Shown in pieces: positions 1 to 64,000 of a stretch of DNA of 64,000 nt. Position 1 is the stretch's first letter; each line of letters starts with the position of its first letter. The DNA is from Mariniphaga sp. (GTDB lineage Bacteria > Bacteroidota > Bacteroidia > Bacteroidales > Prolixibacteraceae), in NCBI GenBank assembly GCA_024636975.1, contig JAGXGA010000017.1:124001-188000 (forward strand), written 5' to 3'. The notes beneath the pieces are model-generated. The model was not told the DNA's origin. It ran no database searches and worked only from the letters and a program-made list of their open reading frames with translations. The position numbers and the translations under genes are program-made.

Positions 1-1056
1 TCGCAGCAATCCTGCCGATTCCATCACGCCTCCGAAAACCATTGCAGATAAAATCAGCCATACCGTATTAAGCATTCCGCTCATGCCGTAGGTGCTGAGC
101 AACTCATTCACTTTTACATCGGAGGTGGTTAATGAAATGTCGCCATACATTGCCTGAATCACAGAAACATAAGAAGCTTTTAAATAGTTTCCGGATATAC
201 CTGCAACTGCTTCTATTATTTCAGGTTGAAAAATTACTGCAAAAATACCTCCGAGTAATGTTCCTGCCAGCAGCGATGGAAGGGGAGGGACTTTCATTAT
301 GATGATTGTTAACAGGATGGCAGGCACAAGAAACAGCAAAGGACTTGTATTAAAGGTGCCACCAATAGCTGTTTTTACTGATGCCACATTGTCGAATGCA
401 CTGGCATAATCAGAGGAAAAACCTATTCCAAGGAAAATGAAAAGGGTTATGGTCATTGAGGGCACAGTTGTGTAAAACATGTACTGGATGTGAGTGAACA
501 AATCGGTACCTGCCATTGCCGGGGCCAGATTAGTTGTGTCGCTTAACGGAGAAATTTTGTCGCCAAAATAGGCTCCGCTTATAATAGCGCCTGCAACTAC
601 CGCCTCATTCATCCCCAATGCCTTACCAATGCCCAGGAGGGCAATGCCTATGGTGGCTATTGTAGACCAGGAACTTCCGGTTGCAACACTCACAATTGCA
701 CTTACAACTACCGCCGTAAACAGAAACATTTTGGGGCTGATAATATCCAGACCGTAGTATATCATTACCGGCACCACTCCGCTTAACATCCAGGTGCCTG
801 CAAGCGAACCAATTAACAGAAGGATTAATATGGAAGGCATGGCTGAACTGATGGTGCTTACAATCCTTTCCCGGATGGAAGCCCATTTAATTCCAAGCCT
901 CCAGGCTATGATTCCGGCTAATGAAGCAGAGAGCATGAGGGCGATCTGATTGGCGCCTGATAGCGTGTCATCAAACAGAAATACATTGGCTGTAAGCAGC
1001 CCAATTAGTAACATTACAGGTATCAGTGCGGTAAATAAACCGGCTTCTCTTTTCAT
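1..1056 (-). CDS. NhaC-family Na+/H+ antiporter (C-terminus beyond window)
   Basis: Reading the reverse strand from ATG at 1056 gives 352 codons with no stop before the window edge, so the C-terminus is missing. The protein is very hydrophobic, with about nine membrane segments. It contains NhaC-type patches: a GSSWSTIATIGIALLGIG stretch near residues 135-152 and GAYFGDKISPLSDTTNLAP near residues 166-185, which match the conserved ion-translocation region of NhaC antiporters. The expected role is exchange of sodium for protons across the inner membrane. The family is usually 450-500 residues, so roughly a quarter is outside the window. It is divergent from the next gene, with 186 bp between them. 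An organic-acid/amine antiporter of the same superfamily is possible. Confidence 0.85.
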   Translation of the reverse strand, partial: MKREAGLFTALIPVMLLIGLLTANVFLFDDTLSGANQIALMLSASLAGIIAWRLGIKWASIRERIVSTISSAMPSILILLLIGSLAGTWMLSGVVPVMIYYGLDIISPKMFLFTAVVVSAIVSVATGSSWSTIATIGIALLGIGKALGMNEAVVAGAIISGAYFGDKISPLSDTTNLAPAMAGTDLFTHIQYMFYTTVPSMTITLFIFLGIGFSSDYASAFDNVASVKTAIGGTFNTSPLLFLVPAILLTIIIMKVPPLPSLLAGTLLGGIFAVIFQPEIIEAVAGISGNYLKASYVSVIQAMYGDISLTTSDVKVNELLSTYGMSGMLNTVWLILSAMVFGGVMESAGLLR

Positions 1057-1242
1057 TCGGAATTTCTTGTTCTTTTAAACCGGCAAACTAATACTTTTAT
1101 GTTTAAAAACCTTACTGATGGTGCTGTTAATTGCAAAACAATTCAAAATATTGATGTTGATTTTAATTCCCTTTTAGTACAATCCCAACATTTTATCGAT
1201 ATTTGATATACAGGATAATTAATTGTTCTTATTTTCGTTTTT

Positions 1243-4200
1243 ATGAATCAAAGACTAACAATGAAGGGATTATTCCTTACTCTTATCTTTCTGCTTTATG
1301 GGATTGCTTCTGAAACGCTGGCTCAAAGAAGCAATGGCCTTACCATAGAAGGTGCTGTTACTGTTGAACAGGGTTCTGTTGATGGAGCAGTTATTCAAAT
1401 GTACCGTAACGGGCAGCGGATGGGTGATTATGGCATCGGAACCAATGGCCGGTATAAGGTGGAGCTGAATTACAACAATGATTTTGTGCTGATCTTTTCC
1501 CGTAAAGATAATTTTCCCCAAAAAATAGAGGTTGATACACATGTCCCCCGGGAAGTGCTTCAGTCAGATCCGCTTTTCCCACCATTTCCGGTTGACATAA
1601 AATTATTCACAGAAATTCCCCAAATCGACAAAACCTTTTCAGAAAATACGGTTCAGAAAATATATTACAGTAAAAATGTTGATAATTTCATTTCGGATCT
1701 TTTTTACAATGAAGCCCAGATTAAAAAGCTTATTGATCAGGCAATTTTACAATCACAACAACTTGGTAAAGAGGCAGATTATCTTGCAGGACTTACCAGG
1801 GCTGAACTGGCTGAACTCAGGAAAGAATACGATAAATTTATAAAAGAAGCTGAGAATGAATACAACAGGGAAGAGTTTCTTTCAGCCCTTGATGGATATA
1901 AAGCGGCTAATAAAATATTCCCAAAGGAACAGTATCCTAAAGACCGCATAGCTGAAATAAACGATCTATTGGGTTTGTTAATGGTAGCGGAAGAAATGGA
2001 AAAGGCTTTAGCCGACCGGTTACAGGAGCTTATTTCCAGGGGTGATTTAATGTTCGAACAAAAAAATTATGAGGAGGCAAGGTCTTCATACCAGAGAGCC
2101 CTCTCGGTCGACTCAGGCAATAACCATGCGCAGTCGCGTTTGAATGAAATAAAGGGAATTATCGACAACCAGCTAACCGGCAAGGAATATAATGCCTTAA
2201 TTGTGGCTGCAGACAATTCGTTTGATGAGTTGCTGTACGCTGAAGCACGGAACATTTATACCAAAGCGCTGGAATTAAAAAGTGGTGAAAGCTACCCGCA
2301 GCAGAGGATCAGGGAGGTTGATGAAATATTGAAACAACAGGCTTCGAATGCCGAAAAACTTGAAGGGTACAAAGAATCAATATTTCAGGCTGAATTGAAT
2401 TTCGAAAAACAGTTTTACGACAAGGCAATTTCATTTTACGAAAATGCTTTGACACATAAACCGGGAGATGAAACTGCCATTAGGAAAATAGATGAAATAA
2501 AGGCATTGATGAGCCGGCTGGCAAATCAAACCTTGTATGATAAACGGATCAAAACCGCAGATAAGGCATTTAAAAAAGAGCAGTATGATGAAGCACTGGT
2601 CGAATATGAAGAAGCTGCAAAGTTGATTCCTTCAGAGCAATATCCTCTTTCGCAAATAAAACAGATTAAAGCAGTATATGCCGAACAGGAACGTCTGGTT
2701 GCTGAAGCAGAAGCTGAGAAAACAAGGCTGGCAGCCGAAGCCGAAGCCGAAGAACAGGCACGGCTGGCAGCTCTGGAGGCTGAAAAAGAGCTACAATACA
2801 ATAAGGCTGTTTCACGAGCCGACAGCTTGTTCATGCTAAAAGAATATGAAACTTCACGAACAGCATATGAGGCAGCACTGCAGTTAAAACCTGGTGAGAG
2901 TCTGCCGGAGGCACGAATCAGTGAAATAGATGATTTGCTGGTGAAAATGGCATCTGTACAGAAGCAATATGAGGCACTTGTTTCCCGTGGAGATGAAGCT
3001 TTCAACAAGGATTCATTTGAAGGAGCAAAAGCAGCCTTCAGCGAAGCAATGCAGATAATGCCTGAGGAAGTCTATCCACAGGAGAAGCTCGCACAGATCG
3101 ATTCCATAGTGGAAGCACGGGAGCGGCTGGTTGCTGAAGCAGAGGCAGAAAAACTCAGGTTGGTTGCTGAGGCGGAAGCAGCCGAGCTTGCCCGGTTGTC
3201 AGCTATAGAGGCGGAGAAAGAGCGGCAGTACAATCAAGCGGTTTCACGTGCCGACAGCCTGTTCCAACTCAATGAATATGAAAGTTCCAAAACAGCATAT
3301 GAGACTACTTTGCAGTTAAAACCTGAAGAGGATATACCGGAACAACGTATTAATGAAATAGTTGAACTGCTAGTTAAGCTTGCTGAAGCACAGTCTGCTT
3401 ATGATGCTGCTGTAGCTCGTGGCAACGAGGCATTAAGTCAGGAATCATTTGAGGTGGACGATAATGCAATTAGACAGGAATCACTCGAAATAGCAAAAGC
3501 AGCATTTAAGGAAGCACAGCAAGCCAAACCTGAAGAGAGTTACCCACAGGAGATGTTGGGTAGGATTGATTCTTTGGAAGCAGCCTGGCAAGCCCGGTTG
3601 TTAGCTTTGGAAGCAGCCGAACAAGCTCGTCTGTCAGCATTGGAAGCAGAAAAAGAAAAGAAGTATAACCAGGCAGTTCACCGTGCCGACAGTCTGTTTG
3701 TCATGAAAGAGTATGAGAATTCACTTGTTGCTTACAGGACAGCCCAGGAGGTAAAACCGGAAGAGAACCTGCCGGAGCAGCGGATAAATGAAATAAATAA
3801 ACTTATTGGGCAGATGGCTGCAGCACAGCAGGCATATGATGCAGCTATTGCAAAGGGTGATGATACATTCAAAAATGAATCCTATGAAGAGGCAAAGGCG
3901 GCCTTTTTGGAAGCACAGAAAGTAAAACCTGAGGAGAATTATCCAAAGGAGATGCTGGCACAGATTGATTCTCTAGTAGTGGTCCGCGAGCAACTGGCTG
4001 CTGAGGCAGAAGCAGAAAGATTACGTTTGGCTGCCGAAGCTGAAGCAGCTGAACTTGCCAGGCTGGCAGCAATAGAGGCTGAAAAGGAGCAACAGTTTGC
4101 CCGGGCAGTTTCGCGTGCCGATAGTCTGTTTAATCTGAATGAATATGAAAGCTCCCGATCAGCATATCAGATGGCGTTGCAGGTGAATGGAGATGCAGCG

Positions 4201-5238
4201 TATCCTCAGCAACGTATCGATGAAGTGAATACTATACTTGAGGATTTGGAAAGAGCCAGACTGGAGCAGGAGAAAATCGAAACCGAATTTCAGAATGCAG
4301 TCAGTATAGCCGACCAGCAGTTTGATTCCAATGATTACCTACAGGCCAAAGCCGGTTATGAACTGGCAATGGGATTAAAACCAAATGATGCTTATCCGAA
4401 GGACCGTATTGCTGAAATTGACCAACTGTTGCAACAGTTGGAGTTGGATGAAAAATACCAGTCAATAATATTAGCTGCCGATGGAATGTTTCAGGAAGAA
4501 TTATGGTTAGAAGCAAAAACAGAGTATGAAAATGCTTTGAATATAATACCTGATCAAAGTTACCCAAAAGTACAACTGGCTAAAATTGATAACCTGCTTA
4601 AACAACTGGAAAGTAAGGCTCTTGCTGATCAACAGGCAGCGGCTGATATGGAACGCCGCAGGGCAGAAATTGAACGTCGTCAGCAAACGCTCCAGGACCG
4701 GCAGGTTATGAATGATGCGGGGCTTAACCAAATGTACCAGGAATATATTTCGCTGGCTGATGGTTTCTTTGATACCAAAAATTACAATGTTTCAAGAGCA
4801 TGGTATTATAAGGCCTGGGACTTAAAACAGGATGAACTGTATCCGCAGCAACGTATTGATGAGATTAACAGATTGGTCGGCAGCTTACTTTTAAGCCAAC
4901 GCGACCGGGATTACCAGCAATTTGTTGACCTTGCCGATTCAACCTTCCGCGAAAATCAGCTTGCTGTTTCCAGGGGTTGGTACAATCGGGCCCTGACAAT
5001 TAAGCCAAACGAAAGCTATCCGAAGGAACAGCTGCAAGCCATTGCTGATTTAATTGCAGAACGAATGGCCGGCAGATCAGGTGAGCTGTTTAGCAGCCAT
5101 ATTCAAAAAGCAACTGAAGCACTGGAAAAACAGAACTATAACGTGGCCCGCTACTGGTATAAAAAAGCTCTTGAGCTTAGACCGGATGACCAGGAAGCAA
5201 AAGCAAAGTTAGCAGAGATTCAGGATGCAGTAGAATAA
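1243..5238 (+). CDS. Giant exported TPR-like/coiled-coil repeat protein
   Basis: The 1331-residue protein starts with a signal peptide (cleavage probably after ETLAQ). A region resembling a carboxypeptidase-regulatory-like fold follows (about residues 30-130). The rest is a long array of helical hairpins built on motifs such as ADSLFxxxEYExSxxAYxxAL and KPxExYPxxRIxEI, which look like degenerate TPRs. Between about 485 and 950, four Ala/Glu-rich coiled-coil linkers (EAEAEKLRLVAEAEA type) recur every 140-150 residues, so whole blocks have been duplicated. One block near residue 740 has an extra short internal duplication (QESFE/QESLE). The last units (about 1160-1331) are more diverged and Trp/Tyr-rich. 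The function is unknown; a periplasmic scaffold is the best guess. An alternative start is Met7 at 1261, directly at the signal peptide. Confidence 0.85.
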   Translation: MNQRLTMKGLFLTLIFLLYGIASETLAQRSNGLTIEGAVTVEQGSVDGAVIQMYRNGQRMGDYGIGTNGRYKVELNYNNDFVLIFSRKDNFPQKIEVDTHVPREVLQSDPLFPPFPVDIKLFTEIPQIDKTFSENTVQKIYYSKNVDNFISDLFYNEAQIKKLIDQAILQSQQLGKEADYLAGLTRAELAELRKEYDKFIKEAENEYNREEFLSALDGYKAANKIFPKEQYPKDRIAEINDLLGLLMVAEEMEKALADRLQELISRGDLMFEQKNYEEARSSYQRALSVDSGNNHAQSRLNEIKGIIDNQLTGKEYNALIVAADNSFDELLYAEARNIYTKALELKSGESYPQQRIREVDEILKQQASNAEKLEGYKESIFQAELNFEKQFYDKAISFYENALTHKPGDETAIRKIDEIKALMSRLANQTLYDKRIKTADKAFKKEQYDEALVEYEEAAKLIPSEQYPLSQIKQIKAVYAEQERLVAEAEAEKTRLAAEAEAEEQARLAALEAEKELQYNKAVSRADSLFMLKEYETSRTAYEAALQLKPGESLPEARISEIDDLLVKMASVQKQYEALVSRGDEAFNKDSFEGAKAAFSEAMQIMPEEVYPQEKLAQIDSIVEARERLVAEAEAEKLRLVAEAEAAELARLSAIEAEKERQYNQAVSRADSLFQLNEYESSKTAYETTLQLKPEEDIPEQRINEIVELLVKLAEAQSAYDAAVARGNEALSQESFEVDDNAIRQESLEIAKAAFKEAQQAKPEESYPQEMLGRIDSLEAAWQARLLALEAAEQARLSALEAEKEKKYNQAVHRADSLFVMKEYENSLVAYRTAQEVKPEENLPEQRINEINKLIGQMAAAQQAYDAAIAKGDDTFKNESYEEAKAAFLEAQKVKPEENYPKEMLAQIDSLVVVREQLAAEAEAERLRLAAEAEAAELARLAAIEAEKEQQFARAVSRADSLFNLNEYESSRSAYQMALQVNGDAAYPQQRIDEVNTILEDLERARLEQEKIETEFQNAVSIADQQFDSNDYLQAKAGYELAMGLKPNDAYPKDRIAEIDQLLQQLELDEKYQSIILAADGMFQEELWLEAKTEYENALNIIPDQSYPKVQLAKIDNLLKQLESKALADQQAAADMERRRAEIERRQQTLQDRQVMNDAGLNQMYQEYISLADGFFDTKNYNVSRAWYYKAWDLKQDELYPQQRIDEINRLVGSLLLSQRDRDYQQFVDLADSTFRENQLAVSRGWYNRALTIKPNESYPKEQLQAIADLIAERMAGRSGELFSSHIQKATEALEKQNYNVARYWYKKALELRPDDQEAKAKLAEIQDAVE

Positions 5239-5241
5239 AAA

Positions 5242-5259
5242 CTCCTGCCGGGGCAGGAG
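5242..5259. terminator. Bidirectional terminator hairpin between convergent genes
   Basis: A perfect 8-bp stem (CTCCTGCC / GGCAGGAG) with a 2-nt loop sits between the converging stop codons at 5238 and 5285. A-rich sequence lies on the left and a T-containing run on the right, so it could serve both strands. Confidence 0.6.
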
Positions 5260-5284
5260 CTTTACTTTGATTAGTTGCTATTGG

Positions 5285-6250
5285 TTATTCTTCCCACGTA
5301 AAGGCGTTTCTTACCATTTCCAGACTTTTGGGTACCGCAGTCATAGGATCTTCTTCTCCCTCAAACTCTACAGACACGTATCCCCGGTAATTTACCTTTC
5401 TGAATATTTCGGCCACCCTGGGATAATCTATATCGAGGGTATACCATTTGCCGCCGCCAAAGTACGTTTTAGCCTGAATAAGGAAGGTTTTGGGAGCCAT
5501 CATTTCCAGCTGCTCGTACTGACGCTCCAGAAAGTTGCCGGTATCTGAGGTAATCTGCAGCCAGGGAGAATCAACTGCATTTACTATGCGCAGAACTCCT
5601 TCGGCAGTACGCCCCAATCCCCAGTGGTTTTCGAGCCCCAATACCACACCACATTTCTTTGCAACAGGAATGCATTGTTCAATGGCATCAATTACCCATT
5701 TAAAACCTTCATCATCGGTGTATCCTTCCAGAACAGGCTCAATTCCTTTATTCGCCATCAGTTCGTCGAAGGAACCACTGGTTCCCCAACGACCTGTATT
5801 CAGACGCATGGTAGGGATACCCAATTGATAAGCCAGCTCTATCTGATGAATGGTCTTGTCGATTTCCGACTGACGCTTTTCCTTGTCAGGGAAGACAAAC
5901 CCCTGATGGGTGGAAAAGCCCATGATGTCAAGCCCGGCATGAAAAGCTTGTCTTTTGAGTTTTTGCAGGTAACTGTTTTCTTCCGACTGCATTTGGACAA
6001 GTAAAAATTCGATGCCATCAAAACCCATTTCAGCAGCTTTTTCGATGCAGTCCTCTATTGGTGCATTTTCTTTTGGTCCGTTGAACTGCCAGAATGAATA
6101 GGTTGAAACACCTATTGGATTTCTGCGGATTTGTTTCTTTTGGGTACCTGTATTTGCCTGTGGGGCAGAACATGAAACTGCTAAACCTGCCCCCGCTGCT
6201 GCAAGTGTTGAGTTACGGATAAAGTTCCGTCGGTTGAACTTATTTTTCAT
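5285..6250 (-). CDS. Exported sugar phosphate isomerase/epimerase-like protein
   Basis: This 321-residue protein belongs to the xylose isomerase-like TIM-barrel (AP endonuclease 2) superfamily. The N-terminus (KNKFNRRNFIRNSTLAAAGA) has a twin-arginine-like motif followed by LAVSC, so it is probably Tat-exported and possibly lipid-anchored. Barrel features include GFDGIEFLLVQ near residue 75, the Glu-containing VVLGLENHWGLGRT near 205, LQITSDTGNFLE near 233 and the terminal YVSVEFEGEEDP near 295. These provide the usual Glu/Asp/His/Glu metal ligands. Bacteroidota carry many such exported proteins in carbohydrate-utilisation contexts, and the substrate cannot be told from sequence. It converges with the preceding giant gene across a shared terminator, and the unknown gene upstream ends 46 bp before its start. 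Confidence 0.85.
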   Translation of the reverse strand: MKNKFNRRNFIRNSTLAAAGAGLAVSCSAPQANTGTQKKQIRRNPIGVSTYSFWQFNGPKENAPIEDCIEKAAEMGFDGIEFLLVQMQSEENSYLQKLKRQAFHAGLDIMGFSTHQGFVFPDKEKRQSEIDKTIHQIELAYQLGIPTMRLNTGRWGTSGSFDELMANKGIEPVLEGYTDDEGFKWVIDAIEQCIPVAKKCGVVLGLENHWGLGRTAEGVLRIVNAVDSPWLQITSDTGNFLERQYEQLEMMAPKTFLIQAKTYFGGGKWYTLDIDYPRVAEIFRKVNYRGYVSVEFEGEEDPMTAVPKSLEMVRNAFTWEE

Positions 6251-6296
6251 TTTTTGTTGGTTATAATTCTGATTAGAAAGCTAATTTAGATAATTT

Positions 6297-7031
6297 TCAG
6301 TGAATCCCCTGCAGGTAGTGTTCTTTTGATGTGGTTTTTATCCGTTTAAACATTTCTTCTTTAATGGACTTCAGAAGCTCAAGATTTAAATGGCCTGAAT
6401 AAATCCGGACAATATCCACTACTGTTCCTTTAATTATTATGCCTCCAAATGCAGCATCAAATAAGGAATGGGAAGTGTTGTTTCTGACATCCTGGATCAA
6501 AGCTTCAAATTCTTGAAATTTAGGGTTATATGGAATTGCAAAATATCCTTCGTTCGGCTCATCCAGATCCAGGAAATATCCATCACCTGCAACCTGAAGT
6601 GAAAAGCATTTATTCACTTTAATAACGGGTTCGCTTTCGGGAATGTTCCGTTTAACAAAGTCAACTCCTTGTTTTTTATAACATTCCTGTAAAATTTTTA
6701 AATGCTGGTAATCCGGGAAATTACGGATTCGAATGGCAGGCAATTTATGTTGGGCAGAATATATAACAGCGCTGGCAGCATTTACTTTGTTCTTTGCACA
6801 AATGTCGATGTTTTGGGTAAATCGCAGAGCTTCCTCCAGACTGTATTCCATTTCGGTAAATAAGAAGAGTGAATTGGGCTCAGGCTTATTAGGTACTTGC
6901 CCGTAATAATTGGAATAGGGCTGATCGGCTTCTGCTATAGTGGTATTTTCCAGTTTATTTCCTGTTAAATACACCAGTGATTCTTTCTTTGTAATAGAAC
7001 CACAAATTTTAAGTGTTTTCCCGGTTTTCAT
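6297..7031 (-). CDS. Uncharacterised cytoplasmic protein
   Basis: The 244-residue protein has no signal peptide, no membrane segment and no motif I recognise. It reads as a normal globular protein: balanced charge, several alternating hydrophobic strands (KLPAIRIRNFP, GGIIIKGTVVDIVRIYSG) and a basic C-terminal helix (EEMFKRIKTTSKEHYLQ). It lies upstream of the isomerase-like gene on the same strand, with 46 bp between them, so the two may be co-transcribed. I cannot assign a function. Confidence 0.7.
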   Translation of the reverse strand: MKTGKTLKICGSITKKESLVYLTGNKLENTTIAEADQPYSNYYGQVPNKPEPNSLFLFTEMEYSLEEALRFTQNIDICAKNKVNAASAVIYSAQHKLPAIRIRNFPDYQHLKILQECYKKQGVDFVKRNIPESEPVIKVNKCFSLQVAGDGYFLDLDEPNEGYFAIPYNPKFQEFEALIQDVRNNTSHSLFDAAFGGIIIKGTVVDIVRIYSGHLNLELLKSIKEEMFKRIKTTSKEHYLQGIH

Positions 7032-7308
7032 TTGATTATTCTTTGAATTTTGATTTTTTATTTACTACACTGAAATACTAAGACAGTTTTACACACAAGC
7101 TCATTTAAGTTTACTTAATGCATTTGAAAATGTTACGTGAAAAGTTCTTTTTCACAGGTAAAATATATTTTTGAGGTACAATGGAAAAGAATCATCTAAA
7201 GTCATTCCTGCGATTACAGTTTTTTAGATTAGAAAAGAAATAGTAATATTAACCCACGGTTTAATAAATGGGACCGGAAAGCAATTCATAAATAAAATAT
7301 CTTTTAAA

Positions 7309-8994
7309 ATGACAGTAACTAAAAAACAATACTTCATTGCATTTTTACTGTTTTTTGTGGTTGGTATCACCCGGGCACAAAACGAAATGGATAAGGGGTT
7401 GGAGGCAATTACCGAATCTGCTGTTAAAGGGCAACTTGAATTTCTGGCTTCCGACTGGACAGAGGGTAGGGCAGTAGGAACTAAAGGGGCTTATCTGGCA
7501 GCCGATTACATTGCTTCAATGTTTAAAGTGTACGGCATTGAACCATGTGGTGATGCAGAACGAAAGATACCTACACGTACGCAACGAATGGCAGGCATGG
7601 AATCAAGCGAGAATACTACCTATTTTCAGAACTTCAGCCTGCTGGAGTATTCCCCGGGAGAGGTCCAGAATTTATCAGTGATTACCCAGAGCCCCGGTCG
7701 CGAAAGTGCAGCCGACTTCAACTTCAGGTCCGATTTCAATGTCAATCCCGGAACTGTTGGCCGCTCAGGCAAGGCTGCTTTGGTTTTTGCCGGCTATGGG
7801 TTCGCTGATGACAAAGAAGGTTACAACGATTTAAAGCAGGTGGATGTGAACGGCAAAATAGCCGTCGTTCTTGCCGGCTTTCCCGGACATAAAGATCCGT
7901 CCTCAGAAGCTCATAAGAAATTTGCACCGGTAGGCAGGTATGCACAATATTACCTTGAGCGGAATAAAGCTGAACGCCTGGCCAAAGCAGGTGCTGTGGC
8001 GGTTATTTTGGTAAATACTGATAATGATCCGACCCTTTCATGGGCACAGAATGCAATTTATCCGGTTAAAGGTGATTTCTTTGAAGCAGATGAACCGTTC
8101 CCAACATACTACGATACACGGATGACCTTGCCAGGTGATACGCTTGCTTCCGATGTCCCGGTATTCGCAATATCTTCTAGGGTGGCGGGAGAAATCTTTT
8201 CGGGTACCGGCATTAATATTGAAGCTTTTGAAGCAACAGTAGCCGAAAAAATGAAAGCTGCCTCCAAGGCACTGCCCGGAAAAGTGGCTTCCTATAAAAC
8301 CACAGTGGATTCCAAAATAGTGAAGGCGCGTAATGTATTGGGAATGATTGAAGGCGAAAAGACAGACGAATATATTGTTGTGGGAGGGCATTACGACCAT
8401 GTAGGCAAATGGAATGGCTGGATATGGAACGGTGCCGACGATAATGCTTCAGGTTCAGTGGGGGTAATGACAATTGCCAAAGCATTTAAAGCTACCGGGA
8501 AAAAACCAGAAAAAACAGTAATCTTTGCAGTATGGACAGGCGAAGAGAAAGGTTTGTGGGGCTCGCGTTACTTTGTTCGCGAGGCAATGAGAAAAGATAT
8601 GAACATTACCTTAAACCTCAATTACGATATGATTGCCCGCGATTCGGACAACGATACGCAAAAAAACAAGGCTTCGATGGTATATACCAGGGCCAATGCA
8701 GGCATTGAGGAAATTACCAGAAAGCACATCGAACAGTATAACATCAACCTTGATTTGAACTACCGGCCTTCGGACAGACCTTCGGGTGGAAGCGACCATG
8801 CGCCGTTTGCACAGCAGGGAATTCCAATTTTTTATTTTATGGCAGCCATGCATCCCGATTACCACCTGCCTTCCGACGAGCTGGATAAGATTAACTGGGA
8901 GAAGATGGTAAACATTATCAAAATCGGTTTTTTGAATACCTGGAGCTTTGCCAACAGCGATGAACATCTTTTAACTGAAGAAAGTAAACGGTGA
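7309..8994 (+). CDS. Exported M28-family zinc aminopeptidase with PA domain
   Basis: The protein (561 residues) begins with a signal peptide ending near TRAQ. Residues about 130-250 form a protease-associated (PA) insert (KAALVFAGYGF, GKIAVVLAGFPG, GAVAVILVN). The M28 catalytic domain follows. Zinc ligands and catalytic residues are visible: His361 and Asp363 in GGHYDHVG, Asp377 in GADDNASGS, Glu412-Glu413 in WTGEEKGLWGSRYF, Asp in NLNYDMIARD, and the final His in GGSDHAPF. All elements expected of a di-zinc aminopeptidase are intact. It should trim peptides in the periplasm or outside the cell. The gene stands alone, with 277 bp of AT-rich sequence before it and repeat-rich sequence after it. 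Confidence 0.93.
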   Translation: MTVTKKQYFIAFLLFFVVGITRAQNEMDKGLEAITESAVKGQLEFLASDWTEGRAVGTKGAYLAADYIASMFKVYGIEPCGDAERKIPTRTQRMAGMESSENTTYFQNFSLLEYSPGEVQNLSVITQSPGRESAADFNFRSDFNVNPGTVGRSGKAALVFAGYGFADDKEGYNDLKQVDVNGKIAVVLAGFPGHKDPSSEAHKKFAPVGRYAQYYLERNKAERLAKAGAVAVILVNTDNDPTLSWAQNAIYPVKGDFFEADEPFPTYYDTRMTLPGDTLASDVPVFAISSRVAGEIFSGTGINIEAFEATVAEKMKAASKALPGKVASYKTTVDSKIVKARNVLGMIEGEKTDEYIVVGGHYDHVGKWNGWIWNGADDNASGSVGVMTIAKAFKATGKKPEKTVIFAVWTGEEKGLWGSRYFVREAMRKDMNITLNLNYDMIARDSDNDTQKNKASMVYTRANAGIEEITRKHIEQYNINLDLNYRPSDRPSGGSDHAPFAQQGIPIFYFMAAMHPDYHLPSDELDKINWEKMVNIIKIGFLNTWSFANSDEHLLTEESKR

Positions 8995-9535
8995 ACGGTA
9001 AACGGTGAACAGTCAACAGTGCCCAGCCCTTTATTGAGTACAACAGTGTCTTAAAAAATACAAAAAATATTCATAGAAAGCAGGTCTTCTGCATACCTGT
9101 AGCTTTAAACAGAGCACCGGGCCCACGGGAGTCGGATTTTCCAAATCCGACATTCATCTTTTCTCGTTATCTGATAATACTCCTTTTATTTATCAGTAAA
9201 CGGTAACGAAAAACAATAAACATAGGGGCTGACGAATATTAAACTACCGGTCTGGTTGTTGGTGCCGCGCATTTGGGGGGAGTTGTGAAAATAGTAACAA
9301 GGCCCTGTGCACATTGCCCTGGAGCCCTATGCCCTTCCCCCGCAGGCTTTTTTTTTTCAGTATAAAACTTAAATTTAATTTTATTGTTCCGTTATTTGGA
9401 GTGCCTTTTAATGACTATACATTGGGAGGTCAGCCATGAGAGAGAATGAAAACGTTTAACGGCCATATTGTTACGGTTTCCTGGCTTGTTCAGGAACCCG
9501 GAATCATTGGTGCCTTATACAACACCAAAGAGTTT
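8995..9535. other. Gene-poor spacer with tandem short repeats and one palindromic element
   Basis: The stretch begins with direct repeats of the GGTGAACGGTAAACGGTGAACAG kind immediately after the peptidase stop. It then holds one copy of the dispersed palindrome (9131-9151, listed separately) and a G/C-biased stretch ending in a run of nine or more T (about 9349-9357). The first ATG of the following open frame is at 9446, but the true start is judged to be 9536. I see no RNA gene or convincing ORF. Confidence 0.6.
9131..9151 (-). repeat. Dispersed intergenic palindromic element, copy A (partial)
   Basis: A perfect 9-3-9 inverted repeat, GTCGGATTT-TCC-AAATCCGAC, is preceded by GGGCCCACGGGA. 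On the reverse strand it matches the first module of copies C and E (palindrome followed by TCCCGTGGGCC). Only this module is present here. Confidence 0.75.
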
Positions 9536-10321
9536 ATGACTATAAGAATCAATCTGATATTTGTTATGATATGTTGCGTGTTTATACGCACTGGTTTTGC
9601 GCAGAAGACCAACAGCAATGAAACAGTGCTTAGTGTTAAAACCGGCATGTCGTTTCTTATAACTGAAATCTATGGCGATTTTTCAGGTGCAGTCAATGAA
9701 TTCAACAGCCAGCCGGGTATATATACAGGTATTGAGTTGTCTCATTTCTTCACTGATGCCCTGGAAGCAGGCGGTGGACTATCCTCATCCATATTGAGAG
9801 GGAAAGCCTCCAGTCCCGACTTTTCAGCCATTGGTTACCAGTATTATCTGGAGGAACCATTCAATGAAGCTGTTCAATACAAAAACATGCTTTTGGGGCC
9901 TCAATTATTTGCCCGGTATCATTTTGGCAGAAACGGTCAGGATTCACCCAACCTCACCTGGTTCGTAAAAGCTGGTGCCGGAGTTTTGTTTCATAAATCG
10001 GAACTGTATTTCAGTAACCGAACTGAAAACGAACTGGTATTTGGAAAAGGTAGGGGTGATTCTAAACAGGGGAAACTGGCCTCCGGAGTGTTTGTTGTGG
10101 GAGGCGGATTTGGCCATAAAATTACGGATGTGATTAGTATAAAACTAGCTGCCGATTTTAATATGGTGGGTTACGATTTTCTGGATGTGGTGCATAATTT
10201 TGATGATGCAGGAAACCGGCGGAACATTATTGGAGTATTTACAAATATTTCAGCAGGCTTAGCTATTAAACTAAACAAACCGGAAGTATTGAATGATGAA
10301 CATTTACCCTTTAAACCATGA
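9536..10321 (+). CDS. Outer-membrane beta-barrel protein, first of a tandem pair
   Basis: Starting at the ATG at 9536 gives 261 residues with a clean signal peptide ending FIRTGFAQ; the upstream ATG at 9446 would add 30 residues before the signal and is less likely. The mature part is rich in alternating Gly/aromatic strands and ends in a barrel-like segment (FTNISAGLAIKLN), as expected for an 8-strand OmpX/OmpA-type porin fold. It is clearly paralogous to the next gene: shared features include SVKTG..L, TEIYxDF, QPGxYxGxELS, ALEAGxG, YHFGRN and FVKAGAG. The stop overlaps the start of the next gene (ATGA), so the two are translationally coupled. The role is unknown. Confidence 0.8.
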   Translation: MTIRINLIFVMICCVFIRTGFAQKTNSNETVLSVKTGMSFLITEIYGDFSGAVNEFNSQPGIYTGIELSHFFTDALEAGGGLSSSILRGKASSPDFSAIGYQYYLEEPFNEAVQYKNMLLGPQLFARYHFGRNGQDSPNLTWFVKAGAGVLFHKSELYFSNRTENELVFGKGRGDSKQGKLASGVFVVGGGFGHKITDVISIKLAADFNMVGYDFLDVVHNFDDAGNRRNIIGVFTNISAGLAIKLNKPEVLNDEHLPFKP

Positions 10322-11133
10322 AGAAAAAAGCATTAAATTACAAGATCGCGAATAAAAGACTCAGCGTATTATCAGTGTTGTTTGTAATACTGTTTCACAC
10401 TGCGGCTGCACAGGAAAACACGGGTGGGGAAAACACCGGAGGGACGGTTTTTTCAGTTAAAGGCGGGCTTTCTGTTTTGCAGACAGAAATTTTCCGTGAT
10501 TTTGCCGATATCGTTCAGTTCGATAACCAGCCCGGGTCTTATGCCGGGCTCGAGATAAGCCGCTTTGTTATGCCTGCTCTGGAAGCGGGCGCCGGATTTT
10601 CATGGTCGTCGCTGAAGGGTCATGCCGCTACAGCCGATCTTTCTGTTTTGGGCATTCCCATAAGTGTTGATGACCCGCTGGGGGCAGCAATGGATTACAA
10701 CATCAGGCTATATGGTCCGGATGTATTTGTTAGCTATCATTTTGGCCGGAACCTTCATAGCCCGGGCAGTCTTGATTTTTTTGTAAAGGCAGGAGCCGGC
10801 ATTCAGTTTTACGAGCTGGAACTGCTTTTCACCGACAGCGAAATCAATGCGCTTATTTTTGGCAATAATTATCAGCCCGACAGGAATTCCGATGTGGTGT
10901 ATTCATTTGGTGGCGGGTTAAGTTACGGGTTATCGGAATTGGTACGCCTGAAACTGGCAGCCAACATAAACCGCATGCAGTTTGTCCTTCCGGAGGTGTT
11001 GCAAAACTTTAACGGTGCAGAAGGCCAGATGAGCGTTCCCGGGGTGTTTTTAAATTTTTCGGCAGGTATCGCTTTTAAATTAGGCAAACGGGAAGGAAGC
11101 ACCAATAAAGCCGGTTTTCCTTTTGCGCCTTGA
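10318..11133 (+). CDS. Outer-membrane beta-barrel protein, second of a tandem pair
   Basis: The 271-residue protein has an N-terminal signal peptide (hydrophobic core SVLFVILFHTAAA, cleavage near AQE) and the same barrel pattern as the preceding paralogue, including TEIFRDF, QPGSYAGLEISRF, ALEAGAG, SYHFGRN and FVKAGAGI. Its start overlaps the upstream stop by four bases, consistent with a recent tandem duplication kept as an operon. The C-terminus ends FLNFSAGIAFKLGKREG plus a short tail. No ligand or partner can be inferred. Divergence between the copies is greatest in the middle loops, as is common in surface-exposed barrels. Confidence 0.8.
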   Translation: MKKKALNYKIANKRLSVLSVLFVILFHTAAAQENTGGENTGGTVFSVKGGLSVLQTEIFRDFADIVQFDNQPGSYAGLEISRFVMPALEAGAGFSWSSLKGHAATADLSVLGIPISVDDPLGAAMDYNIRLYGPDVFVSYHFGRNLHSPGSLDFFVKAGAGIQFYELELLFTDSEINALIFGNNYQPDRNSDVVYSFGGGLSYGLSELVRLKLAANINRMQFVLPEVLQNFNGAEGQMSVPGVFLNFSAGIAFKLGKREGSTNKAGFPFAP

Positions 11134-11798
11134 TTTCGAATTATAAGGCAGATCACTGGTTACTGGTCATTCAGTGACACCCGGAATTTGCAAGTGTGCG
11201 CAGCGAATTCCGCAGGTGAGCCTGTCCCGTTATCGGGAAACTAATCCCGCTGGATGAAAGGAAGCGGGACAGTTTAAAGTTCAGAGTTTAAAGTTCAGAG
11301 TTAAAGACTGCCTGAATGATGTTATTTTACTGGCCATTGGGAACCCGGAACCCGAAACCCGAAACCCGAAACTGGTAACTGGTCATCCCGCCTAACAAGG
11401 TTTTTCTGTATTTGCTATTCTCTGCTCCTTTTCAATGTTTTTTACCTATTGAAATTGGTGCATGGCGGGATTTCCGCTGCGCTTCAACTGGTTACTGGGA
11501 ACCCGGAACCCGAAACTGGTCATTAGACATTGGGAAGGCGCATGGAAAGGATGATTTTCAAACCCAGGCCGGCAGTTGCGCCGCGAGGCGGTAGATTGAG
11601 GCTGCATTGCTATACACATTTGATTCCTCCGGAATCGTTGGCAGGAACATGGCCGGTGCAGAGGGATAGCTCCCTAAGATGACTCTCCAGTCTCTATGGC
11701 TGCTGGTTTACTCAAGTTATTTTTTATATAATACTGCTAAAGCAATTCAGCGGACTGTTTGACTGTTCACTGTTTGACTGTTCACTATCTTCCGTGGG
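11134..11798. other. Repeat-rich intergenic spacer
   Basis: Several low-complexity tracts occur: AGTTTAAAGTTCAGAG repeats (about 11273-11305), GGAACCCGGAACCCGAAACC repeats (about 11339-11372 and again 11498-11515), and GTTTGACTGTTCACT repeats (about 11757-11787) just before the stop of the next reverse-strand gene. A small inverted repeat GATTCC-TCC-GGAATC lies near 11622. The 60-codon open frame here is built from the repeats and is not believed to be a gene. Confidence 0.6.
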
Positions 11799-13754
11799 TC
11801 ACTGTTTGCTTATATTCAAAAACTCTCTGTGCGGATTAGAATCGGAAGAATCATTTGATGGTTTGAAAAAGGTATATAACGGGTTCATGGGGAGAAATTC
11901 CGGAACAATGCCCATCATTTCTTCCACCAATTCCTGACGGCTTTTATCATCGAGGCCGGTTAGCAGGTCGGTTATTTTTTTGTTTACTTTTTGGAAATCG
12001 TGCTTACGGACCTTACCTATAAGTATTTTATCGTTATGGGTAGGCAGCAGTTCTTCCCTGTTGTCGAGCAGCTCCTCATACAGCTTTTCTCCGGGCCGCA
12101 AACCGGTAACACTTATTTCGATGTCTTTATGGGGTATAAAGCCCGACAGGGAGATCATTTTTTCGGCCAGGGCATATATTTTTACCGGCTCACCCATGTC
12201 GAATACGAATATTTCACCGCCCTTGCCCATGAACCCTGCTTCCAGCACCAGCTGACAGGCCTCGGGGATGGTCATGAAGTAGCGTGTGATGTCCTCATGG
12301 GTAACAGTAACCGGACCGCCCTTTTCGATCTGTTTTTTAAACAGCGGCACGACCGACCCGTTGGAGCCGAGTACGTTTCCAAACCTTGTGGTTATAAACC
12401 GTGTGGAACCCATTTCCGACTGCACCAGCGACTGGATGTAAATTTCACTGATGCGCTTCGATGCCCCCATCACATTAGTGGGGTTCACGGCTTTATCGGT
12501 AGATATGAAAACAAACTTATCGATGTTGAACTCGATGGCCAGATCGGCAAGGTTTTTGGTGCCTCCCACATTTACCCGCAGGGCTTCCCAGGGGAACTCC
12601 TCCATCAGGGGCACGTGCTTGTAGGCTGCCGCATTGAACACGATGTTGGGAGTGTATTTTTCAAATACCTGCCGGAGCTTGTACTTGTTGGTCACATCGC
12701 CCACAATAATCCTGAATTCTGTATGGGAATTACCTAAAATCTCCTGTTGCAGGTCGTACAGGTCCGATTCAGCCTTATCGAGCAGGATTACCTGCTTTAC
12801 ACGGAAGATTATCAGCTGGCGCACGATCTCTGAACCGATGGAACCGGCTGCCCCGGTTACCAGAACAACAGAATCTTTAAGTCCTGCAGCAATGTTTTGG
12901 CACTGCAGCACAATAGCATCTCTTCCCAGCAGGTCTTCGATGTTTATGCGGCGGATGGTCTTTGCTTCCAGCTCGCCGTTAATCCATGTTTTTATTGACG
13001 GTACTTCTTTTACTACCAGGTTAATTTCCAGGCACCGGTCGGTGATCTCCCGTTTACGCTTTTGCGTGATATTCGACGAATCGATTGCAAATATCAACTC
13101 GGACACATTTTTTTGAGTGATGATTTTGCTGAATGCCTTTTCTACAGAGTAAATGGGAACACCGGCAGTGTACTTTCCCCGAAGTGAGGGGTTATCGTCG
13201 ATGAACCCGATGATGTTGCTCTTTTCTGAGTTGTCGCGGAGCAAGGCGTTGAAGGTAATCTGCCCGAGTTCGCCGGCACCAAAAATAATTACATTTTTCT
13301 TTCCTTTTTCGCTTCTGAAAACTCTCAGGTAAACCATTTTGGCCATCAGTCTTGCCGTTACAAGTACTGCGGCAACCGAAAGAACATGAATAATGATTAC
13401 CGAAACCGGTATAACCAAAATGGAGGGAGCAATCAACAGCCTTCCGGCAAATGAAATCTGAGCAAGTATAAGGCCTGAACAAACTGTGGCGGAGATGACA
13501 CGCAATACATCTTCAATAGCGCTTAGTCTCAGGATGCCGGAGTATGATCGTGAAATGCGGAAGCAAAAAAGAAAAACAGGAAAAACAACTGCCAGATGAA
13601 CCAGATTGAGGTTTGCCTCTACCGCGTTCAACTGGAAGTTAAAACGGAGGAAGTAGGCCATTATCCAGGAAACAAATACCACTGAAAGGTCGAATGTTAG
13701 AACCATCCACCGGGGCAGAAACCGGGTTGAAAAATATTGAATAAATAGGGACAT
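11799..13754 (-). CDS. WbpM/FlaA1/CapD-type NDP-sugar 4,6-dehydratase
   Basis: This 651-residue protein has the full-length membrane-anchored architecture: four TM helices (about residues 12-120), a linker Rossmann domain (VIIFGAGELGQITF near 155), then an SDR catalytic domain with TGAAGSIGSE (near 300), GDVTN, NAAAYKHVPLME and STDKAVNPTNVMGASKR (near 425), followed by RFGNVLGSNGSV and the conserved GLRPGEKLYEELL. Relatives convert UDP-GlcNAc to a 4-keto-6-deoxy sugar, the first step toward QuiNAc/FucNAc/bacillosamine-type residues in capsule or O-antigen. Here it closes the reverse-strand part of the exopolysaccharide block. The exact substrate is not readable from sequence. Confidence 0.92.
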   Translation of the reverse strand: MSLFIQYFSTRFLPRWMVLTFDLSVVFVSWIMAYFLRFNFQLNAVEANLNLVHLAVVFPVFLFCFRISRSYSGILRLSAIEDVLRVISATVCSGLILAQISFAGRLLIAPSILVIPVSVIIIHVLSVAAVLVTARLMAKMVYLRVFRSEKGKKNVIIFGAGELGQITFNALLRDNSEKSNIIGFIDDNPSLRGKYTAGVPIYSVEKAFSKIITQKNVSELIFAIDSSNITQKRKREITDRCLEINLVVKEVPSIKTWINGELEAKTIRRINIEDLLGRDAIVLQCQNIAAGLKDSVVLVTGAAGSIGSEIVRQLIIFRVKQVILLDKAESDLYDLQQEILGNSHTEFRIIVGDVTNKYKLRQVFEKYTPNIVFNAAAYKHVPLMEEFPWEALRVNVGGTKNLADLAIEFNIDKFVFISTDKAVNPTNVMGASKRISEIYIQSLVQSEMGSTRFITTRFGNVLGSNGSVVPLFKKQIEKGGPVTVTHEDITRYFMTIPEACQLVLEAGFMGKGGEIFVFDMGEPVKIYALAEKMISLSGFIPHKDIEISVTGLRPGEKLYEELLDNREELLPTHNDKILIGKVRKHDFQKVNKKITDLLTGLDDKSRQELVEEMMGIVPEFLPMNPLYTFFKPSNDSSDSNPHREFLNISKQ

Positions 13755-13933
13755 GAGTGTATGGTTTACATTTTAGTTTTTAAAAGCGCCGCAATGTATT
13801 AACTTTTTATCAGAGAACAAACCGTATTCATGATTTTTATCATTATAGCTGATATTTTTCTTTATTTTAATCCTGAAATTCAGGGTATTCATCGGGAGGC
13901 ACACTTTCCAGCAAAATTTAAAGGTCAGGGGGT

Positions 13934-15115
13934 TCATAATGCATAAATTTTTTCGGTGGCTTCAAGCGCTTCGTTCGTTTTTGAATATTGAAGTCTGAAG
14001 AATGGTGTTTTCCCGACCCAATCGAAAAATCGGGATACGTTTTCAGTATCAGGATTTACCCAGGTTTCTTTCAGCAGCAACTGCAACGCATCTTTCTTTT
14101 CAACTTTTTCAAAAAGATAAGGTGCGGACTTTTTGAATTTGACAAAAACCAATGCTTTAACCGGATATGGCGCATTATTGATTTCTGTTTGATTTCGAAC
14201 AGTAAGGTAACGAACCTGTTTCCCGGTAATTGCACGTACCGGATTCATTTCTTTTAATTCAGGGTAATAAACCGACAGCCTTTCAGCAGCTCCTTCCTTT
14301 ACCGAAATTGAAGCAGGAAATGGAAATACTTCTCCATTATCGTCAGCTGCAATAAAATCATCGGAAAGGTATCCATAACCGTTTGCTTTTAGTATGGCCG
14401 AAATAGTACTTTTCCCTGCTCCGCCTGCTGCCGAAAACATTATGGCCTGCCTGTTTTTTACGACACCCGATGCATGAAGGGTCATCATCCACCCGTTATA
14501 ATCTTTGTTGAATAAAATACTGTAAATTTGTTGTTTTACTGAGCCTGTAAAATATTCAATATGTTTCTTTTTAAACACATCTACAATTTGTCCGTTGTAT
14601 CTGAAAAAGAACAATCTGTTGTTTTCAAATAATTCGATTTTGTGTGCGGAGTTTTGTGATTCTGAATCTGTCAGGCTTACATCTGTCAGGTGTATAAATA
14701 ACGGGTGTATTGAGAATTCAAGAAAATCATTTTGATAATACATTGAAATTGTTTTGTTGCCAATTTTGTATGTTTTCACCGAATACACTGAAGCAGGGAC
14801 TGATTTTATTACTGAGGGCCTTAAGGAAATAGAAACTGCATTTTCAGGTTGATTTAAATGCTGAATCATTTTAATCATTTCATGTGTAAAAGCGGAGATA
14901 TTTTCTTCAAGGTGCCCATATTTTTCATTGCAAACTGAAATTATATGGTTTAATGAATAGCCTTGCTTATAAAGGCGAAAAACATCGTAAGCAGGTTCTT
15001 CAAACAAAACAAATGATTTTGAAGGTTGAAACCAGGTTGCATAAGAGTAACCTAATTTAAGGATAACTGTATTTGGTGAAGACGTCTGAGTTTTTTGCAT
15101 TGCATTTACTATCAT
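13934..15115 (-). CDS. PqqD-like / HPr-kinase-like fusion protein
   Basis: The C-terminal half (from about residue 205) resembles HPr kinase/phosphorylase folds: Walker A is SAAGGAGKST (residues 228-237, Lys235), followed by YLSDDFIAADD (about 255-265), the expected paired acidic residues, and the characteristic PFPASISVKEGA. The N-terminal 90 residues look PqqD-like (EEPAYDVFRLYKQGYSLNHI, repeated acidic helix), the fold used as a RiPP recognition element. HprK-type kinases with PqqD-type partners are known from exopolysaccharide clusters (the HPr-rel-A type) and from lasso-peptide clusters. No HPr, cyclase or transglutaminase gene is nearby, but a 61-residue exported peptide gene lies 138 bp upstream on the same strand. 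A peptide-directed kinase is inferred, not shown. Confidence 0.7.
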   Translation of the reverse strand: MIVNAMQKTQTSSPNTVILKLGYSYATWFQPSKSFVLFEEPAYDVFRLYKQGYSLNHIISVCNEKYGHLEENISAFTHEMIKMIQHLNQPENAVSISLRPSVIKSVPASVYSVKTYKIGNKTISMYYQNDFLEFSIHPLFIHLTDVSLTDSESQNSAHKIELFENNRLFFFRYNGQIVDVFKKKHIEYFTGSVKQQIYSILFNKDYNGWMMTLHASGVVKNRQAIMFSAAGGAGKSTISAILKANGYGYLSDDFIAADDNGEVFPFPASISVKEGAAERLSVYYPELKEMNPVRAITGKQVRYLTVRNQTEINNAPYPVKALVFVKFKKSAPYLFEKVEKKDALQLLLKETWVNPDTENVSRFFDWVGKTPFFRLQYSKTNEALEATEKIYAL

Positions 15116-15253
15116 GGAAGTAAAATCTAATGAAAAAAAAGAAAGAACCGGTATAAGTAACCAGGATCGAATTTTATAGTTGTTTTTACGAGATAATCAA
15201 ATTTGATCAATTATTTTTTTTTCGTGCCTTTTTCATTAGCATGAAAAAATACA

Positions 15254-15439
15254 TTATGGTTTTCTCGGCGGTCTTCCGGGTCTTGCAGGAGTAATTGAGC
15301 TTGCACTGGCGTTTTTTGTATCCAGAAACAATAAAGTTGTTGCAGTCAATGCTGTTATACCAACCTTTTTGAAAGCCTCTTTTCGTGTGATTTTTTCATC
15401 AGATGCGATTCTGACTTTTTTACTATTATCTTTACTCAT
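15254..15439 (-). CDS. Small exported Pro/Arg-tailed peptide
   Basis: The 61-codon frame encodes a basic N-terminus, an ITRKEAFKKVG segment resembling a Tat-like motif, a hydrophobic run (ITALTATTLLFL) and a signal-peptidase-like NASA|SS site. Cleavage there would release about 15 residues, SSITPARPGRPPRKP, which is cationic and one-third proline. It sits between the T9SS protein (31 bp) and the PqqD-HprK fusion (138 bp) on the same strand. The clear leader/core organisation and the neighbouring PqqD domain argue that it is real and may be a substrate of the kinase. Alternatives: a small exported structural peptide, or a chance ORF (less likely given the coherent signal). Confidence 0.6.
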   Translation of the reverse strand: MSKDNSKKVRIASDEKITRKEAFKKVGITALTATTLLFLDTKNASASSITPARPGRPPRKP

Positions 15440-15470
15440 TGTATATCATTTAATTTATTATACTTCGTAG

Positions 15471-17471
15471 CTAATTCATTAAAACCAGTTTTTCTGTCTG
15501 GCTGATGCTATTTTGTTTAATGTTTAACAGGTAAATTCCGGCAGGAATGCCTGAAACATCAATCCTGTTCTGGCTCAGGTTCTCTGCTCGACGGCTGGTC
15601 CAAATTTTACCATTGATACTGTAAAGCGTAAAAGTGATTTCTGGATTGGCAGGGCCATTGATGTAAATGGTGTTGTCGAGGTTGAAAACTTTGAAAGTGT
15701 TTTCTGCAACCGGACTGTTAATACCTGTTGCTGTGTATTTTGTTATCAGCAAGTTAAAACGTCCAGATCCCGCTGTTCCTGCTGCAATGGTTGCTGTGCA
15801 TTTTGCATTTTCAACATTAAGTTTTGTTAAGGTCTGGGTTTGGGTATCTTCCAGGTACACCTCTGCTTCAGTAGGGAAACCGGTTGATACCTCAAGTGAA
15901 AAAGTTACCTCTCCGCCAGCCGGGAAATCGAGGCCAACCGGAATCCGCACTTCGTTAAAAGAAATATCGGGCAGCGCCTGAACTGCAAAATCAACACTAC
16001 TGCTGCCATCAACCAATCTGGTATAAAGCGCCAAATCGGGATTGCCTTTTAATTTGCCTGCATCGTATGATGGATCCAATCCGTTTGTCATATCTTTTCC
16101 AAAAGCTACCATGGTCTGGTTTATCATATCTCCGGCTCTTACTGATAACCTGATGGCAGGACCTGGTGCTTTAGCCGATTTAAGCGGTGTGGTTGGCTGA
16201 GAGACCTGCATTTCAGGTTTAAAGTATACAATTTTATTTGCTGCCGCTTTTACAATAAATCCCTGTCCAGCGGCAATAAAAGCCTGGTCTAAATCAGGAA
16301 GAGTTTCACCGTCATCATTTGGGAATGCTCCAAAATTATTATTTGAAATGGTGTAATAATCATTAGCTGATTCGTCCCAGACATACAATGCCTGATTGGC
16401 AGAAGGCAAAATACCCCTACTTATAAGAGCATTTAAAATACTGCCTTCACCTTTTGCATAAATCGCTGAAGTATATGGGTTTCCTAGCGCATTCCATCCA
16501 AAACCATCGGTAACAAAATTTGAAAATGAAATTAATCCGGAATTGATTGTTCCGGAAAAAGTTACTGTTCCTTCAGTGCTGCGCCGCAGTACGTAACCTT
16601 GGCCTACTCCAAAAGTTAATGTATCACCGGCAATGGTATAAGGTGTCCAGGCATCATCAGTTGTGTTATATGGAGCAAGATCGTAATCATTGGCTGTTGC
16701 ATCCTTAGCAATAGAATTATTGGTTACAAAGCTGCCCAATTGCTGCCCTGAAACAGGCGAAGAAACAATATGCCAGCCGGAGCTGGGGATGTAGCGTTGC
16801 ACGGATTTTGTCCCTGTACCTTTCAGTGGACGATCTCCAATAATTAAACTGCCAGTTCCTGCTGAAGAAGATTCAATTAATAATGCTGTGTTAATGGTTA
16901 TTGAGAGCCCTGAATTTATAGTTGCTGCACCAGTGGGATTGATGGTTAAGTTTGATACAGTTCTTGGTCCGGAAATAGTAACCCCGCCACTGTTGTTTAT
17001 GCTCACATCGGTTGGTCCTGATTTAGTAGGCCATTCAAAACCAGTAGTCTTGGCCTTTGTTCCGGAATAAACAAGTGCTTTAGTAGTGCCATATACTATA
17101 GGATTAGTATCTGACACAATTGTTCCATTCCCAACGATAGTCAGTGTCCCATTGACAGTTAATTTTGTATAATCATTAGAATAATTATTAATATTTAAAG
17201 TTTCACCTTCATTTATAGTAAGATTATGACAAATCTCTGAAGTGTTAATTACAATAGTTACATTTGTAGCTATTACTACATCATCGGTAGGTTTAGGTAC
17301 AATTCCTCCGGACCAGGTGGCTCCCGAATTATAATTACCTTTTTTAATGCTTGTAATTGTATCCCCCCTTCCCTGCAAAATAACCGCCACAATTAAAGCA
17401 AGTGTCAGAGCTGGTGCTTTCAGTTTTGGAATAAATCGCTTCCAAAAGTATGAATTTGTAAGTTTTTTCAT
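15471..17471 (-). CDS. T9SS-secreted beta-rich surface protein
   Basis: Taking ATG at 17471 gives 666 residues; the longer frame to 17567 adds 32 residues that do not look like a signal. The N-terminus has a long signal peptide (hydrophobic core LTLALIVAVILQG). Next come GATWSGGIVPKPTDDVVI and regularly spaced TVNGTLTIVGNGTIV-type strands, typical of a parallel beta-helix (about 40-220). A mid region has Gly/Asn-rich repeats of unknown fold (SGWHIVSSPVSGQQLG, GWNALGNPYTSAI). The C-terminal 80 residues form a type A T9SS sorting domain: FKVFNLDNTIYI, ITFTLYSINGKI, IDVSGIPAGIYLLNI and a final basic strand (TEKLVLMN). It is exported and attached at, or released from, the cell surface. It lies first in a reverse-strand series with the small peptide and the kinase. 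Confidence 0.85.
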   Translation of the reverse strand: MKKLTNSYFWKRFIPKLKAPALTLALIVAVILQGRGDTITSIKKGNYNSGATWSGGIVPKPTDDVVIATNVTIVINTSEICHNLTINEGETLNINNYSNDYTKLTVNGTLTIVGNGTIVSDTNPIVYGTTKALVYSGTKAKTTGFEWPTKSGPTDVSINNSGGVTISGPRTVSNLTINPTGAATINSGLSITINTALLIESSSAGTGSLIIGDRPLKGTGTKSVQRYIPSSGWHIVSSPVSGQQLGSFVTNNSIAKDATANDYDLAPYNTTDDAWTPYTIAGDTLTFGVGQGYVLRRSTEGTVTFSGTINSGLISFSNFVTDGFGWNALGNPYTSAIYAKGEGSILNALISRGILPSANQALYVWDESANDYYTISNNNFGAFPNDDGETLPDLDQAFIAAGQGFIVKAAANKIVYFKPEMQVSQPTTPLKSAKAPGPAIRLSVRAGDMINQTMVAFGKDMTNGLDPSYDAGKLKGNPDLALYTRLVDGSSSVDFAVQALPDISFNEVRIPVGLDFPAGGEVTFSLEVSTGFPTEAEVYLEDTQTQTLTKLNVENAKCTATIAAGTAGSGRFNLLITKYTATGINSPVAENTFKVFNLDNTIYINGPANPEITFTLYSINGKIWTSRRAENLSQNRIDVSGIPAGIYLLNIKQNSISQTEKLVLMN

Positions 17472-18447
17472 GTAATTTATTTTTGTTTTTAAACTAATGT
17501 TAATTTTATTAAAATGCCTCACGTAATAATAAAGGTCGGGGATAAAGGTTAATTCTGATTGTTTCATGTGCTACTTGTTTCAGCTGGGTTCAGTGGATTC
17601 GATTCTTTTATTTAGTTCTTTAATATTTTTATTCAGATGATTGCAGTAAGGATTACAAATTAAAACTTCATACAATTTATGAAATTAGATTATTTAATTC
17701 CAAATATTTTATAACCATATGTGCACATTTTGTCAGATTAGGACAACTTGTCCCTGATTTGTACACAGTCCAATTTTTGAAGCATGGAACCGGAATGAAG
17801 CGGCATGGGGCAGATCATCAGGAAATTGACGTTCGGCTTTAGCCAATGGATAAATAATGAATTTGTAACAACTGTCCGGCTTTAACCTTATTTTAAAAGT
17901 GAACGGTTTCCACTTGGAAATTCGACAACAAGAGAACATTTGACCGGAGGTGGTGAATTTAGTACAGGCACTTATAAATTAATGAACCGTTCTCTTCAAA
18001 AAAACGGTTCCCTTAATTGCACTAACACTCCCTGACATTAAAGCCGTCATTGGGGTCTGTAAGGTTACGTAGCCAGCTTTTTAAAGATGTAAATGCAGAA
18101 TTTTGCTATGCCATTTAATAAAGTGCCGGCAACTGCACCTGGGCGGGTTAACTATGACGGGACTGAGAGAACCCACTTGAACTATACCAGCTCCTCCTTT
18201 TGCAATAATTTCCTGTCGGAAGATTCGCCGGATTTGCCTTTCTTTTCCCCCTGGCCGTATCCGTAACCGTATCCGTATCCGTAACCGTAACCGTAACCTC
18301 TGCCAAAGATGTGGTTCTTTTTTCCGATCCTTCATTCACCCTCAATCACCATCTCTCTCATTTCCCATTTACCCCCAATCCTCACCTTCGGGTAAAAAAA
18401 TAATAAATTACTGAACATTAACAAGTCATATATTTTTTCTTTTAAAA
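17472..18447. other. Long divergent intergenic region at the capsule block
   Basis: About 975 bp separate the reverse-strand T9SS gene from the forward wza-like gene. The region holds a Wzc-tail remnant on the reverse strand (listed separately) and an 8-bp inverted repeat GAACCGTT...AACGGTTC at 17984-18010. Around 17836-17865 it also has a stretch (CGGCTTTAGCC..GGATAAATAATGAAT) resembling one end of the dispersed repeat region at 24847-24880. Short frames here are not coherent proteins. Promoters for both flanking operons presumably lie here, but I cannot place them with confidence. Confidence 0.6.
18182..18325 (-). pseudogene. Remnant of a second Wzc-type kinase C-terminal tail
   Basis: In one reverse-strand frame, 47 codons read GKKNHIFGRG, then seven Tyr-Gly pairs, then QGEKKGKSGESSDRKLLQKEELV and a stop. 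This closely mirrors the end of the intact kinase at 19307-21820, which reads GKKNYNFGGG, a Tyr-Gly run, then a charged tail with SSRKVLNPDEVK. Upstream of 18325 the frame is broken (VNE.. in a shifted frame, then stops) and no kinase domain is present. The underlying DNA is a CCGTAA/CCGTAT hexamer repeat. It is best explained as the relic of an inverted or exchanged wzc gene. Confidence 0.75.
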
Positions 18448-19278
18448 ATGGATGCTACTTTTGCCAAAAAATTTTTAATGGCGATTAAGCAACTTTTCCT
18501 TAGCAAGCTGTTGGTATATATTGCAGTTATTGCTATAATGGATTCCTGCAGCACACCGTTGCAGGAAGTGACTTACCTCTATGGAACGGATACCGGCTAT
18601 ACCTTGGCAGGCGGCATTAAACCGGATGAGTACCGGATACGTCCCGATGATCAGCTTTTTATCCAGGTAATAAGCGATGATCCGATGAATGCTGCATTCT
18701 TAAATCTAGTTAACACGCAGATGAATACTGGAAGCCTGGGAAGTTCTGCCAGCAGTCTTGAACTGATTACATTTCTGGTGGATGAACGGGGCAATATCTC
18801 CTATCCGCAACTGGGGGAAATAGAAGTTGAAGGACTAACCACAGCAGAAGTACGGGATATCATTCAAATGAAGGTGAATAATTATCTTGAAAGCGCTTCG
18901 GTTTTCGTAAAACTGGTGAACCGGAATATAACCGTGCTTGGCGAAGTAAGAGCACCCGGACAACAACATATGGTGAAAAATCAGCTTACAATTTTTGAGG
19001 CACTTGGCACTGCGGGCGACATTACCGATTACGGAAACCGAAAATCTGTTAAGCTGATTCGTGAGTTGCCCGAAGGAAAACACATTGCCGAACTCGACCT
19101 TACCGATCCGGACCTGATTGGTTCTCCTTATTATTATATATTGCCCCATGATGTAATTTATGTGGAACACAGTACTAAAATTTATGGTGCAAAAAATCTC
19201 TCCTACGCAACACCTGTAAGTATTACCGCCTCCGTTATATCAGTGGGATTGCTTTTGCTCAATATTTTTCTTAATTAG
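18448..19278 (+). CDS. wza: Wza-like polysaccharide export outer-membrane protein
   Basis: The 276-residue protein contains the Poly_export (PES) domain: YRIRPDDQLFIQVISDDP near residue 55, then a conserved FLVDERGNISYPQLGEIEVEG segment split between about 109 and 130, and an SLBB-type domain (VLGEVRAPGQQHM near 168, LGTAGDITDYGNRKSVKLIRE near 190). A C-terminal hydrophobic segment (VSITASVISVGLLLLNIF) ends the protein. The N-terminus has a signal with a possible lipobox (AIMDSC). Met11 at 18478 begins right at the signal and is a good alternative start. Such proteins form the outer-membrane channel for capsule/EPS. It is followed 28 bp later by the Wzc-like kinase, so the two are one operon. 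Confidence 0.92.
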   Translation: MDATFAKKFLMAIKQLFLSKLLVYIAVIAIMDSCSTPLQEVTYLYGTDTGYTLAGGIKPDEYRIRPDDQLFIQVISDDPMNAAFLNLVNTQMNTGSLGSSASSLELITFLVDERGNISYPQLGEIEVEGLTTAEVRDIIQMKVNNYLESASVFVKLVNRNITVLGEVRAPGQQHMVKNQLTIFEALGTAGDITDYGNRKSVKLIRELPEGKHIAELDLTDPDLIGSPYYYILPHDVIYVEHSTKIYGAKNLSYATPVSITASVISVGLLLLNIFLN

Positions 19279-19306
19279 AAAAACCCTTTTTCTCAAAATA
19301 CAATTC

Positions 19307-21820
19307 ATGGAAATAAAAAATAACAATCAGGTAAATAACGGCTATGCAGGAAACAAGGAAGATGAGGACAGCATTGACCTGAAAAAGATAATCTTTAAAT
19401 TTTTACGACACTGGTACTGGTTTGTATTAGCAGTTGTCCTCGCCCTGGGAGTGGCTTATGTGTACAACAGGTATGCGGTGCCTGTATACGAAATAAGTTC
19501 TTCCATGTTGGTAGAGGAGGAAAACAAGTCCACTCCATTTGGCGGAGGGGCTGCAGGTATGTCGCAGAATATTTTTGAAGGATTGGGTGGGATGAACAGC
19601 ATGCAGAACATTTTCAATCAGATGATCATACTGAGCTCCACCCCGATCATTTCGCGTACACTCGATGAGCTTGATTTTGAAGTTAGCTACTATGCAGTAG
19701 GAAGAGTTGCTACTTCGGAACGATATAAGGAAGTGCCTTTTGTGGTGATTTGGGATGAACAGCATCCCCAGATAATTAATGCCGATTTTAACCTTACAAT
19801 TGAACCAACCGGGAAACTTCAATTGTCTCTTGACGAAGAGGAAATATCTGTATTTAGTTATTCTGAAGAAGAGATAACAGAAAAAAAATCATCGTATGCT
19901 TTTTCAAAGACTGTTGAACCGGGAACAAAAATTTCTTCCGCTGAATTTTCCTTCACTATTCTGCTCAACGAACAGTTTAACGCAAACGCAACCAACGACT
20001 ACAAGTTCAGGTTCAATACAAAAAGCGCACTGGTGAAAAATTACAGGAATAACCTCCAGGTAACACTCAACGATGAGGCAACTTCCATATTAACACTTAC
20101 CCTGCGGGATTACAATGTAAAAAAATCAGTTGCTTTTCTGAATAAGCTAACGGAGGTTTACCAGCTCGACAACCTTGAAAAGAAAAACGAGAACGCCAAT
20201 CGTACCGTGCAGTTCATCACCTCTCAGCTCGAGAATATTTCTGATTCGCTGAACGTTTCCGAAACCCGGATGGAATCGTTTCAAAGTGAACACCAGGTAC
20301 TTGATATTTCCATGCAATCGCAGCAACTCCTGGAGCAAATGCGGGAACTCGACCAGGAAAAGGTGGCGCTGGAAACCCAGAATAAATATTACCATTATCT
20401 GAGAGATTATATTCGCAAAGGCAATAACCAGGAACTGGAAACAGTAATTGCCCCTTCGGCAATGGGAATTCAGGACCCGCTTCTGAATAGCCTGATCCTT
20501 CAGTTAAACGAGCTTATTACGCAGAAGTCAAGCCAGACATCCATTCGCAGTGATTCACAGCATCCGACTATACTGCGGCTGAATGCACAGATTGAAACAG
20601 TTAAAAATTCACTTTTGGAAAATGTCAATAACATTATTTCGCAATCGGATATGGCACTTGAAAACCTGAACCTGCGCATACGACGGTTTGACGCAGAGGT
20701 ACGCAGGCTTCCGGCCACCGAACGCAACTATGTGAATATTGAACGGAAATACAAACTGAACAACGAAATTTATACATTTCTGCTTCAAAAACTGTCGGAA
20801 GCACAAATAGCAAAAGCTTCCAATATTCCCGACAGCCAGGTTATAGAAGAACCGCAAATGAACGGTACTGGTCCGGTTGAACCCAAAACGATGATGATTT
20901 ATGCCATCGGACTTTTACTGGGGCTGGGATTGCCAGCAGGCATTATTATGTTAGCCGACTTCTTTAATAACAAAGTAGTTTCACAGGACGATATCGAAGC
21001 CATTACCAGTTACCCAATTATTGGACATGTGTTTCACACTGAATCAGAGAAGAACAAACGTACCCTGGTCCTCGACAAGCCCAACTCTCCTGCAAGTGAA
21101 TCTTACAGGGCCATACGTACCAAACTGAACCTTATAACAAAAGGAAAAGCAAACCCGGTGATAGCTGTTACTTCTACGTTCCCAAAAGAAGGGAAGTCGT
21201 ATAATTCAGTAAACATTGCATCATCGTTTGCTTTGCTTCATAAAAAAACTGTGCTGCTTGATCTTGATCTCCGGAATTCAAAATTAAAGGAAGAATTTGG
21301 GCTGAAATCAGATATGGGCGTGGTGAATTACATTATTGGCAAGGCCGGTCGTGAGGAAATTACTTTTTCTACCAGGCATCCGTGGCTTAAAATTATTCCT
21401 GCCGGACCCATTCCGCCCAACCCGGGAGAGATGCTTACCGACAGCAAGCTTTTGGATTTGCTTGCAGAACTAAGGGAAATTTACGATGTAATTGTAATTG
21501 ATACTGCACCGGTAGGTTATGTTGCCGACCTTTTCCATATGCACGACTTTGTGGATGCCAACCTGTTTGTGGTGCGCCATAAATTTACACCTAAGATGGC
21601 ACTAAAAACTGCTCTTGAGGAGGTTACGAAACATGAATTAAGGGGAGTGGGATTGATTGTTAACGACATTAAACTCGGGAAAAAGAATTATAATTTTGGT
21701 GGGGGATATGGCTATGGCTACGGTTATGGTTATGGGTACGGCTATGGGTACGGCTACGGAAATTATAAAGACGACGGAAAGAGTTCACGCAAAGTGTTAA
21801 ATCCTGATGAAGTGAAATAA
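19307..21820 (+). CDS. wzc: Wzc-like polysaccharide co-polymerase / BY-tyrosine kinase
   Basis: An N-terminal Wzz domain has TM1 near residue 35 (HWYWFVLAVVLALGVAYVYN), a long periplasmic coiled-coil region (about 280-500) and TM2 near 530. The cytoplasmic BY-kinase follows: Walker A TSTFPKEGKS (Lys630), Walker A' VLLDLDLR (about 646-653) and Walker B VIVIDTAP (about 731). The C-terminus is a run of about nine Gly-Tyr pairs and then NYKDDGKSSRK, serving as the tyrosine autophosphorylation cluster. These proteins control chain length and export together with Wza. Length (837) is normal for the Bacteroidota fused form. The gene follows wza by 28 bp. The Tyr-Gly tail is reproduced in a relic on the opposite strand upstream. 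Confidence 0.94.
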   Translation: MEIKNNNQVNNGYAGNKEDEDSIDLKKIIFKFLRHWYWFVLAVVLALGVAYVYNRYAVPVYEISSSMLVEEENKSTPFGGGAAGMSQNIFEGLGGMNSMQNIFNQMIILSSTPIISRTLDELDFEVSYYAVGRVATSERYKEVPFVVIWDEQHPQIINADFNLTIEPTGKLQLSLDEEEISVFSYSEEEITEKKSSYAFSKTVEPGTKISSAEFSFTILLNEQFNANATNDYKFRFNTKSALVKNYRNNLQVTLNDEATSILTLTLRDYNVKKSVAFLNKLTEVYQLDNLEKKNENANRTVQFITSQLENISDSLNVSETRMESFQSEHQVLDISMQSQQLLEQMRELDQEKVALETQNKYYHYLRDYIRKGNNQELETVIAPSAMGIQDPLLNSLILQLNELITQKSSQTSIRSDSQHPTILRLNAQIETVKNSLLENVNNIISQSDMALENLNLRIRRFDAEVRRLPATERNYVNIERKYKLNNEIYTFLLQKLSEAQIAKASNIPDSQVIEEPQMNGTGPVEPKTMMIYAIGLLLGLGLPAGIIMLADFFNNKVVSQDDIEAITSYPIIGHVFHTESEKNKRTLVLDKPNSPASESYRAIRTKLNLITKGKANPVIAVTSTFPKEGKSYNSVNIASSFALLHKKTVLLDLDLRNSKLKEEFGLKSDMGVVNYIIGKAGREEITFSTRHPWLKIIPAGPIPPNPGEMLTDSKLLDLLAELREIYDVIVIDTAPVGYVADLFHMHDFVDANLFVVRHKFTPKMALKTALEEVTKHELRGVGLIVNDIKLGKKNYNFGGGYGYGYGYGYGYGYGYGYGNYKDDGKSSRKVLNPDEVK

Positions 21821-22244
21821 GACGTAGTGCACATAGTACCTTTGGGACATAGAGCAAAGAGCGAAGGCAATTACAGTGCTTGCCAGTTTGGAGAATGGCA
21901 ACGTTCTTTTCAAAAGAACGGTTTCATGGCACAATTAACTTTGCTATGGAAAGCAGGGATGCTATCGTTTATAGAACTTTAATGGATTCCATCCTTATAT
22001 TTGAAGCATTCAAGGATGGAATCCTTTTTCTCGTTGGAATATTCTTCTGCTATCAAAATTCAATGTGTAAAACAGTCAACAGTAATTAACTAATTTTCAT
22101 TGGGCTTCCGGTTATCTTAATCAGCCTAGAGCAAAAGTGTACCCGTTTCATAGTTTTTCCATATTTCAATTGCACAATCTCACAATTTCACAATTTCCTC
22201 ATTATTTAATCCATTTTGTTAAATTCGCGCAATTTTTAATTAAG
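21821..22244. other. Intergenic spacer after wzc
   Basis: This 424-bp spacer holds a 9-bp palindrome CGTTCTTTT-C-AAAAGAACG (21902-21920) and a strong terminator (listed separately). The palindrome resembles the inverted repeat upstream of wza at 17984-18010. An open frame upstream of the wzi start reads as low-complexity sequence and is not counted as coding. Confidence 0.55.
21984..22029 (+). terminator. Rho-independent terminator of the wza-wzc operon
   Basis: A perfect 13-bp stem (GGATTCCATCCTT / AAGGATGGAATCC) with a 15-nt loop is followed directly by a run of five T (CTTTTTC). It ends transcription of wza-wzc before the separately transcribed wzi-like gene. Confidence 0.85.
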
Positions 22245-23630
22245 ATGAAATTTTACCCGATTATTATAGCGTTGCTGATTGCTGGCTCATCATTTGGACA
22301 GCAGCCAATCCGCATTACTATAAACAATAAAACGCTTGCAGCCACTGACAGCCTGATGCCTTTTTGGTTTGTTGCCAACCGTGATGGGAAAATTCAACCT
22401 GCCGGTTCATGGCTGAACCTTACCGATTTATATATTGGACAATCTTATCGATCCTCTGCTTCCACGTCCGCTTCCGCTTTGGGCTATACCTGGGGGGGTA
22501 AGACGGTTGCTGGTTTCGGCGAAACAAATTATTATCAGCTTAATCAGGCATTTGGAGGGATAATCTGGAAGGGTTGGGAGTTGAAGGGAGGACTGTTTTA
22601 CGAGCCTGAACAGTATGCTGGTTTATCAGCCACCAACGGCAATCTGGCCCGCAGCCGCAATGCACGGCCTCATCCCCGTTTGCGCTTTGGCACCAACGGA
22701 TACAAAGTGGTACCGTTCATGCAGGATCGGCTCCGGTTCAGGGTGGAGTACGATGAAGGCATTTTGAACGACGACCGGTTTGTTGATAAGGCACGACTGC
22801 ACCATAAGTCTCTCTACCTGCGGGTGCACCTGTCGCCCACATGGGAGCTGGAGGGTGGTCTGGAGCATTTTGTGATGTGGGGAGGCATATCACCTGTGGA
22901 AGCAATTGGAAAAATGCCTTCAGGGTTTAAAGCATACCTGCAGTATATTACCGGTTCGTCGGGTGATGAAACATTTCCCGGAACAGACCAACTGAACGTT
23001 GCAGGTAATCAATTGGGTACCTATCAGTTTAGGGCAACCAAACGGTTTACTGATTTGAAGGCTGTGTTTTATCTGAGTCATCCGTTTGAGGACCTGTCGG
23101 GCATGAACTGGCGTAACTGGCCCGATAACCTGCTCGGATTGCATATCAGCCTTAACAACAGGCAACAGCTCATAACCGATGTGGTATACGAATACACCAG
23201 CACGCGTCAGCAGAGCATTCGCGGAGCATGGGACCGCCAGGAACCGGACGGATATCTTAACAATGGTGTGTACCGGAGCGGCTTTACCTATCACCAGCAG
23301 GTCATGGGCTCGCCGCTGTTTTTTCCTGTGGTGGTGCAAGGCGACATCTCACACGGAATCGGGTCGAATATGTTTTATGCTCACCATCTGGGGGCTAATG
23401 GCGCCCTTCCCCCGTACCTCCGGTGGAAAGGAATGCTCACCTTTGTCCGGCATTACGGACGGTATTTTACCCGCTATGAGCCCTCCCGCCGGCAGGTTTC
23501 GGGTATTCTGGAAGTGCAGTACACCCGTCCGGGCTTTCCCGTTGAGTTGGGTCTTTCTGCTGCGTGCGATGCAGGCAGTGTTTCAGGTCGGAATTTGGGC
23601 GTACAGTTGATGGTTTCACGATCGTTTTAA
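22245..23630 (+). CDS. wzi: Wzi-like capsule assembly outer-membrane protein
   Basis: Starting at ATG 22245 gives 461 residues with a signal peptide (core IIIALLIAGSSFGQ). The longer frame from 22137 adds 36 residues with no signal character. The mature start, TDSLMPFWFVANRDGKIQ, is characteristic of Bacteroidota Wzi-family proteins. Repeated amphipathic beta strands (WELKGGLFYEPEQY, LRFRVEYDEG, WELEGGLEHFVMWGG, GILEVQYTRPGFPVELGLS) and a C-terminal aromatic (VSRSF) indicate an outer-membrane beta barrel. Wzi anchors or organises capsular polysaccharide at the surface. It fits functionally with wza-wzc upstream but is separated from them by a terminator. Confidence 0.87.
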   Translation: MKFYPIIIALLIAGSSFGQQPIRITINNKTLAATDSLMPFWFVANRDGKIQPAGSWLNLTDLYIGQSYRSSASTSASALGYTWGGKTVAGFGETNYYQLNQAFGGIIWKGWELKGGLFYEPEQYAGLSATNGNLARSRNARPHPRLRFGTNGYKVVPFMQDRLRFRVEYDEGILNDDRFVDKARLHHKSLYLRVHLSPTWELEGGLEHFVMWGGISPVEAIGKMPSGFKAYLQYITGSSGDETFPGTDQLNVAGNQLGTYQFRATKRFTDLKAVFYLSHPFEDLSGMNWRNWPDNLLGLHISLNNRQQLITDVVYEYTSTRQQSIRGAWDRQEPDGYLNNGVYRSGFTYHQQVMGSPLFFPVVVQGDISHGIGSNMFYAHHLGANGALPPYLRWKGMLTFVRHYGRYFTRYEPSRRQVSGILEVQYTRPGFPVELGLSAACDAGSVSGRNLGVQLMVSRSF

Positions 23631-23640
23631 TGAGTTTCGA

Positions 23641-23940
23641 GTTTAAAGTTTCGGGTTCCGGGTTCAGAGTTCGGAGTTGTGGAGACATAAGATAATTAGA
23701 CACAGGTATCAGGACTGGCTGGGAGGAAGTTCACAGTTTAAAATTCTCGGTTTAAAGAGACATTAACAATTAAACACAGGTATCAGGACTGGCTGGAATC
23801 ATTTGTGGAGCGTTTGGCCCCCTTAGGGGTTAGGGGTGCGGGTGGGAGGAAGTGCAGTTCATAGTTTAAAGTTCACAGTTTCCATGTTTAAAAAGGGAGA
23901 CATTAACAATTTAACACAGGTTTCAGAACTGTCTGGAATC
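23641..23940 (+). repeat. Three direct repeats of a ~43-bp unit
   Basis: The unit GGAGACAT...ACACAGGTATCAGGACTGGCTGG appears at about 23681-23723, 23757-23800 and 23897-23940, the last most diverged. Between copies lie GTTCACAGTTTAAAGTT-type tracts. It fills most of the gap between wzi and the decayed DUF4249 gene; no gene is seen. Confidence 0.7.
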
Positions 23941-23948
23941 AATCTCAA

Positions 23949-24677
23949 TCAATCCCCATCCTCTTCCACCGTCACCAGTTTCCGGCTGTATGACCATGCA
24001 TAAAAATATCCCAGGGTGCCGTTACTAAAGCTGGAAACCGGATTAGCCGGGGCAGGTGAATCAGGGCCGGTATTTACCAAATCAGCAAATGTGGTAAAAT
24101 ATTCCCATGCCTGACGATCAATAGACAGCAGTTCAATCATTACGGTTTCACCTGTTTCCAGGTAATACTGACTGTGCAAATTTACCTTAATGGTTTTACC
24201 TTCATTGTCAGTATCATCGAACCCTACAAGGTCATTGGGGCGATTAAAAAGATACTTGTTTTTGAATACCCTGATGCGGTAGTAATTCTTCACTCCTGGT
24301 GGATCTGTAAGTGAAAGGTGAAACCTGTATCCGGGTCTGAAAAAACTGTCCCCTTCATAATAGCTGTAACTGATTGAATCGATCTCCACCGGATGTATTA
24401 CAGTGGATTCAGCCAAATAGTTTACTCCGTCAACTTCTAATATCAGTTTAAATTTATCGCCGGGTTCTGCCAATACCTGGTCGAGCTTATAAATTCCGTT
24501 GCCCATGGAATTAGCTTTTTGCTGATTTCCATGTTTATTTTCCAGGTAAACGGTAGCATTATCAATTTTCTGTAAAGATCCCGGTTCAAAATAACTGCCT
24601 GTTTTTGATACGACAACACTAAGTATTCCTTCGGGAGTTATTTTGCATTTTGCAAGAATAATTCCAAAAACAGGAAA
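23949..24677 (-). pseudogene. 5'-truncated DUF4249-family protein
   Basis: The first in-frame ATG (24506) leaves 185 residues, but the open frame continues upstream to 24677 with clear family sequence (ITPEGILSVVVSKTGSYFEP, IDNATVYLENKHG) and no start codon. DUF4249 lipoproteins normally begin with a lipoprotein signal and about 40 more residues before this point, which are missing; the frame runs into a stop at 24680. The remaining C-terminal part, ending YAWSYSRKLVTVEED, is intact. DUF4249 genes usually pair with a TonB-dependent receptor, which is absent here. The locus therefore looks like the surviving end of a deleted outer-membrane uptake pair. Confidence 0.75.
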
Positions 24678-25542
24678 TTACTAACTCACTCAGCTAAAAT
24701 CCAATGAACATATAAGTTAGCAATAGCAAGCATGAAGAATTGGTAGTTTCAAAATGTGAAGAAACCACCCCAATTCTGTTGATTTAGGATTATCGATTAT
24801 GTGTTGTAAAGGCAAATTGTCAGCTAGTGATGGTAGTTCCGTTTGGCTTTAGAATACGGATAAATGATGAATGATTGATGGTAACAAGGGGTACAATAAT
24901 TTTAAAAAATAATTTAAATGAGCGATTCACCCGCCTGAATAACACAGTCGGGCAGGGAAATCGCTCCCCCAGATAACATACCCTGCAATTAACAGCGATG
25001 TATGTTAGCTTGAGAGGGTTACCAGTTTTTACCATCGCTGATTCAGAGCGCCGGACGCCCGGGAGTCGGACTTTGTAAGTCCGACATTTTTGGTGAAACC
25101 TACTGTCGTTGTCATGGCCTCAGGATTTCTAAAGATCTTTGAGTTGGAAACTCAAAGTCCCGTGGGGCAGTGCCCTGCAGGTGGGCCAATGTTAATTAGG
25201 AGCAGTGCCCACTAGTTGCGACAATGTTAATATGGGGAAGAGACCCACGGGACTATTCCCGCTGGATCGTCAGGGACTGTTTACTATTATATAACTACTT
25301 TAAACCTACTAATATTCAAACAGATATCATTTCACTCAGAGTCTTAGATACACCAGGCTTTCCTTCAACTTTCCCTTAATCCAGCTCATAATATTACGGT
25401 GCGCTGCACCTGAACCATCATTAAATGGCAGCTAACTATTTAAGTTATTTTCTCATACAATATCGCTAATGCAAATCAATGGACTGTTTACTGTTCACTG
25501 TTCACTGTCTGACTCCCTGCTGTGTGCCCTCTGCTCTCTGCC
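24678..25542. other. Decayed, repeat-filled intergenic region
   Basis: About 865 bp without a credible gene lie between the DUF4249 remnant and pccB. Most is occupied by dispersed element copy B (listed separately). The 3' part (25480-25515) has tandem TGTTTACTGTTCACTGTTCACTGT tracts just after the pccB stop on the opposite strand. Short ORFs here lack coherent protein character. Confidence 0.6.
24915..25200 (-). repeat. Dispersed palindromic element, copy B
   Basis: Read on the reverse strand, this copy has a palindrome CTTTGAGTT-TCC-AACTCAAAG (25137-25157), a spacer with GGTTTCACCAAAAAT, then palindrome GTCGGACTT-ACA-AAGTCCGAC (25065-25085). Next comes a tail with CTAACATACATCGC, TTGCAGGG and a GAGCGATTT..AATCGCTC pair. 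The order and wording match copy D at 41497-41725 closely over about 230 bp. Confidence 0.8.
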
Positions 25543-27078
25543 CTACAACGGAATGTTCCCGTGTTTCTTGGGCGGGTTTGACTTACGCTTGTTGCGGGTC
25601 ATTTCAAGGGCGCCAATAATTTTCTTACGGGTATCGCGCGGATGGATGATTTCATCGATGTAGCCCAGTGAAGCTGCCTTATAGGGGTTTGCAAATTTTT
25701 CGCGGTACTCGTTCACTGCATTTACCCTTTCCTCATCGTTAAATTTATTCCGGTAAAGAATATTGATGGCTCCCTCAGGGCCCATTACGGCTATTTCTGC
25801 CGTTGGGTAGGCAAAATTAACATCACCCCCGATGTGTTTGCTCGACATTACATCATATGCTCCCCCATAAGCCTTGCGGGTGATGAGGGTTATTTTCGGT
25901 ACTGTAGCCTCTGAGAAAGCATATAAAAGTTTTGCCCCGTGTTTGATAATTCCGCCAAACTCCTGTGCTGTGCCTGGCAGGAAACCTGGTACATCAACAA
26001 AGGTAATTAACGGCAGGTTGAATGCGTCGCAGAACCTTACAAAGCGTGCGGCTTTTGTCGATGAATTGATATCGAGCACACCGGCCAGGTGACCCGGCTG
26101 ATTGGCAACAATACCTGCCGGCTGGCCTGCAAACCGTGCAAATCCGCATATTATGTTCCGGGCATATCTCGGCTGTACTTCCAGAAAGTGCTTGTTGTCG
26201 ATTACACTTTGGATAATTTCGTGCATATCGTAAGGCTTGTTGGGGTCGGCGGGTACCAGGTCCTGTAGTTTCTCATCTACCCGGTCGGATGGGTCAATGG
26301 TTGATTTAACAGGCGCATCTTCCATATTGTTTGAAGGCAGAAAACTGATGAGTTCACGGATCATCATCAGGGTTTGCTCTTCGTCGGAGCCTGTAAAATG
26401 AGCCACCCCACTTTTGGTGCTGTGCGTTTTAGCTCCTCCCAGTTCTTCTTTGGATACATCTTCGTGGGTAACTGTTTTAATAACATCGGGGCCGGTAACA
26501 AACATATGGCTTTTTTCATCAACCATAAATATGAAATCGGTAAGGGCAGGGGAGTAAACGGCTCCTCCGGCGCAAGCGCCCAAAATTGCAGAAATCTGGG
26601 GTACTACGCCCGAAGAGATCACATTGTTGTAAAATATGTCGGCATAGCCGGCGAGGCTTTCCACTCCTTCCTGGATACGGGCGCCTCCCGAATCGTTCAG
26701 CCCGATTACCGGGGCTCCCATCTGCAGGGCCATATTTTGTATCTTCACAATCTTATCGGCATTCGCCCGGCTAAGCGAACCTCCAAATACGGTAAAGTCC
26801 TGTGCAAATACATATACCAGTTTTCCGTTTATTTTACCGTAACCGGCTACAACTCCGTCACCCAGAAATTTTTTCTCATGCATGCCGAAATCGTGGTTCC
26901 GGTGGGTTACCAGTTTGTCTATTTCATTGAATGTGCCCGGATCGAGCAATTGCAGAACCCGTTCGCGGGCTGTTTTTTTACCTGCACTGTGTTGTTTTTC
27001 AATGCGTTCAATTCCTCCTCCTAGCTCTGCTTCTTTATTGAAGTCTTCGAGCTGGCTGTATTTTTCATTTAAATCCAT
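25543..27078 (-). CDS. pccB: Propionyl/acetyl-CoA carboxylase carboxyltransferase subunit
   Basis: Using ATG 27078 gives 511 residues beginning [13 protein letters not shown], the usual family start; the longer frame would overlap the upstream gene. The N- and C-terminal crotonase-like halves are complete: [20 protein letters not shown] near 20, [12 protein letters not shown] near 98, [20 protein letters not shown] near 122, [16 protein letters not shown] near 162 and, in the second half, [25 protein letters not shown] and [13 protein letters not shown]. It transfers carboxyl from biotin to propionyl-CoA (or acetyl-CoA). It is last in a three-gene reverse operon with BCCP and biotin carboxylase, which fits the succinate-propionate/methylmalonyl route common in Bacteroidota. 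Confidence 0.95.
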
Positions 27079-27091
27079 ATATAAAACAGGT

Positions 27092-27601
27092 TTATTCGAT
27101 TTCAACAAGAACTTGATTCCCTTCGATTGTGTCGCCTTCCTTAACATTTACCTTTTTAATAACACCGTCGGCAGGTGATTTGTATTCGCTTTCCATTTTC
27201 ATGGCTGCAATTATCACTACAGTTTCACCTTTTTGTACCACATCGCCCTCTTTTAAAAGCACTTTTACCACTTTTCCGGGCATAGGCGACAGGATGGTTT
27301 TTTCGAGGCTTGCGGCTCCGTTCGATCCCCGGTTTATGAGGTAACGGGCTTCGGCATCAACAATTTCTACATCGTATGTGTGGTAAAGGGTATGAGCCGT
27401 GTACTTTTTTGGCTGATTTTTTGGCACCAGCTCGATATTGTATGATTTGCCGCTTTCAATAATGGAAAAAGTTCCGTCGGGTGTATGCAGCAAATCAACA
27501 CGATATATTTTTCCATCCACTTCAATTTCAAGGAGATTTCCATTCTGGCTAATCAGTTTTACGGTGGTTGTCCGATCGTTAATTTTTATTTCGAGTGACA
27601 T
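27092..27601 (-). CDS. Biotin carboxyl carrier protein
   Basis: The protein (169 residues) ends in a biotinyl/lipoyl domain (about 95-169) with [15 protein letters not shown], the biotinylation motif AAMKMES (Lys135) and the closing [13 protein letters not shown]. The first 90 residues form a beta-rich region typical of carrier subunits of acyl-CoA carboxylases. It sits between the carboxyltransferase (13 bp) and biotin carboxylase (12 bp) genes, so the complex is encoded as one operon. Oxaloacetate decarboxylase gamma/alpha-type use is less likely because a full biotin carboxylase and PccB are adjacent. Confidence 0.92.
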
Positions 27602-27613
27602 AAAATTTTTTTG

Positions 27614-29119
27614 TTAAAAATGATTGATGTAAGGATTCTTCTTCCATCGGCTTTGAGCTGGCGCAAACTCCTTGTTGTTTTCCTGCACCCGGTTAATTTT
27701 TGAGAAATGGTCGATGTAGGCTGCAATGACTACCATGTCGTCACATTCCGAACAAGCATCATTGGCCATTAAATACTCCTGGTTTTTTTCGATGAAATGC
27801 GTATTGTATGTTCCTTCTATGAAATCGGGGGTATTCATAATTCTTTCCAGAAACCTGATTGATGTTTTAACGCCTGTGATTTTATATTCATAAAGGGCAC
27901 GGCGCATTCTCCGGATAGCCTCATCACGGTTGCCTCCCCAAACGATCAGCTTGGATATCATGGGGTCGTAATGAATCGGAATTTCATATCCTTCATAAAC
28001 ATATCCATCGGTACGTACTCCAAGTCCCAAAGGTTCCGAGATTTTATAAATTTTACCTGCGCTGGGCATAAAGTTATTATCAGGATCTTCGGCATAAATG
28101 CGGCATTCAATTGAATGTCCCCGCTGGATAAGCTGTTCCTGCCGGTATTCCAACGGATGTCCTTCAGCTATTTTGATTTGCTGCTTTACAAGGTCAATAC
28201 CGGTAACCCTTTCGGTGATGGGGTGCTCAACCTGCAGCCTTGTGTTCATTTCAAGAAAATAATAATTCAGGTCGTCGTCAACAAGGAATTCTATTGTTCC
28301 GGCCCCGGTGTAATTTACTGCTTTGGCAGCCTCAACGGCAGCTTCTCCCATTTCTGTTCTTAAGGCTGGTGTCATCAATGGCGAAGGTGTTTCTTCTATC
28401 ATTTTCTGATGGCGACGCTGAACCGAGCATTCGCGCTCGAACAGGTGTATGGCATTTCCATGCATGTCGCCAAGGATCTGGAACTCGATGTGGTGGGGAG
28501 AAGAGATGTATTTCTCGATATAAACAGCATCATCGCCAAAGGCAGTCTTTGCCTCGGAACGGGCAGCCCTTACGGCTGAAATCACTTCACTTTCATTATG
28601 CACCAGCCGCATACCTTTGCCTCCGCCACCTGCCGATGCTTTAATCATTACCGGCAATCCAATCTTTCTGATGGCATCCAGTGTTTCTTCTTCCGTTTCA
28701 ACACTGCCCTCAGTACCCGGAACTACAGATATGCCAGCTTTAATCATGGTTTCGCGGGCTTTAATTTTATCACCCATTTGTTCGATTACTTCGGGAGAAG
28801 GTCCAATGAAAATAATTCCTTCCTCAAGGCATCTTTTTGCAAAACGGGCATTTTCCGACAAAAACCCATATCCGGGATGGATGGCATCGGCTCCGCTTTT
28901 TTTTGCTGTTTCAAGTATCTTTTCAATGTTAAGGTAGCTTTCCGAAGACGGGGCCTCTCCAATATGAAAGGCTTCGTCGGCATAACGTACGTGTTGCGAG
29001 GTTCGGTCTGCATCAGAAAAAACAGCTACAGTTGAAATTCCCATTTCCCGGCAGGTACGCATTATGCGGATAGCTATTTCTCCACGGTTGGCTATTAAAA
29101 CTTTTGATATCTTATGCAT
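27614..29119 (-). CDS. accC: Biotin carboxylase subunit of acyl-CoA carboxylase
   Basis: ATG 29119 gives 501 residues starting MHKISKVLIANRGEIAIRI, the standard biotin-carboxylase N-terminus; the longer frame from 29152 adds 11 unlikely residues. ATP-grasp hallmarks include IHPGYGFLSENARFAKRC near 73, MIKASAGGGGKGMRLV near 158, HIEFQILGDMHGN, ECSVQRRHQKMIEE near 240, EFLVDDDLNYYFLEMNTRLQVEHPITE (split 285-312) and the C-terminal lid. It carboxylates biotin on the BCCP using bicarbonate and ATP. It is the first gene of the operon with BCCP and the carboxyltransferase. The upstream region holds an AT-rich promoter-like stretch. Confidence 0.95.
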   Translation of the reverse strand: MHKISKVLIANRGEIAIRIMRTCREMGISTVAVFSDADRTSQHVRYADEAFHIGEAPSSESYLNIEKILETAKKSGADAIHPGYGFLSENARFAKRCLEEGIIFIGPSPEVIEQMGDKIKARETMIKAGISVVPGTEGSVETEEETLDAIRKIGLPVMIKASAGGGGKGMRLVHNESEVISAVRAARSEAKTAFGDDAVYIEKYISSPHHIEFQILGDMHGNAIHLFERECSVQRRHQKMIEETPSPLMTPALRTEMGEAAVEAAKAVNYTGAGTIEFLVDDDLNYYFLEMNTRLQVEHPITERVTGIDLVKQQIKIAEGHPLEYRQEQLIQRGHSIECRIYAEDPDNNFMPSAGKIYKISEPLGLGVRTDGYVYEGYEIPIHYDPMISKLIVWGGNRDEAIRRMRRALYEYKITGVKTSIRFLERIMNTPDFIEGTYNTHFIEKNQEYLMANDACSECDDMVVIAAYIDHFSKINRVQENNKEFAPAQSRWKKNPYINHF

Positions 29120-29408
29120 GTTAATTTGCTTTTTTTGTGAAAAATACAACATAAAGTAACCTTGTTGTGTCTAAATTGTTTAAAATCTCTTTTTTTGTAT
29201 TGAATTGCGGGCACTAAATTAAATTTCACTGATTCCCCACCAAATCATTAAATGTTAATTTATGTAAATAGCCCGTCTGGGCTTCATTTTCTATGATTGA
29301 TTTTTGAATCATAGAAGTAGCTGTTCAAAAATTATATTTCAAATTTTGCATAAATATTTTTTTGTTACTTCAAACATATTATTTTTGATGCAGCAAAACT
29401 CAGACTTG

Positions 29409-32045
29409 ATGAACTTTAAACCTTTACTTTTTCTTTTCTTTGTTTTTAATTCGCTGATTGCACTGTCGCAGGATTACAATTATACTCTTTCCGACGATTC
29501 TCTTGTAAATTTCCATGCCAGTCAAAAAAGAGCTTATCATGCAACGCGGACAGAATTAAAACCTAAAATTGATGGCCGGCTTGACGATGAATGCTGGCAA
29601 CAGGCTGGCAATTGGGAAGGAGAATTTATTCAGCAACAGCCCCGGCAGGCACAGGCGCCTTCCCAGCAAACGGAGATAAAAATTCTTTACGACGATTCCT
29701 ATTTATATATAGGAATTATATGCCACGATTCTGAACCGGAAAAGATCAGAGATGTTCTTGGCCGCCGCGATGAGAATATGGGCGATATGGCTGGTGTTGC
29801 AATTGATTCATATAACGACAATCAAACTGCCTTTGAATTCAATGTTACCGCTGCTGGCCAAAAAGTTGATTTAATGCACCTGGGGGAGTATGGCTGGGAT
29901 TTTAACTGGGATGCGGTTTGGGATGGAAAGGCCTCAGTGGGCGACAGCGCCTGGTTCGCCGAAATGCGCATACCGTTCAATCAGTTACGATATGCCAATA
30001 AAAAGGAGCATGTGTGGGGCATGCACATCTGGCGATGGATCGACCGGTTAAAGGAAGAGGATCAATGGAAACTGATTCCGGTTGATGCACCTGCAATGGT
30101 TTATATCTTTGGTGACCTTCGTGGTATTGAAAATATACCCCATAAACGAAATTTTGAATTGCTGCCCTACGCAAAAACCAAATATTTGCCAATCCCCCGC
30201 GATGAGAATGGCTCGGGGACAAATGCGCTTACTGCCGGCTTTGGACTGGATGGCAAAGTTGGTGTTACTTCCAATTTTACACTCGATTATACAATTAATC
30301 CTGATTTTGGACAGGTTGAGGCCGACCCTTCTGAGTTAAACCTTACTTCTTACGAGGTGTTTTACGATGAAAAAAGACCTTTTTTCCTGGAAGGGAATAA
30401 CATTCTTGATTATGGTGCAGGCAATGATTTGCTTTTTTATTCACGACGTATCGGAGCTGCGCCAGGCTATTATCCCGAGGTGGATGAGAATGAAACACTG
30501 TCGATGCCTGATCAGTCATCGATACTGAATGCGCTAAAGCTGACAGGCAAAAACAATTCCGGGCTTTCGGTAGGCATTATCAACAGCATGACAGCCCGTG
30601 AACATGCCTTGATTTCTTTCTCTGACCTGGAAAGGAAAGAAGCCGTTGAGCCATTTACAAACTACTTTATAGGAAGGATAAAACAGGATTTTAATAATGG
30701 AAAAACGGTACTGGGAGGAATGGGCACTTCCACTTACAGGAACATTAAAGATGCACACCTGGAGTACATGCCTCAGAATTCCCTGGTGGGCGGATTGGAT
30801 TTTCAGCACAACTGGCACAATCGAAAGTACTTTATTGATGCCAAAAGTTTCTTTTCAAAGGTTAGCGGGAGCCTGGAAGCCATGACTTCTCTCCAGCTTA
30901 ATTCACGGCACCTGTTTCAGCGGGAGGATGCGGGGCATCTTGAGTTTGATCCCGATCTTACTACGATGCAGGGGTGGGGAGGAGAATTCAGGGGCGGCAA
31001 GCGCAGTGGCAAGTTCAGGCTGACGGGCTCACTCGACTGGCGGTCGCCGGGTGTGGAGCTCAATGATGTGGGATATTTACGCCAGGCTGATTATGTTAAT
31101 CAGGGTGCAAACATGCTTTACTGGGTGAATAAGCCGAAAGGCATCCTCAATAGTTATTACATTGAACTGCAGCAAAACCATAACCGCAGTTTCGGTGGTG
31201 AGAAACTGGGCGATGCACTGTCGGGGCGGGTGCGCCTGCAGTTTAAGAACCTTTGGAAGGTGGATATCTTTGGAGGCCGTGATTTCTACGAGGTGGATAC
31301 CCGGCAGTTACGCGGCGGTCCCTCATTAAGAATCGACGGCAGCAATATGACAAGGCTTTTTATCCAGACCAACAGCAGTAAAAACCTGTTTTTGGGTGGG
31401 GGACCTCAATTTATATGGAATGATGATGATGTCACTCGTACTGAACAGTATAGCTTTTACATGCAGTGGTTAATCAGCAACAGGTTCAGTTTAATTTCCA
31501 ACACAAGCGTTTCATTTCAAACCGACAACAATCAGTATGTGATGCAAAAGATGATTGGCGATAACAGGGAATACATTGTTGGAACAATCGGACGGAAAAC
31601 ATTTTCAACTGTACTTCGTGCAGAATTCTTTGTGACACCGGAACTTTCTTTTCAATACTACGGCAATCCGTATGCATCGGTGGGTAAATATGAAAACTTC
31701 AGAAAGGTAGCAGATTCAGAATCGACTGATATCAATCAGCGGTTTGCTTTGTTACCAATTGAAACAGCAGATGGAGAACGGGTGTTGCTTGATGAAACAA
31801 GGACACATGTTATCAGAAACCTTACGTTAAACAATCCGGATTTCAATTTTCAGGAGTTTCGTTCAAACTTTGTTGCCCGGTGGGAATACAAAACTGGTTC
31901 AACCATTTACTTTGTATGGACCAACAACCGTTCAAGATATGAAAACAGTTACGAGCCATCGGTTATAAAAAGTCTGAAGGGAATGAACAGGGTAACTTCG
32001 CAAAATGCTTTTATGCTGAAAGTGAGTTTTTGGTTTTCAATCTAA
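29409..32045 (+). CDS. DUF5916 protein with CBM9-like sugar-binding domain
   Basis: ATG 29409 begins a clear signal peptide (MNFKPLLFLFFVFNSLIALSQ region), giving 878 residues; the longer frame adds 35 residues upstream. Residues about 45-230 resemble a CBM9-like domain (KIDGRLDDECWQQA, ILYDDSYLYIGIICHDSEP, VAIDSYNDNQTAFEFNVT, WFAEMRIPFNQLRY). The long C-terminal part is beta-barrel-like (FGLDGKVGVTSNFTLDYTINPDFGQVEADPSELNL split over about 280-310, YDEKRPFFLEG, repeated amphipathic strands) and ends in aromatic FWFSI. DUF5916 proteins of this type are predicted outer-membrane proteins with unknown ligand. It stands alone, divergent from accC, and the MATE gene starts 22 bp after its stop. 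Confidence 0.87.
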   Translation: MNFKPLLFLFFVFNSLIALSQDYNYTLSDDSLVNFHASQKRAYHATRTELKPKIDGRLDDECWQQAGNWEGEFIQQQPRQAQAPSQQTEIKILYDDSYLYIGIICHDSEPEKIRDVLGRRDENMGDMAGVAIDSYNDNQTAFEFNVTAAGQKVDLMHLGEYGWDFNWDAVWDGKASVGDSAWFAEMRIPFNQLRYANKKEHVWGMHIWRWIDRLKEEDQWKLIPVDAPAMVYIFGDLRGIENIPHKRNFELLPYAKTKYLPIPRDENGSGTNALTAGFGLDGKVGVTSNFTLDYTINPDFGQVEADPSELNLTSYEVFYDEKRPFFLEGNNILDYGAGNDLLFYSRRIGAAPGYYPEVDENETLSMPDQSSILNALKLTGKNNSGLSVGIINSMTAREHALISFSDLERKEAVEPFTNYFIGRIKQDFNNGKTVLGGMGTSTYRNIKDAHLEYMPQNSLVGGLDFQHNWHNRKYFIDAKSFFSKVSGSLEAMTSLQLNSRHLFQREDAGHLEFDPDLTTMQGWGGEFRGGKRSGKFRLTGSLDWRSPGVELNDVGYLRQADYVNQGANMLYWVNKPKGILNSYYIELQQNHNRSFGGEKLGDALSGRVRLQFKNLWKVDIFGGRDFYEVDTRQLRGGPSLRIDGSNMTRLFIQTNSSKNLFLGGGPQFIWNDDDVTRTEQYSFYMQWLISNRFSLISNTSVSFQTDNNQYVMQKMIGDNREYIVGTIGRKTFSTVLRAEFFVTPELSFQYYGNPYASVGKYENFRKVADSESTDINQRFALLPIETADGERVLLDETRTHVIRNLTLNNPDFNFQEFRSNFVARWEYKTGSTIYFVWTNNRSRYENSYEPSVIKSLKGMNRVTSQNAFMLKVSFWFSI

Positions 32046-32063
32046 ATCAATAACGTAACTTTG
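32034..32063 (+). promoter_or_regulatory. Bacteroidota-type promoter abutting a GTG start
   Basis: The -7 motif TAACTTTG lies at 32056-32063 with a TTTT -33-like element 18 bp upstream (32034-32037). The GTG start of the MATE gene begins only five bases after the -7 element. A transcript starting at the usual distance would have essentially no 5' leader. Confidence 0.55.
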
Positions 32064-32067
32064 CGCC

Positions 32068-33405
32068 GTGAATCTGGCGCAGTACATACCATTCTATAAT
32101 CGCCTTATCAGGTTGGCCATTCCTGTTGTGCTTTCGCAAATCGGACAGGTAACCGTTTCACTTGTCGATAATATAATGGTGGGGCATGCAGGTACCCTTG
32201 AGCTTGCTGCTTCTGCTTTTGCCAACAATGTATTCATTATCGGTATGTTTTTCGGAATGGGAATTACTTACGGATTAACGCCGCTTGTAGGAAAAGCCTA
32301 TGGCAACAATGAACCCGTAAAAGTGTTGCAGTGGCTGAAGAACGGTCTGTTTACCCACTTTTTGGCTGGCGCTGCTTTAACAATGGTTATGCTGGGGATA
32401 TATTTCCTTTTGCCATTCATGGGGCAGGAACCTGATATACTTAGGCTGGCAAAACCCTATTACTTATTGTTGTGTGCTTCCTACCTTCCGTTTATGCTCT
32501 TTTTTTCAATAAAGCAGTTCTTCGAAGGTATTGGAAACACACGGATAGCGATGAACATCACCCTCACCACCAATGTAATCAATATTATTTTAAACTACCT
32601 GCTCATCTTTGGTAAGTTTGGGTTTCCTGAAATGGGATTAGTGGGTGCAGGTATTGGTACATTTGTCTCGCGGCTGGCAATGCCGTTAATGTATATGATG
32701 ATAATATTCAGGAAGCCGCAGTTCCGCAGCGTATTTGCCAAAGCCCGTGCACAGGTTCTTAGTAAAAAAAGAGTTGTTTCGCTGCTAAATATTGGACTCC
32801 CGATAGGCTTCCAGATTATTGTAGAAGTTTCCACCTTCAGTGTTGGAGCTGTTATGATGGGCTGGCACGGCGAAACTCCCCTGGCTGCTCACCAGGTAGC
32901 CATTGGCCTGGCCAGTTTTACCTATATGATTTCACTTGGAATTTCACAGGCTACTACAATAAGGGTTAGCCATCAGTTGGGGCAACACGATATCCGCTCG
33001 GTCCGTATGGCTACGTATGCTTCCACTCACCTTGTGCTGATTTTCATGTCGGTAATGGGGCTGATATTTATCCTTGCAAAAGATTATCTGCCACTGATTT
33101 TCACTACCGATCAGGCAGTAATAGAAATTGCTTCCACGCTGTTAATAGTAGCTGCTATCTTTCAGGTTTTCGACGGTTTGCAGGTGATTATGCTGAGTGC
33201 TTTGCGTGGAATGGCCGATGTGAAGATCCCTATGTTAATTGCTTTTGCAGCCTATATGTTAGTTGGGTTGCCGGTGAGTTATGTCTTCTCATTTACACTG
33301 AACGCAGGACCTATAGGAATCTGGTATGGTTACCTTGCCGGCCTGGGCCTTGCAGGCGTATTGTTTTTCTTTCGCTTCCGACAGAATGTATCAGAAAAGG
33401 CATAA
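32068..33405 (+). CDS. MATE-family multidrug/sodium efflux transporter
   Basis: The frame opens with GTG; the following YIPFYNRLIRLAIPVVLSQIGQVTVSLVDNIMVG is the typical start of NorM-like proteins, so no internal ATG is preferred. Twelve TM helices are visible in two MatE repeats. The protein (445 residues) has normal length. Conserved patches include VDNIMVGHAGTLELAASAFAN near 28, GIGLPIGFQ-like ILNIGLPIGFQIIVEV near 235 and HQVAIGLASFTYMISLGISQA (split 274-295). It exports drugs or metabolites using a Na+ or H+ gradient. It is preceded by a promoter that suggests leaderless translation. Confidence 0.93.
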   Translation: MNLAQYIPFYNRLIRLAIPVVLSQIGQVTVSLVDNIMVGHAGTLELAASAFANNVFIIGMFFGMGITYGLTPLVGKAYGNNEPVKVLQWLKNGLFTHFLAGAALTMVMLGIYFLLPFMGQEPDILRLAKPYYLLLCASYLPFMLFFSIKQFFEGIGNTRIAMNITLTTNVINIILNYLLIFGKFGFPEMGLVGAGIGTFVSRLAMPLMYMMIIFRKPQFRSVFAKARAQVLSKKRVVSLLNIGLPIGFQIIVEVSTFSVGAVMMGWHGETPLAAHQVAIGLASFTYMISLGISQATTIRVSHQLGQHDIRSVRMATYASTHLVLIFMSVMGLIFILAKDYLPLIFTTDQAVIEIASTLLIVAAIFQVFDGLQVIMLSALRGMADVKIPMLIAFAAYMLVGLPVSYVFSFTLNAGPIGIWYGYLAGLGLAGVLFFFRFRQNVSEKA

Positions 33406-33908
33406 AAAAAACGGGCTATCATGGTGGCGATAACCCGGTTGCTCATAGTTCCAGCTTAGTTAGACCTCTAGAAATATTGGCTTAACAGAGAAAAGGTAGT
33501 GTTTCAAATAACATAGATTTAACATTCTCTTAAAACTCTGCTAATATAGTATAAAATCAGCTCCAAAATAAAAGATATATATAATTTTATTAATAAATGT
33601 TAACGGCAACAGTATAAAACAGTATGAATAAATAGCTTATTGAAATAAAAAATATTAGAACTGGACCTTGAGAGGGTGACTAATCGATTTGTACATCGTC
33701 CCTTCGTGTTAAACCCACACCTTCCTGAACCGTCACCCTTTCACTTGGAACCAAAAAATAAATAAAATAATTGTGGAACAGGATTCAACAGGATTAATTT
33801 GTTTAAATTGAATTATAATTTCGTCTTGAAATACATCCATTCTGCTTATGGTATTTTATATTTTTAAAGAAACAGTTTCCTTGTAACAAATCAATTCAGA
33901 AGGTAAAA
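33406..33908. other. AT-rich intergenic region
   Basis: The region contains a weak hairpin just after the MATE stop (stem GGGCTATC/GATAACCC, one mismatch, 33413-33436). A spaced inverted pair GGGTGAC...GTCACCC (about 33673-33679 and 33734-33740) follows. There is no RNA gene or ORF I would defend. The Zn-ADH upstream control region is likely at the right-hand end. Confidence 0.5.
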
Positions 33909-34946
33909 ATGAAAAAAGTAGTATTGACCGACATTCGTAAAATGGAAATGACTTCAGTACCGGTGCCGGTTGTCGTAAAAGACGATGAAGTTAAAATAAA
34001 AGTTACATCTATAGGTGTTTGTGGATCTGACATACATTATTACAGTGAAGGTAAAATAGGCACCCAGGTGGTGGAATATCCTTTTGCCGTAGGGCATGAA
34101 TGTTCAGGTATAATTGAAGAAGCCGGTCCTGCAGTTACAAATGTGAAGGCAGGCGATCTGGTGGTGGTTGATCCTGCAGTACATTGCGGACACTGCGATC
34201 AGTGCCTTGCCGGGCGGCCCCATACCTGTCGGAATAACCGCTTTTTAGGCTGCCCCGGGCAGCTTGAAGGCTGCTTGTCGGAATACATTGTAATGCCTTC
34301 CTTTACCTGCTTCCCGGTTACCGGCAAACTCAACCCGGTGCAGGCGGCACTCATTGAGCCATTCACAATTGGAGTCTACTCTGTGAAACAGGCTGGTACT
34401 GTTACAGCAAATACATCAGCCCTCTTATTCGGAGCAGGGCCTATCGGATTGAGCATTCTGATTAAACTGGCTGCCGATGGCATTACCAACATCGGTATGG
34501 TTGAACCTTTGGATTACAGGTTAAAGAAGGCCGGGGAAATTGGCGCCCGGTACCTGATCAATCCCAATACCGAAGATGTGGAGCAAATGGTAAAAGAACA
34601 GGAGGAACTGTTGGTTGATGTGGTATTTGAAGCCAGTGGTGAACAGGATGCTGTAACTAATGCCGTTAAAGCGCTTAAACCCGGCGGTAGACTGGTGCTG
34701 GTGGGGATTCCCCCTGCTGCTCAATATACCTTCGATATGGATTTAATGCGGCGAAAGGAATTGACTGTTATCAATGTACGCCGGCAGAATCATTGCGTGC
34801 AGGAGGCAATTGATATGGTGGTAAGCGGAAAAGCAGACCTGGAAAAAATGGTTACCCATCATTTCTCATTGGAGGAATCGGCAACGGCTTTCGATATCGT
34901 GGCCGGATACAAGGATGGCGCCATTAAGGCAATGATCGATTTATAA
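33909..34946 (+). CDS. Zinc-dependent alcohol/polyol dehydrogenase
   Basis: This 345-residue medium-chain dehydrogenase has catalytic zinc ligands Cys38 (GVCGSDIHYYSEGKIG) and His63-Glu64 (VGHECSG). A structural zinc is bound by Cys93, Cys96, Cys99 and Cys107 (HCGHCDQCLAGRPHTC), and the NAD(P) site is LLFGAGPIGLSIL near 175. The GKIG and EYPFAVGHECSG context is typical of sorbitol/xylitol/L-threonine-type dehydrogenases. It should oxidise a sugar alcohol with NAD. The sequence AGAAGGTAAAAATG places a reasonable ribosome binding stretch before the start. The AHSA1-like gene follows on the same strand 58 bp later. Confidence 0.92.
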   Translation: MKKVVLTDIRKMEMTSVPVPVVVKDDEVKIKVTSIGVCGSDIHYYSEGKIGTQVVEYPFAVGHECSGIIEEAGPAVTNVKAGDLVVVDPAVHCGHCDQCLAGRPHTCRNNRFLGCPGQLEGCLSEYIVMPSFTCFPVTGKLNPVQAALIEPFTIGVYSVKQAGTVTANTSALLFGAGPIGLSILIKLAADGITNIGMVEPLDYRLKKAGEIGARYLINPNTEDVEQMVKEQEELLVDVVFEASGEQDAVTNAVKALKPGGRLVLVGIPPAAQYTFDMDLMRRKELTVINVRRQNHCVQEAIDMVVSGKADLEKMVTHHFSLEESATAFDIVAGYKDGAIKAMIDL

Positions 34947-35004
34947 AGTTTATAGTTTAGTTGCAGGATAGTCAGGTGTATATAAATTGTAATTATAAAA
35001 TAAA

Positions 35005-35460
35005 ATGGCTGTTAAAGGTTTTGAGATAAATACGGCACTGCAGATACAGAAGCCGGTTCATGAAGTATTTGAAGCCATTGTTGACCCCGGGCAGATGGTG
35101 CACTATTTTATTTCTGAAAGCACAGGACGCATGGAACAGGATAAACAGGTGGTATGGAAATTCCCGGAATTTGAAGAGGATGCACCTGTCGACGTAAAAA
35201 CAATTGAACTGAACCGGTACATATCATTCTCCTGGGACATTGAAGGCAGGCAACATCTGGTTGAAATTGAACTTACCGGAAAGGAAAACAACTCTACACT
35301 TGTACAGATAAAAGAAACCGGCGGGGAGAACAATGAACAGGGAATTTTGTGGTTAAAGCAAAATACCGAAGGATGGGCCAATTTTCTTGCCTGCCTGAAA
35401 GCCTGGCTCGAATATGGAATTAACTTACGAAAAGGTGCATTTGATTTCATGCGGAAGTAA
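35005..35460 (+). CDS. SRPBCC/AHSA1-like protein
   Basis: The 151-residue protein has the Bet v1/START-like fold signature of AHSA1 relatives: an N-terminal strand (GFEINTALQIQKPVHEVFEAI), PGQMVHYF, a central KTIELNRYISFSWDIEG strand, then LVEIELTGKENNSTLVQIKETG and a terminal helix with GWANFLACLKAWLEYG. Such proteins bind hydrophobic ligands in a central cavity; a ligand is not known here. It follows the dehydrogenase on the same strand. Confidence 0.85.
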   Translation: MAVKGFEINTALQIQKPVHEVFEAIVDPGQMVHYFISESTGRMEQDKQVVWKFPEFEEDAPVDVKTIELNRYISFSWDIEGRQHLVEIELTGKENNSTLVQIKETGGENNEQGILWLKQNTEGWANFLACLKAWLEYGINLRKGAFDFMRK

Positions 35461-36122
35461 TACATTTGCGCAATACTGTGTTGTTATGGCTAGTGAGAAT
35501 GAATATGTAACCTCCTTTCCATTTCTCTAAACCACCTGACCCGGCTACAGAACCGTCATTGCGTAGCCCCGCCTTCCTGGAAAAAAGCTGAAAAGTCGGA
35601 ACCTGTACTTCCTTCTGTTATATGCACAACACCCCTACGCAGGGCGGGGCGCGGCAATCTGTAACGATAGGCAGGAAACCCGCCTTGAATGCCGAACAAC
35701 GAGAAGGGATGCTATCCGTGTTTTGAAATAAAGTGAGCGGTGAACAAAATGCCGGATTTGCAAAGTCCGTCTCCCGTGGGCCTCTGCTCCCAATTAGCAT
35801 TGTCGCTTCTGTTGTGCACTGCCCCACGGGACTTTGAGTTTCCAACTCAAAGATTTTAAGAAATCCTGCGGTCGGGGCAAAGAGGGTTTTACCAAAAATG
35901 TCGGACTTGGAAAGTCCGACTCCCGGGGGTTCGTGAACACAAAAATGGTAATAATGGTATTTGAAGGCAGTGCTACCTGGCAATGTTTAATAACAAAAAA
36001 TCTTTGCTTAATCTCTAAACATTCTCTTAATAAACCCGCAACAAGATCAGCGGTTCGCCCGACTGAATGACATAGCCCTCCGGGATAATTCCTATATTTA
36101 TCGCCTTAAACCTAAAAACTGT
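35461..36122. other. Repeat-containing spacer before the triple-GH gene
   Basis: This 662-bp stretch holds dispersed element copy C (listed separately) and no credible gene. Near 36035-36085 a segment (GCGGTTCGCCCGACTGAATGACATAG...) resembles weakly the GAGCGATTC tail of copy B. The sequence CCTATATTTATCGCC at 36091-36105 is a candidate -7 promoter element for the downstream enzyme. Confidence 0.55.
35690..35930 (+). repeat. Dispersed palindromic element, copy C (three-palindrome form)
   Basis: Ordered modules: GAGAAGGGATGCTATCCGTG, then GAGCGGTGAACAAAATG, an imperfect palindrome at 35751-35771, TCCCGTGGGCC, palindrome CTTTGAGTT-TCC-AACTCAAAG at 35832-35852, a GGTTTTACCAAAAATG spacer, and palindrome GTCGGACTT-GGA-AAGTCCGAC at 35900-35920. 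The same order occurs in copy E (41765-42005). Confidence 0.8.
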
Positions 36123-39100
36123 ATGATGATTCGATTTTGCATCCTTATTTTTTTCTTCGTAATCTATTCTATAACCCTTTTTGCACAGGGCAATGTCAAA
36201 AAAGGCAAGCTTGTCTGGTCCGATGAATTTGAAGGTTCCGGTATTCCCGACACCGAAAAATGGGACAGGCCTGAATACAACCGCCGTAACAACACCAATG
36301 GACCCGATGGCTGGTGGAGCAGGCAGGATTCTTACCTCGATGGCAGCGGAAACCTGGTTATTAGGGTTAGAAAGATCGGTAATAAGAATTCCGATAACGA
36401 TCCTTACGATTACAGTGTTGGTACAGTAAGGTCAAAAGGGAAGTTTGAAAAGCTGTATGGCGTATTTGAAATCCGTTGCAAGCTGCCAACCCAACAGGGG
36501 TGGTGGGTAGCCTTCTGGATGATGCAGGGCAACGTTGGTTCAGAGGCGAATGGTGGTGTCGATGGCTCGGAAGTGGATGTGATGGAGGGCTTTGGATGGA
36601 CCGACGAAATCAACCAGGCCATCCATTGGGATGGCTATGGTAATGCGCATAAAAGTACAGGCCATAAAACAGAGGTTCCTGGTATTCGCGATGGTTTTCA
36701 TACCTATACAATGATTTGGAACCCCGATGAATACATTTTTTATATCGATGGGGTGGAAACATGGAGATCACAGGGTGGGGGTGTTTGCAACAAACCCGGA
36801 TACCTTAAGATAACAGGTGAACTGTCGACCGAAGACTGGGCCATTAATGAATACTGGTCAAAAAACCCGGCAAATGCAGCATACCCCGATTCCTTTGTTG
36901 TGGATTATGTGAAAGTTTATGAGCTTCCGGTGGAAGAATTGCCCCCCATCAGGGAGTTGGTCGAACAATGCTACCCCGATGGAAATCTTGTTGTAGGTGT
37001 GGCAGCCCATGAGCATTTTCTGGGTACGCACACCGAAGAGATTATCGACAGGGAATTTAACTACATAACACCTGCCAGTGATTTCAAGCAAAGCTACATT
37101 CATCCCGAACCAGGTGTGTGGAGGTGGGAGAAGTCGGATAACTGGGTGAACCATTGCCGTGAAAACAACCAGGTGCTTCGTCTGCACGCACCTATAAGCC
37201 CGCAGGTCTCACCGTGGGCAAAAGACGACAGCCGCACCGCTGAGGAACTGGAGCAGAACCTGGTGGAGTACATCACAGCAATCTGCCAGCGATATAACGA
37301 TAGTACCCATATAAAATGGCTGGATGTAGTGAATGAAACAGTTTTACACACCGATGGAAGCTGGTTTGGCCCAAAGCCGGGTAACGATAGCTGGGAAAAC
37401 CCATGGCCTAAAATGGGCTATGATGAAACACACGAACTACGCCCGCCTGTTTATATTAAGAAGGCGTTTGAAGTTGCCGGTGAGCACGGCTCAAATATGA
37501 AACTTATAATCAATCAGCACGGGGGCATGGACCCTGCCATTTGGGATAAGATAAAACAGACTGTGCTTTACCTGCGTGAAAACAACCTCCGGGTTGATGG
37601 TATTGGCTGGCAGGCGCATGAATGGCTGGGATGGGAAAAGGAGGAAGGCAATATGCAGCGCCTCGCTGAATTGATTGACTGGTGCCATGAAAACGACCTG
37701 GAGTTCCATATTACCGAATTCAATGTGTGGTTGAAGCCGGAAGACCTTGGAAAGCTGACCGCACAGGCTGAAACATTTTATGCCATTACAAAACTGGCCG
37801 CTGAAAAGGCAAAGAATGGTTTTGTGGGTATAAATTTCTGGCACATACGTGCAGTGGAAACGCAAAACAAGGATCGTGATGGATCTCCCTGGGCTGAAGA
37901 TTACCAGCCCAAAGAAGCTTATTTCAGAATAAAGGATGCCTTGTGCGAAGCTTCGCCCGGATGCAGCGGCAATTGCGGTACCGAACGGTTGTATAAAAAT
38001 GTCGATTTTTTTGAAACCGGAAGCAACTTTAACCTGCTCAACGGGGAGTGGGAACACAACAGCGATGCCGGTTCTTTAGCCATACTGGATCTGAACAATC
38101 CCGACGGTTATACAGGTGCAGGTGCAAAATTTGAATGGACACTGAATAAAGGGGCGGCAGCTTATCCGTGGTCTGTTATGCAAACATGGCTTCACCCTGA
38201 AAAAACGGTCGTAGATCTTACCGCATACCATTCTGTAATTTTTAAGGCACGTGGCACGGGAGTGCTCGATGCCGGACTTGTAACCGTTCATTCGGAAGCA
38301 GAAAATGATCATTTCCTGAAACGAATTCAGCTTAACCCTGAATGGCAAACCTATGTAATTCCATTTTCTGAATTAAAACAAAAATGGAATGAAGGGGTGA
38401 CTGTTGATACTGCAAATGTGCTGGCAGTTCTATTTTCCGGGGCAGGCGATTTTGAAGTTCAGGGTGAAATGTGGATCGACAACATACAGTTTATAAGTGA
38501 AAATGCTGTTCCTCCGGCTGAACCTCAGGAACTGCCCGTACCGGTAGTCATACATCAGCCCAAAGTGAACCAGGTGGGGTATCTGCCAGCAGCATACAAG
38601 GAGTTTACAATAGTGGCCGACAGCGTTTCGGCAGGTCAGGCTTTTGCTGTTATTGATCAAAATAACCTGGAGGTATACACCGGCAATCTTGAAAACGAAT
38701 TGACTGATGATACTGAAATCAGTGGAGAGCAGGTTTTCAGGGGAAACTTTACCGGTTTTACCGAAGAAGGTACATTTCGCATAAAAACAGGAACCCAAAC
38801 CTCTTATCCATTTCGCATTCACAGCGAGGTTTACGATTCGCTTTTATACCATTCATTAAGGGCATTTCACCTTTTCAGGGCCAATGAGCCGCTGGATGAT
38901 GCAGTAACAGGTCTGTTCAATCCGGCTGGACATCCTGAAGATTCATCCCTTCCTGATGGATTGGGAAACACGTTGGATGTCAGCGGGGGCTGGTATAATG
39001 CGGGGGATTACGGGAAACGTGTTCCGGCAACAATATTTGCCTGCGCGCACCTGCTGAACCTTTACGACATCAATCCGGAATATTTTTTATTGCAAAATCT

Positions 39101-40448
39101 ATCGGTGACCAATAACAACAGCACTCTTCCCGGTATTCTAAATGAAGCAAAAACTGGCCTGGAATGGTTGCTTAAGATGCAACGTGAGGACGGCGCTGTT
39201 TACCATAAGGTAAGTTCCGACCCTCATGGGACGTATGGTTACCAGCCGCAGGAGGACCCGCATGAAAGAAGCCTGGAATACACTTCAGTTCTTGCTGCTA
39301 CCGATGCTGCCGGTTTTACTGCAATTGCTGCCCGTGCCTCACGTGTATATGCCCCGTTCGATTCCCTGTTTGCTGAACAGTGCCAGGAGGCCGCATTTAA
39401 ATCATGGGAGTGGGTGCAGAAAAATAAGGGTACAGGTATGCAGGATGATTATTACCCCGACCCGCAATCGTGGCAACAGGAGTTGTGGGCAACAGCTGAA
39501 CTTTATATGATTACCGGCAACCAAAGCCTGCTGGGGAGTTTTTATGAAGAGCTGTCGTTCCGCACAGCAGCTGTGCCTCATTGGTCGCAACCGCATGCGA
39601 TGAGCCTTGTGCAGATGCATAATTACCCTGGTATACCAACAATTATTAAAAGCAAAATAAAACTGCACATTGAAAAACTGGCATTGCAATTAAAAGCATC
39701 AGTCGACAACAGCGGTTACGGTTCTGCTGTCGATAAATTCTCATGGGGGACCGGCTCCAATCTGGTGGCTGCAAATGCAGGGGCTGTTTTTGCTTATGCA
39801 CATCAAATGACAGGTAACAGTGAGTGGCTCAGGTATGCTTCTCAACAGCTCGATTACCTGCTGGGCAGAAACAGCCTTAACTTTTCGTTTGTTACCGGAT
39901 ATGGGGAAAACAGTTGCCGGAAGCCTTATCACTGGATTAGTAAATCTTTTGAAGGTGTGCCACAGGGATTGCTGGTTGGGGGAGCTGCAACCAATCATAC
40001 GGGAAAGGAGGGGTATCTGATTGATATGACGACTGCAGGATTCCCTCCGGCTAAAATGTATACCGATACCATCAATTCACAGCTCTTTAATGAAACCGGA
40101 ATTTATGCTATGTCGTCACTTGCTTTTCTTACCGGTTACCTGGCCCTGCATAACCGGGAAAAGGATGTAACGGAATCACTCCTGGTCAGGAACAAAAAAC
40201 CAGGTGTACTTGATATTTCAGATAGAAACCATTCATTGTATTGCTCCAATTGCAGCGGAAAAACAGAAGTCAGCCTGTTTGGCATTACCGGACAGCTGCT
40301 GAAAAAAGAATCGGTGATGCCTGCGCTTTCGGGATTGAAATTAACCGGGTATGAAAATCTGATCGGTAAATACCCCGTAATCATTTACCGGGTTGCCGAT
40401 GAAACCGGCAGGGTAGAGAGCGGTAAGGTAATCGGCAGGAACAAATAA
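36123..40448 (+). CDS. Secreted triple glycoside hydrolase: GH16-GH10-GH9
   Basis: The 1441-residue protein reads in this order. Signal peptide 1-21. GH16 (about 28-270) with the catalytic EVDVME motif (Glu150, Asp152, Glu155). GH10-like (about 275-610) with acid/base Glu405 in DVVNETV and nucleophile Glu532 in HITEFNVW. A carbohydrate-binding jelly-roll (about 623-795). A CelD-type Ig-like domain (about 815-900). A GH9 domain with GGWYNAGDYGK (Asp962 as catalytic base) and the proton donor Glu1324 in FNETGIYAM. A short beta-rich C-terminal tail (about 1350-1441) is probably for secretion. Two oddities: the first Asp of the usual GH9 DAGD motif is Asn959, and the GH10 substrate-site WHSQ is replaced by PISPQ. 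Targets would be mixed beta-glucan/xylan/cellulose. It is not flanked by SusC/D genes. Confidence 0.88.
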   Translation: MMIRFCILIFFFVIYSITLFAQGNVKKGKLVWSDEFEGSGIPDTEKWDRPEYNRRNNTNGPDGWWSRQDSYLDGSGNLVIRVRKIGNKNSDNDPYDYSVGTVRSKGKFEKLYGVFEIRCKLPTQQGWWVAFWMMQGNVGSEANGGVDGSEVDVMEGFGWTDEINQAIHWDGYGNAHKSTGHKTEVPGIRDGFHTYTMIWNPDEYIFYIDGVETWRSQGGGVCNKPGYLKITGELSTEDWAINEYWSKNPANAAYPDSFVVDYVKVYELPVEELPPIRELVEQCYPDGNLVVGVAAHEHFLGTHTEEIIDREFNYITPASDFKQSYIHPEPGVWRWEKSDNWVNHCRENNQVLRLHAPISPQVSPWAKDDSRTAEELEQNLVEYITAICQRYNDSTHIKWLDVVNETVLHTDGSWFGPKPGNDSWENPWPKMGYDETHELRPPVYIKKAFEVAGEHGSNMKLIINQHGGMDPAIWDKIKQTVLYLRENNLRVDGIGWQAHEWLGWEKEEGNMQRLAELIDWCHENDLEFHITEFNVWLKPEDLGKLTAQAETFYAITKLAAEKAKNGFVGINFWHIRAVETQNKDRDGSPWAEDYQPKEAYFRIKDALCEASPGCSGNCGTERLYKNVDFFETGSNFNLLNGEWEHNSDAGSLAILDLNNPDGYTGAGAKFEWTLNKGAAAYPWSVMQTWLHPEKTVVDLTAYHSVIFKARGTGVLDAGLVTVHSEAENDHFLKRIQLNPEWQTYVIPFSELKQKWNEGVTVDTANVLAVLFSGAGDFEVQGEMWIDNIQFISENAVPPAEPQELPVPVVIHQPKVNQVGYLPAAYKEFTIVADSVSAGQAFAVIDQNNLEVYTGNLENELTDDTEISGEQVFRGNFTGFTEEGTFRIKTGTQTSYPFRIHSEVYDSLLYHSLRAFHLFRANEPLDDAVTGLFNPAGHPEDSSLPDGLGNTLDVSGGWYNAGDYGKRVPATIFACAHLLNLYDINPEYFLLQNLSVTNNNSTLPGILNEAKTGLEWLLKMQREDGAVYHKVSSDPHGTYGYQPQEDPHERSLEYTSVLAATDAAGFTAIAARASRVYAPFDSLFAEQCQEAAFKSWEWVQKNKGTGMQDDYYPDPQSWQQELWATAELYMITGNQSLLGSFYEELSFRTAAVPHWSQPHAMSLVQMHNYPGIPTIIKSKIKLHIEKLALQLKASVDNSGYGSAVDKFSWGTGSNLVAANAGAVFAYAHQMTGNSEWLRYASQQLDYLLGRNSLNFSFVTGYGENSCRKPYHWISKSFEGVPQGLLVGGAATNHTGKEGYLIDMTTAGFPPAKMYTDTINSQLFNETGIYAMSSLAFLTGYLALHNREKDVTESLLVRNKKPGVLDISDRNHSLYCSNCSGKTEVSLFGITGQLLKKESVMPALSGLKLTGYENLIGKYPVIIYRVADETGRVESGKVIGRNK

Positions 40449-40453
40449 TAAAC

Positions 40454-40708
40454 TTTTGGTTTTTAATTTGTTGTGATTTAATCCATGAATTTCTATCAGA
40501 AACTATAGGTAAAAGTGCCTTCTGTTGCTTTTCCTTTTGCTGATAAAATGTATCAGGAAAGTGGAAAAATCATTACAGTCAATCAGTCTTTTCAAAAGGC
40601 CTTTTCAGCAAATTGTGCCACTTCTTTCAGTCGCTAAAAGCAGTAACCTCTGATGAACTTTTGATAGCTTTGATGTCAGAAATTGACTGCTTAAATTAAA
40701 AACCAAAA
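40454..40708. repeat. 16-bp perfect inverted repeat flanking a 223-bp leader
   Basis: TTTTGGTTTTTAATTT (40454-40469) is the exact reverse complement of AAATTAAAAACCAAAA (40693-40708). The right arm ends directly at the ATG of the small gene at 40709, so pairing would mask its start region. Confidence 0.6.
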
Positions 40709-40918
40709 ATGGAAAACAAAACTAAGTTTTATGGGGCTATTCTGCATTGCCCGTTCAATGATCCACTGGATGACTGCGCATTTAACTGCTACCGGAAAAT
40801 GTCGATCACCGAATTAATAAACACTACTCATCATATGAATTATGCAGAAATGAAGCGTTTAATGGATTATCATAATGAATGTGTGAGTAAACGCAATTCA
40901 AATAAAATGGCAAGCTAA
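40709..40918 (+). CDS. Small cysteine-containing protein
   Basis: The 69-residue soluble protein has AILHCPFNDPLDDCAFNCYRKM near its start, a Cys-Pro and two further Cys within 14 residues, followed by a helix-turn-helix-like helical part (ITELINTTHHMNYAEMKRLMDYHNEC). I recall a family of similar CPF/CP...C small proteins in Bacteroidota, but no function is known. It could bind a metal or a thiol partner. The codon-like composition and a clear AT-rich leader make it plausible; an inverted repeat lies immediately upstream. Confidence 0.7.
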   Translation: MENKTKFYGAILHCPFNDPLDDCAFNCYRKMSITELINTTHHMNYAEMKRLMDYHNECVSKRNSNKMAS

Positions 40919-41073
40919 CCCGTATATTGTTTTCAATTTTCTTTTCACCCGCATTTTTTGTTTCGTATACTATTATTGTGACAAATTGTTTTCAGGGACC
41001 GAATTTGCAAAATAAAATAGATTTAAAAGTTTGAAGTGATTAAATTTGGATAGAACTGTTTAAATTTAATTGT

Positions 41074-41496
41074 ATGCAAACACGAATTTTATTTACCGCT
41101 ATTATTCTGTTTCTTTTTACTGCTGGTATAAATGCATCAGCTCAGTTACCGGAAAATGAAAGCGATCATCTGGTAATTGTATGGACAGGCGACGATCCTT
41201 ACCAGGCCGAGCGTATGGTATTCATGTATGCACACGCCGCAAAAACCGCAGAATGGTTTAAGGAAGTTACCCTTATTATCTGGGGGCCATCAGCTAAACT
41301 TACTGTTGAAAACCTGAAGGTGCAGGAAAAACTTAAGGCCATGCAGGAGGATGGCGTGGAGATAAAAGCCTGTATAGCCTGTGCCAATATGTATGGTATT
41401 GCTGAAGACCTGAAAGCACTGGGGTTTGAAGTTGATGGAATGGGTAAGCCCCTCAGCGATTACCTCAAAAGTGATGCAAAGGTTCTTACATTTTAA
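41074..41496 (+). CDS. Exported DsrE/DsrF-like protein
   Basis: After a signal peptide (core FTAIILFLFTAGINASAQ), the mature 115 residues show the DsrE fold: HLVIVWTGDDPYQAERMVFMYAHAA near 32, EVTLIIWGPSAKLTVEN near 63, and the conserved cysteine-bearing EIKACIACANMYGIAEDL near 100. The cysteine corresponds to the catalytic/sulfur-carrying residue of the family. It would act in the periplasm, unlike cytoplasmic DsrEFH. The partner is unknown; the following 600 bp hold only repeats. Confidence 0.85.
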   Translation: MQTRILFTAIILFLFTAGINASAQLPENESDHLVIVWTGDDPYQAERMVFMYAHAAKTAEWFKEVTLIIWGPSAKLTVENLKVQEKLKAMQEDGVEIKACIACANMYGIAEDLKALGFEVDGMGKPLSDYLKSDAKVLTF

Positions 41497-41725
41497 GTGC
41501 ACTGTTCCACGGGACTTTGAGTTTCCAACTCAAAGATCTTAGAATTCCTGCGGCCCGAACAACGAGGGTTTCACCAAAAATGTCGGATTTGGAAAGTCCG
41601 ACTCCCTTGCGTCCGGCATTCTGAATCAACGAAGGTAAAACAGCTAACCCCATATTCTAACATACATCGCAGTTGATTGCAGGAAGGCTATCGGGAGGAG
41701 CGATTTCCGAATCGCTCATTTACAT
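41497..41725 (+). repeat. Dispersed palindromic element, copy D
   Basis: The copy begins immediately after the DsrE-like stop: GTGCACTGTTCCACGGGA, then the palindrome CTTTGAGTT-TCC-AACTCAAAG (41515-41535), a spacer with GGTTTCACCAAAAATG, and an imperfect GTCGGATTT-GGA-AAGTCCGAC (41582-41602). A tail follows with CTAACATACATCGC and GAGCGATTT-CC-GAATCGCTC. It matches copy B in inverted orientation. Confidence 0.8.
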
Positions 41726-41764
41726 CGCTGTGGAGCATATGGATGGCATTCTTTTTCGTTTTTA

Positions 41765-42005
41765 GCATGAATGCCAAACAATGAGAAGGGATGCTATCCG
41801 TGGTTTTGAAATAAAGTGAGCGGTGAACAAAATGTCGGACTTGCAAAGTCCGGCTCCCGTGGGCCCTTGCTCCTAACAGCACTACCGCTTCTGCAGTGCA
41901 CTGCCCCACGGGACTTTGAGTTTCCAACTCAAAGATATTTAAAAATCCTGCGGCCGGAAGAACGAGGGTTTCACCAAAAATGCCGGACTTGCGAAGTCCG
42001 ACTCC
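41765..42005 (+). repeat. Dispersed palindromic element, copy E (three-palindrome form)
   Basis: It holds the GAGAAGGGATGCTATCCGTG module, then palindromes at 41834-41854 (GTCGGACTT...AAGTCCGGC), 41914-41934 (CTTTGAGTT-TCC-AACTCAAAG) and 41982-42002 (GCCGGACTT...AAGTCCGAC), in the same order as copy C. It lies about 40 bp after copy D. Confidence 0.8.
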
Positions 42006-42011
42006 CATCAA

Positions 42012-42051
42012 AAAAACCTTCCTTCCACATAATCGTGGAAAGAAGGTTTTT
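42012..42051 (-). terminator. Terminator of the DUF4136 gene
   Basis: A stem of AAAAACCTTCCTTCCAC with GTGGAAAGAAGGTTTTT (one mismatch) and a short ATAATC loop, with T runs on both strands, lies downstream of the reverse-strand gene ending at 42099. It may work in both directions. Confidence 0.75.
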
Positions 42052-42098
42052 ATCTGGTAAATTTAATCAAGATACCAGTTGTGTATAGGGGTTATTAC

Positions 42099-42692
42099 CT
42101 ACCTGCTTGCAGTATAGTTGTATTTATCAAAAATCCGGTCTACCGCTTCACCGATTTTAATTTCATCGATTTCTGTTAATTCAGTATCTTCAATAATGCC
42201 TGAAGCAAACCCTCTCCATACTTCAACACCTTGCTCAATATCTGCCATATGGATCAAAATGGTTCCTTTTTCAACATTATAAGTCGTTTTGTCTTCAAAA
42301 TCCCTATCCTGGGCAACAACATCAAATCCCCAATAACCGGTTGTGGCATCAACATTTTCCCATCTGGTCATTTCCGTATCTTCTTTCAATACCTGGAAAT
42401 TAACTACTAAATCTGCATCTGCACCAGGCCCTTCAACATACTCGTAGTTCATTGCCTGCATACTCGACCTGATTTCTTCCTTGAGAATGCTCTTCATTGT
42501 TTCGCTTTCCCAGAAATACCTGTTGTCGGTTTCGTCTTCAACATGGCTGGCAAATGTAAATGTTTTGTACTTGTCAAATTCGCCATCTTCCAGGTTTTGA
42601 TCTGTAGCTACTATCATATCTTTCTGTGCAAAACCAGCTGTTGTCAAAAATGCAAAAAATGAAACTAAAATAAATCTTATTAAATTTTTCAT
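42099..42692 (-). CDS. DUF4136-family exported protein
   Basis: The 197-residue protein has a signal peptide ending near TTAGFAQKD. A DUF4136-type body follows: KYKTFTFASHV near 42, an amphipathic TMKSILKEEIRSSMQAMNYEYV near 65, ADLVVNFQVLKE near 95, and the conserved TILIHMADIEQGVEVWRGFASG near 143 with INDIF-like KIGEAVDRIFDKY near 180. The family is periplasmic or lipoprotein-like in Bacteroidota, with unknown role. There is no lipobox, so it is probably soluble. It stands alone. Confidence 0.85.
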   Translation of the reverse strand: MKNLIRFILVSFFAFLTTAGFAQKDMIVATDQNLEDGEFDKYKTFTFASHVEDETDNRYFWESETMKSILKEEIRSSMQAMNYEYVEGPGADADLVVNFQVLKEDTEMTRWENVDATTGYWGFDVVAQDRDFEDKTTYNVEKGTILIHMADIEQGVEVWRGFASGIIEDTELTEIDEIKIGEAVDRIFDKYNYTASR

Positions 42693-43292
42693 AACGTAAA
42701 ATTTTCGTTTATAATTATTTATCTATTACCGGTAAGTATTTAAATTCCTGTTTTTCTTTATTTACCAGTAATTCCTTTCTGGTATAAACATCCTTATATC
42801 ATGCCACAAATGAAGTCAGGCAAGACAAATAATTCCGTAATGGGTATATAGCACGTCCTGATGGAGGTCTAAATTTTACTTCCGGTTAAAAATTATGTAG
42901 CGTATATTCAACACATTGGTGTTACTTTTTTCCACACAATTGGTAAGGATCCGGAAGAACTCCCAGGGATTCCCTGCTACTTTCATTGTACAATGTCCTT
43001 CCTTAACTCAATTTAAACTCAGTGTTGATTCAGCATTAACTCAATGTAAATTCAATTATGATTGAATTTACATTGAGTTATCATTGAGTTTATATTGAGT
43101 TAACATTGAGTTAAGTCCGGAGAAGGTATAGTTCAGAAAAGTGGGAGGGAGGTGTATGTAACGAAAAATGACAACAGCACTAAATATGCTCTGGATTGGG
43201 AATGCTGAAAAACTCACATAGATTCATTTTGACCTCAGAGTGGTCGCATATTTATAGAACTTGCCCGCCATGCAGCTTTTAAACTATTTATT
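42693..43292. other. Intergenic region with a large palindrome
   Basis: This 600-bp stretch has no credible gene. Its centre is occupied by the 115-bp palindrome at 43001-43115 (listed separately). The rest is AT-rich non-coding sequence before and after it. Confidence 0.55.
43001..43115. repeat. Large imperfect palindrome built of TTGAGTTWACA units
   Basis: The centre is a perfect 20-bp inverted repeat (43037-43056 and 43061-43080; arm begins TAACTCAATG) around a 4-nt loop. Outside it the arms remain approximately complementary to 43001 and 43115 and are made of repeated AACTCAA/TTGAGTT blocks. As RNA it would form one very long hairpin; as DNA a cruciform. Confidence 0.75.
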
Positions 43293-44099
43293 TTATAAGC
43301 TGCTTAAATACCCATACATCTCCATAAAAACAAGTTGAAAGAAATGGACACTTTGCTGCCATACAATTGTTAGCCAATTAACCAGTGCCGGGTATCCGTT
43401 GAGAAGGATAAACTGGAGCATGCCTATAAAAAGCAGTTTTAAGGAAAGGATCATTATAAAAGAAAAAATATAACCTTCGTGGCCGATGTCGGTTTTGGAG
43501 AATGCCCCTTTGCCGGCCAGGCGAAAACGTTCGGTTGTCCAGTTTCTCCTTAACTCCTCAATGTTGTTCATGGTCTGGTACGAGAATGTGATTCCAATCC
43601 ATACATCGAACCATGGAAACCAGGCAACCGGTAGAAATGGTCGTACCAGCACCGACAGCAAGGTGAATGTGGGAAGGAAATAGGGGCCCAGGGTGATGAA
43701 ATGGTTACCTGCTTCGCCTCCGAAGCCATTGGTATATTCCACATAACCGCCATCGTAGCGGGTAACCTTGAATTTTTTTATTCGCCTGAAAAAAAGAAGG
43801 GCAACCAATGCATGCGAAAGTTCATGTTCAAATGTGGAGAATCCCCATAGCCTTTTAAAGATAATTTCGAAGAGGATGAATCCGGCTGCTATGCCGGTCA
43901 GCACAGGAACCCACAGTGCCTGTGCTGAAAAAAACTGCAACAGGCCCTCCCGAAAGGCAACAGCCAGTCCGGGTATGAAAAACACCGCCAGTAAACTTAA
44001 GGTGAATTTGACGAAATGAAATTTACTCCTGATACTTCCGGTAATCACCAATACCAGTGTAATTCCAAACAGTACCAGGTACATTAATCCTGTTTCCAT
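43293..44099 (-). CDS. M50B-like integral membrane metalloprotease
   Basis: The 268-residue protein has at least six TM helices. The zinc-binding motif HELSH (His92, Glu93, His96) is in GFSTFEHELSHALVALLF near 88-106, at the edge of a membrane segment as in site-2 proteases. A later GYVEYTNGFGGEAGNHFITLGPY region provides possible further ligands, and a conserved NNIEELRRNW is near 190. A Peptidase_M50B-like relationship is likely. It would cleave membrane-embedded substrates such as anti-sigma factors, but no such partner is adjacent. The 328-residue PD40 lipoprotein gene ends 31 bp upstream on the same strand. Confidence 0.8.
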   Translation of the reverse strand: METGLMYLVLFGITLVLVITGSIRSKFHFVKFTLSLLAVFFIPGLAVAFREGLLQFFSAQALWVPVLTGIAAGFILFEIIFKRLWGFSTFEHELSHALVALLFFRRIKKFKVTRYDGGYVEYTNGFGGEAGNHFITLGPYFLPTFTLLSVLVRPFLPVAWFPWFDVWIGITFSYQTMNNIEELRRNWTTERFRLAGKGAFSKTDIGHEGYIFSFIMILSLKLLFIGMLQFILLNGYPALVNWLTIVWQQSVHFFQLVFMEMYGYLSSL

Positions 44100-44130
44100 A
44101 ATCTTATCTTACCCGATGCTGTTTCGGTTT

Positions 44131-45117
44131 TTAGTTCAAGGCAGATAAAACTATATCGATGCTGTCGAGGCTCACCCGGTAAATGTTTCCCATTCCGTTC
44201 AGGATGTCATTCGATATTTCCTCCAGCTCATGGGTGTTTTCAATTCGTTTGGTTATTAATGGCATCCTGTCGCTTGAGAAGTAAAAATTGCCCCGCGGTA
44301 TATCGACGAAAGGGCAGTAATCAAGCTTTTCGGAATTAATTGCCGGGCCCATATTTTTAGCCGGCAGCCATTTTCCTTTCTCATTTTTTCTGCTGAAGTA
44401 TAAATCGCCACCTCCCAAACCATCCTCCCTCCCAAAGGAACTGAAAATTAGGAGGTCTTGCTCCGGACTGACCCAGGCATTAAACTCATAAGTTGGGGAA
44501 TTTACAGTTGAATCCAAGGGCATGGGGTCCAGGTATTTTCCGTCAACATATTCGCTCAGGAAGATGTCTTCGCTGCCAATGCCGTTTTCCCGTTCAGCGG
44601 TAAAATACAGATTTCCGTTCCGGCTTGCCGAAGGATAAAATTCATCGCGCTCTGTGTTGATGTTTTCCGGAAGTGGCACGGGCTCGCTCCATCCGCCGGG
44701 GTTTCTTTCTGATACCCAGATATTGTAGTCTTTCCGGTCGGAGCCGTTTCCCATTGGCCGGTCCGATGCAAAGTACAGTTTATTTCCATCCGGTGAAAAG
44801 AACGGCTCAATATCGGAATGTTGACCCGAAAAACCAATAATCTCTTTCTGTCCCCACTTGTTGCCGTTCTTTTTGATGCTGACCAGGCACCGTATCGTTG
44901 ATTTATAATCATTCAGTGTAAAGATGATTTCATCGCCACCGGGAGAGATGGCGATATCCCGTTCGTTCATGTTCGTTGAAATGATTCCTTTTCCAAACAG
45001 TTCGGGTTTCCCGGGAGAATGCATTAATTCAATTGCAGCTTCCTCATTGGAACGACACCCGGAAAATACCAGAATAACAAAAAACAAAAGAATGCACCTG
45101 TTTTTTTTCATACCCAT
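44131..45117 (-). CDS. PD40 beta-propeller lipoprotein
   Basis: The 328-residue protein begins with a lipoprotein signal (LLFFVILVFSGC) and continues as WD40/PD40-like blades: DIAISPGGDEIIFTLND near 52, DIEPFFSPDGNKLYFASDRPM near 101, EFYPSASRNGNLYFTAERE near 160, EFNAWVSPEQDLLIFSSFGRED near 206 and DYCPFVDIPRGNFYFSSDRM near 260. The fold is a propeller of about six blades, probably a ligand- or protein-binding surface in the periplasm. Start Met1 or Met3 is possible. It may be co-transcribed with the membrane protease. Confidence 0.85.
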   Translation of the reverse strand: MGMKKNRCILLFFVILVFSGCRSNEEAAIELMHSPGKPELFGKGIISTNMNERDIAISPGGDEIIFTLNDYKSTIRCLVSIKKNGNKWGQKEIIGFSGQHSDIEPFFSPDGNKLYFASDRPMGNGSDRKDYNIWVSERNPGGWSEPVPLPENINTERDEFYPSASRNGNLYFTAERENGIGSEDIFLSEYVDGKYLDPMPLDSTVNSPTYEFNAWVSPEQDLLIFSSFGREDGLGGGDLYFSRKNEKGKWLPAKNMGPAINSEKLDYCPFVDIPRGNFYFSSDRMPLITKRIENTHELEEISNDILNGMGNIYRVSLDSIDIVLSALN

Positions 45118-45229
45118 TAAGCTTAACCCAGTTTGAAGGTTAAAGCTAAATATTTTTTTAAAATAAGGATGCAGGCTGTTGATAATGTAATTATAAAGGG
45201 ATTCTGAAAGTAAAGGAACTGTAAAAACT

Positions 45230-45592
45230 TCATTTTAAGTTTTTGTTGTTCTCTTCAACTCTGAACTTAACTATTTCAGCAATAAGATCAAGGGGCAACG
45301 GTTTGTTATCCGGAAACTGAACCGAACCTTTTCCTTGTTTATATGCCGACAATTCCATTTTAAACTTTTCATGTCCGGTTGGAGTGGCATACAGACCAAT
45401 ATGTTTTTCGAATCCTCCGAAATAAACCAATGGCTTACCATCCGTTTTATAGGCGGGCATGCCGTAGGCTATGCTTTCAGTTGCCCCGGGAGCATTTTTT
45501 GTTATTGTCTCTCTTATTCGCTGTAGTTTTTCCTGTTTTTCGGGAGGAAAGCCGGTGATATAATTGTCAACCGTATGAATGTCTTTAGCCAT
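45230..45592 (-). CDS. DUF1801 family protein
   Basis: This 120-residue protein has the DUF1801 layout: HTVDNYITGFPPEKQEKLQRIRETI near 5, SIAYGMPAYKTDGKPLVYFGGFEKHIGLYA (split 41-70), GSVQFPDNKPLPLDLIAEIV near 88. The family resembles YdhG/frataxin-like iron-handling proteins, so a chaperone or binding role is possible but unproven. Length and motifs are normal. It stands alone between a lipoprotein gene and a TonB-C-like gene. Confidence 0.88.
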   Translation of the reverse strand: MAKDIHTVDNYITGFPPEKQEKLQRIRETITKNAPGATESIAYGMPAYKTDGKPLVYFGGFEKHIGLYATPTGHEKFKMELSAYKQGKGSVQFPDNKPLPLDLIAEIVKFRVEENNKNLK

Positions 45593-45663
45593 TTTCTATA
45601 AGGATTTTATCCCTCCGGGATAATTTTTTATAACTGTTTAAATTTTCTTTGCTATTGCCTCAT

Positions 45664-46107
45664 TTATGAGCCGGTTAAATTAAATTTACCATCATTTACC
45701 GACACTTTTATACTTATAAGAACATCCACCGGATTTCCTCTTTGGATTCCAGGTTCCCAATCAGTAAACAATTCCTTGAGTACCTGCATTACCTGGCATC
45801 CGATATTTACCATTTCTGACGGACATTCCTGAATTTGGAAATCACCTGCCTTACCTTTGCAGTTTACCACACACTGGATAAAGATATCTTCACTGAAGGA
45901 TTTTTCGTTTTCATTAAAACGAACACTGAATTCCAGGATTTCTGCCATTTTCTTTGCAGATGTTTTGGGATTGGGCATATTTTCAACAATATAAAAATGT
46001 TGCGAAGAACAGGGTATAGTGGAATCAATAACTGAGCGAAAACCAGGTTGTGCTGATAAGAATACAGGTAATAAAATCAATACGAGGCTTACAGCTTTCT
46101 TTTTCAT
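45664..46107 (-). CDS. Exported TonB C-terminal-like protein
   Basis: After a signal peptide ending LSAQ, this 147-residue protein contains a short domain typical of TonB C-terminal/energy-transducer repeats: EDIFIQCVVNCKGKAGDFQIQECPS near 75, LKELFTDWEPGIQRGNPVDVLISIKVSV near 112. Standalone, soluble TonB-CTD-like proteins are frequent in Bacteroidota. Contact with a TonB-dependent receptor is conceivable, but none is nearby. The function is otherwise unknown. Confidence 0.75.
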   Translation of the reverse strand: MKKKAVSLVLILLPVFLSAQPGFRSVIDSTIPCSSQHFYIVENMPNPKTSAKKMAEILEFSVRFNENEKSFSEDIFIQCVVNCKGKAGDFQIQECPSEMVNIGCQVMQVLKELFTDWEPGIQRGNPVDVLISIKVSVNDGKFNLTGS

Positions 46108-46330
46108 AGATGTATTTTTAGATCATTTCTGGTGGTTAACTGTAAATTTAATAGTTTTAGTTGAGATTACAAATACTGTGAATAAACATTGAAGTAAGAT
46201 TATCAGTCATTTAAGAAGCTGCCATTCGTGTTACTGATACCGGCTAATATTTTCTAATATGAAAATCAATCTTAGATTTAAAATCTTTACTACTAAACAC
46301 TATGTAATTTCCAACACAGGATTCATAAGA

Positions 46331-46362
46331 AAAAAACACCTGCACAATGAAGTACAGGTGTT
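46331..46362 (-). terminator. Terminator of the M16 protease gene
   Basis: Stem AACACCTG/CAGGTGTT with a 12-nt loop, followed on the reverse strand by seven T, lies 50 bp downstream of the reverse-strand protease stop. The 305-bp gap (46108-46412) around it holds nothing else I can support. Confidence 0.85.
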
Positions 46363-46412
46363 ATTTGTAATCCCGCATTTACTTTGCAAGATGAATTCTC
46401 TCTGGAGTCTTT

Positions 46413-49400
46413 TCAGTCGGTTACCGTTACCAGGCTGCCAAATAATGATTGGTTCTCCTTAATTTTATCTTCATTTCCATACACACAAACGGCATCCTGG
46501 TTTAATACTTCTTCAACCATTGCACTCAGTGACTGAATATCGGTTACTGTAGTTGAAAGAATAGCTTCACGTTCTGCTTGCAGGAATTCAGGAGTTGTCT
46601 TCTCAAAATAACGTTGGAATGCTTTATTTCCCTTATCGGATACATTGCGGGGCTGGTCGAGACGTGAAATGGTGCCGATGATGAACCGTGTCATTGTTTT
46701 ATCATCTGCATTAAATTCCCTCAGAAATGTGGTTGAATTATTAAAGTTTTCTATGGTTTCCGACAGGTTTGGGTCTCGGTAAGAGGCAAAGTAAACATTG
46801 CCGTTCGGTGAAAAACCGGAAAAGCCTCCGTAGGCGCCACCAATAACACGCACCTGGTTTTGCAGCCAGTCGGTCGATAGCACCTGGTTCAGCACCAGCA
46901 TTTTTCCGTTGTATTCCACCCCCAGTTTCTTGAAATCGTACCCTTTAACTACATACTGCACCTTTGAGGCTGTAAGTAATCCTTCGTTTTTCTTTTCGAA
47001 ATCAAATTTCCAGTCATTCCTCTGTCCACCGGTTTCTGGCAGAGCGGCAACCAGTTTTTCCATGCCTTCAGAAAACGATGCATATTCCTTTTCGCTGCAT
47101 GTTACACCTGCAACTAAATTATTCTTTGTAAAAAGTAACTGTGCTGTTTCAGTTAATTTTGCCTTGATTTCTTCAGCATTCTGATCAAAATTTGTCGACA
47201 ATCCGGTTACGAAACGGTAATATTCCAGCCCGTCAGTCAGTTCATCGAACATACCAGAGTTTGCATAATAGGAGTGTACCCTGGTCAATGCATAATTTAA
47301 TCCGTTGTTTTTGAAATTGGCATCCACCCTGGCCTGGTGGCGCGTAATCAGTTCTTTTAACCGTTCGGTATCGTTGAAGTCGGTATTGGTAAGAACTTCT
47401 TCCATCAGGTCAATAAGTTTGTCGGTTTTAGCTGTCACTGCTTTTGCAGTAACCTGGAATTTCGGCATAAAACTGTCATCACTTTGATTTTCGTAAAATT
47501 TGGTGGTGAACGTGTAAAATCCACCTGTGTGAATATTCAGCTCATTATTCAGTTCGCCAAAAGTATAGTTTTCGGTACCTAATTTTCCCAGCAGTGCATT
47601 TAAAAGCGAAGCATAGGGAATCAACTCCTGCGGCAGGGTCTTCAGATCGAAATAAAGATTGGCATAAATAATATCGTTTGTAAAATCATCATAGTGAAGA
47701 ACAGGCACATCAGCCACCGATTTTTCATTAACCGGGTACCACTCAATATTCTTTCCAATATCGGCAAGTTCGAGCATAGGAATGGAAGCCAGTGCTTCAG
47801 GTGTGTCCTCCCGTTGCTGGTGCTCCAGAAGTTCGGTGGTTTGAGCTGCGATTTTTTCCAGATCTTCACTATTCAGGCTTGTTTTATAGATGTTCAGTTC
47901 TTCATTTGTGGCCGCTTCAATCTTCGCTTGTAATCCGGGTTCCGGTTTCAGCACAATTAGCAGTGCATGCTGGTTCTTTAGCAGGTGCTCACTTATTGCA
48001 GTTTCCAGGAGGTTAGTGTCAAATGCTTTTTTTACTTCTGCAAGTGGTTTATTGAATTCAAGGCCTAAGAACGGATCGTTGGCAAAAAACCAGGGTTGGT
48101 AGGTCATCATCAGGCACTCCAGGCCCTTTTGGGCGCTGTCGCCTTCTTTCAGGGAAAATTCGGTCCGGTTTATGATGCCTTCGATCATTGTTTTGTCGAG
48201 CCCGTTTTCAGAAACCTCCTGAAGCGTTTTTAATACAATTTCTTTGAAGCGATTCTTATCCTCAGGGTTGGCATTCTGAACGGTAATCTGGAAAACATTC
48301 TGCTGCATTTCCTGGAATGTCGCCCGAACATCGCGTCCGATACCTGCCTCCTGCAAGGCAAGCCGTACAGGTGCCGATTCGTGGTTTACCAATGCCTGTG
48401 CCAGTACATCAAATGTCATACACAGAGCGCGGTCGGTGCTGCTGCCAACAACAAAGTTCAGGCTTAAAAAAGTCTGGTCGGTAGTTGGGGAACCTGCCTG
48501 AACGGGATAGGTTTTTTCGGCCTCCTTCATAGTTTCGAATGCCTTTTGAAGCGGAATCTCAACTTTTTCTTCCAAAGCATCATAACCGGAAAGGTATTTG
48601 CGGTCAATAAATTCAAGTTCCTTGTTAAGGTCGGCATTCCCGTACAACAATATGTAACTGTTTGAGGGGTGATAGAACTTCTGATGGAAGTTAATAAAGT
48701 ATTCCTGGGTAAGTTTTGGAATTGCTGTGGGGTAACCGCCCGATTCAAAACCATAGGCATTGTCAGGGAATAATATCCTGAACGTATGGTAATTCAGCTC
48801 GCGCTGCGGACTGGAAAAAGCACCTTTCATTTCGTTATATACAACTCCTTTGTAGGTGAGGGGTTCTTCATCTGAATTCAGTTCGTAATGCCAGCCTTCC
48901 TGCTGGAGTATTTTCGGTTCGGTGTAGATAAGAGGATTAAAAACTGCATCGAGGTATACATGCATCAGGTTGAAATAATCCTTGTCGTTCATACTGGCAA
49001 CAGGGTACGTTGTAATATCCTTGCCGGTCATTGCATTGAGAAATGTATTGAGTGACCCCTGAATTAAAACCTCGAAAGGACTTTTAACCGGGAAATTCTT
49101 AGAACCGTTCAGTACGGAGTGCTCCATGATGTGGGGCGTTCCCCAGTCGTTTTCCGGTGCTGTTTTAAAAGCAATATTAAACAATTTGTTAGGGTCGTCG
49201 TTTGCAACTTTCAGCAATTGTGCCCCGCTTTTATCGTGCGTAAAAAGCAGGCATTCGGCATTGATTTCCTCAACAAACTGCTTCTTGACAAGGGTGAAGC
49301 CATTGTATGATTCACCGGTTTCAAATTGTTCTTTGGGTGAACAGCTCCAAACGGTAATAAACAGTACTACCGTCAGGAATAAATTAAAGTTGTTTCTCAT
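46413..49400 (-). CDS. M16C (PreP-like) zinc metalloprotease lipoprotein
   Basis: ATG 49400 begins a lipoprotein signal (FLTVVLFITVWSC) and gives 995 residues. The inverted zinc motif is His90-x-x-Glu93-His94 in WGTPHIMEHSVLNGS, with the distal ligand Glu190 in VYNEMKGAFSSPQ. The domain order matches presequence-protease M16C enzymes: an active domain (1-240), an M16C-associated linker (about 490-680) and an inactive C-terminal half ending in a YGGFSGF-containing region (about 850). Such enzymes degrade short unfolded peptides in a closed chamber. Here it is anchored in the periplasm or outer membrane. It is monocistronic, with its own terminator. Confidence 0.92.
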   Translation of the reverse strand: MRNNFNLFLTVVLFITVWSCSPKEQFETGESYNGFTLVKKQFVEEINAECLLFTHDKSGAQLLKVANDDPNKLFNIAFKTAPENDWGTPHIMEHSVLNGSKNFPVKSPFEVLIQGSLNTFLNAMTGKDITTYPVASMNDKDYFNLMHVYLDAVFNPLIYTEPKILQQEGWHYELNSDEEPLTYKGVVYNEMKGAFSSPQRELNYHTFRILFPDNAYGFESGGYPTAIPKLTQEYFINFHQKFYHPSNSYILLYGNADLNKELEFIDRKYLSGYDALEEKVEIPLQKAFETMKEAEKTYPVQAGSPTTDQTFLSLNFVVGSSTDRALCMTFDVLAQALVNHESAPVRLALQEAGIGRDVRATFQEMQQNVFQITVQNANPEDKNRFKEIVLKTLQEVSENGLDKTMIEGIINRTEFSLKEGDSAQKGLECLMMTYQPWFFANDPFLGLEFNKPLAEVKKAFDTNLLETAISEHLLKNQHALLIVLKPEPGLQAKIEAATNEELNIYKTSLNSEDLEKIAAQTTELLEHQQREDTPEALASIPMLELADIGKNIEWYPVNEKSVADVPVLHYDDFTNDIIYANLYFDLKTLPQELIPYASLLNALLGKLGTENYTFGELNNELNIHTGGFYTFTTKFYENQSDDSFMPKFQVTAKAVTAKTDKLIDLMEEVLTNTDFNDTERLKELITRHQARVDANFKNNGLNYALTRVHSYYANSGMFDELTDGLEYYRFVTGLSTNFDQNAEEIKAKLTETAQLLFTKNNLVAGVTCSEKEYASFSEGMEKLVAALPETGGQRNDWKFDFEKKNEGLLTASKVQYVVKGYDFKKLGVEYNGKMLVLNQVLSTDWLQNQVRVIGGAYGGFSGFSPNGNVYFASYRDPNLSETIENFNNSTTFLREFNADDKTMTRFIIGTISRLDQPRNVSDKGNKAFQRYFEKTTPEFLQAEREAILSTTVTDIQSLSAMVEEVLNQDAVCVYGNEDKIKENQSLFGSLVTVTD

Positions 49401-50014
49401 ATTGGTGTGATTTTTAATTATGGATGCAAATTTGAGTTTAATTATGAACATTATTGCATTAGTCGGTAAATTAATAAAAAATTACAACCGGGTATACAAA
49501 AATAGTCAGTTGATATATTGATTCGAATATAAGTTCTGACTACTTTCTGTGTGGAAAAGAGCTTTTTGAATTTATGCTAGAAAATATTCTGTCCTTATAA
49601 TGACTAATTATTTTTATGTTTTTTGAACTAATTGACATAAAGGATGTTAATTGATTATTGTTACGTGTACTACTTTAAAATTATATTAAAAAAAATTGTG
49701 ATTAAAAGACATTTTAAGTTTTAGTATATTATTCAATCAGAATTATGTATCTTTTATTCTAAATAAATTAATAATAAAAACCTGATGTGTTTCATTGGTA
49801 TAGATTCTAAAAAATTTCAGTGGTTAAGTTAATGAAATCCCGGCAGGGGAGGTTTTAAAGAAGGGGAGATAGGTTGAGCCAGTAAATTTTAAACTTCTGG
49901 CAGTGCCTTTGAGCAGGAAACGAAAATAATGTCAGGGGTTAGTATTCATTATTGATTAATCAGTTTTGCACGGTATTTAAATATATAAGCAACAACATAA
50001 ATAATTCTAAAACA
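49401..50014. other. Very AT-rich divergent intergenic region
   Basis: About 610 bp between divergent genes, strongly AT-rich and without a coherent ORF, RNA or repeat that I can identify. Promoters for the M16C protease (left) and the flavoenzyme operon (right) presumably lie here. The open frame extending upstream of 50015 to 49952 does not look like part of the protein. Confidence 0.5.
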
Positions 50015-51736
50015 ATGAATAAAAAGGTTATCGTAATAGGTGGCGGTGTTGCTGGAATGAGTGCTGCCCATGAGCTGATTGAAAGAGGGTTTGAAGTGGA
50101 GGTATATGAAAAACACAGGCTTTACGCTGGTGGAAAAGCCCGAAGTATAAACGTACCCGGAACGAATAAACCCAATCCCAGACTTTATTTACCAGGCGAA
50201 CATGGTTTCCGTTTCTTTCCTGGTTTTTATAAACATATAATTGACACAATGGAAAGGATTCCTTATAAAATCAATAAAAAAGGTGTTCTTGATAATCTTG
50301 TGCCGGTTGATCGGGTAGGGTTGCTTCGATCAGGTAAAGATCCTATTGTGGGCACGGTGAATTTTCCCAAATCGCTATCCGATGTTAAGGCTCTTATGAA
50401 AAGCATGCATGCGGACACCGGCCTGACTGAGGAGGAAAAGATGTTTTTTGCAAAGAAGGTCTGGCAGTTAATGACCACCTGCTATGATAGAAGATTAAAT
50501 GAGTATGAAAAATTAGGGTGGTGGGATTATCTTGAAAGCGACCGGTTTTCTGAAGTTTATCAGGCATTGCTGGTTCAGGGGCTTACCAGAACTTTAGTTG
50601 CTGCAAATGCAAAAAAAGCAAGTACAAAAACAGGGGGTGATATTTTTCTTCAGCTGATTTTTAATATGACCAATCCGGGAGTACATACCGACCGGGTTTT
50701 AAATGGACCCACCAACGACGTATGGATCGATCCGTGGCTGGAGTATATGGTTGGTAAAGGAGTTAAGTACCACCGTAATTATTCTGCTGTAAAACTGGTA
50801 ATGAACGGGGGAAAAGTGGACGGAGTCCAGGTGGAAAAATACCAAAGTGGTGTTCCTGTATTATCTTTGGTAAAGGGTGACTATTATATTCTGGCAGTGC
50901 CGGTTGAGGTGGCAGATAAGCTAATATCGAAAGAGGTGTTGGAAGCGGATTCCACACTGGAAGGGATTAGTAAATTAGCGCAGGGCGTTGCCTGGATGAA
51001 CGGAGCACAATTCTATCTTTCCGATGTAATTGATGTAGTGAAAGGGCACTGTATTTATTCCGATTCACCATGGGCCCTCACTTCCATTTCTCAGTTGTTG
51101 TTTTGGAAGGATTATAATATTCAGGACCGCTTTGATGGCAAGGTGAAAAGTATTCTGTCTGTTGATATTTCCGATTGGGAATCTCCGGGAATCCTTGAAT
51201 CGACGGGTAAAAAAGTTGCCCGGGAATGCTCGTACAAGGAAATAAAAGAAGAAGTTTGGGCTCAGTTGCAACAAAGCCTTAATATAAACGGCAAGGAAAT
51301 TCTTAAGGATGAACATCTTGTTCACTGGTACATCGATCATGATATTACAGTTGACCATCAGCACCACGATTCCAATAAAGAGCCTTTACTTGTTAACACA
51401 GTAAATTCATGGGATCTGAGGCCTCAGGCTTATACACGTATACCCAATCTTTATCTGGCTTCCGATTATGTGCAAACCTTCACCGACCTTGCAACGATGG
51501 AAGGAGCCAACGAAGCGGCACGCCGTGCAGTAAACGCAATTATCGAAAATTCAGGGGCAATAGTTGGTAAATGCAAAGTTTGGAACCTGCATGAACCCGG
51601 TATTCTGCAACCCCTTCGAAGAAGAGATCAAAAAAGATACGAACAGGGCTTGCCTTTTCAGTTCCATTTACCTCTTTGGGTTAAATTACTGGAAACATTA
51701 ATTGTGTTTTTAAGAAAGGTTACAGGGAAAAGGTAA
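50015..51736 (+). CDS. Carotenoid-desaturase/amine-oxidase-like FAD enzyme
   Basis: ATG 50015 gives 573 residues starting with the Rossmann dinucleotide motif KKVIVIGGGVAGMSAAHELI, immediately preceded by no leader peptide; the frame from 49952 adds 21 residues of unlikely sequence. The second FAD segment is VEVYEKHRLYAGGKARS near 31, followed by GEHGFRFFPGFYKHI near 59. The C-terminus has the closing FAD contact NLYLASDYVQTFTDLATMEGANEAARRAVNAI (split 480-515). This pattern fits the phytoene-desaturase/HpnE subgroup, acting on a polyprenyl or squalene-like lipid. It is the first gene of an apparent operon with a 7-TM protein (50 bp) and a histidine kinase (25 bp). Confidence 0.85.
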   Translation: MNKKVIVIGGGVAGMSAAHELIERGFEVEVYEKHRLYAGGKARSINVPGTNKPNPRLYLPGEHGFRFFPGFYKHIIDTMERIPYKINKKGVLDNLVPVDRVGLLRSGKDPIVGTVNFPKSLSDVKALMKSMHADTGLTEEEKMFFAKKVWQLMTTCYDRRLNEYEKLGWWDYLESDRFSEVYQALLVQGLTRTLVAANAKKASTKTGGDIFLQLIFNMTNPGVHTDRVLNGPTNDVWIDPWLEYMVGKGVKYHRNYSAVKLVMNGGKVDGVQVEKYQSGVPVLSLVKGDYYILAVPVEVADKLISKEVLEADSTLEGISKLAQGVAWMNGAQFYLSDVIDVVKGHCIYSDSPWALTSISQLLFWKDYNIQDRFDGKVKSILSVDISDWESPGILESTGKKVARECSYKEIKEEVWAQLQQSLNINGKEILKDEHLVHWYIDHDITVDHQHHDSNKEPLLVNTVNSWDLRPQAYTRIPNLYLASDYVQTFTDLATMEGANEAARRAVNAIIENSGAIVGKCKVWNLHEPGILQPLRRRDQKRYEQGLPFQFHLPLWVKLLETLIVFLRKVTGKR

Positions 51737-51786
51737 TCCTGTATGTTACCACAACAAATATTTTTTCGTGAATAAATAATTGACAG

Positions 51787-52464
51787 ATGCTACATCATAG
51801 GTTGATAATCAGGTTCAGGGACAAAGAGGTAAAGTTTGTGCTGTTTACCCTGTTTTTAACGGTTACTGTGGCTGCACTTAGCGCAGCATTTGAGCTGACA
51901 TGGAGATCGGCATTTGTTTTGGCATTCGGCATGTACTTCCTTTTGGGCTGGTTTGCCTTTAAGCAAAACGACATATTCCTTAAAAAGCTACTTGTATTTG
52001 GCATTGCAGCCGGGATCACTGAATTACTGGCCGATTGCTGGCTTGTGCAAAGTACCGGCACTCTTATCTATGCCAACAATGAACCGATGGTTGCCTGTTC
52101 TCCTTTGTACATGCCTTTTGCCTGGGCTGTCCTGCTTATACAGATTGGTTATCTGGGCTGGCTGATCAGTCGTAAAGAAAAAATGTGGGTCAGCATTGTA
52201 TTAACCACTTTTCTTGGATTTGCAGTTATCCCACTGTTTGAACATTGGGCAAAAGGTGCCGGCTGGTGGTATTATGTAAATACAAAAATGGTTTTAAATA
52301 CTCCTTATTATATTATTCTGGCAGAAGGTTTAATATGTAGTGTATTACCATTCTTCTTTAAAAATATTCATAAAAAGGATTATAAATGGCAGCTGCCCCT
52401 TGGAATCATTGAAGGTCTATGGATTTGGGCTGCCTACTTTATTGCTTTTAAACTGGTTGGATAG
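51787..52464 (+). CDS. Uncharacterised 7-TM protein in flavoenzyme operon
   Basis: The 225-residue protein has seven predicted TM helices with short loops. Conserved-looking polar residues sit in membrane segments: a Glu/Asp pair in TM3 (GITELLADCWLVQS), a Glu in TM5 (LFEHW), and Glu in TM6 and TM7 (LAEGLICS, GIIEGLWIW). The overall shape recalls carotenoid cyclase/hydratase-type membrane proteins (CruF/lycopene cyclase domain), but I cannot prove it. The gene follows the FAD enzyme by 50 bp and precedes the histidine kinase by 25 bp. A lipid-modifying role together with the flavoenzyme is inference. Confidence 0.7.
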   Translation: MLHHRLIIRFRDKEVKFVLFTLFLTVTVAALSAAFELTWRSAFVLAFGMYFLLGWFAFKQNDIFLKKLLVFGIAAGITELLADCWLVQSTGTLIYANNEPMVACSPLYMPFAWAVLLIQIGYLGWLISRKEKMWVSIVLTTFLGFAVIPLFEHWAKGAGWWYYVNTKMVLNTPYYIILAEGLICSVLPFFFKNIHKKDYKWQLPLGIIEGLWIWAAYFIAFKLVG

Positions 52465-52489
52465 TGATTAAAAAATATTAGTACAGATT

Positions 52490-53890
52490 ATGGTTCGAAC
52501 ATTGGTTGAATATTTTATACCCGTGCAGGAGGATAAAAGCACTGAGTACAAACGTCGGGTACGACTGATTGCACATGCAATCTTCCTGACCATGATTTTT
52601 GCTCTTTTTTATGTTTTAGTTAGCTGGATAGCCGGGTATTATATTGGATTGCTGATCATGTTGGCCAGCTGGTTCGGGTATCTGATCCTTATGATACTCC
52701 TGAAGTATGGCATGAATGTTATTAAGATAGCCAATTTGTTTGGATTTATAGGCGCAGCCAGTATATACGGCAGTATCTATTTCTCCGGGGGATTTGAATC
52801 ACCGGTTTTACCATGGCTCGCTTCAACTCCAATTGTTTTATTATTGATTGCCGGAAAAAGAAGTGGCTTTTTCTGGGCTGTTGTTTCGGTATTGATAGTT
52901 TTAGCTTTTGGTCTCATGGACTATTATGGCTTTGTATTTCCCAGAAAATATCATGCATCAAAAGAAACCTATTTTGCCCTTTCAAGCCAAACAGGTCTTG
53001 TGTTAATTATTTTCTTCATTTCAATTGTATTTGAAAACATACGAAAAAGTGCATTCACCCAGGTTATCGAACAAAAAAACACGCTTGAAAAGACGCTCTC
53101 CAAGCTTAAGTCCACCCAATCACAGCTTATCCAGTCCGAGAAAATGGCTTCGCTTGGCGAACTCACTGCGGGCATTGCACATGAGATTCAGAACCCGTTG
53201 AACTTCGTAAATAATTTTTCGGAAGTAAACAGTGAACTGCTGGATGAAATGAAAGAAGAACTGGCAAAAAGCAATACCATGGAGGCAGAGGCAATTGCAG
53301 ATGATATAAAGCAAAATCTTGAAAAGATTATCCACCACGGGAAACGTGCTGACAGCATTGTGAAAGGTATGCTTCTACACAGTCGCAGCAATATGGGCAT
53401 TAAAGAACCAACCGATATTAATGCCTTGGCCGATGAATATATGCGTCTTGCATACCATGGGTTGAGGGCGAATGATAAATTCTTCAATGCAGATTATATA
53501 CTTGAAGCGGATAAATCGATACATACTGTAAATGTCGTACCTCAGGATATTGGCCGGGTCTTGCTTAACCTGATAAATAATGCATTTTATGATGTCAATA
53601 AAAAAGCCAAAGAGAGTATTGCCGGGTATAAGCCAAAAGTATTAGTCAGCACCAAAAGAAGAAGTAACACGGTGAAAATTATTGTTAAAGATAATGGGGG
53701 AGGAATTCCTCCTGAGATAAAAGATAAAATATTTCAACCCTTTTTTACGACTAAACCTACCGGACAGGGAACCGGCCTGGGATTAAGTTTAAGTTACGAT
53801 ATTATTACCAAAGGCCATGCAGGCGAAATAAAAGTAAACTCAAAAGCAGGAGAAGGGACAGAATTTATAATTACAATTCCAATTAAATAA
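52490..53890 (+). CDS. Membrane sensor histidine kinase
   Basis: An N-terminal region has about six TM segments (residues 28-185). A coiled-coil HisKA helix contains EKMASLGELTAGIAHEIQNP (phospho-acceptor His231), and the ATPase core shows N-box NLINNAFYDV (near 359), G1 DNGGGIPPEI (near 402), F-box FQPFFTTKP and G2 GQGTGLGLSLSYDI (near 425). All catalytic motifs are intact. There is no HAMP or PAS domain; the multi-TM part itself is probably the sensor. No response regulator gene is nearby, so the partner is unknown. It is the last gene of the flavoenzyme operon, and converges with the methyltransferase 8 bp away. Confidence 0.92.
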   Translation: MVRTLVEYFIPVQEDKSTEYKRRVRLIAHAIFLTMIFALFYVLVSWIAGYYIGLLIMLASWFGYLILMILLKYGMNVIKIANLFGFIGAASIYGSIYFSGGFESPVLPWLASTPIVLLLIAGKRSGFFWAVVSVLIVLAFGLMDYYGFVFPRKYHASKETYFALSSQTGLVLIIFFISIVFENIRKSAFTQVIEQKNTLEKTLSKLKSTQSQLIQSEKMASLGELTAGIAHEIQNPLNFVNNFSEVNSELLDEMKEELAKSNTMEAEAIADDIKQNLEKIIHHGKRADSIVKGMLLHSRSNMGIKEPTDINALADEYMRLAYHGLRANDKFFNADYILEADKSIHTVNVVPQDIGRVLLNLINNAFYDVNKKAKESIAGYKPKVLVSTKRRSNTVKIIVKDNGGGIPPEIKDKIFQPFFTTKPTGQGTGLGLSLSYDIITKGHAGEIKVNSKAGEGTEFIITIPIK

Positions 53891-53898
53891 TTAAAGTT

Positions 53899-54552
53899 TT
53901 AGTTTTCTTGATGGTTATCAATTTTTTTCAAAAGCACTATTCTATTGTTTTTGCTTTTAAGCTGCATAAAACCATAATTTTCTGTAATGTAGTTAAATGT
54001 ATGCTGATGAAAAAAGGAAACATGTGTTATATCATTCACATAATGCCATTTCTTAAAAGCCTCAGCAGTTGTCCAGAGCTCAGTCATCACTACCAGCAAA
54101 CCTCCGGGTTTAAGTAATTTATCGAGTCTGGCCAGCTCTATTGCAGGGTAAAAGAAATGTTCAAAACATTCAGTAGCAAATATAAAATCATAAACCTTAT
54201 CAGGCATTACGGGGAAGAATAACGGATCGTAGTCATCACATGCTATTCCTCTGTTCTTCAGCATAACACTTAATGTTGGTGCAGGTCCGCATCCATAATC
54301 AAGGCCATTTTGTGTCGCATTAATATAGGGAAGTGCAGGTTCAATGGCCTGATTTAAAAATGTTACATAACCAGGAAATTGCATACCGTTGTTATGTTCC
54401 AGGTATCTGGTTCTTTCTTCCTGGGCTGAGGGTAATAACTGTGTTTCTATAAATATGAGTTTACAGTTGTTGCAGCCGTTAAATGTTCTTGAATCAAGTC
54501 CTTTTAAGAAAAAAAACGACTTGGGATTATAACATAAAGGACATTCCATCAT
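53899..54552 (-). CDS. SAM-dependent methyltransferase with N-terminal zinc finger
   Basis: The 217-residue protein starts with a CPLC...CNNC zinc-finger-like pair. A Rossmann class I methyltransferase follows, with motif I NGLDYGCGPAPTLS (near 85), motif II-like DDYDPLF, motif IV DFIFATECFEHFF (near 117), and a post-motif IV LLKPGGLLVVMTELW. The substrate is unknown; the zinc-finger plus methyltransferase shape is common among uncharacterised enzymes acting on sugar or lipid-linked molecules. Two consecutive ATG codons allow a start at 54552 or 54549. It lies beside tRNA-derived debris. Confidence 0.85.
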   Translation of the reverse strand: MMECPLCYNPKSFFFLKGLDSRTFNGCNNCKLIFIETQLLPSAQEERTRYLEHNNGMQFPGYVTFLNQAIEPALPYINATQNGLDYGCGPAPTLSVMLKNRGIACDDYDPLFFPVMPDKVYDFIFATECFEHFFYPAIELARLDKLLKPGGLLVVMTELWTTAEAFKKWHYVNDITHVSFFHQHTFNYITENYGFMQLKSKNNRIVLLKKIDNHQEN

Positions 54553-54642
54553 ATTTTTTGCTTGTTGTTATTTTTTATTTATTTTTCGAAAAAAAATAAT
54601 TCGTAAAAATACCTATTTCAATTAAACGTTTTTGTAGTTTTT

Positions 54643-54691
54643 ATATGGATCGGGATGCTCTAACCCTTTTAGCTATCGTTAGCGATCATAG
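54643..54691 (-). repeat. tRNA/GIY-YIG-derived 49-bp footprint
   Basis: The 49-bp segment matches 57965-58013 at about 42 of 49 positions by my count, in the same orientation. It holds the tRNA-like core GGGTTAGAGCATCCCGATCC on the reverse strand and the end of the GIY-YIG frame (TATGATCGC). It directly abuts the stop of the AsmA-like gene. The two direct copies bracket 3.3 kb. Confidence 0.7.
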
Positions 54692-54693
54692 AC

Positions 54694-57417
54694 TTAAGTA
54701 TCAATGATGGAAAGGGGGAATCCCATCACTTCAACAAAACCTGCCATCACCGAATTTAGATAATGTTCAATAAAATCTTCTTCCTCTTCATTTTCTCTTT
54801 CGAATTTTACGGTTTCCGGTTTCTCACTTTTACCATCAGCTATATCTTCATCCAAAACAAGTGCATTAGCCAGGTATGACCCGATGGTATTCAAAAAGCC
54901 ATCCGTTTCAGGCGTTTCAGCCTCGCTCAATTGAATATTGAGATTTTCATAACTCATTCCAAATACTCCTTGGGCCGCACCATTGCTTGTTTCAAAATCC
55001 CACAGTAGTTTGTAAATAGTGCCGCTCTCTATTCCAAATCTTGTTGTATATTCCGTATAATCATTTAATTTGGTCAGGTCCAGGGTATCCAGTCTTCCTG
55101 AAACAATTACAGGTTGATTTGTGTCAGGCATTGGAATTATTACCTGCATCTCAAGCAAGCCTGCGCCCATAAGTCTTGTGCTGAATTTTAATGATGTTTC
55201 AGGGATATTTTTCAAAATGCTCTGGCTGTTAGACAAGTTCTTTAGACTAACATTCAGTTTATCAGCAGTAAATACACCGGGCTCCTCTCCATCTTCAGCC
55301 ATTTCTTCATAAGTTAATGACCCGTTGGTAAGGTTGAATTCGCCAACGTAAAATGGCATTCCGATATCCATGATCATTGCTTGCGGAGTTGGAAATGCTT
55401 CATCATCAGACTCTTCCTCGGGATAATTGTTGTTTTTGTAGACATAAGTTTCCAGTCCTTCAAGTAAAATCCGGCTGGCAAACAAGCCACTACCTTTTAT
55501 AATATCCTGAAACTCCAGGTTACTTAGTAAAAAACGATTTCCTCTGACTGTATACACCTGATTTGATTCAGGTGCCTCAAGTAACTGTTTATAGTTATTG
55601 TTGAATGAGTAGGAGAAGTTGTTGATACTAAAGAACTTTTCTCTGGTACTCATTTTTAGCAAGGCTAATGTTGCCTTATAAATATTATCAGGCATGGAAT
55701 AATTGATGTTCTCCAGATGTATAGCTATGTCATCGGCATGAAAAACTCTTCCTCCGGCAAATGCATTCCCTTTAGCAATATTCATATCCGAAACCTGCAC
55801 ATATACTACAGGAAGGCGGATATCCTGACGTTGTTCACCAAATCCTTCTACTTCCACATCTCCGTTAATAAAAGCAACCTTACGAATTGAAAGCTTGGTC
55901 AAATAATCACTTATAAAAGGATATAAACTTTCGATTTCATCGGATTCTTCTGTATCATTACCCTGACTCCTGGCCATGCTCGCGTGAATGGTTGGATTGT
56001 TGATTGCTATGCTGTCTATTTTCAACGCTTTAGTGGTTAATTCAGTAACATCGAGCTGGCTCACAAGCAACTCATGAAGGTTTAAGTGAATTAATTTTTC
56101 ACTGGATTCATTTTGCAAAGGTTTTACCGAAAGGTCATTTAGCTCAATACTTCCTTTTCCGTTATTAATCTCAATAATAAAATCATTAAGGTTTATCAGG
56201 TAATTGGCAACATCATTAATTTTCATTCCATGAACTGAACTTTTAAAATGCTCAGCGTGCAAAAATCTGTTGTCAGAAAAAGCTGGCATACTATCCAGCC
56301 TGAAGTTGCTGGATTTCAGGTTAAAGCTTTCTACTACTAATTTATAATTTTGATTATAGCTAAGATTTTGTAAATCAATTTCCTCTAAGTTGATTTGATG
56401 CACAAAATCAGGAAGAGATTCTCCAAGACTAAAAGTGGATAAGTCAATCGATCTGTTGTTTTGGTTTCCAGGTTCTTCAGATTCAAGTTCTTCTTCTGTA
56501 TCCAGGTAGGTAAAAATATTCAGGTTATGCAAAACCAAATTACGAATATTGGCTATACTGTCTGTTCGTAAAGCATTAAGCTCAATATCATTTAATTCAA
56601 ACTTGCTGTACCCTGAAAAAATCAGTGTATCTTTTATTGTGTTTCCATTGTTTAAAAACACCATATTTTCTGATAGCAGACTCAAATCTTCTTCCCGGGT
56701 GTCAATATATACAAGGTCAAAATCCAGATTCCAATCTACATTTCCGGAACGTTTGATTTCAATATCTTTACCTTCCAAATCAATCTGTGAGGCGTAGAAG
56801 GCACGTGTATCAGCAAATACTTTGTCGGCATCTATCAAAATATCATCACTGTTAAGGTTGAACTCACTGGCCGAGAATAAAAGTGTATCTGCACTTTCTA
56901 CATTTATCAGCGTCAGATCAATCTGGTTGAATCTCAGGTCTTTCAGCCGGATTCTGTCAATGTGCTCCTTTAAGTCAGGATAAATATTAAGTTGAGTCCA
57001 TGTAAAAGGTTTTGTTTCCTCGTCGTCTCCCTCAGTCCTAACCCTCATCTCCGTCCTGATATTCAGAAGTGAAATACGGTCGATATAAATTTCATTTGTA
57101 AGCAAAAATTTGAGCCAGGAGATTCCTTCAGCGGATATTTCACCTGCTTCCATATCAACCACAGGTGCTTCTCCCTCTCTTGCTTGTGAGGTATCGGTTT
57201 GCAGTATTATGCCTTCCAGAATGATATTGCCCGAAAACAATGAAATATTGACATCCTCCAGATTTAATGTGTACTGGCTTTCGTCCGCCTCATTAACTTG
57301 CCGCTCAATTATATTCTTTGCAATTGGATCTATGGCTATACCTATTATCAGGAGCAACAGTAAAACCACCCCAAAAAAATACATAGAAAATTTCCCGATC
57401 TTCTTTAACACTTTCAT
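54694..57417 (-). CDS. AsmA/DUF748-like giant inner-membrane-anchored protein
   Basis: The 907-residue protein begins with one TM helix (FSMYFFGVVLLLLLIIGIAI). A long beta-rich periplasmic region then repeats strands like LEDVNISLFSGNIILEG (near 50), VNIRTEMRVR, LRFNQIDLTLINVES and, near the C-terminus, VSGRLDTLDLTKLND and GIESGTIYKLLWDFETS, as in AsmA/TamB-type lipid-transfer proteins. Its C-terminus ends NSVMAGFVEVMGFPLSIIDT. It likely acts in outer-membrane lipid or protein transport. There is no operon partner. It lies between two tRNA-derived 49-bp direct repeats, so it could be part of an inserted segment. Confidence 0.8.
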   Translation of the reverse strand: MKVLKKIGKFSMYFFGVVLLLLLIIGIAIDPIAKNIIERQVNEADESQYTLNLEDVNISLFSGNIILEGIILQTDTSQAREGEAPVVDMEAGEISAEGISWLKFLLTNEIYIDRISLLNIRTEMRVRTEGDDEETKPFTWTQLNIYPDLKEHIDRIRLKDLRFNQIDLTLINVESADTLLFSASEFNLNSDDILIDADKVFADTRAFYASQIDLEGKDIEIKRSGNVDWNLDFDLVYIDTREEDLSLLSENMVFLNNGNTIKDTLIFSGYSKFELNDIELNALRTDSIANIRNLVLHNLNIFTYLDTEEELESEEPGNQNNRSIDLSTFSLGESLPDFVHQINLEEIDLQNLSYNQNYKLVVESFNLKSSNFRLDSMPAFSDNRFLHAEHFKSSVHGMKINDVANYLINLNDFIIEINNGKGSIELNDLSVKPLQNESSEKLIHLNLHELLVSQLDVTELTTKALKIDSIAINNPTIHASMARSQGNDTEESDEIESLYPFISDYLTKLSIRKVAFINGDVEVEGFGEQRQDIRLPVVYVQVSDMNIAKGNAFAGGRVFHADDIAIHLENINYSMPDNIYKATLALLKMSTREKFFSINNFSYSFNNNYKQLLEAPESNQVYTVRGNRFLLSNLEFQDIIKGSGLFASRILLEGLETYVYKNNNYPEEESDDEAFPTPQAMIMDIGMPFYVGEFNLTNGSLTYEEMAEDGEEPGVFTADKLNVSLKNLSNSQSILKNIPETSLKFSTRLMGAGLLEMQVIIPMPDTNQPVIVSGRLDTLDLTKLNDYTEYTTRFGIESGTIYKLLWDFETSNGAAQGVFGMSYENLNIQLSEAETPETDGFLNTIGSYLANALVLDEDIADGKSEKPETVKFERENEEEEDFIEHYLNSVMAGFVEVMGFPLSIIDT

Positions 57418-57599
57418 CAGTAAATAATTTTGTTTTTAATGGACTAATGAATCCACATGTGTTTGTAAACCGACTTTTCTGGCTTGCCTTTACAAGTACT
57501 GATGCCAATCACTGTAACATACCCTCATGTTTATTGTTTACTTATCTATAATAGCAGTAAAGGGGGTATCTCAATAGTGTTGGGACATATTTTCCTGCA

Positions 57600-57875
57600 A
57601 TACATAATGGAAAAGGAAAATCAAATAAAGTAAGTAGTAATAAATTCCGATTTAAAGCAAACGATGCTTTACTGGTAAAACTGCGGGTTTATTTGCATAA
57701 GGTGGTGCAACCAAAGTTTGATGGAATTTGCTCAACTGATATCTGGGTATTAAGAGCTAAAGAAGGATTTTCTCAGGACTTTCTGTTACCGGTTACCATA
57801 ACTATCGCTTTAGCACAAAAGGAATTTTATTCATTAAAAGAAAATAAAACCGTGTACCTTATTTGTACTGAATAA
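57600..57875 (+). pseudogene. Fragment of a type I restriction specificity subunit (HsdS)
   Basis: One forward frame reads SSNKFRFKANDALLVKLR, then VYLHKVVQPKFDGICSTDIW and VLRAKEGFSQDFLLPV before a stop at 57873-57875. It matches the conserved HsdS pattern KYRFKxGDxLxGKLRxYLxK followed by DGICSTDxxVLRxKxG. The first part is not preceded by a start, and a neighbouring frame (LGHIF) suggests an upstream frameshift. Only part of one target-recognition domain remains; no hsdM or hsdR is present. The listed ORF (TTG at 57693) covers only the tail. Confidence 0.7.
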
Positions 57876-57880
57876 AAACA

Positions 57881-57914
57881 AAAAACCTAATAACTTTTTA
57901 GTTGTCAGGTTTTT
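57881..57914. terminator. Terminator-like hairpin
   Basis: AAAAACCT (57881-57888) pairs with AGGTTTTT (57907-57914); inner bases partly pair. T runs flank it, so it could end either the HsdS fragment or the reverse-strand tRNA-like transcript. Confidence 0.4.
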
Positions 57915-57929
57915 GTATGCTTCAATCCG

Positions 57930-57992
57930 TAGCGGGAGGTGGGCTTGAACCGCCGACCTTCCTGATATGGATCGGGACGCTCTAACCCATTG
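57930..57992 (-). pseudogene. tRNA-like fragment (D-arm to 3' end) downstream of GIY-YIG frame
   Basis: On the reverse strand: GGGTTAGAGCG, then an altered anticodon arm TCCCGATCCATATCAGGA (8-nt loop, one stem mismatch), AGGTC, a T-arm GGCGG-TTCAAGC-CCACC (one mismatch) and acceptor-like TCCCGCTA. The D-arm and T-arm wording parallels the intact tRNA-Met at 58305-58378. The 5' acceptor strand is absent, and the anticodon loop has the wrong size. It is not a functional tRNA. Confidence 0.75.
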
Positions 57993-58242
57993 AGTTATTT
58001 TTTGCGATCATAGATTCGATAACTGTTCTGCTTTTCAACCGCTTTAAGAAATTCTCAAATTTCAACGCCTCTGTTTTGGAATTAAACTCCTTCGTCTATA
58101 CTACTTTCCATGGCCTGCCCGCTTTGGTGGATGGAGTAACTCCGGCATTATGTCTTAAAAGTCGTTTTTCGGTATCAGCAGAACTGCCGATATAGTAGCG
58201 GTCTTTGGAGACGCTGTATAGAATGTAAACGTAGTGTTTCAT
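57982..58242 (-). pseudogene. GIY-YIG endonuclease with in-frame stop
   Basis: Reading from ATG 58242 gives MKHYVYILYSVSKDRYYIGS, then SADTEKRLLRHNAGVTPSTK and AGRPWKVV, a TAG codon at 58098-58096, and in the same frame TKEFNSKTEALKFENFLKRL and KSRTVIESMIAKNNSMG before the stop at 57984. The YVYIL...YYIGSS core, R30-region and Glu-containing KTEALKFENFLKRLK helix are the URI-type GIY-YIG nuclease. The amber stands where relatives have Tyr (VVYT). The real stop lies inside the following tRNA-like fragment. The protein is either broken or read through. Confidence 0.8.
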
Positions 58243-58261
58243 AGGTTAGGATTTTTTTTAA

Positions 58262-58296
58262 TAAAAAAAGGGGAAGTAAAAAATATTTACTTCCCC
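58262..58296 (-). terminator. Terminator of tRNA-Met
   Basis: Perfect 11-bp stem GGGGAAGTAAA / TTTACTTCCCC, followed on the reverse strand by seven T, starts 8 bp after the tRNA 3' end. Confidence 0.8.
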
Positions 58297-58304
58297 TCTA
58301 TCCG

Positions 58305-58378
58305 TAGCGAGAGGCGGGCTTGAACCGCCGACCTCGTGATTATGAATCACGCGCTCTAACCAGCTGAGCTACCTCGCC
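58305..58378 (-). tRNA. tRNA-Met (CAT), elongator type
   Basis: The reverse strand folds into a complete 74-nt cloverleaf: acceptor GGCGAGG/TCTCGCT (two G-T wobbles), D-arm GCTC..GAGC with AGCTGGTT loop, anticodon stem GTGAT/ATCAC around TTCATAA (anticodon CAT), variable GAGGTC and T-arm GGCGG-TTCAAGC-CCGCC, discriminator A. CCA is not encoded. The G1 and sequence fit elongator Met; tRNA-Ile2 (CAT, lysidine) cannot be excluded. Confidence 0.9.
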
Positions 58379-58415
58379 TTTTATCTTCTTTTATTTCATG
58401 GTATACTTTTGCTTC

Positions 58416-58466
58416 CGACCTTCCCGATAGTGATCGGGACGCTCTAACCAGCTGAGCTACCTCGCC
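58416..58466 (-). pseudogene. Partial tRNA-Met copy with altered anticodon arm
   Basis: The reverse strand begins with 27 bases identical to the intact tRNA-Met (GGCGAGGTAGCTCAGCTGGT..TAGAGCG). It then continues with TCCCGATCACTATCGGGA instead of the Met anticodon arm, followed by AGGTCGG. The T-arm and 3' acceptor are missing. The replaced arm forms a perfect 6-bp hairpin or an 8-nt-loop stem. Confidence 0.8.
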
Positions 58467-58655
58467 ATTATTTCAGTCTTTTTTGTTGCAGGTGTTGTCG
58501 TTACCAGCAGGCACCCTTGAAAATCGAGGTGCAAATATAGTATTTATTTTTTTTCTGCACAGATAAGGTGAAAAATTTTGCCCCAAATTTAAAGGTGGAA
58601 TTCCCGATGTATTGTTTTTAAAAAAGAGAATAGCTATATTGCCGAAAAACTGAAC

Positions 58656-59033
58656 ATGACTGAGAAGATAAAAGTACAATTCGAATTCGTAATTAATTGT
58701 TCGCCAAGAGTTTTGTATAACAGGTTAAGCTCTGCCTCCGGATTGGCCGAATGGTTTGCTGATGATGTACGGGTTCGTGGCAACCGTTATACCTTTGTTT
58801 GGGAAGGTACCGAACAGGTGGCTGAAATGTCGCTGCGAAAAGAAAACAAACTGGTACGTTTCTCCTGGATTGAAGAAGAGGATACTTATTTTGAATTTAA
58901 AATCACACAAGACGAACTTACAAGCGATGTCTCACTGATTATTGTTGATTTTGCTGAGGAAGATGAAATTGTAGAAACGCAGGATCTTTGGAATTCCCAA
59001 ATTCTTGATCTTAAACGCGTCCTCGGTTCTTAA
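58656..59033 (+). CDS. START-like (SRPBCC) protein
   Basis: The 125-residue protein has a short Bet v1/START-like fold: KIKVQFEFVINCSPRVLYNRLSS near 4, GLAEWFADDV near 29, YTFVWEGTEQVAEM near 45, the strand KLVRFSWIEEEDTYFEFKI near 65, and a C-terminal helix (ETQDLWNSQILDLKRVL). It belongs to a family of small Bacteroidota START-like proteins with unknown ligand. It precedes the LptF/G-like gene by 143 bp. Confidence 0.85.
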   Translation: MTEKIKVQFEFVINCSPRVLYNRLSSASGLAEWFADDVRVRGNRYTFVWEGTEQVAEMSLRKENKLVRFSWIEEEDTYFEFKITQDELTSDVSLIIVDFAEEDEIVETQDLWNSQILDLKRVLGS

Positions 59034-59176
59034 TGTGCTGATTTCCCACTTACAGACATTCATACCTTACTTTAATGATAAATTGAAGGTTACTTGTGAC
59101 TTCTTAACCTTTTTTTGCACTACATGTCCTTTAAAATAAATAGTTTTGCAACTATATGGAAAAAAAAGCATAATTA

Positions 59177-60664
59177 ATGAAGAAGTTGCATTGGTACATA
59201 ATACGATCTTTTCTGGGGCCATTTTTTATGACCTTTTTTATTGTTGTATTTGTACTGTTGATGCAATTCCTTTGGAAATATGTTGATGACCTGGTAGGGA
59301 AGGGGCTTGATATGAAATTACTGGGCGAAATGATGTTTTATGCAACCTTTGGCCTGCTGCCCTACGCTTTTCCGCTTGCTATGCTGCTGGCTTCCATCAT
59401 GACATTCGGCTCACTGGGGGAAGACTACGAACTGCTGGCTATGAAATCTTCCGGCATTTCCCTTTTTCGCATCATGAAGCCGCTGATGGTAATTGCAGTT
59501 ATAATCACTTTTACTGCCTTTTATTTTTCCAATTACATTCTTCCGCATACTAACCTGCGGTTTACCACCCTTTTGTGGAGTGTTAAGCAGCAACGTCCTG
59601 AATTGGTGTTGCAAAAGGGAGTATTTACCAATGAAATTGACGGGTTTAGTATACGGGTAGGCAATAAAGATAAAAAAACCAACATGCTTTATGATTTGCT
59701 CATATACGATCATAGAGGAAATCAGGCAAATGAAAGTGTAACTGTTGCCGATTCAGGATACCTGAGTATCACAGAGGATAAAAAGTTTATGGTGCTGAAC
59801 CTGTTTCAAGGTGTGAATTACCAGGAGACTGGTGGGCCGGTACGACGTGGAAATGAAACCTATCCGTTCCGGCGCGATAATTTTGAGGAACAAACTATTC
59901 GGGCGAAAGTAAGCGGTTTTGATTTTAACCGACGTGATGAGAACATTTTTAGAAATACGTTCAGGATGCTAAAAATAGATCAGCTCAGGTATATGGAAGA
60001 TTCCCTGGGTATTGATTATTATAACAGGTTACGTAACTATATGCTACAGATCAGGTTTAATTCACCTGTCATTCAAAGAATGAATAACTACACAGTATTA
60101 CACGACTCCCTGAAACGGGATATTGATATTCAGCCTGACTCCTTATTTAATTTCGACGAATTTTTCAATGCGCAGGAGAAGTGGGTTAAGGCTGAAATTG
60201 CACAGGCTGCTCTGGCAGAAGCACGTAATAATGTGCAAACCCTTAATATGTACGACGATGAATTGTATAACCGAAAAAAACACCTGAATAAGTATACAAT
60301 GGAACGGCATCGAAAATTCACTTTGTCGTTGGCAGTGTTAATTTTCTTCTTTATAGGAGCGCCCCTGGGAGCTATTATCCGAAAGGGAGGTCTTGGAATG
60401 CCTGTGGTTATTTCAATCTTACTGTTTATTGCTTATTATATTGTTTCAATGACCGGTGAAAAATCGGCCAGGGAGGACATCTGGGATATGTTTACCGGAA
60501 TGTGGTTCTCCACACTTATTTTTCTGCCTGTTGGCATCTGGCTCACCTATAAGGCGGCCACCGATGCCGCTTTGATGAGCTCGGAAACTTACCGTAAGAT
60601 ATTTGATAAACTGGGCATTGAGAAAGCAGGCAATTTCTTAAAATCAAAACTTAAAAGAACCTGA
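59177..60664 (+). CDS. LptF/LptG-family LPS export permease
   Basis: The 495-residue protein has TM1 near 12-33 (FLGPFFMTFFIVVFVLLMQFLW) and then GKGLDMKLLGEMMFYATFGLLPYAFPLAMLLASIMTFGSLGEDYELLAMKSSGIS (split 45-98), which holds the coupling-helix patch of YjgP/YjgQ proteins. A periplasmic beta-jellyroll region follows (about 130-330), then three C-terminal TM helices (ILIFFFIGAPLGAIIRKGG near 382, VVISILLFIAYYIVSM, FSTLIFLPVGIWLTYKAA). It forms the membrane part of the Lpt ABC transporter that lifts LPS to the outer membrane. A long periplasmic insert with a coiled-coil-like 290-345 region is typical of Bacteroidota. Confidence 0.92.
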   Translation: MKKLHWYIIRSFLGPFFMTFFIVVFVLLMQFLWKYVDDLVGKGLDMKLLGEMMFYATFGLLPYAFPLAMLLASIMTFGSLGEDYELLAMKSSGISLFRIMKPLMVIAVIITFTAFYFSNYILPHTNLRFTTLLWSVKQQRPELVLQKGVFTNEIDGFSIRVGNKDKKTNMLYDLLIYDHRGNQANESVTVADSGYLSITEDKKFMVLNLFQGVNYQETGGPVRRGNETYPFRRDNFEEQTIRAKVSGFDFNRRDENIFRNTFRMLKIDQLRYMEDSLGIDYYNRLRNYMLQIRFNSPVIQRMNNYTVLHDSLKRDIDIQPDSLFNFDEFFNAQEKWVKAEIAQAALAEARNNVQTLNMYDDELYNRKKHLNKYTMERHRKFTLSLAVLIFFFIGAPLGAIIRKGGLGMPVVISILLFIAYYIVSMTGEKSAREDIWDMFTGMWFSTLIFLPVGIWLTYKAATDAALMSSETYRKIFDKLGIEKAGNFLKSKLKRT

Positions 60665-60699
60665 TTAACTAAACATCAGTATTAATAAACGTACTCTAT

Positions 60700-61902
60700 A
60701 TGAAAATTCTGCAGGTTACAAATAAAGTTCCTTATCCGGCTACAGACGGAGGTGCCATTGCCTGTATGAATTTAACCAGCGGTTTTGCCATACTGGGTAA
60801 CGAAGTTACGGTACTTTCCATGAACACCCGAAAGCATCATACCGACTTATCAGAAATTCCAGAGTCAGTAAAAGACTGGGCCAGCTTTCACCTGGTGGAT
60901 GTGCCGGCTTCTGTTTCCGCCGGTGCTGCATTAATTAACCTCCTGTTTTCAGGAAAACCATATAATGCCGTCCGTTTCATTTCCAAGGCATTTTCCGAAA
61001 AGCTGAAAGAACTACTGACGAATCAGAAGTTTGATATAGTGCAACTTGAAGGACTTTATGTTTGTCCTTACATACCCGTTATACGTAAATATTCTGATGC
61101 AAAAGTTGTTTATCGTGCCCACAATATTGAACATGAAATATGGGAACGCACAGCAGCCATTTCAAACGGGTTCAGAAGACTTTACCTGAATATCCTTTCA
61201 CAACGGATTAAAATCTTCGAGAAAAAATTCATCAATGAATATGATTTACTGGTACCAATTACAGAACGCGACCGTATAATCCTTGATAAGATCGGGAACA
61301 TTCGTCCCACGCATGTATCACCCACAGGAATCGATACCAAACAGCTGATACCTCATGCCAAGAACCTGGAAAATCCTTCGGTATTTCATATCGGATCACT
61401 CGAATGGGCTCCCAACCAGGAAGGATTACTGTGGTTTGTTGAAAAGTGCTGGCCTAAGATCCATGCAAAATTTCCTGAGCTGAAGTTTTATATTGCCGGC
61501 AGAAAAGCTCCTGACTGGCTTATTCGTCGTTTTACTGCTCCCAATATAGTTTTTATGGGTGAGGTGCCCGATGCCTACCAGTTCATTAATTCCAAGGCTG
61601 TAATGGTTGTGCCGCTTTTTTCGGGTAGCGGAATGCGTATTAAAATTATTGAAGGAATGGCCCTTGGGAAGCCCATAGTTACTACACCAATTGGTACAGA
61701 AGGTATTTCTACCCAGTCGGAAAAGAACATTATAATAGCCGACAATGAACAGGAATTTGTTAACGGTGTGGAACGGTTGATAAATGATACAGAACTGTTT
61801 CATTCCATTGGCAGCAATGCTATTGAGTACATTCAGGAAAAATTTGATAATTTAGCGCTTGCATGTGCTCTTACCGGCTTTTATAAAAAGAATATTGAAT
61901 GA
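60700..61902 (+). CDS. GT4-type glycosyltransferase
   Basis: This 400-residue GT-B fold enzyme starts MKILQVTNKVPYPATDGGAI, typical of family 4. It has an N-terminal acceptor domain (VVYRAHNIEHEIWER near 131), a donor domain with FHIGSLEWAPNQEG near 228, KFYIAGRKAPDWL near 264 and the EX7E-like region VPLFSGSGMRIKIIEGMALGKPIVTT (split 306-332), with conserved Glu in IIEGMALG. It transfers a sugar from an NDP donor, probably to a surface glycan. Its stop overlaps the next glycosyltransferase by four bases (ATGA). Together they may build an EPS or glycolipid, but no polymerase is adjacent. Confidence 0.9.
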   Translation: MKILQVTNKVPYPATDGGAIACMNLTSGFAILGNEVTVLSMNTRKHHTDLSEIPESVKDWASFHLVDVPASVSAGAALINLLFSGKPYNAVRFISKAFSEKLKELLTNQKFDIVQLEGLYVCPYIPVIRKYSDAKVVYRAHNIEHEIWERTAAISNGFRRLYLNILSQRIKIFEKKFINEYDLLVPITERDRIILDKIGNIRPTHVSPTGIDTKQLIPHAKNLENPSVFHIGSLEWAPNQEGLLWFVEKCWPKIHAKFPELKFYIAGRKAPDWLIRRFTAPNIVFMGEVPDAYQFINSKAVMVVPLFSGSGMRIKIIEGMALGKPIVTTPIGTEGISTQSEKNIIIADNEQEFVNGVERLINDTELFHSIGSNAIEYIQEKFDNLALACALTGFYKKNIE

Positions 61903-63092
61903 TTCTGATTGCCTTATTCTGGATATTTTTATTTATCCTGGTATATACCTACATCGGTTATCCGTTAATTTTATGGCTGATCGTTACGGGCAAACGATTA
62001 CTTTTTCCTGCCAGGCATAATGATCAACCGGATTATGAGCCGGAAGTCTGCCTGTTTGTGACAGCCTTCAATGAAATTGATTTCGTAAAACAGAAAGTTG
62101 AAAACTCCCGGCAGCTCGATTATCCGCATCAGAAGGTGCAGTACCTGTGGGTAACCGATGGTTCCGATGACGGTACTGAGGTCAGACTGCGCGAGTATCC
62201 GCACAACGATGTTTATCACCTGCCGGAGCGGAATGGTAAAATGCACGCCATGAACCGGGGCATGAAATTCGTTAAAGCTCCCATTGTTATATTTTCCGAT
62301 ACAAATACCATTTTGAACCGTAATGCCATTCGTGAAATTGCAGCATGTTTCAGTGATCCTTCAGTTGGATGCGTTGCAGGAGAAAAACGAATTATGGAAC
62401 ATAAAGCCGATGTGGCATCAGTAGCAGGTGAGGGACTGTACTGGAAGTATGAATCGTGGGTGAAACGAATGGACGCAGAATTAAATACTGCCGTAGGAGC
62501 GGTGGGTGAATTATTTGCATTGAGAAGAGAATTGTTTGAAGAGGTGGAACCGGACACCATCCTCGATGATTTTGTAATATCAATGCGTATTGCTCAGAAA
62601 GGCTATAAGATTGCATACACTCCCAATGCCTATGCCGAGGAAACCGCTTCCATGAATGTTAAGGAGGAGTTGAAGCGAAAAATACGAATTGCAGCCGGAG
62701 GCATTCAAAGCCTGCCCCGTTTAAAAAAGCTGCTGAACCCTTTCCGGTTTGGTGCACTTTCATGGCAGTTCTTTTCGCATAAGGTCATGCGCTGGACTCT
62801 TGCACCGGTGTCCTTGTTTTTGTTGTTTTTAGTCAACGGGTTCATGGTTTTGACGGAAGAATTTCCTGGATATCCGGGTTTTTATACCTTCTTTTTTTAC
62901 CTGCAGTTGGTTTGTTACCTGCTGGCACTCCTTGGATGGTTTTTGGAAAATCAAAAATTACGCCTGAAAATATTATTTGCACCATACTATTTTGTGTCAA
63001 TAAATTATGCATCTATTCTTGGAATCGTGAGGTATTTCAGAGGAAGGCAACCGGTGCAGTGGGAAAAATCAAAACGGGCAGGCGTGTTGTAG
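61899..63092 (+). CDS. GT2-family membrane glycosyltransferase
   Basis: The 397-residue protein has a TM near 5-35, then a GT-A domain: VCLFVTAFNEIDFVKQKVENS near 51, LWVTDGSDDGTE (near 85), the DxD-equivalent IFSDTNT (near 128), AVGAVGELFALRRELFE (near 200), DDFVISMRIAQKGY near 224 and an RKIRIAAGG motif replacing the usual QxxRW (near 261). Three TM helices follow (about 305-375). It resembles processive or bactoprenol-linked synthases such as EPS glycosyltransferases. It overlaps the GT4 gene upstream, so they are one operon. Confidence 0.88.
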   Translation: MILIALFWIFLFILVYTYIGYPLILWLIVTGKRLLFPARHNDQPDYEPEVCLFVTAFNEIDFVKQKVENSRQLDYPHQKVQYLWVTDGSDDGTEVRLREYPHNDVYHLPERNGKMHAMNRGMKFVKAPIVIFSDTNTILNRNAIREIAACFSDPSVGCVAGEKRIMEHKADVASVAGEGLYWKYESWVKRMDAELNTAVGAVGELFALRRELFEEVEPDTILDDFVISMRIAQKGYKIAYTPNAYAEETASMNVKEELKRKIRIAAGGIQSLPRLKKLLNPFRFGALSWQFFSHKVMRWTLAPVSLFLLFLVNGFMVLTEEFPGYPGFYTFFFYLQLVCYLLALLGWFLENQKLRLKILFAPYYFVSINYASILGIVRYFRGRQPVQWEKSKRAGVL

Positions 63093-63168
63093 TCCTGCTT
63101 ACATTTGAAATTAGGTTAGCCAAACACCACATAACATGCTCCAATAGGCTTTCATTGTAAAGAATCAA

Positions 63169-63198
63169 TTTTATTATTAATTATTTATTGTAATTTTG
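63169..63198 (+). promoter_or_regulatory. Bacteroidota-type promoter for ribBA
   Basis: The -7 element TAATTTTG (63191-63198) follows a TTTT -33-like box (63169-63172) by 18 bp. Transcription would begin shortly after, about 20 bp before the ribBA ATG at 63224. No FMN riboswitch-like structure is seen in this short leader. Confidence 0.55.
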
Positions 63199-63223
63199 CG
63201 GCTGATTAAAATGGAAGAGGACA

Positions 63224-64000
63224 ATGACAGAGATAAAGCTGAACACGATTCCTGAGGCAATTGCAGCAATAAAAAAGGGAGAACTGGTAATTGTTGTTGA
63301 CGATGAAGACAGGGAAAATGAGGGAGATTTTATCGTGGCTTCAGAATTGATTACTCCTGAAATCATAAATTTTATGACCATCCACGGGAGAGGTTTGATT
63401 TGTGTTGCACTTACTGAAAAGCGGTGCGGAGAGTTGAACCTTGATTTAATGGTTGGGCAGAATACTTCGCAGCACGAAACCCAGTTTACCGTTTCAGTTG
63501 ATGCTCTTGGTCCCAATGTTTCAACAGGTATTTCAGCCCACGACAGGGCAACAACAATAAAATTGCTTGTCGATAGTACCACTAAGCCGGAGCAACTTGC
63601 CCGGCCGGGACATATATTTCCGCTGATAGCCAAAAACCGTGGCGTGCTTCGCCGAAGCGGTCATACTGAAGCTGCAGTTGACCTGGCAAGACTTGCCGGA
63701 CTGTATCCCTCGGGAGTGCTTGTGGAAATTATGAACGACGACGGCACAATGGCCCGTTTACCCCAACTGGCAATACTGGCAAAGAAATTCGACCTTAAAC
63801 TTGTTTCAATCAAAGACCTGATCTCTTTCTTGTTTCAAAGCGAAAGTCTTATTGAACGTGGGGAGGAAGTAATTATTCCTACCCATTATGGCGAATTTAA
63901 AGTTGTTCCCTACAGGCAAAAGTCGAACGGTGCCGAGCATGTTGCCTTAATAAAAGGAGAATGGGATGTGAATGAACCCATACTTGCACGGGTGCATTCA
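63224..64000 (+). CDS. ribBA: Riboflavin biosynthesis RibBA (3' end beyond window)
   Basis: From ATG 63224 the frame runs 259 codons to the window edge. The first domain is 3,4-dihydroxy-2-butanone 4-phosphate synthase: [18 protein letters not shown] (acidic metal-binding loop near 25), [12 protein letters not shown] near 55, [11 protein letters not shown] and the [34 protein letters not shown] region (split 128-165). The GTP cyclohydrolase II domain begins near residue 211 ([15 protein letters not shown]), so this is the fused RibBA form; about 140 residues are expected beyond the window. It supplies two precursors for riboflavin. Confidence 0.95.

Follow-up and report, generated by a model that had tools for sequence, protein, structure and literature searches.

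A decayed GIY-YIG nuclease gene at a tRNA-Met locus of Mariniphaga sp. and a candidate family of nuclease genes resident at structured-RNA genes in Bacteroidota

How did partial copies of a tRNA-Met gene, with a palindrome in place of the anticodon arm, come to lie on either side of an intact tRNA-Met gene and a GIY-YIG nuclease gene in Mariniphaga sp.? The locus falls within a 64,000-nucleotide stretch of contig JAGXGA010000017.1 (the window), in which a preliminary description had recognized the intact tRNA, a 5′-half copy and a D-arm-to-3′ copy with replaced arms, a GIY-YIG frame and a further tRNA-derived footprint, the tRNA-related segments all on the reverse strand.

The tRNA-Met locus of the window

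The features, in window coordinates, are as follows.

58440..58466, (-) strand: copy A (left scar), 5′ half of tRNA-Met, 27 nt identical (local alignment)
58422..58439, (-) strand: palindrome A, TCCCGAT-n4-ATCGGGA, replacing the anticodon arm of copy A (pattern scan, 0 mismatches)
58304..58378, (-) strand: intact tRNA-Met, anticodon CAT, the kept copy (ARAGORN; Rfam RF00005, 66.5 bits)
57982..58242, (-) strand: GIY-YIG nuclease gene remnant (translation; Pfam PF01541, 59 bits, one TAG inside)
57960..57977, (-) strand: palindrome B, one mismatch, replacing the anticodon arm of copy B (pattern scan)
57929..57987, (-) strand: copy B (right scar), tRNA-Met from D-arm to 3′ end, without the 5′ acceptor strand (local alignment, score 30)
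54643..54692, (-) strand: relic left by the 3′ end of another copy of the element, with the last GIY-YIG codons, a bit of the D-arm and half a palindrome (blastn, alignment)

The intact gene was confirmed by both ARAGORN and Rfam, and the two altered copies were borne out: in copy A the identity to tRNA-Met gives way to a perfect palindrome, and copy B carries the same pattern with its single mismatch. Local alignment to tRNA-Met scored 27 and 30 for copies A and B, respectively, against a maximum of 10 for 2000 random stretches of the window. Copy A follows the conserved 5′ flanking sequence of the tRNA-Met locus, and in both copies the exchange is almost one-for-one, with an 18-nt palindrome standing in for the 17-nt anticodon arm. 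A scan of the window for the palindrome pattern at up to two mismatches returned 2 matches versus 0.14 expected, and 1 of 100 shuffles also gave 2.

The nuclease gene is the best match of its own genome to the family profile used below (A1), and is one of 8 places in that genome that exceed the curated PF01541 cut-off. As previously described, its frame ends in copy B, the stop (TAG, 57982-57984) lying in the D-loop; the frame itself is not open, being interrupted by an in-frame TAG at codon 49 (58096-58098). The footprint at 54.6 kb, previously taken to be derived from tRNA-Met, indeed carries the last nuclease codons and half a palindrome. As a tRNA copy it is rejected, its match to tRNA-Met covering 9 nt and being no better than chance (21 of 2000 random stretches do as well), while the element's end matches instead (blastn 1.9e-9, 86%; 50-nt alignment to the copy B region with a score of 29, random maximum 12). 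By these alignments, what the footprint preserves is the end of the element and not the tRNA.

A search that used copy B together with its gene as query gave 4 matches in the Mariniphaga genome, with 17 of 25 first-look candidates scored, and found no second intact copy of this tRNA-Met; the same search found no match in the same-genus genome G295. The tRNA-Met locus is empty in two same-genus genomes, left scars without a nuclease gene are present in three relatives (L040, L041 and L042, read partly by eye), and another (L033) has a GIY-YIG gene 493 bp away from the tRNA-Met gene and on the other strand. On the explanation developed below, the window locus is probably a decayed member of a widespread family in which one small GIY-YIG gene resides at a structured-RNA gene, usually that of a tRNA.

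GIY-YIG genes beside tRNA genes in Bacteroidota

Of 247 sampled genomes, 146 have a match to profile A1, which was seeded from four tRNA-linked proteins. The first 100 merged places among the A1 matches listed, the Mariniphaga genome excluded, were taken as the set of Bacteroidota loci. An intact tRNA gene on the strand of the nuclease gene lies upstream in 72 of these, only downstream in 16 and in neither position in 12, one intact copy being retained beside the nuclease gene. For the 89 loci with 500 bp on each side, a tRNA was found within that distance on the same strand in 80 and on the opposite strand in none, which upholds the earlier suggestion that tRNA-like segments are tied to GIY-YIG genes elsewhere. 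In 57 of the 100 loci the gene lies between direct repeats that overlap the tRNA, and in 32 of the 57 the repeat extends at least 20 bp beyond the tRNA 3′ end. In many loci a half-copy of the same tRNA is found across the gene from the intact one, a 3′ half when the gene is downstream of the tRNA and a 5′ half when it is upstream, and units of about 0.3-0.4 kb can occur in tandem. The pairing of an intact tRNA at one end and a partial copy at the other recalls att sites, as expected of a conventional integrative element that uses the tRNA as attachment site and has been reduced to one gene; we regard this as very improbable, since tandem units of that length would leave no space for an integrase gene next to the nuclease, and the half-copies may be either 5′ or 3′.

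The association does not extend to all GIY-YIG genes. At 40 other high-scoring PF01541 places (high-listed rather than drawn at random, with gene positions in three set by hand), a same-strand tRNA was present in 7, and some direct repeat spanned the gene in 27; in the Mariniphaga genome, 2 of 7 non-UvrC GIY-YIG genes adjoin tRNA sequence. The tRNA link is thus a property of a subfamily. Judged from the sequences, small GIY-YIG nuclease genes adjoin tRNA genes in many bacteria, often with a spare half-copy, and this architecture, which recurs in many genomes, is far more general than the preliminary description assumed.

The proteins of the first 100 listed loci retain the Y, Y, G, R, H and E positions in 95-98 of 100 cases, these (Y, Y-x-G, R, H, E) being what we take to be the catalytic residues of PF01541 proteins. 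By hand count, 10 of these 100 places have an in-frame stop in the gene. Among the 30 closest pairs, dN/dS was 0.07-0.32 in 16 of the 17 with finite dS. Matches to NCBIfam were found only below cut-off; for the group I intron endonuclease model TIGR01453 (cut-off 56.05), two of three proteins scored 19.9 and 22.1 bits and the third had no match.

In the protein tree, tRNA identity changes 34 times over 88 labelled rows, compared with a mean of 66 and a minimum of 60 in 200 shuffles, and a mean of 61 and a minimum of 56 when shuffled within host family. Nuclease lineages tend to keep one tRNA type across host families; loci of one tRNA do not always form one clade, and many forks in the tree are unresolved. 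Such a tree is as expected of a target-faithful, homing-type gene, and long vertical residence at each tRNA would also yield this fidelity.

Palindromes in the half-copies and a nuclease gene in RNase P RNA

Palindrome-bearing half-copies recur in many genomes, so that the replaced arm is not unique to this one. An ad hoc script detected a foreign palindrome in the copy at 56 of 72 upstream-tRNA loci and 10 of 13 downstream-tRNA loci, with filters such that some entries are probably terminators or natural arms. The best palindrome beat its shuffles (p<=0.05) in only 35/72, 7/12 and 5/15 loci, with 99 of the 100 loci scored against approximate shuffles (40 each, plain shuffles as fallback). The anticodon arm, named in the earlier account, is the arm replaced in the window; among 33 loci viewed, the part that the palindrome overwrites or interrupts varies, being the anticodon arm, T-arm, T-loop or D-loop. 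That account had also proposed that the element rewrites tRNA arms. The link to GIY-YIG genes and the recurrence of the scars stand, and what is changed is the spare half-copy, the functional tRNA being unaltered.

Palindromes are also found distant from both tRNAs and GIY-YIG genes. Of 60 relatives, 29 carry TCCCGATN4ATCGGGA, with as many as 58 copies in a single genome and zero control matches, and 17 of 20 regions examined from four genomes have no tRNA copy at the palindrome. These distributions would suit unrelated dispersed repeats of REP or dRS3 type that fill neutral hairpins, the tRNA half-copies being neutral ground and the GIY-YIG gene a bystander. A scar-pattern scan of relatives, covering part of the genome collection and at least 118 stretches, bears on this reading in both directions. 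At 26 of the 118 listed stretches there is an intact tRNA and no GIY-YIG gene just upstream of the scar, as dispersed repeats would allow, and 43 have neither tRNA nor GIY-YIG gene, many of these being judged chance hits by a rough hand estimate. Against it, a same-strand GIY-YIG gene lies upstream in 42 of the 118, and among the matches listed none of 149 hits has a nearby GIY-YIG gene on the opposite strand. Copy A, which has no T-arm, and copy B, with its mismatch, both escape an exact search, so that the Mariniphaga genome contains no exact match to the scar pattern; the window palindrome occurs at 7 places in this genome (<=1 mismatch), and the window half-copies account for 2 of them. 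In addition, genome G514 has different palindromes at four loci, and palindrome type tracks tRNA or nuclease type across host families: of 9 tRNA-Pro loci, 7 have a scored palindrome and in 5 of these it is of the TGGCGC type, versus 0 of 71 others (p 1e-6), palindrome type being assignable to neither nuclease lineage nor tRNA type over the other because the two are confounded. With these points on both sides, we consider the bystander reading unlikely.

Palindrome-bearing half-copy repeats also lie near an intact tRNA with no GIY-YIG gene between them (L023, L137 and L318). These would fit plain tandem duplication of the tRNA followed by decay, with palindromes favoured by selection for keeping the spare half from misfolding with the working tRNA or recombining into it. 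That account, which seems to us quite improbable, leaves unexplained how often the nuclease gene is present, which strand it occupies and how faithful it is to its target, and likewise the following case, in which no duplication is involved.

In one genus, 3 of 8 genomes carry a GIY-YIG gene within their only RNase P RNA gene (rnpB), in its P3 loop, without duplication of rnpB; the P1 3′ strand was located by a scripted sequence search. The other five genomes have empty sites, so that the empty sites with which a comparison had been proposed exist both here and, in two genomes, at tRNA-Met. Palindromes placed as inverted repeats around the gene were seen only at rnpB, and the rnpB stem was rejected as a dispersed palindrome, its exact pattern occurring in 0 of 8 genomes.

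Both at the arms of tRNAs and at P3 of RNase P RNA, one stem-loop takes the place of another. Ssn proteins, reported in 2025, are said to be site-specific single-strand GIY-YIG nucleases with NTS/dRS3-type repeats. The likeness lies in a small GIY-YIG protein and a palindromic repeat of the CCC..GGG kind; neither half-copies of tRNAs nor insertions into RNA genes are known to us for Ssn. The palindrome might accordingly be the cognate site of an Ssn-type nuclease, movement or amplification proceeding via single-stranded hairpins and tRNA genes being targeted because their single strands fold into stem-loops. The stem-loop exchanges and the tracking of palindrome with tRNA or nuclease type argue for this possibility, as do the closest solved structures by sequence, the UPF0213 proteins 1zg2 (1.8e-11) and 1ywl (6.4e-10) and the structure-specific nuclease SLX1 (1.7e-5), none of which has a tRNA link to our knowledge. 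The non-dispersed rnpB stem counts against it, and we hold it to be doubtful.

A homing-like explanation and its implications

The explanation that we find reasonably likely from the sequence comparisons is that these GIY-YIG genes are selfish and homing-like and reside at genes for structured RNAs, with phage SegB as the closest known system. Features of homing are seen in the gene beside its presumed target, in the patchy presence and in the empty sites, and we infer that the nuclease may be the driver of the element. In T4-like phages, the free-standing GIY-YIG homing endonuclease SegB cuts within tRNA genes and gives rise to tandem repeats of tRNA and C-terminally truncated segB, with no tRNA isotype favoured (PMC13096335). 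The Bacteroidota genes share with it the position of a GIY-YIG gene near tRNAs and the tandem tRNA-nuclease repeats, and differ in their fidelity to tRNA type and in the half-tRNA with a foreign palindrome, 'palindrom' being absent from the main text of the SegB paper (PMC13096335). SegB is moreover a phage gene, whereas the Bacteroidota genes are chromosomal, and two of two proteins matched no PHROGs family at 0.001.

By this homing-like model, the nuclease would recognize its own tRNA gene and break it, as phage SegB does, and repair between tRNA copies would then insert or amplify the nuclease gene, with selection retaining one intact tRNA. The palindrome may be the cognate or immunizing site of the nuclease, or a repair scar, and could render the spare copy both uncuttable and non-functional. 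Because the intact tRNA adjoins the gene, a nuclease that cuts tRNA DNA would find its target in the donor as well, so the model needs tolerance or some protection. More tentatively, and perhaps less probably true than false, a single structure-recognizing nuclease may swap stem-loops of RNA genes (tRNA D, anticodon or T arms, and RNase P P3) for its own palindromic stem-loop, the host RNA being kept through the retained tRNA copy or by housing the gene in the new stem-loop; this would constitute a new class of minimal mobile element.

Other systems share parts of this arrangement. Short REP palindromes are dispersed, and a single small nuclease-like gene, that of a RAYT transposase, is presumed to mobilize them; RAYT is a tyrosine transposase, in contrast to the GIY-YIG protein and tRNA targeting of the Bacteroidota elements. 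Ribosomal RNA intervening sequences with ORFs, and group I introns with GIY-YIG genes, house a gene within a structured-RNA loop, as in the rnpB case; unlike in these, the functional tRNA copy is uninterrupted, and no Rfam intron family was found at gathering score in the 20 loci scanned. A search of the titles and abstract openings of open-licence papers did not find a description of chromosomal GIY-YIG genes in bacteria that are accompanied by half-copies of tRNAs or lie within rnpB, although one may exist elsewhere in print.

If the homing-like explanation is true, a large share of the small genes annotated as 'GIY-YIG family' in Bacteroidota would be selfish genes at tRNA genes, and the tRNA half-copies and stem-loop palindromes of these genomes would have a source. 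Nuclease lineages matched to tRNA type and palindrome would provide ready-made enzyme/target pairs for biochemistry, and the single-copy RNase P RNA gene with a nuclease gene in its P3 loop makes the tolerance and maturation of the RNA directly testable.

tRNA-Met element in the window and its locus in relatives

The GIY-YIG locus in the window includes:

58440-58466, (-): copy A, the left scar, a tRNA-Met 5' half
58304-58378, (-): intact tRNA-Met(CAU), called by ARAGORN and Rfam
57982-58242, (-): GIY-YIG remnant
57929-57987, (-): copy B, the right scar, D-arm to 3' end of the tRNA

In copy A, upstream of the intact tRNA-Met, 27 nt match the tRNA 5' half exactly, and a perfect palindrome, TCCCGATCACTATCGGGA, then takes the position of the anticodon arm. 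In copy B the anticodon arm is replaced by the same palindrome with one mismatch. The GIY-YIG frame, downstream of the intact tRNA-Met, has an in-frame TAG at codon 49 and its next stop within the D-loop of copy B; it therefore does end inside a tRNA-like segment, as the preliminary description stated, though it is interrupted. The footprint at 54.6 kb (position 54643) had also been counted as tRNA-Met-related, a reading now rejected, as its match to tRNA-Met itself is at chance level; judged from its sequence, it is a relic of the 3' end of a second element copy. Copy B together with its gene was also used to search the own genome; with 17 of 25 candidates scored, all four matches fell inside the window, and the search revealed no further intact copy of the tRNA-Met.

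The comparison with empty sites that had been proposed could be made in two same-genus genomes (L030 and L035), where the tRNA-Met stands without the GIY-YIG gene and without a palindrome; the search with copy B and its gene had no match in a third, G295. Both L029 and L031 carry the GIY-YIG gene at the tRNA-Met locus: in L029 a scar lies on either side of it, and in L031, where the fetched stretch stops within the gene, the left scar is seen. Three loci (L040, L041 and L042) have the left scar only, and L033, a relative of the window outside both survey sets, has an opposite-strand GIY-YIG gene near its tRNA-Met.

Association of a GIY-YIG subfamily with tRNA genes

A protein profile of the subfamily (A1), whose seed is biased because all four of its proteins are tRNA-linked, matches 146 of 247 genomes of the phylum at 1e-8. 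The survey set comprised the first 100 merged places among the matches listed, own genome excluded. In 72 of these loci the gene has an intact tRNA on its own strand no more than 800 bp upstream; in 16 such a tRNA is present only on the downstream side, within 300 bp. The other 12 have neither; three of them are in the RNase P RNA gene (rnpB), three start <150 bp from a contig end, and half-tRNA sequence is recognisable by eye in several. Within 500 bp of the gene, a same-strand tRNA was found in 80 of 89 testable loci and an opposite-strand tRNA in 0/89. A less biased sample of 40 further high-listed PF01541 places from the same phylum gave a same-strand tRNA in only 7 and an opposite-strand tRNA in none, and the link is thus a property of a subfamily. 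In 27 of these 40 places (L324-L363) a direct repeat spans the gene, although only the 7 are tRNA-adjacent.

In 57/100 survey loci the gene is bracketed by a direct repeat that overlaps the tRNA, and in 32 of these the repeat extends at least 20 bp beyond the tRNA end. GIY-YIG matches spaced 250 bp or more apart number at least two in 24 loci and at least three in 7, and in the profile listing 10 of the 100 places have an in-frame stop. Separately, L359 (G379:C34:5991-10948) carries eight tandem GIY-YIG genes ~364 bp apart at about 990-3760. The start of the run, where read, shows palindromes and sequence resembling tRNA 3' ends; no intact tRNA was called in the fetched stretch.

Where intact, the gene looks to be maintained by selection, judging from sequence comparison: catalytic positions are near invariant, and of the 30 closest pairs 17 have finite dS, with dN/dS of 0.07-0.32 in 16 and 0.51 in one; dS is saturated in 13 pairs and near saturation in several others. 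A quick maximum-likelihood tree of 100 survey proteins (88 labelled with a tRNA), with many forks open because the protein is short, requires 34 isoacceptor changes, whereas 200 shuffles averaged 66 and never needed fewer than 60 (61 and 56, respectively, when shuffled only within host family); host family changes number 42 versus 57 in shuffles. A single tRNA-Pro clade is spread over five host families and a Ser(GGA) clade over four, and further Pro and Ser loci are placed elsewhere.

Palindromes in the tRNA copies

Type 1 loci begin with the intact tRNA and its 3' flank, followed by the GIY-YIG gene, a D-arm segment, the palindrome and the tRNA 3' half; in L018, L022 and the window the gene stop falls inside the D-loop of the copy. 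In type 2, a tRNA 5' half whose loops carry palindromes precedes the gene and the intact tRNA. Among 33 loci viewed, the arm affected goes with the tRNA: the anticodon arm in Pro, Ala and most Val, the T-arm in Asp, the T-loop in two Asn loci, the D-loop or T-loop in Ser, and mixed in Gly; the few without a clear palindrome include L206, L266 and L278. A palindrome foreign to the native tRNA was scored in 56/72 type 1 and 10/13 type 2 loci, while the best hairpin was significant against approximate dinucleotide shuffles in only 35/72, 7/12 and 5/15 loci, because short arms are common by chance. A palindrome was scored in 7 of the 9 Pro loci; in 5 of these 7 it is TGGCGC..GCGCCA, which occurs in 0/71 others. 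Palindrome type goes with tRNA/nuclease type, nuclease lineage and tRNA type being inseparable in this comparison.

In the window's own genome, tRNA sequence adjoins 2 of 7 non-UvrC GIY-YIG genes. On contig C38 a GIY-YIG gene has a 3' half of another CAT tRNA on either side, and TTCCGATAGCTATCGGAA stands in the anticodon loop of the second half. A palindrome-then-T-arm pattern gave 12 matches in 9 of 295 genomes of the order (backward control, 0) and at least 118 stretches in a species-genome collection. The replaced arm and its GIY-YIG association thus recur beyond this genome: of the 118 stretches listed, 42 have a same-strand GIY-YIG gene just upstream (35 Bacteroidota, 2 Parcubacteria, 1 Uhrbacteria, 1 Chloroflexota, 1 Planctomycetota, 2 without phylum), 26 have an intact tRNA nearby and no such gene, 7 are themselves called by the tRNA finder and 43 have neither. 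No opposite-strand GIY-YIG gene was near the pattern in 149 hits among the matches listed.

Tandem and dispersed arrangements were also seen. L096 (Niabella hibiscisoli) has eight palindrome-plus-T-arm matches at 3965-5532, seven at ~165-bp spacing, with a GIY-YIG gene upstream of at least one; L318 has, at about 400-630, a single intact tRNA-Ala accompanied by three pseudo-copies in tandem, which bear palindromes; and in one genome (G312, L311-L317) a longer dispersed repeat, GACAGCCTG-palindrome-GCAAAGGATAT, contains TCCCGATN4ATCGGGA at several places.

Residence in RNase P RNA and possible relation to homing nucleases

Rfam places RNase P RNA at the end of the GIY-YIG gene in three genomes of one genus (rnpB-resident loci L301, L302 and L303; also L292, L271 and L270). 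The P1 and P2 5' strands upstream of the 86-codon ORF pair with 3' strands downstream (P1 with 8 to 10 exact pairs), and the ORF therefore sits in the P3 loop. It is flanked by exactly complementary runs of 19 nt in two genomes and 24 nt in the third, the P3 arms being species-specific in sequence with complementarity kept. Each of eight same-genus genomes has one rnpB match; the ORF is in P3 of this single gene in three, and the P3 region of the other five has no ORF.

Sequence relatives with solved structures are the UPF0213 proteins and the structure-specific nuclease SLX1, a relatedness that would suit a stem-loop target. Ssn single-strand nucleases are reportedly associated with palindromic repeats, which we take as a lead only. 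The nearest worked example for tRNA-resident GIY-YIG genes is SegB, a free-standing homing endonuclease of T4-like phages, which according to PMC13096335 cuts within tRNA genes, with recombination and tandem tRNA-segB repeats; by analogy with these features, we infer a comparable mechanism here. The nuclease would break its own tRNA gene, repair between tRNA copies would duplicate part of the tRNA along with the GIY-YIG gene, and the palindrome would mark the spare copy. Against such a homing-type model, the intact tRNA kept beside the gene would itself be a nuclease target, and palindromes are also found elsewhere. The preliminary description, which proposed a GIY-YIG-driven element that targets or rewrites anticodon arms, was real and general in its observation and right only in part in its interpretation. 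We place these elements with the free-standing, homing-like GIY-YIG genes, relative to which the palindrome swap and residence in rnpB are new features.
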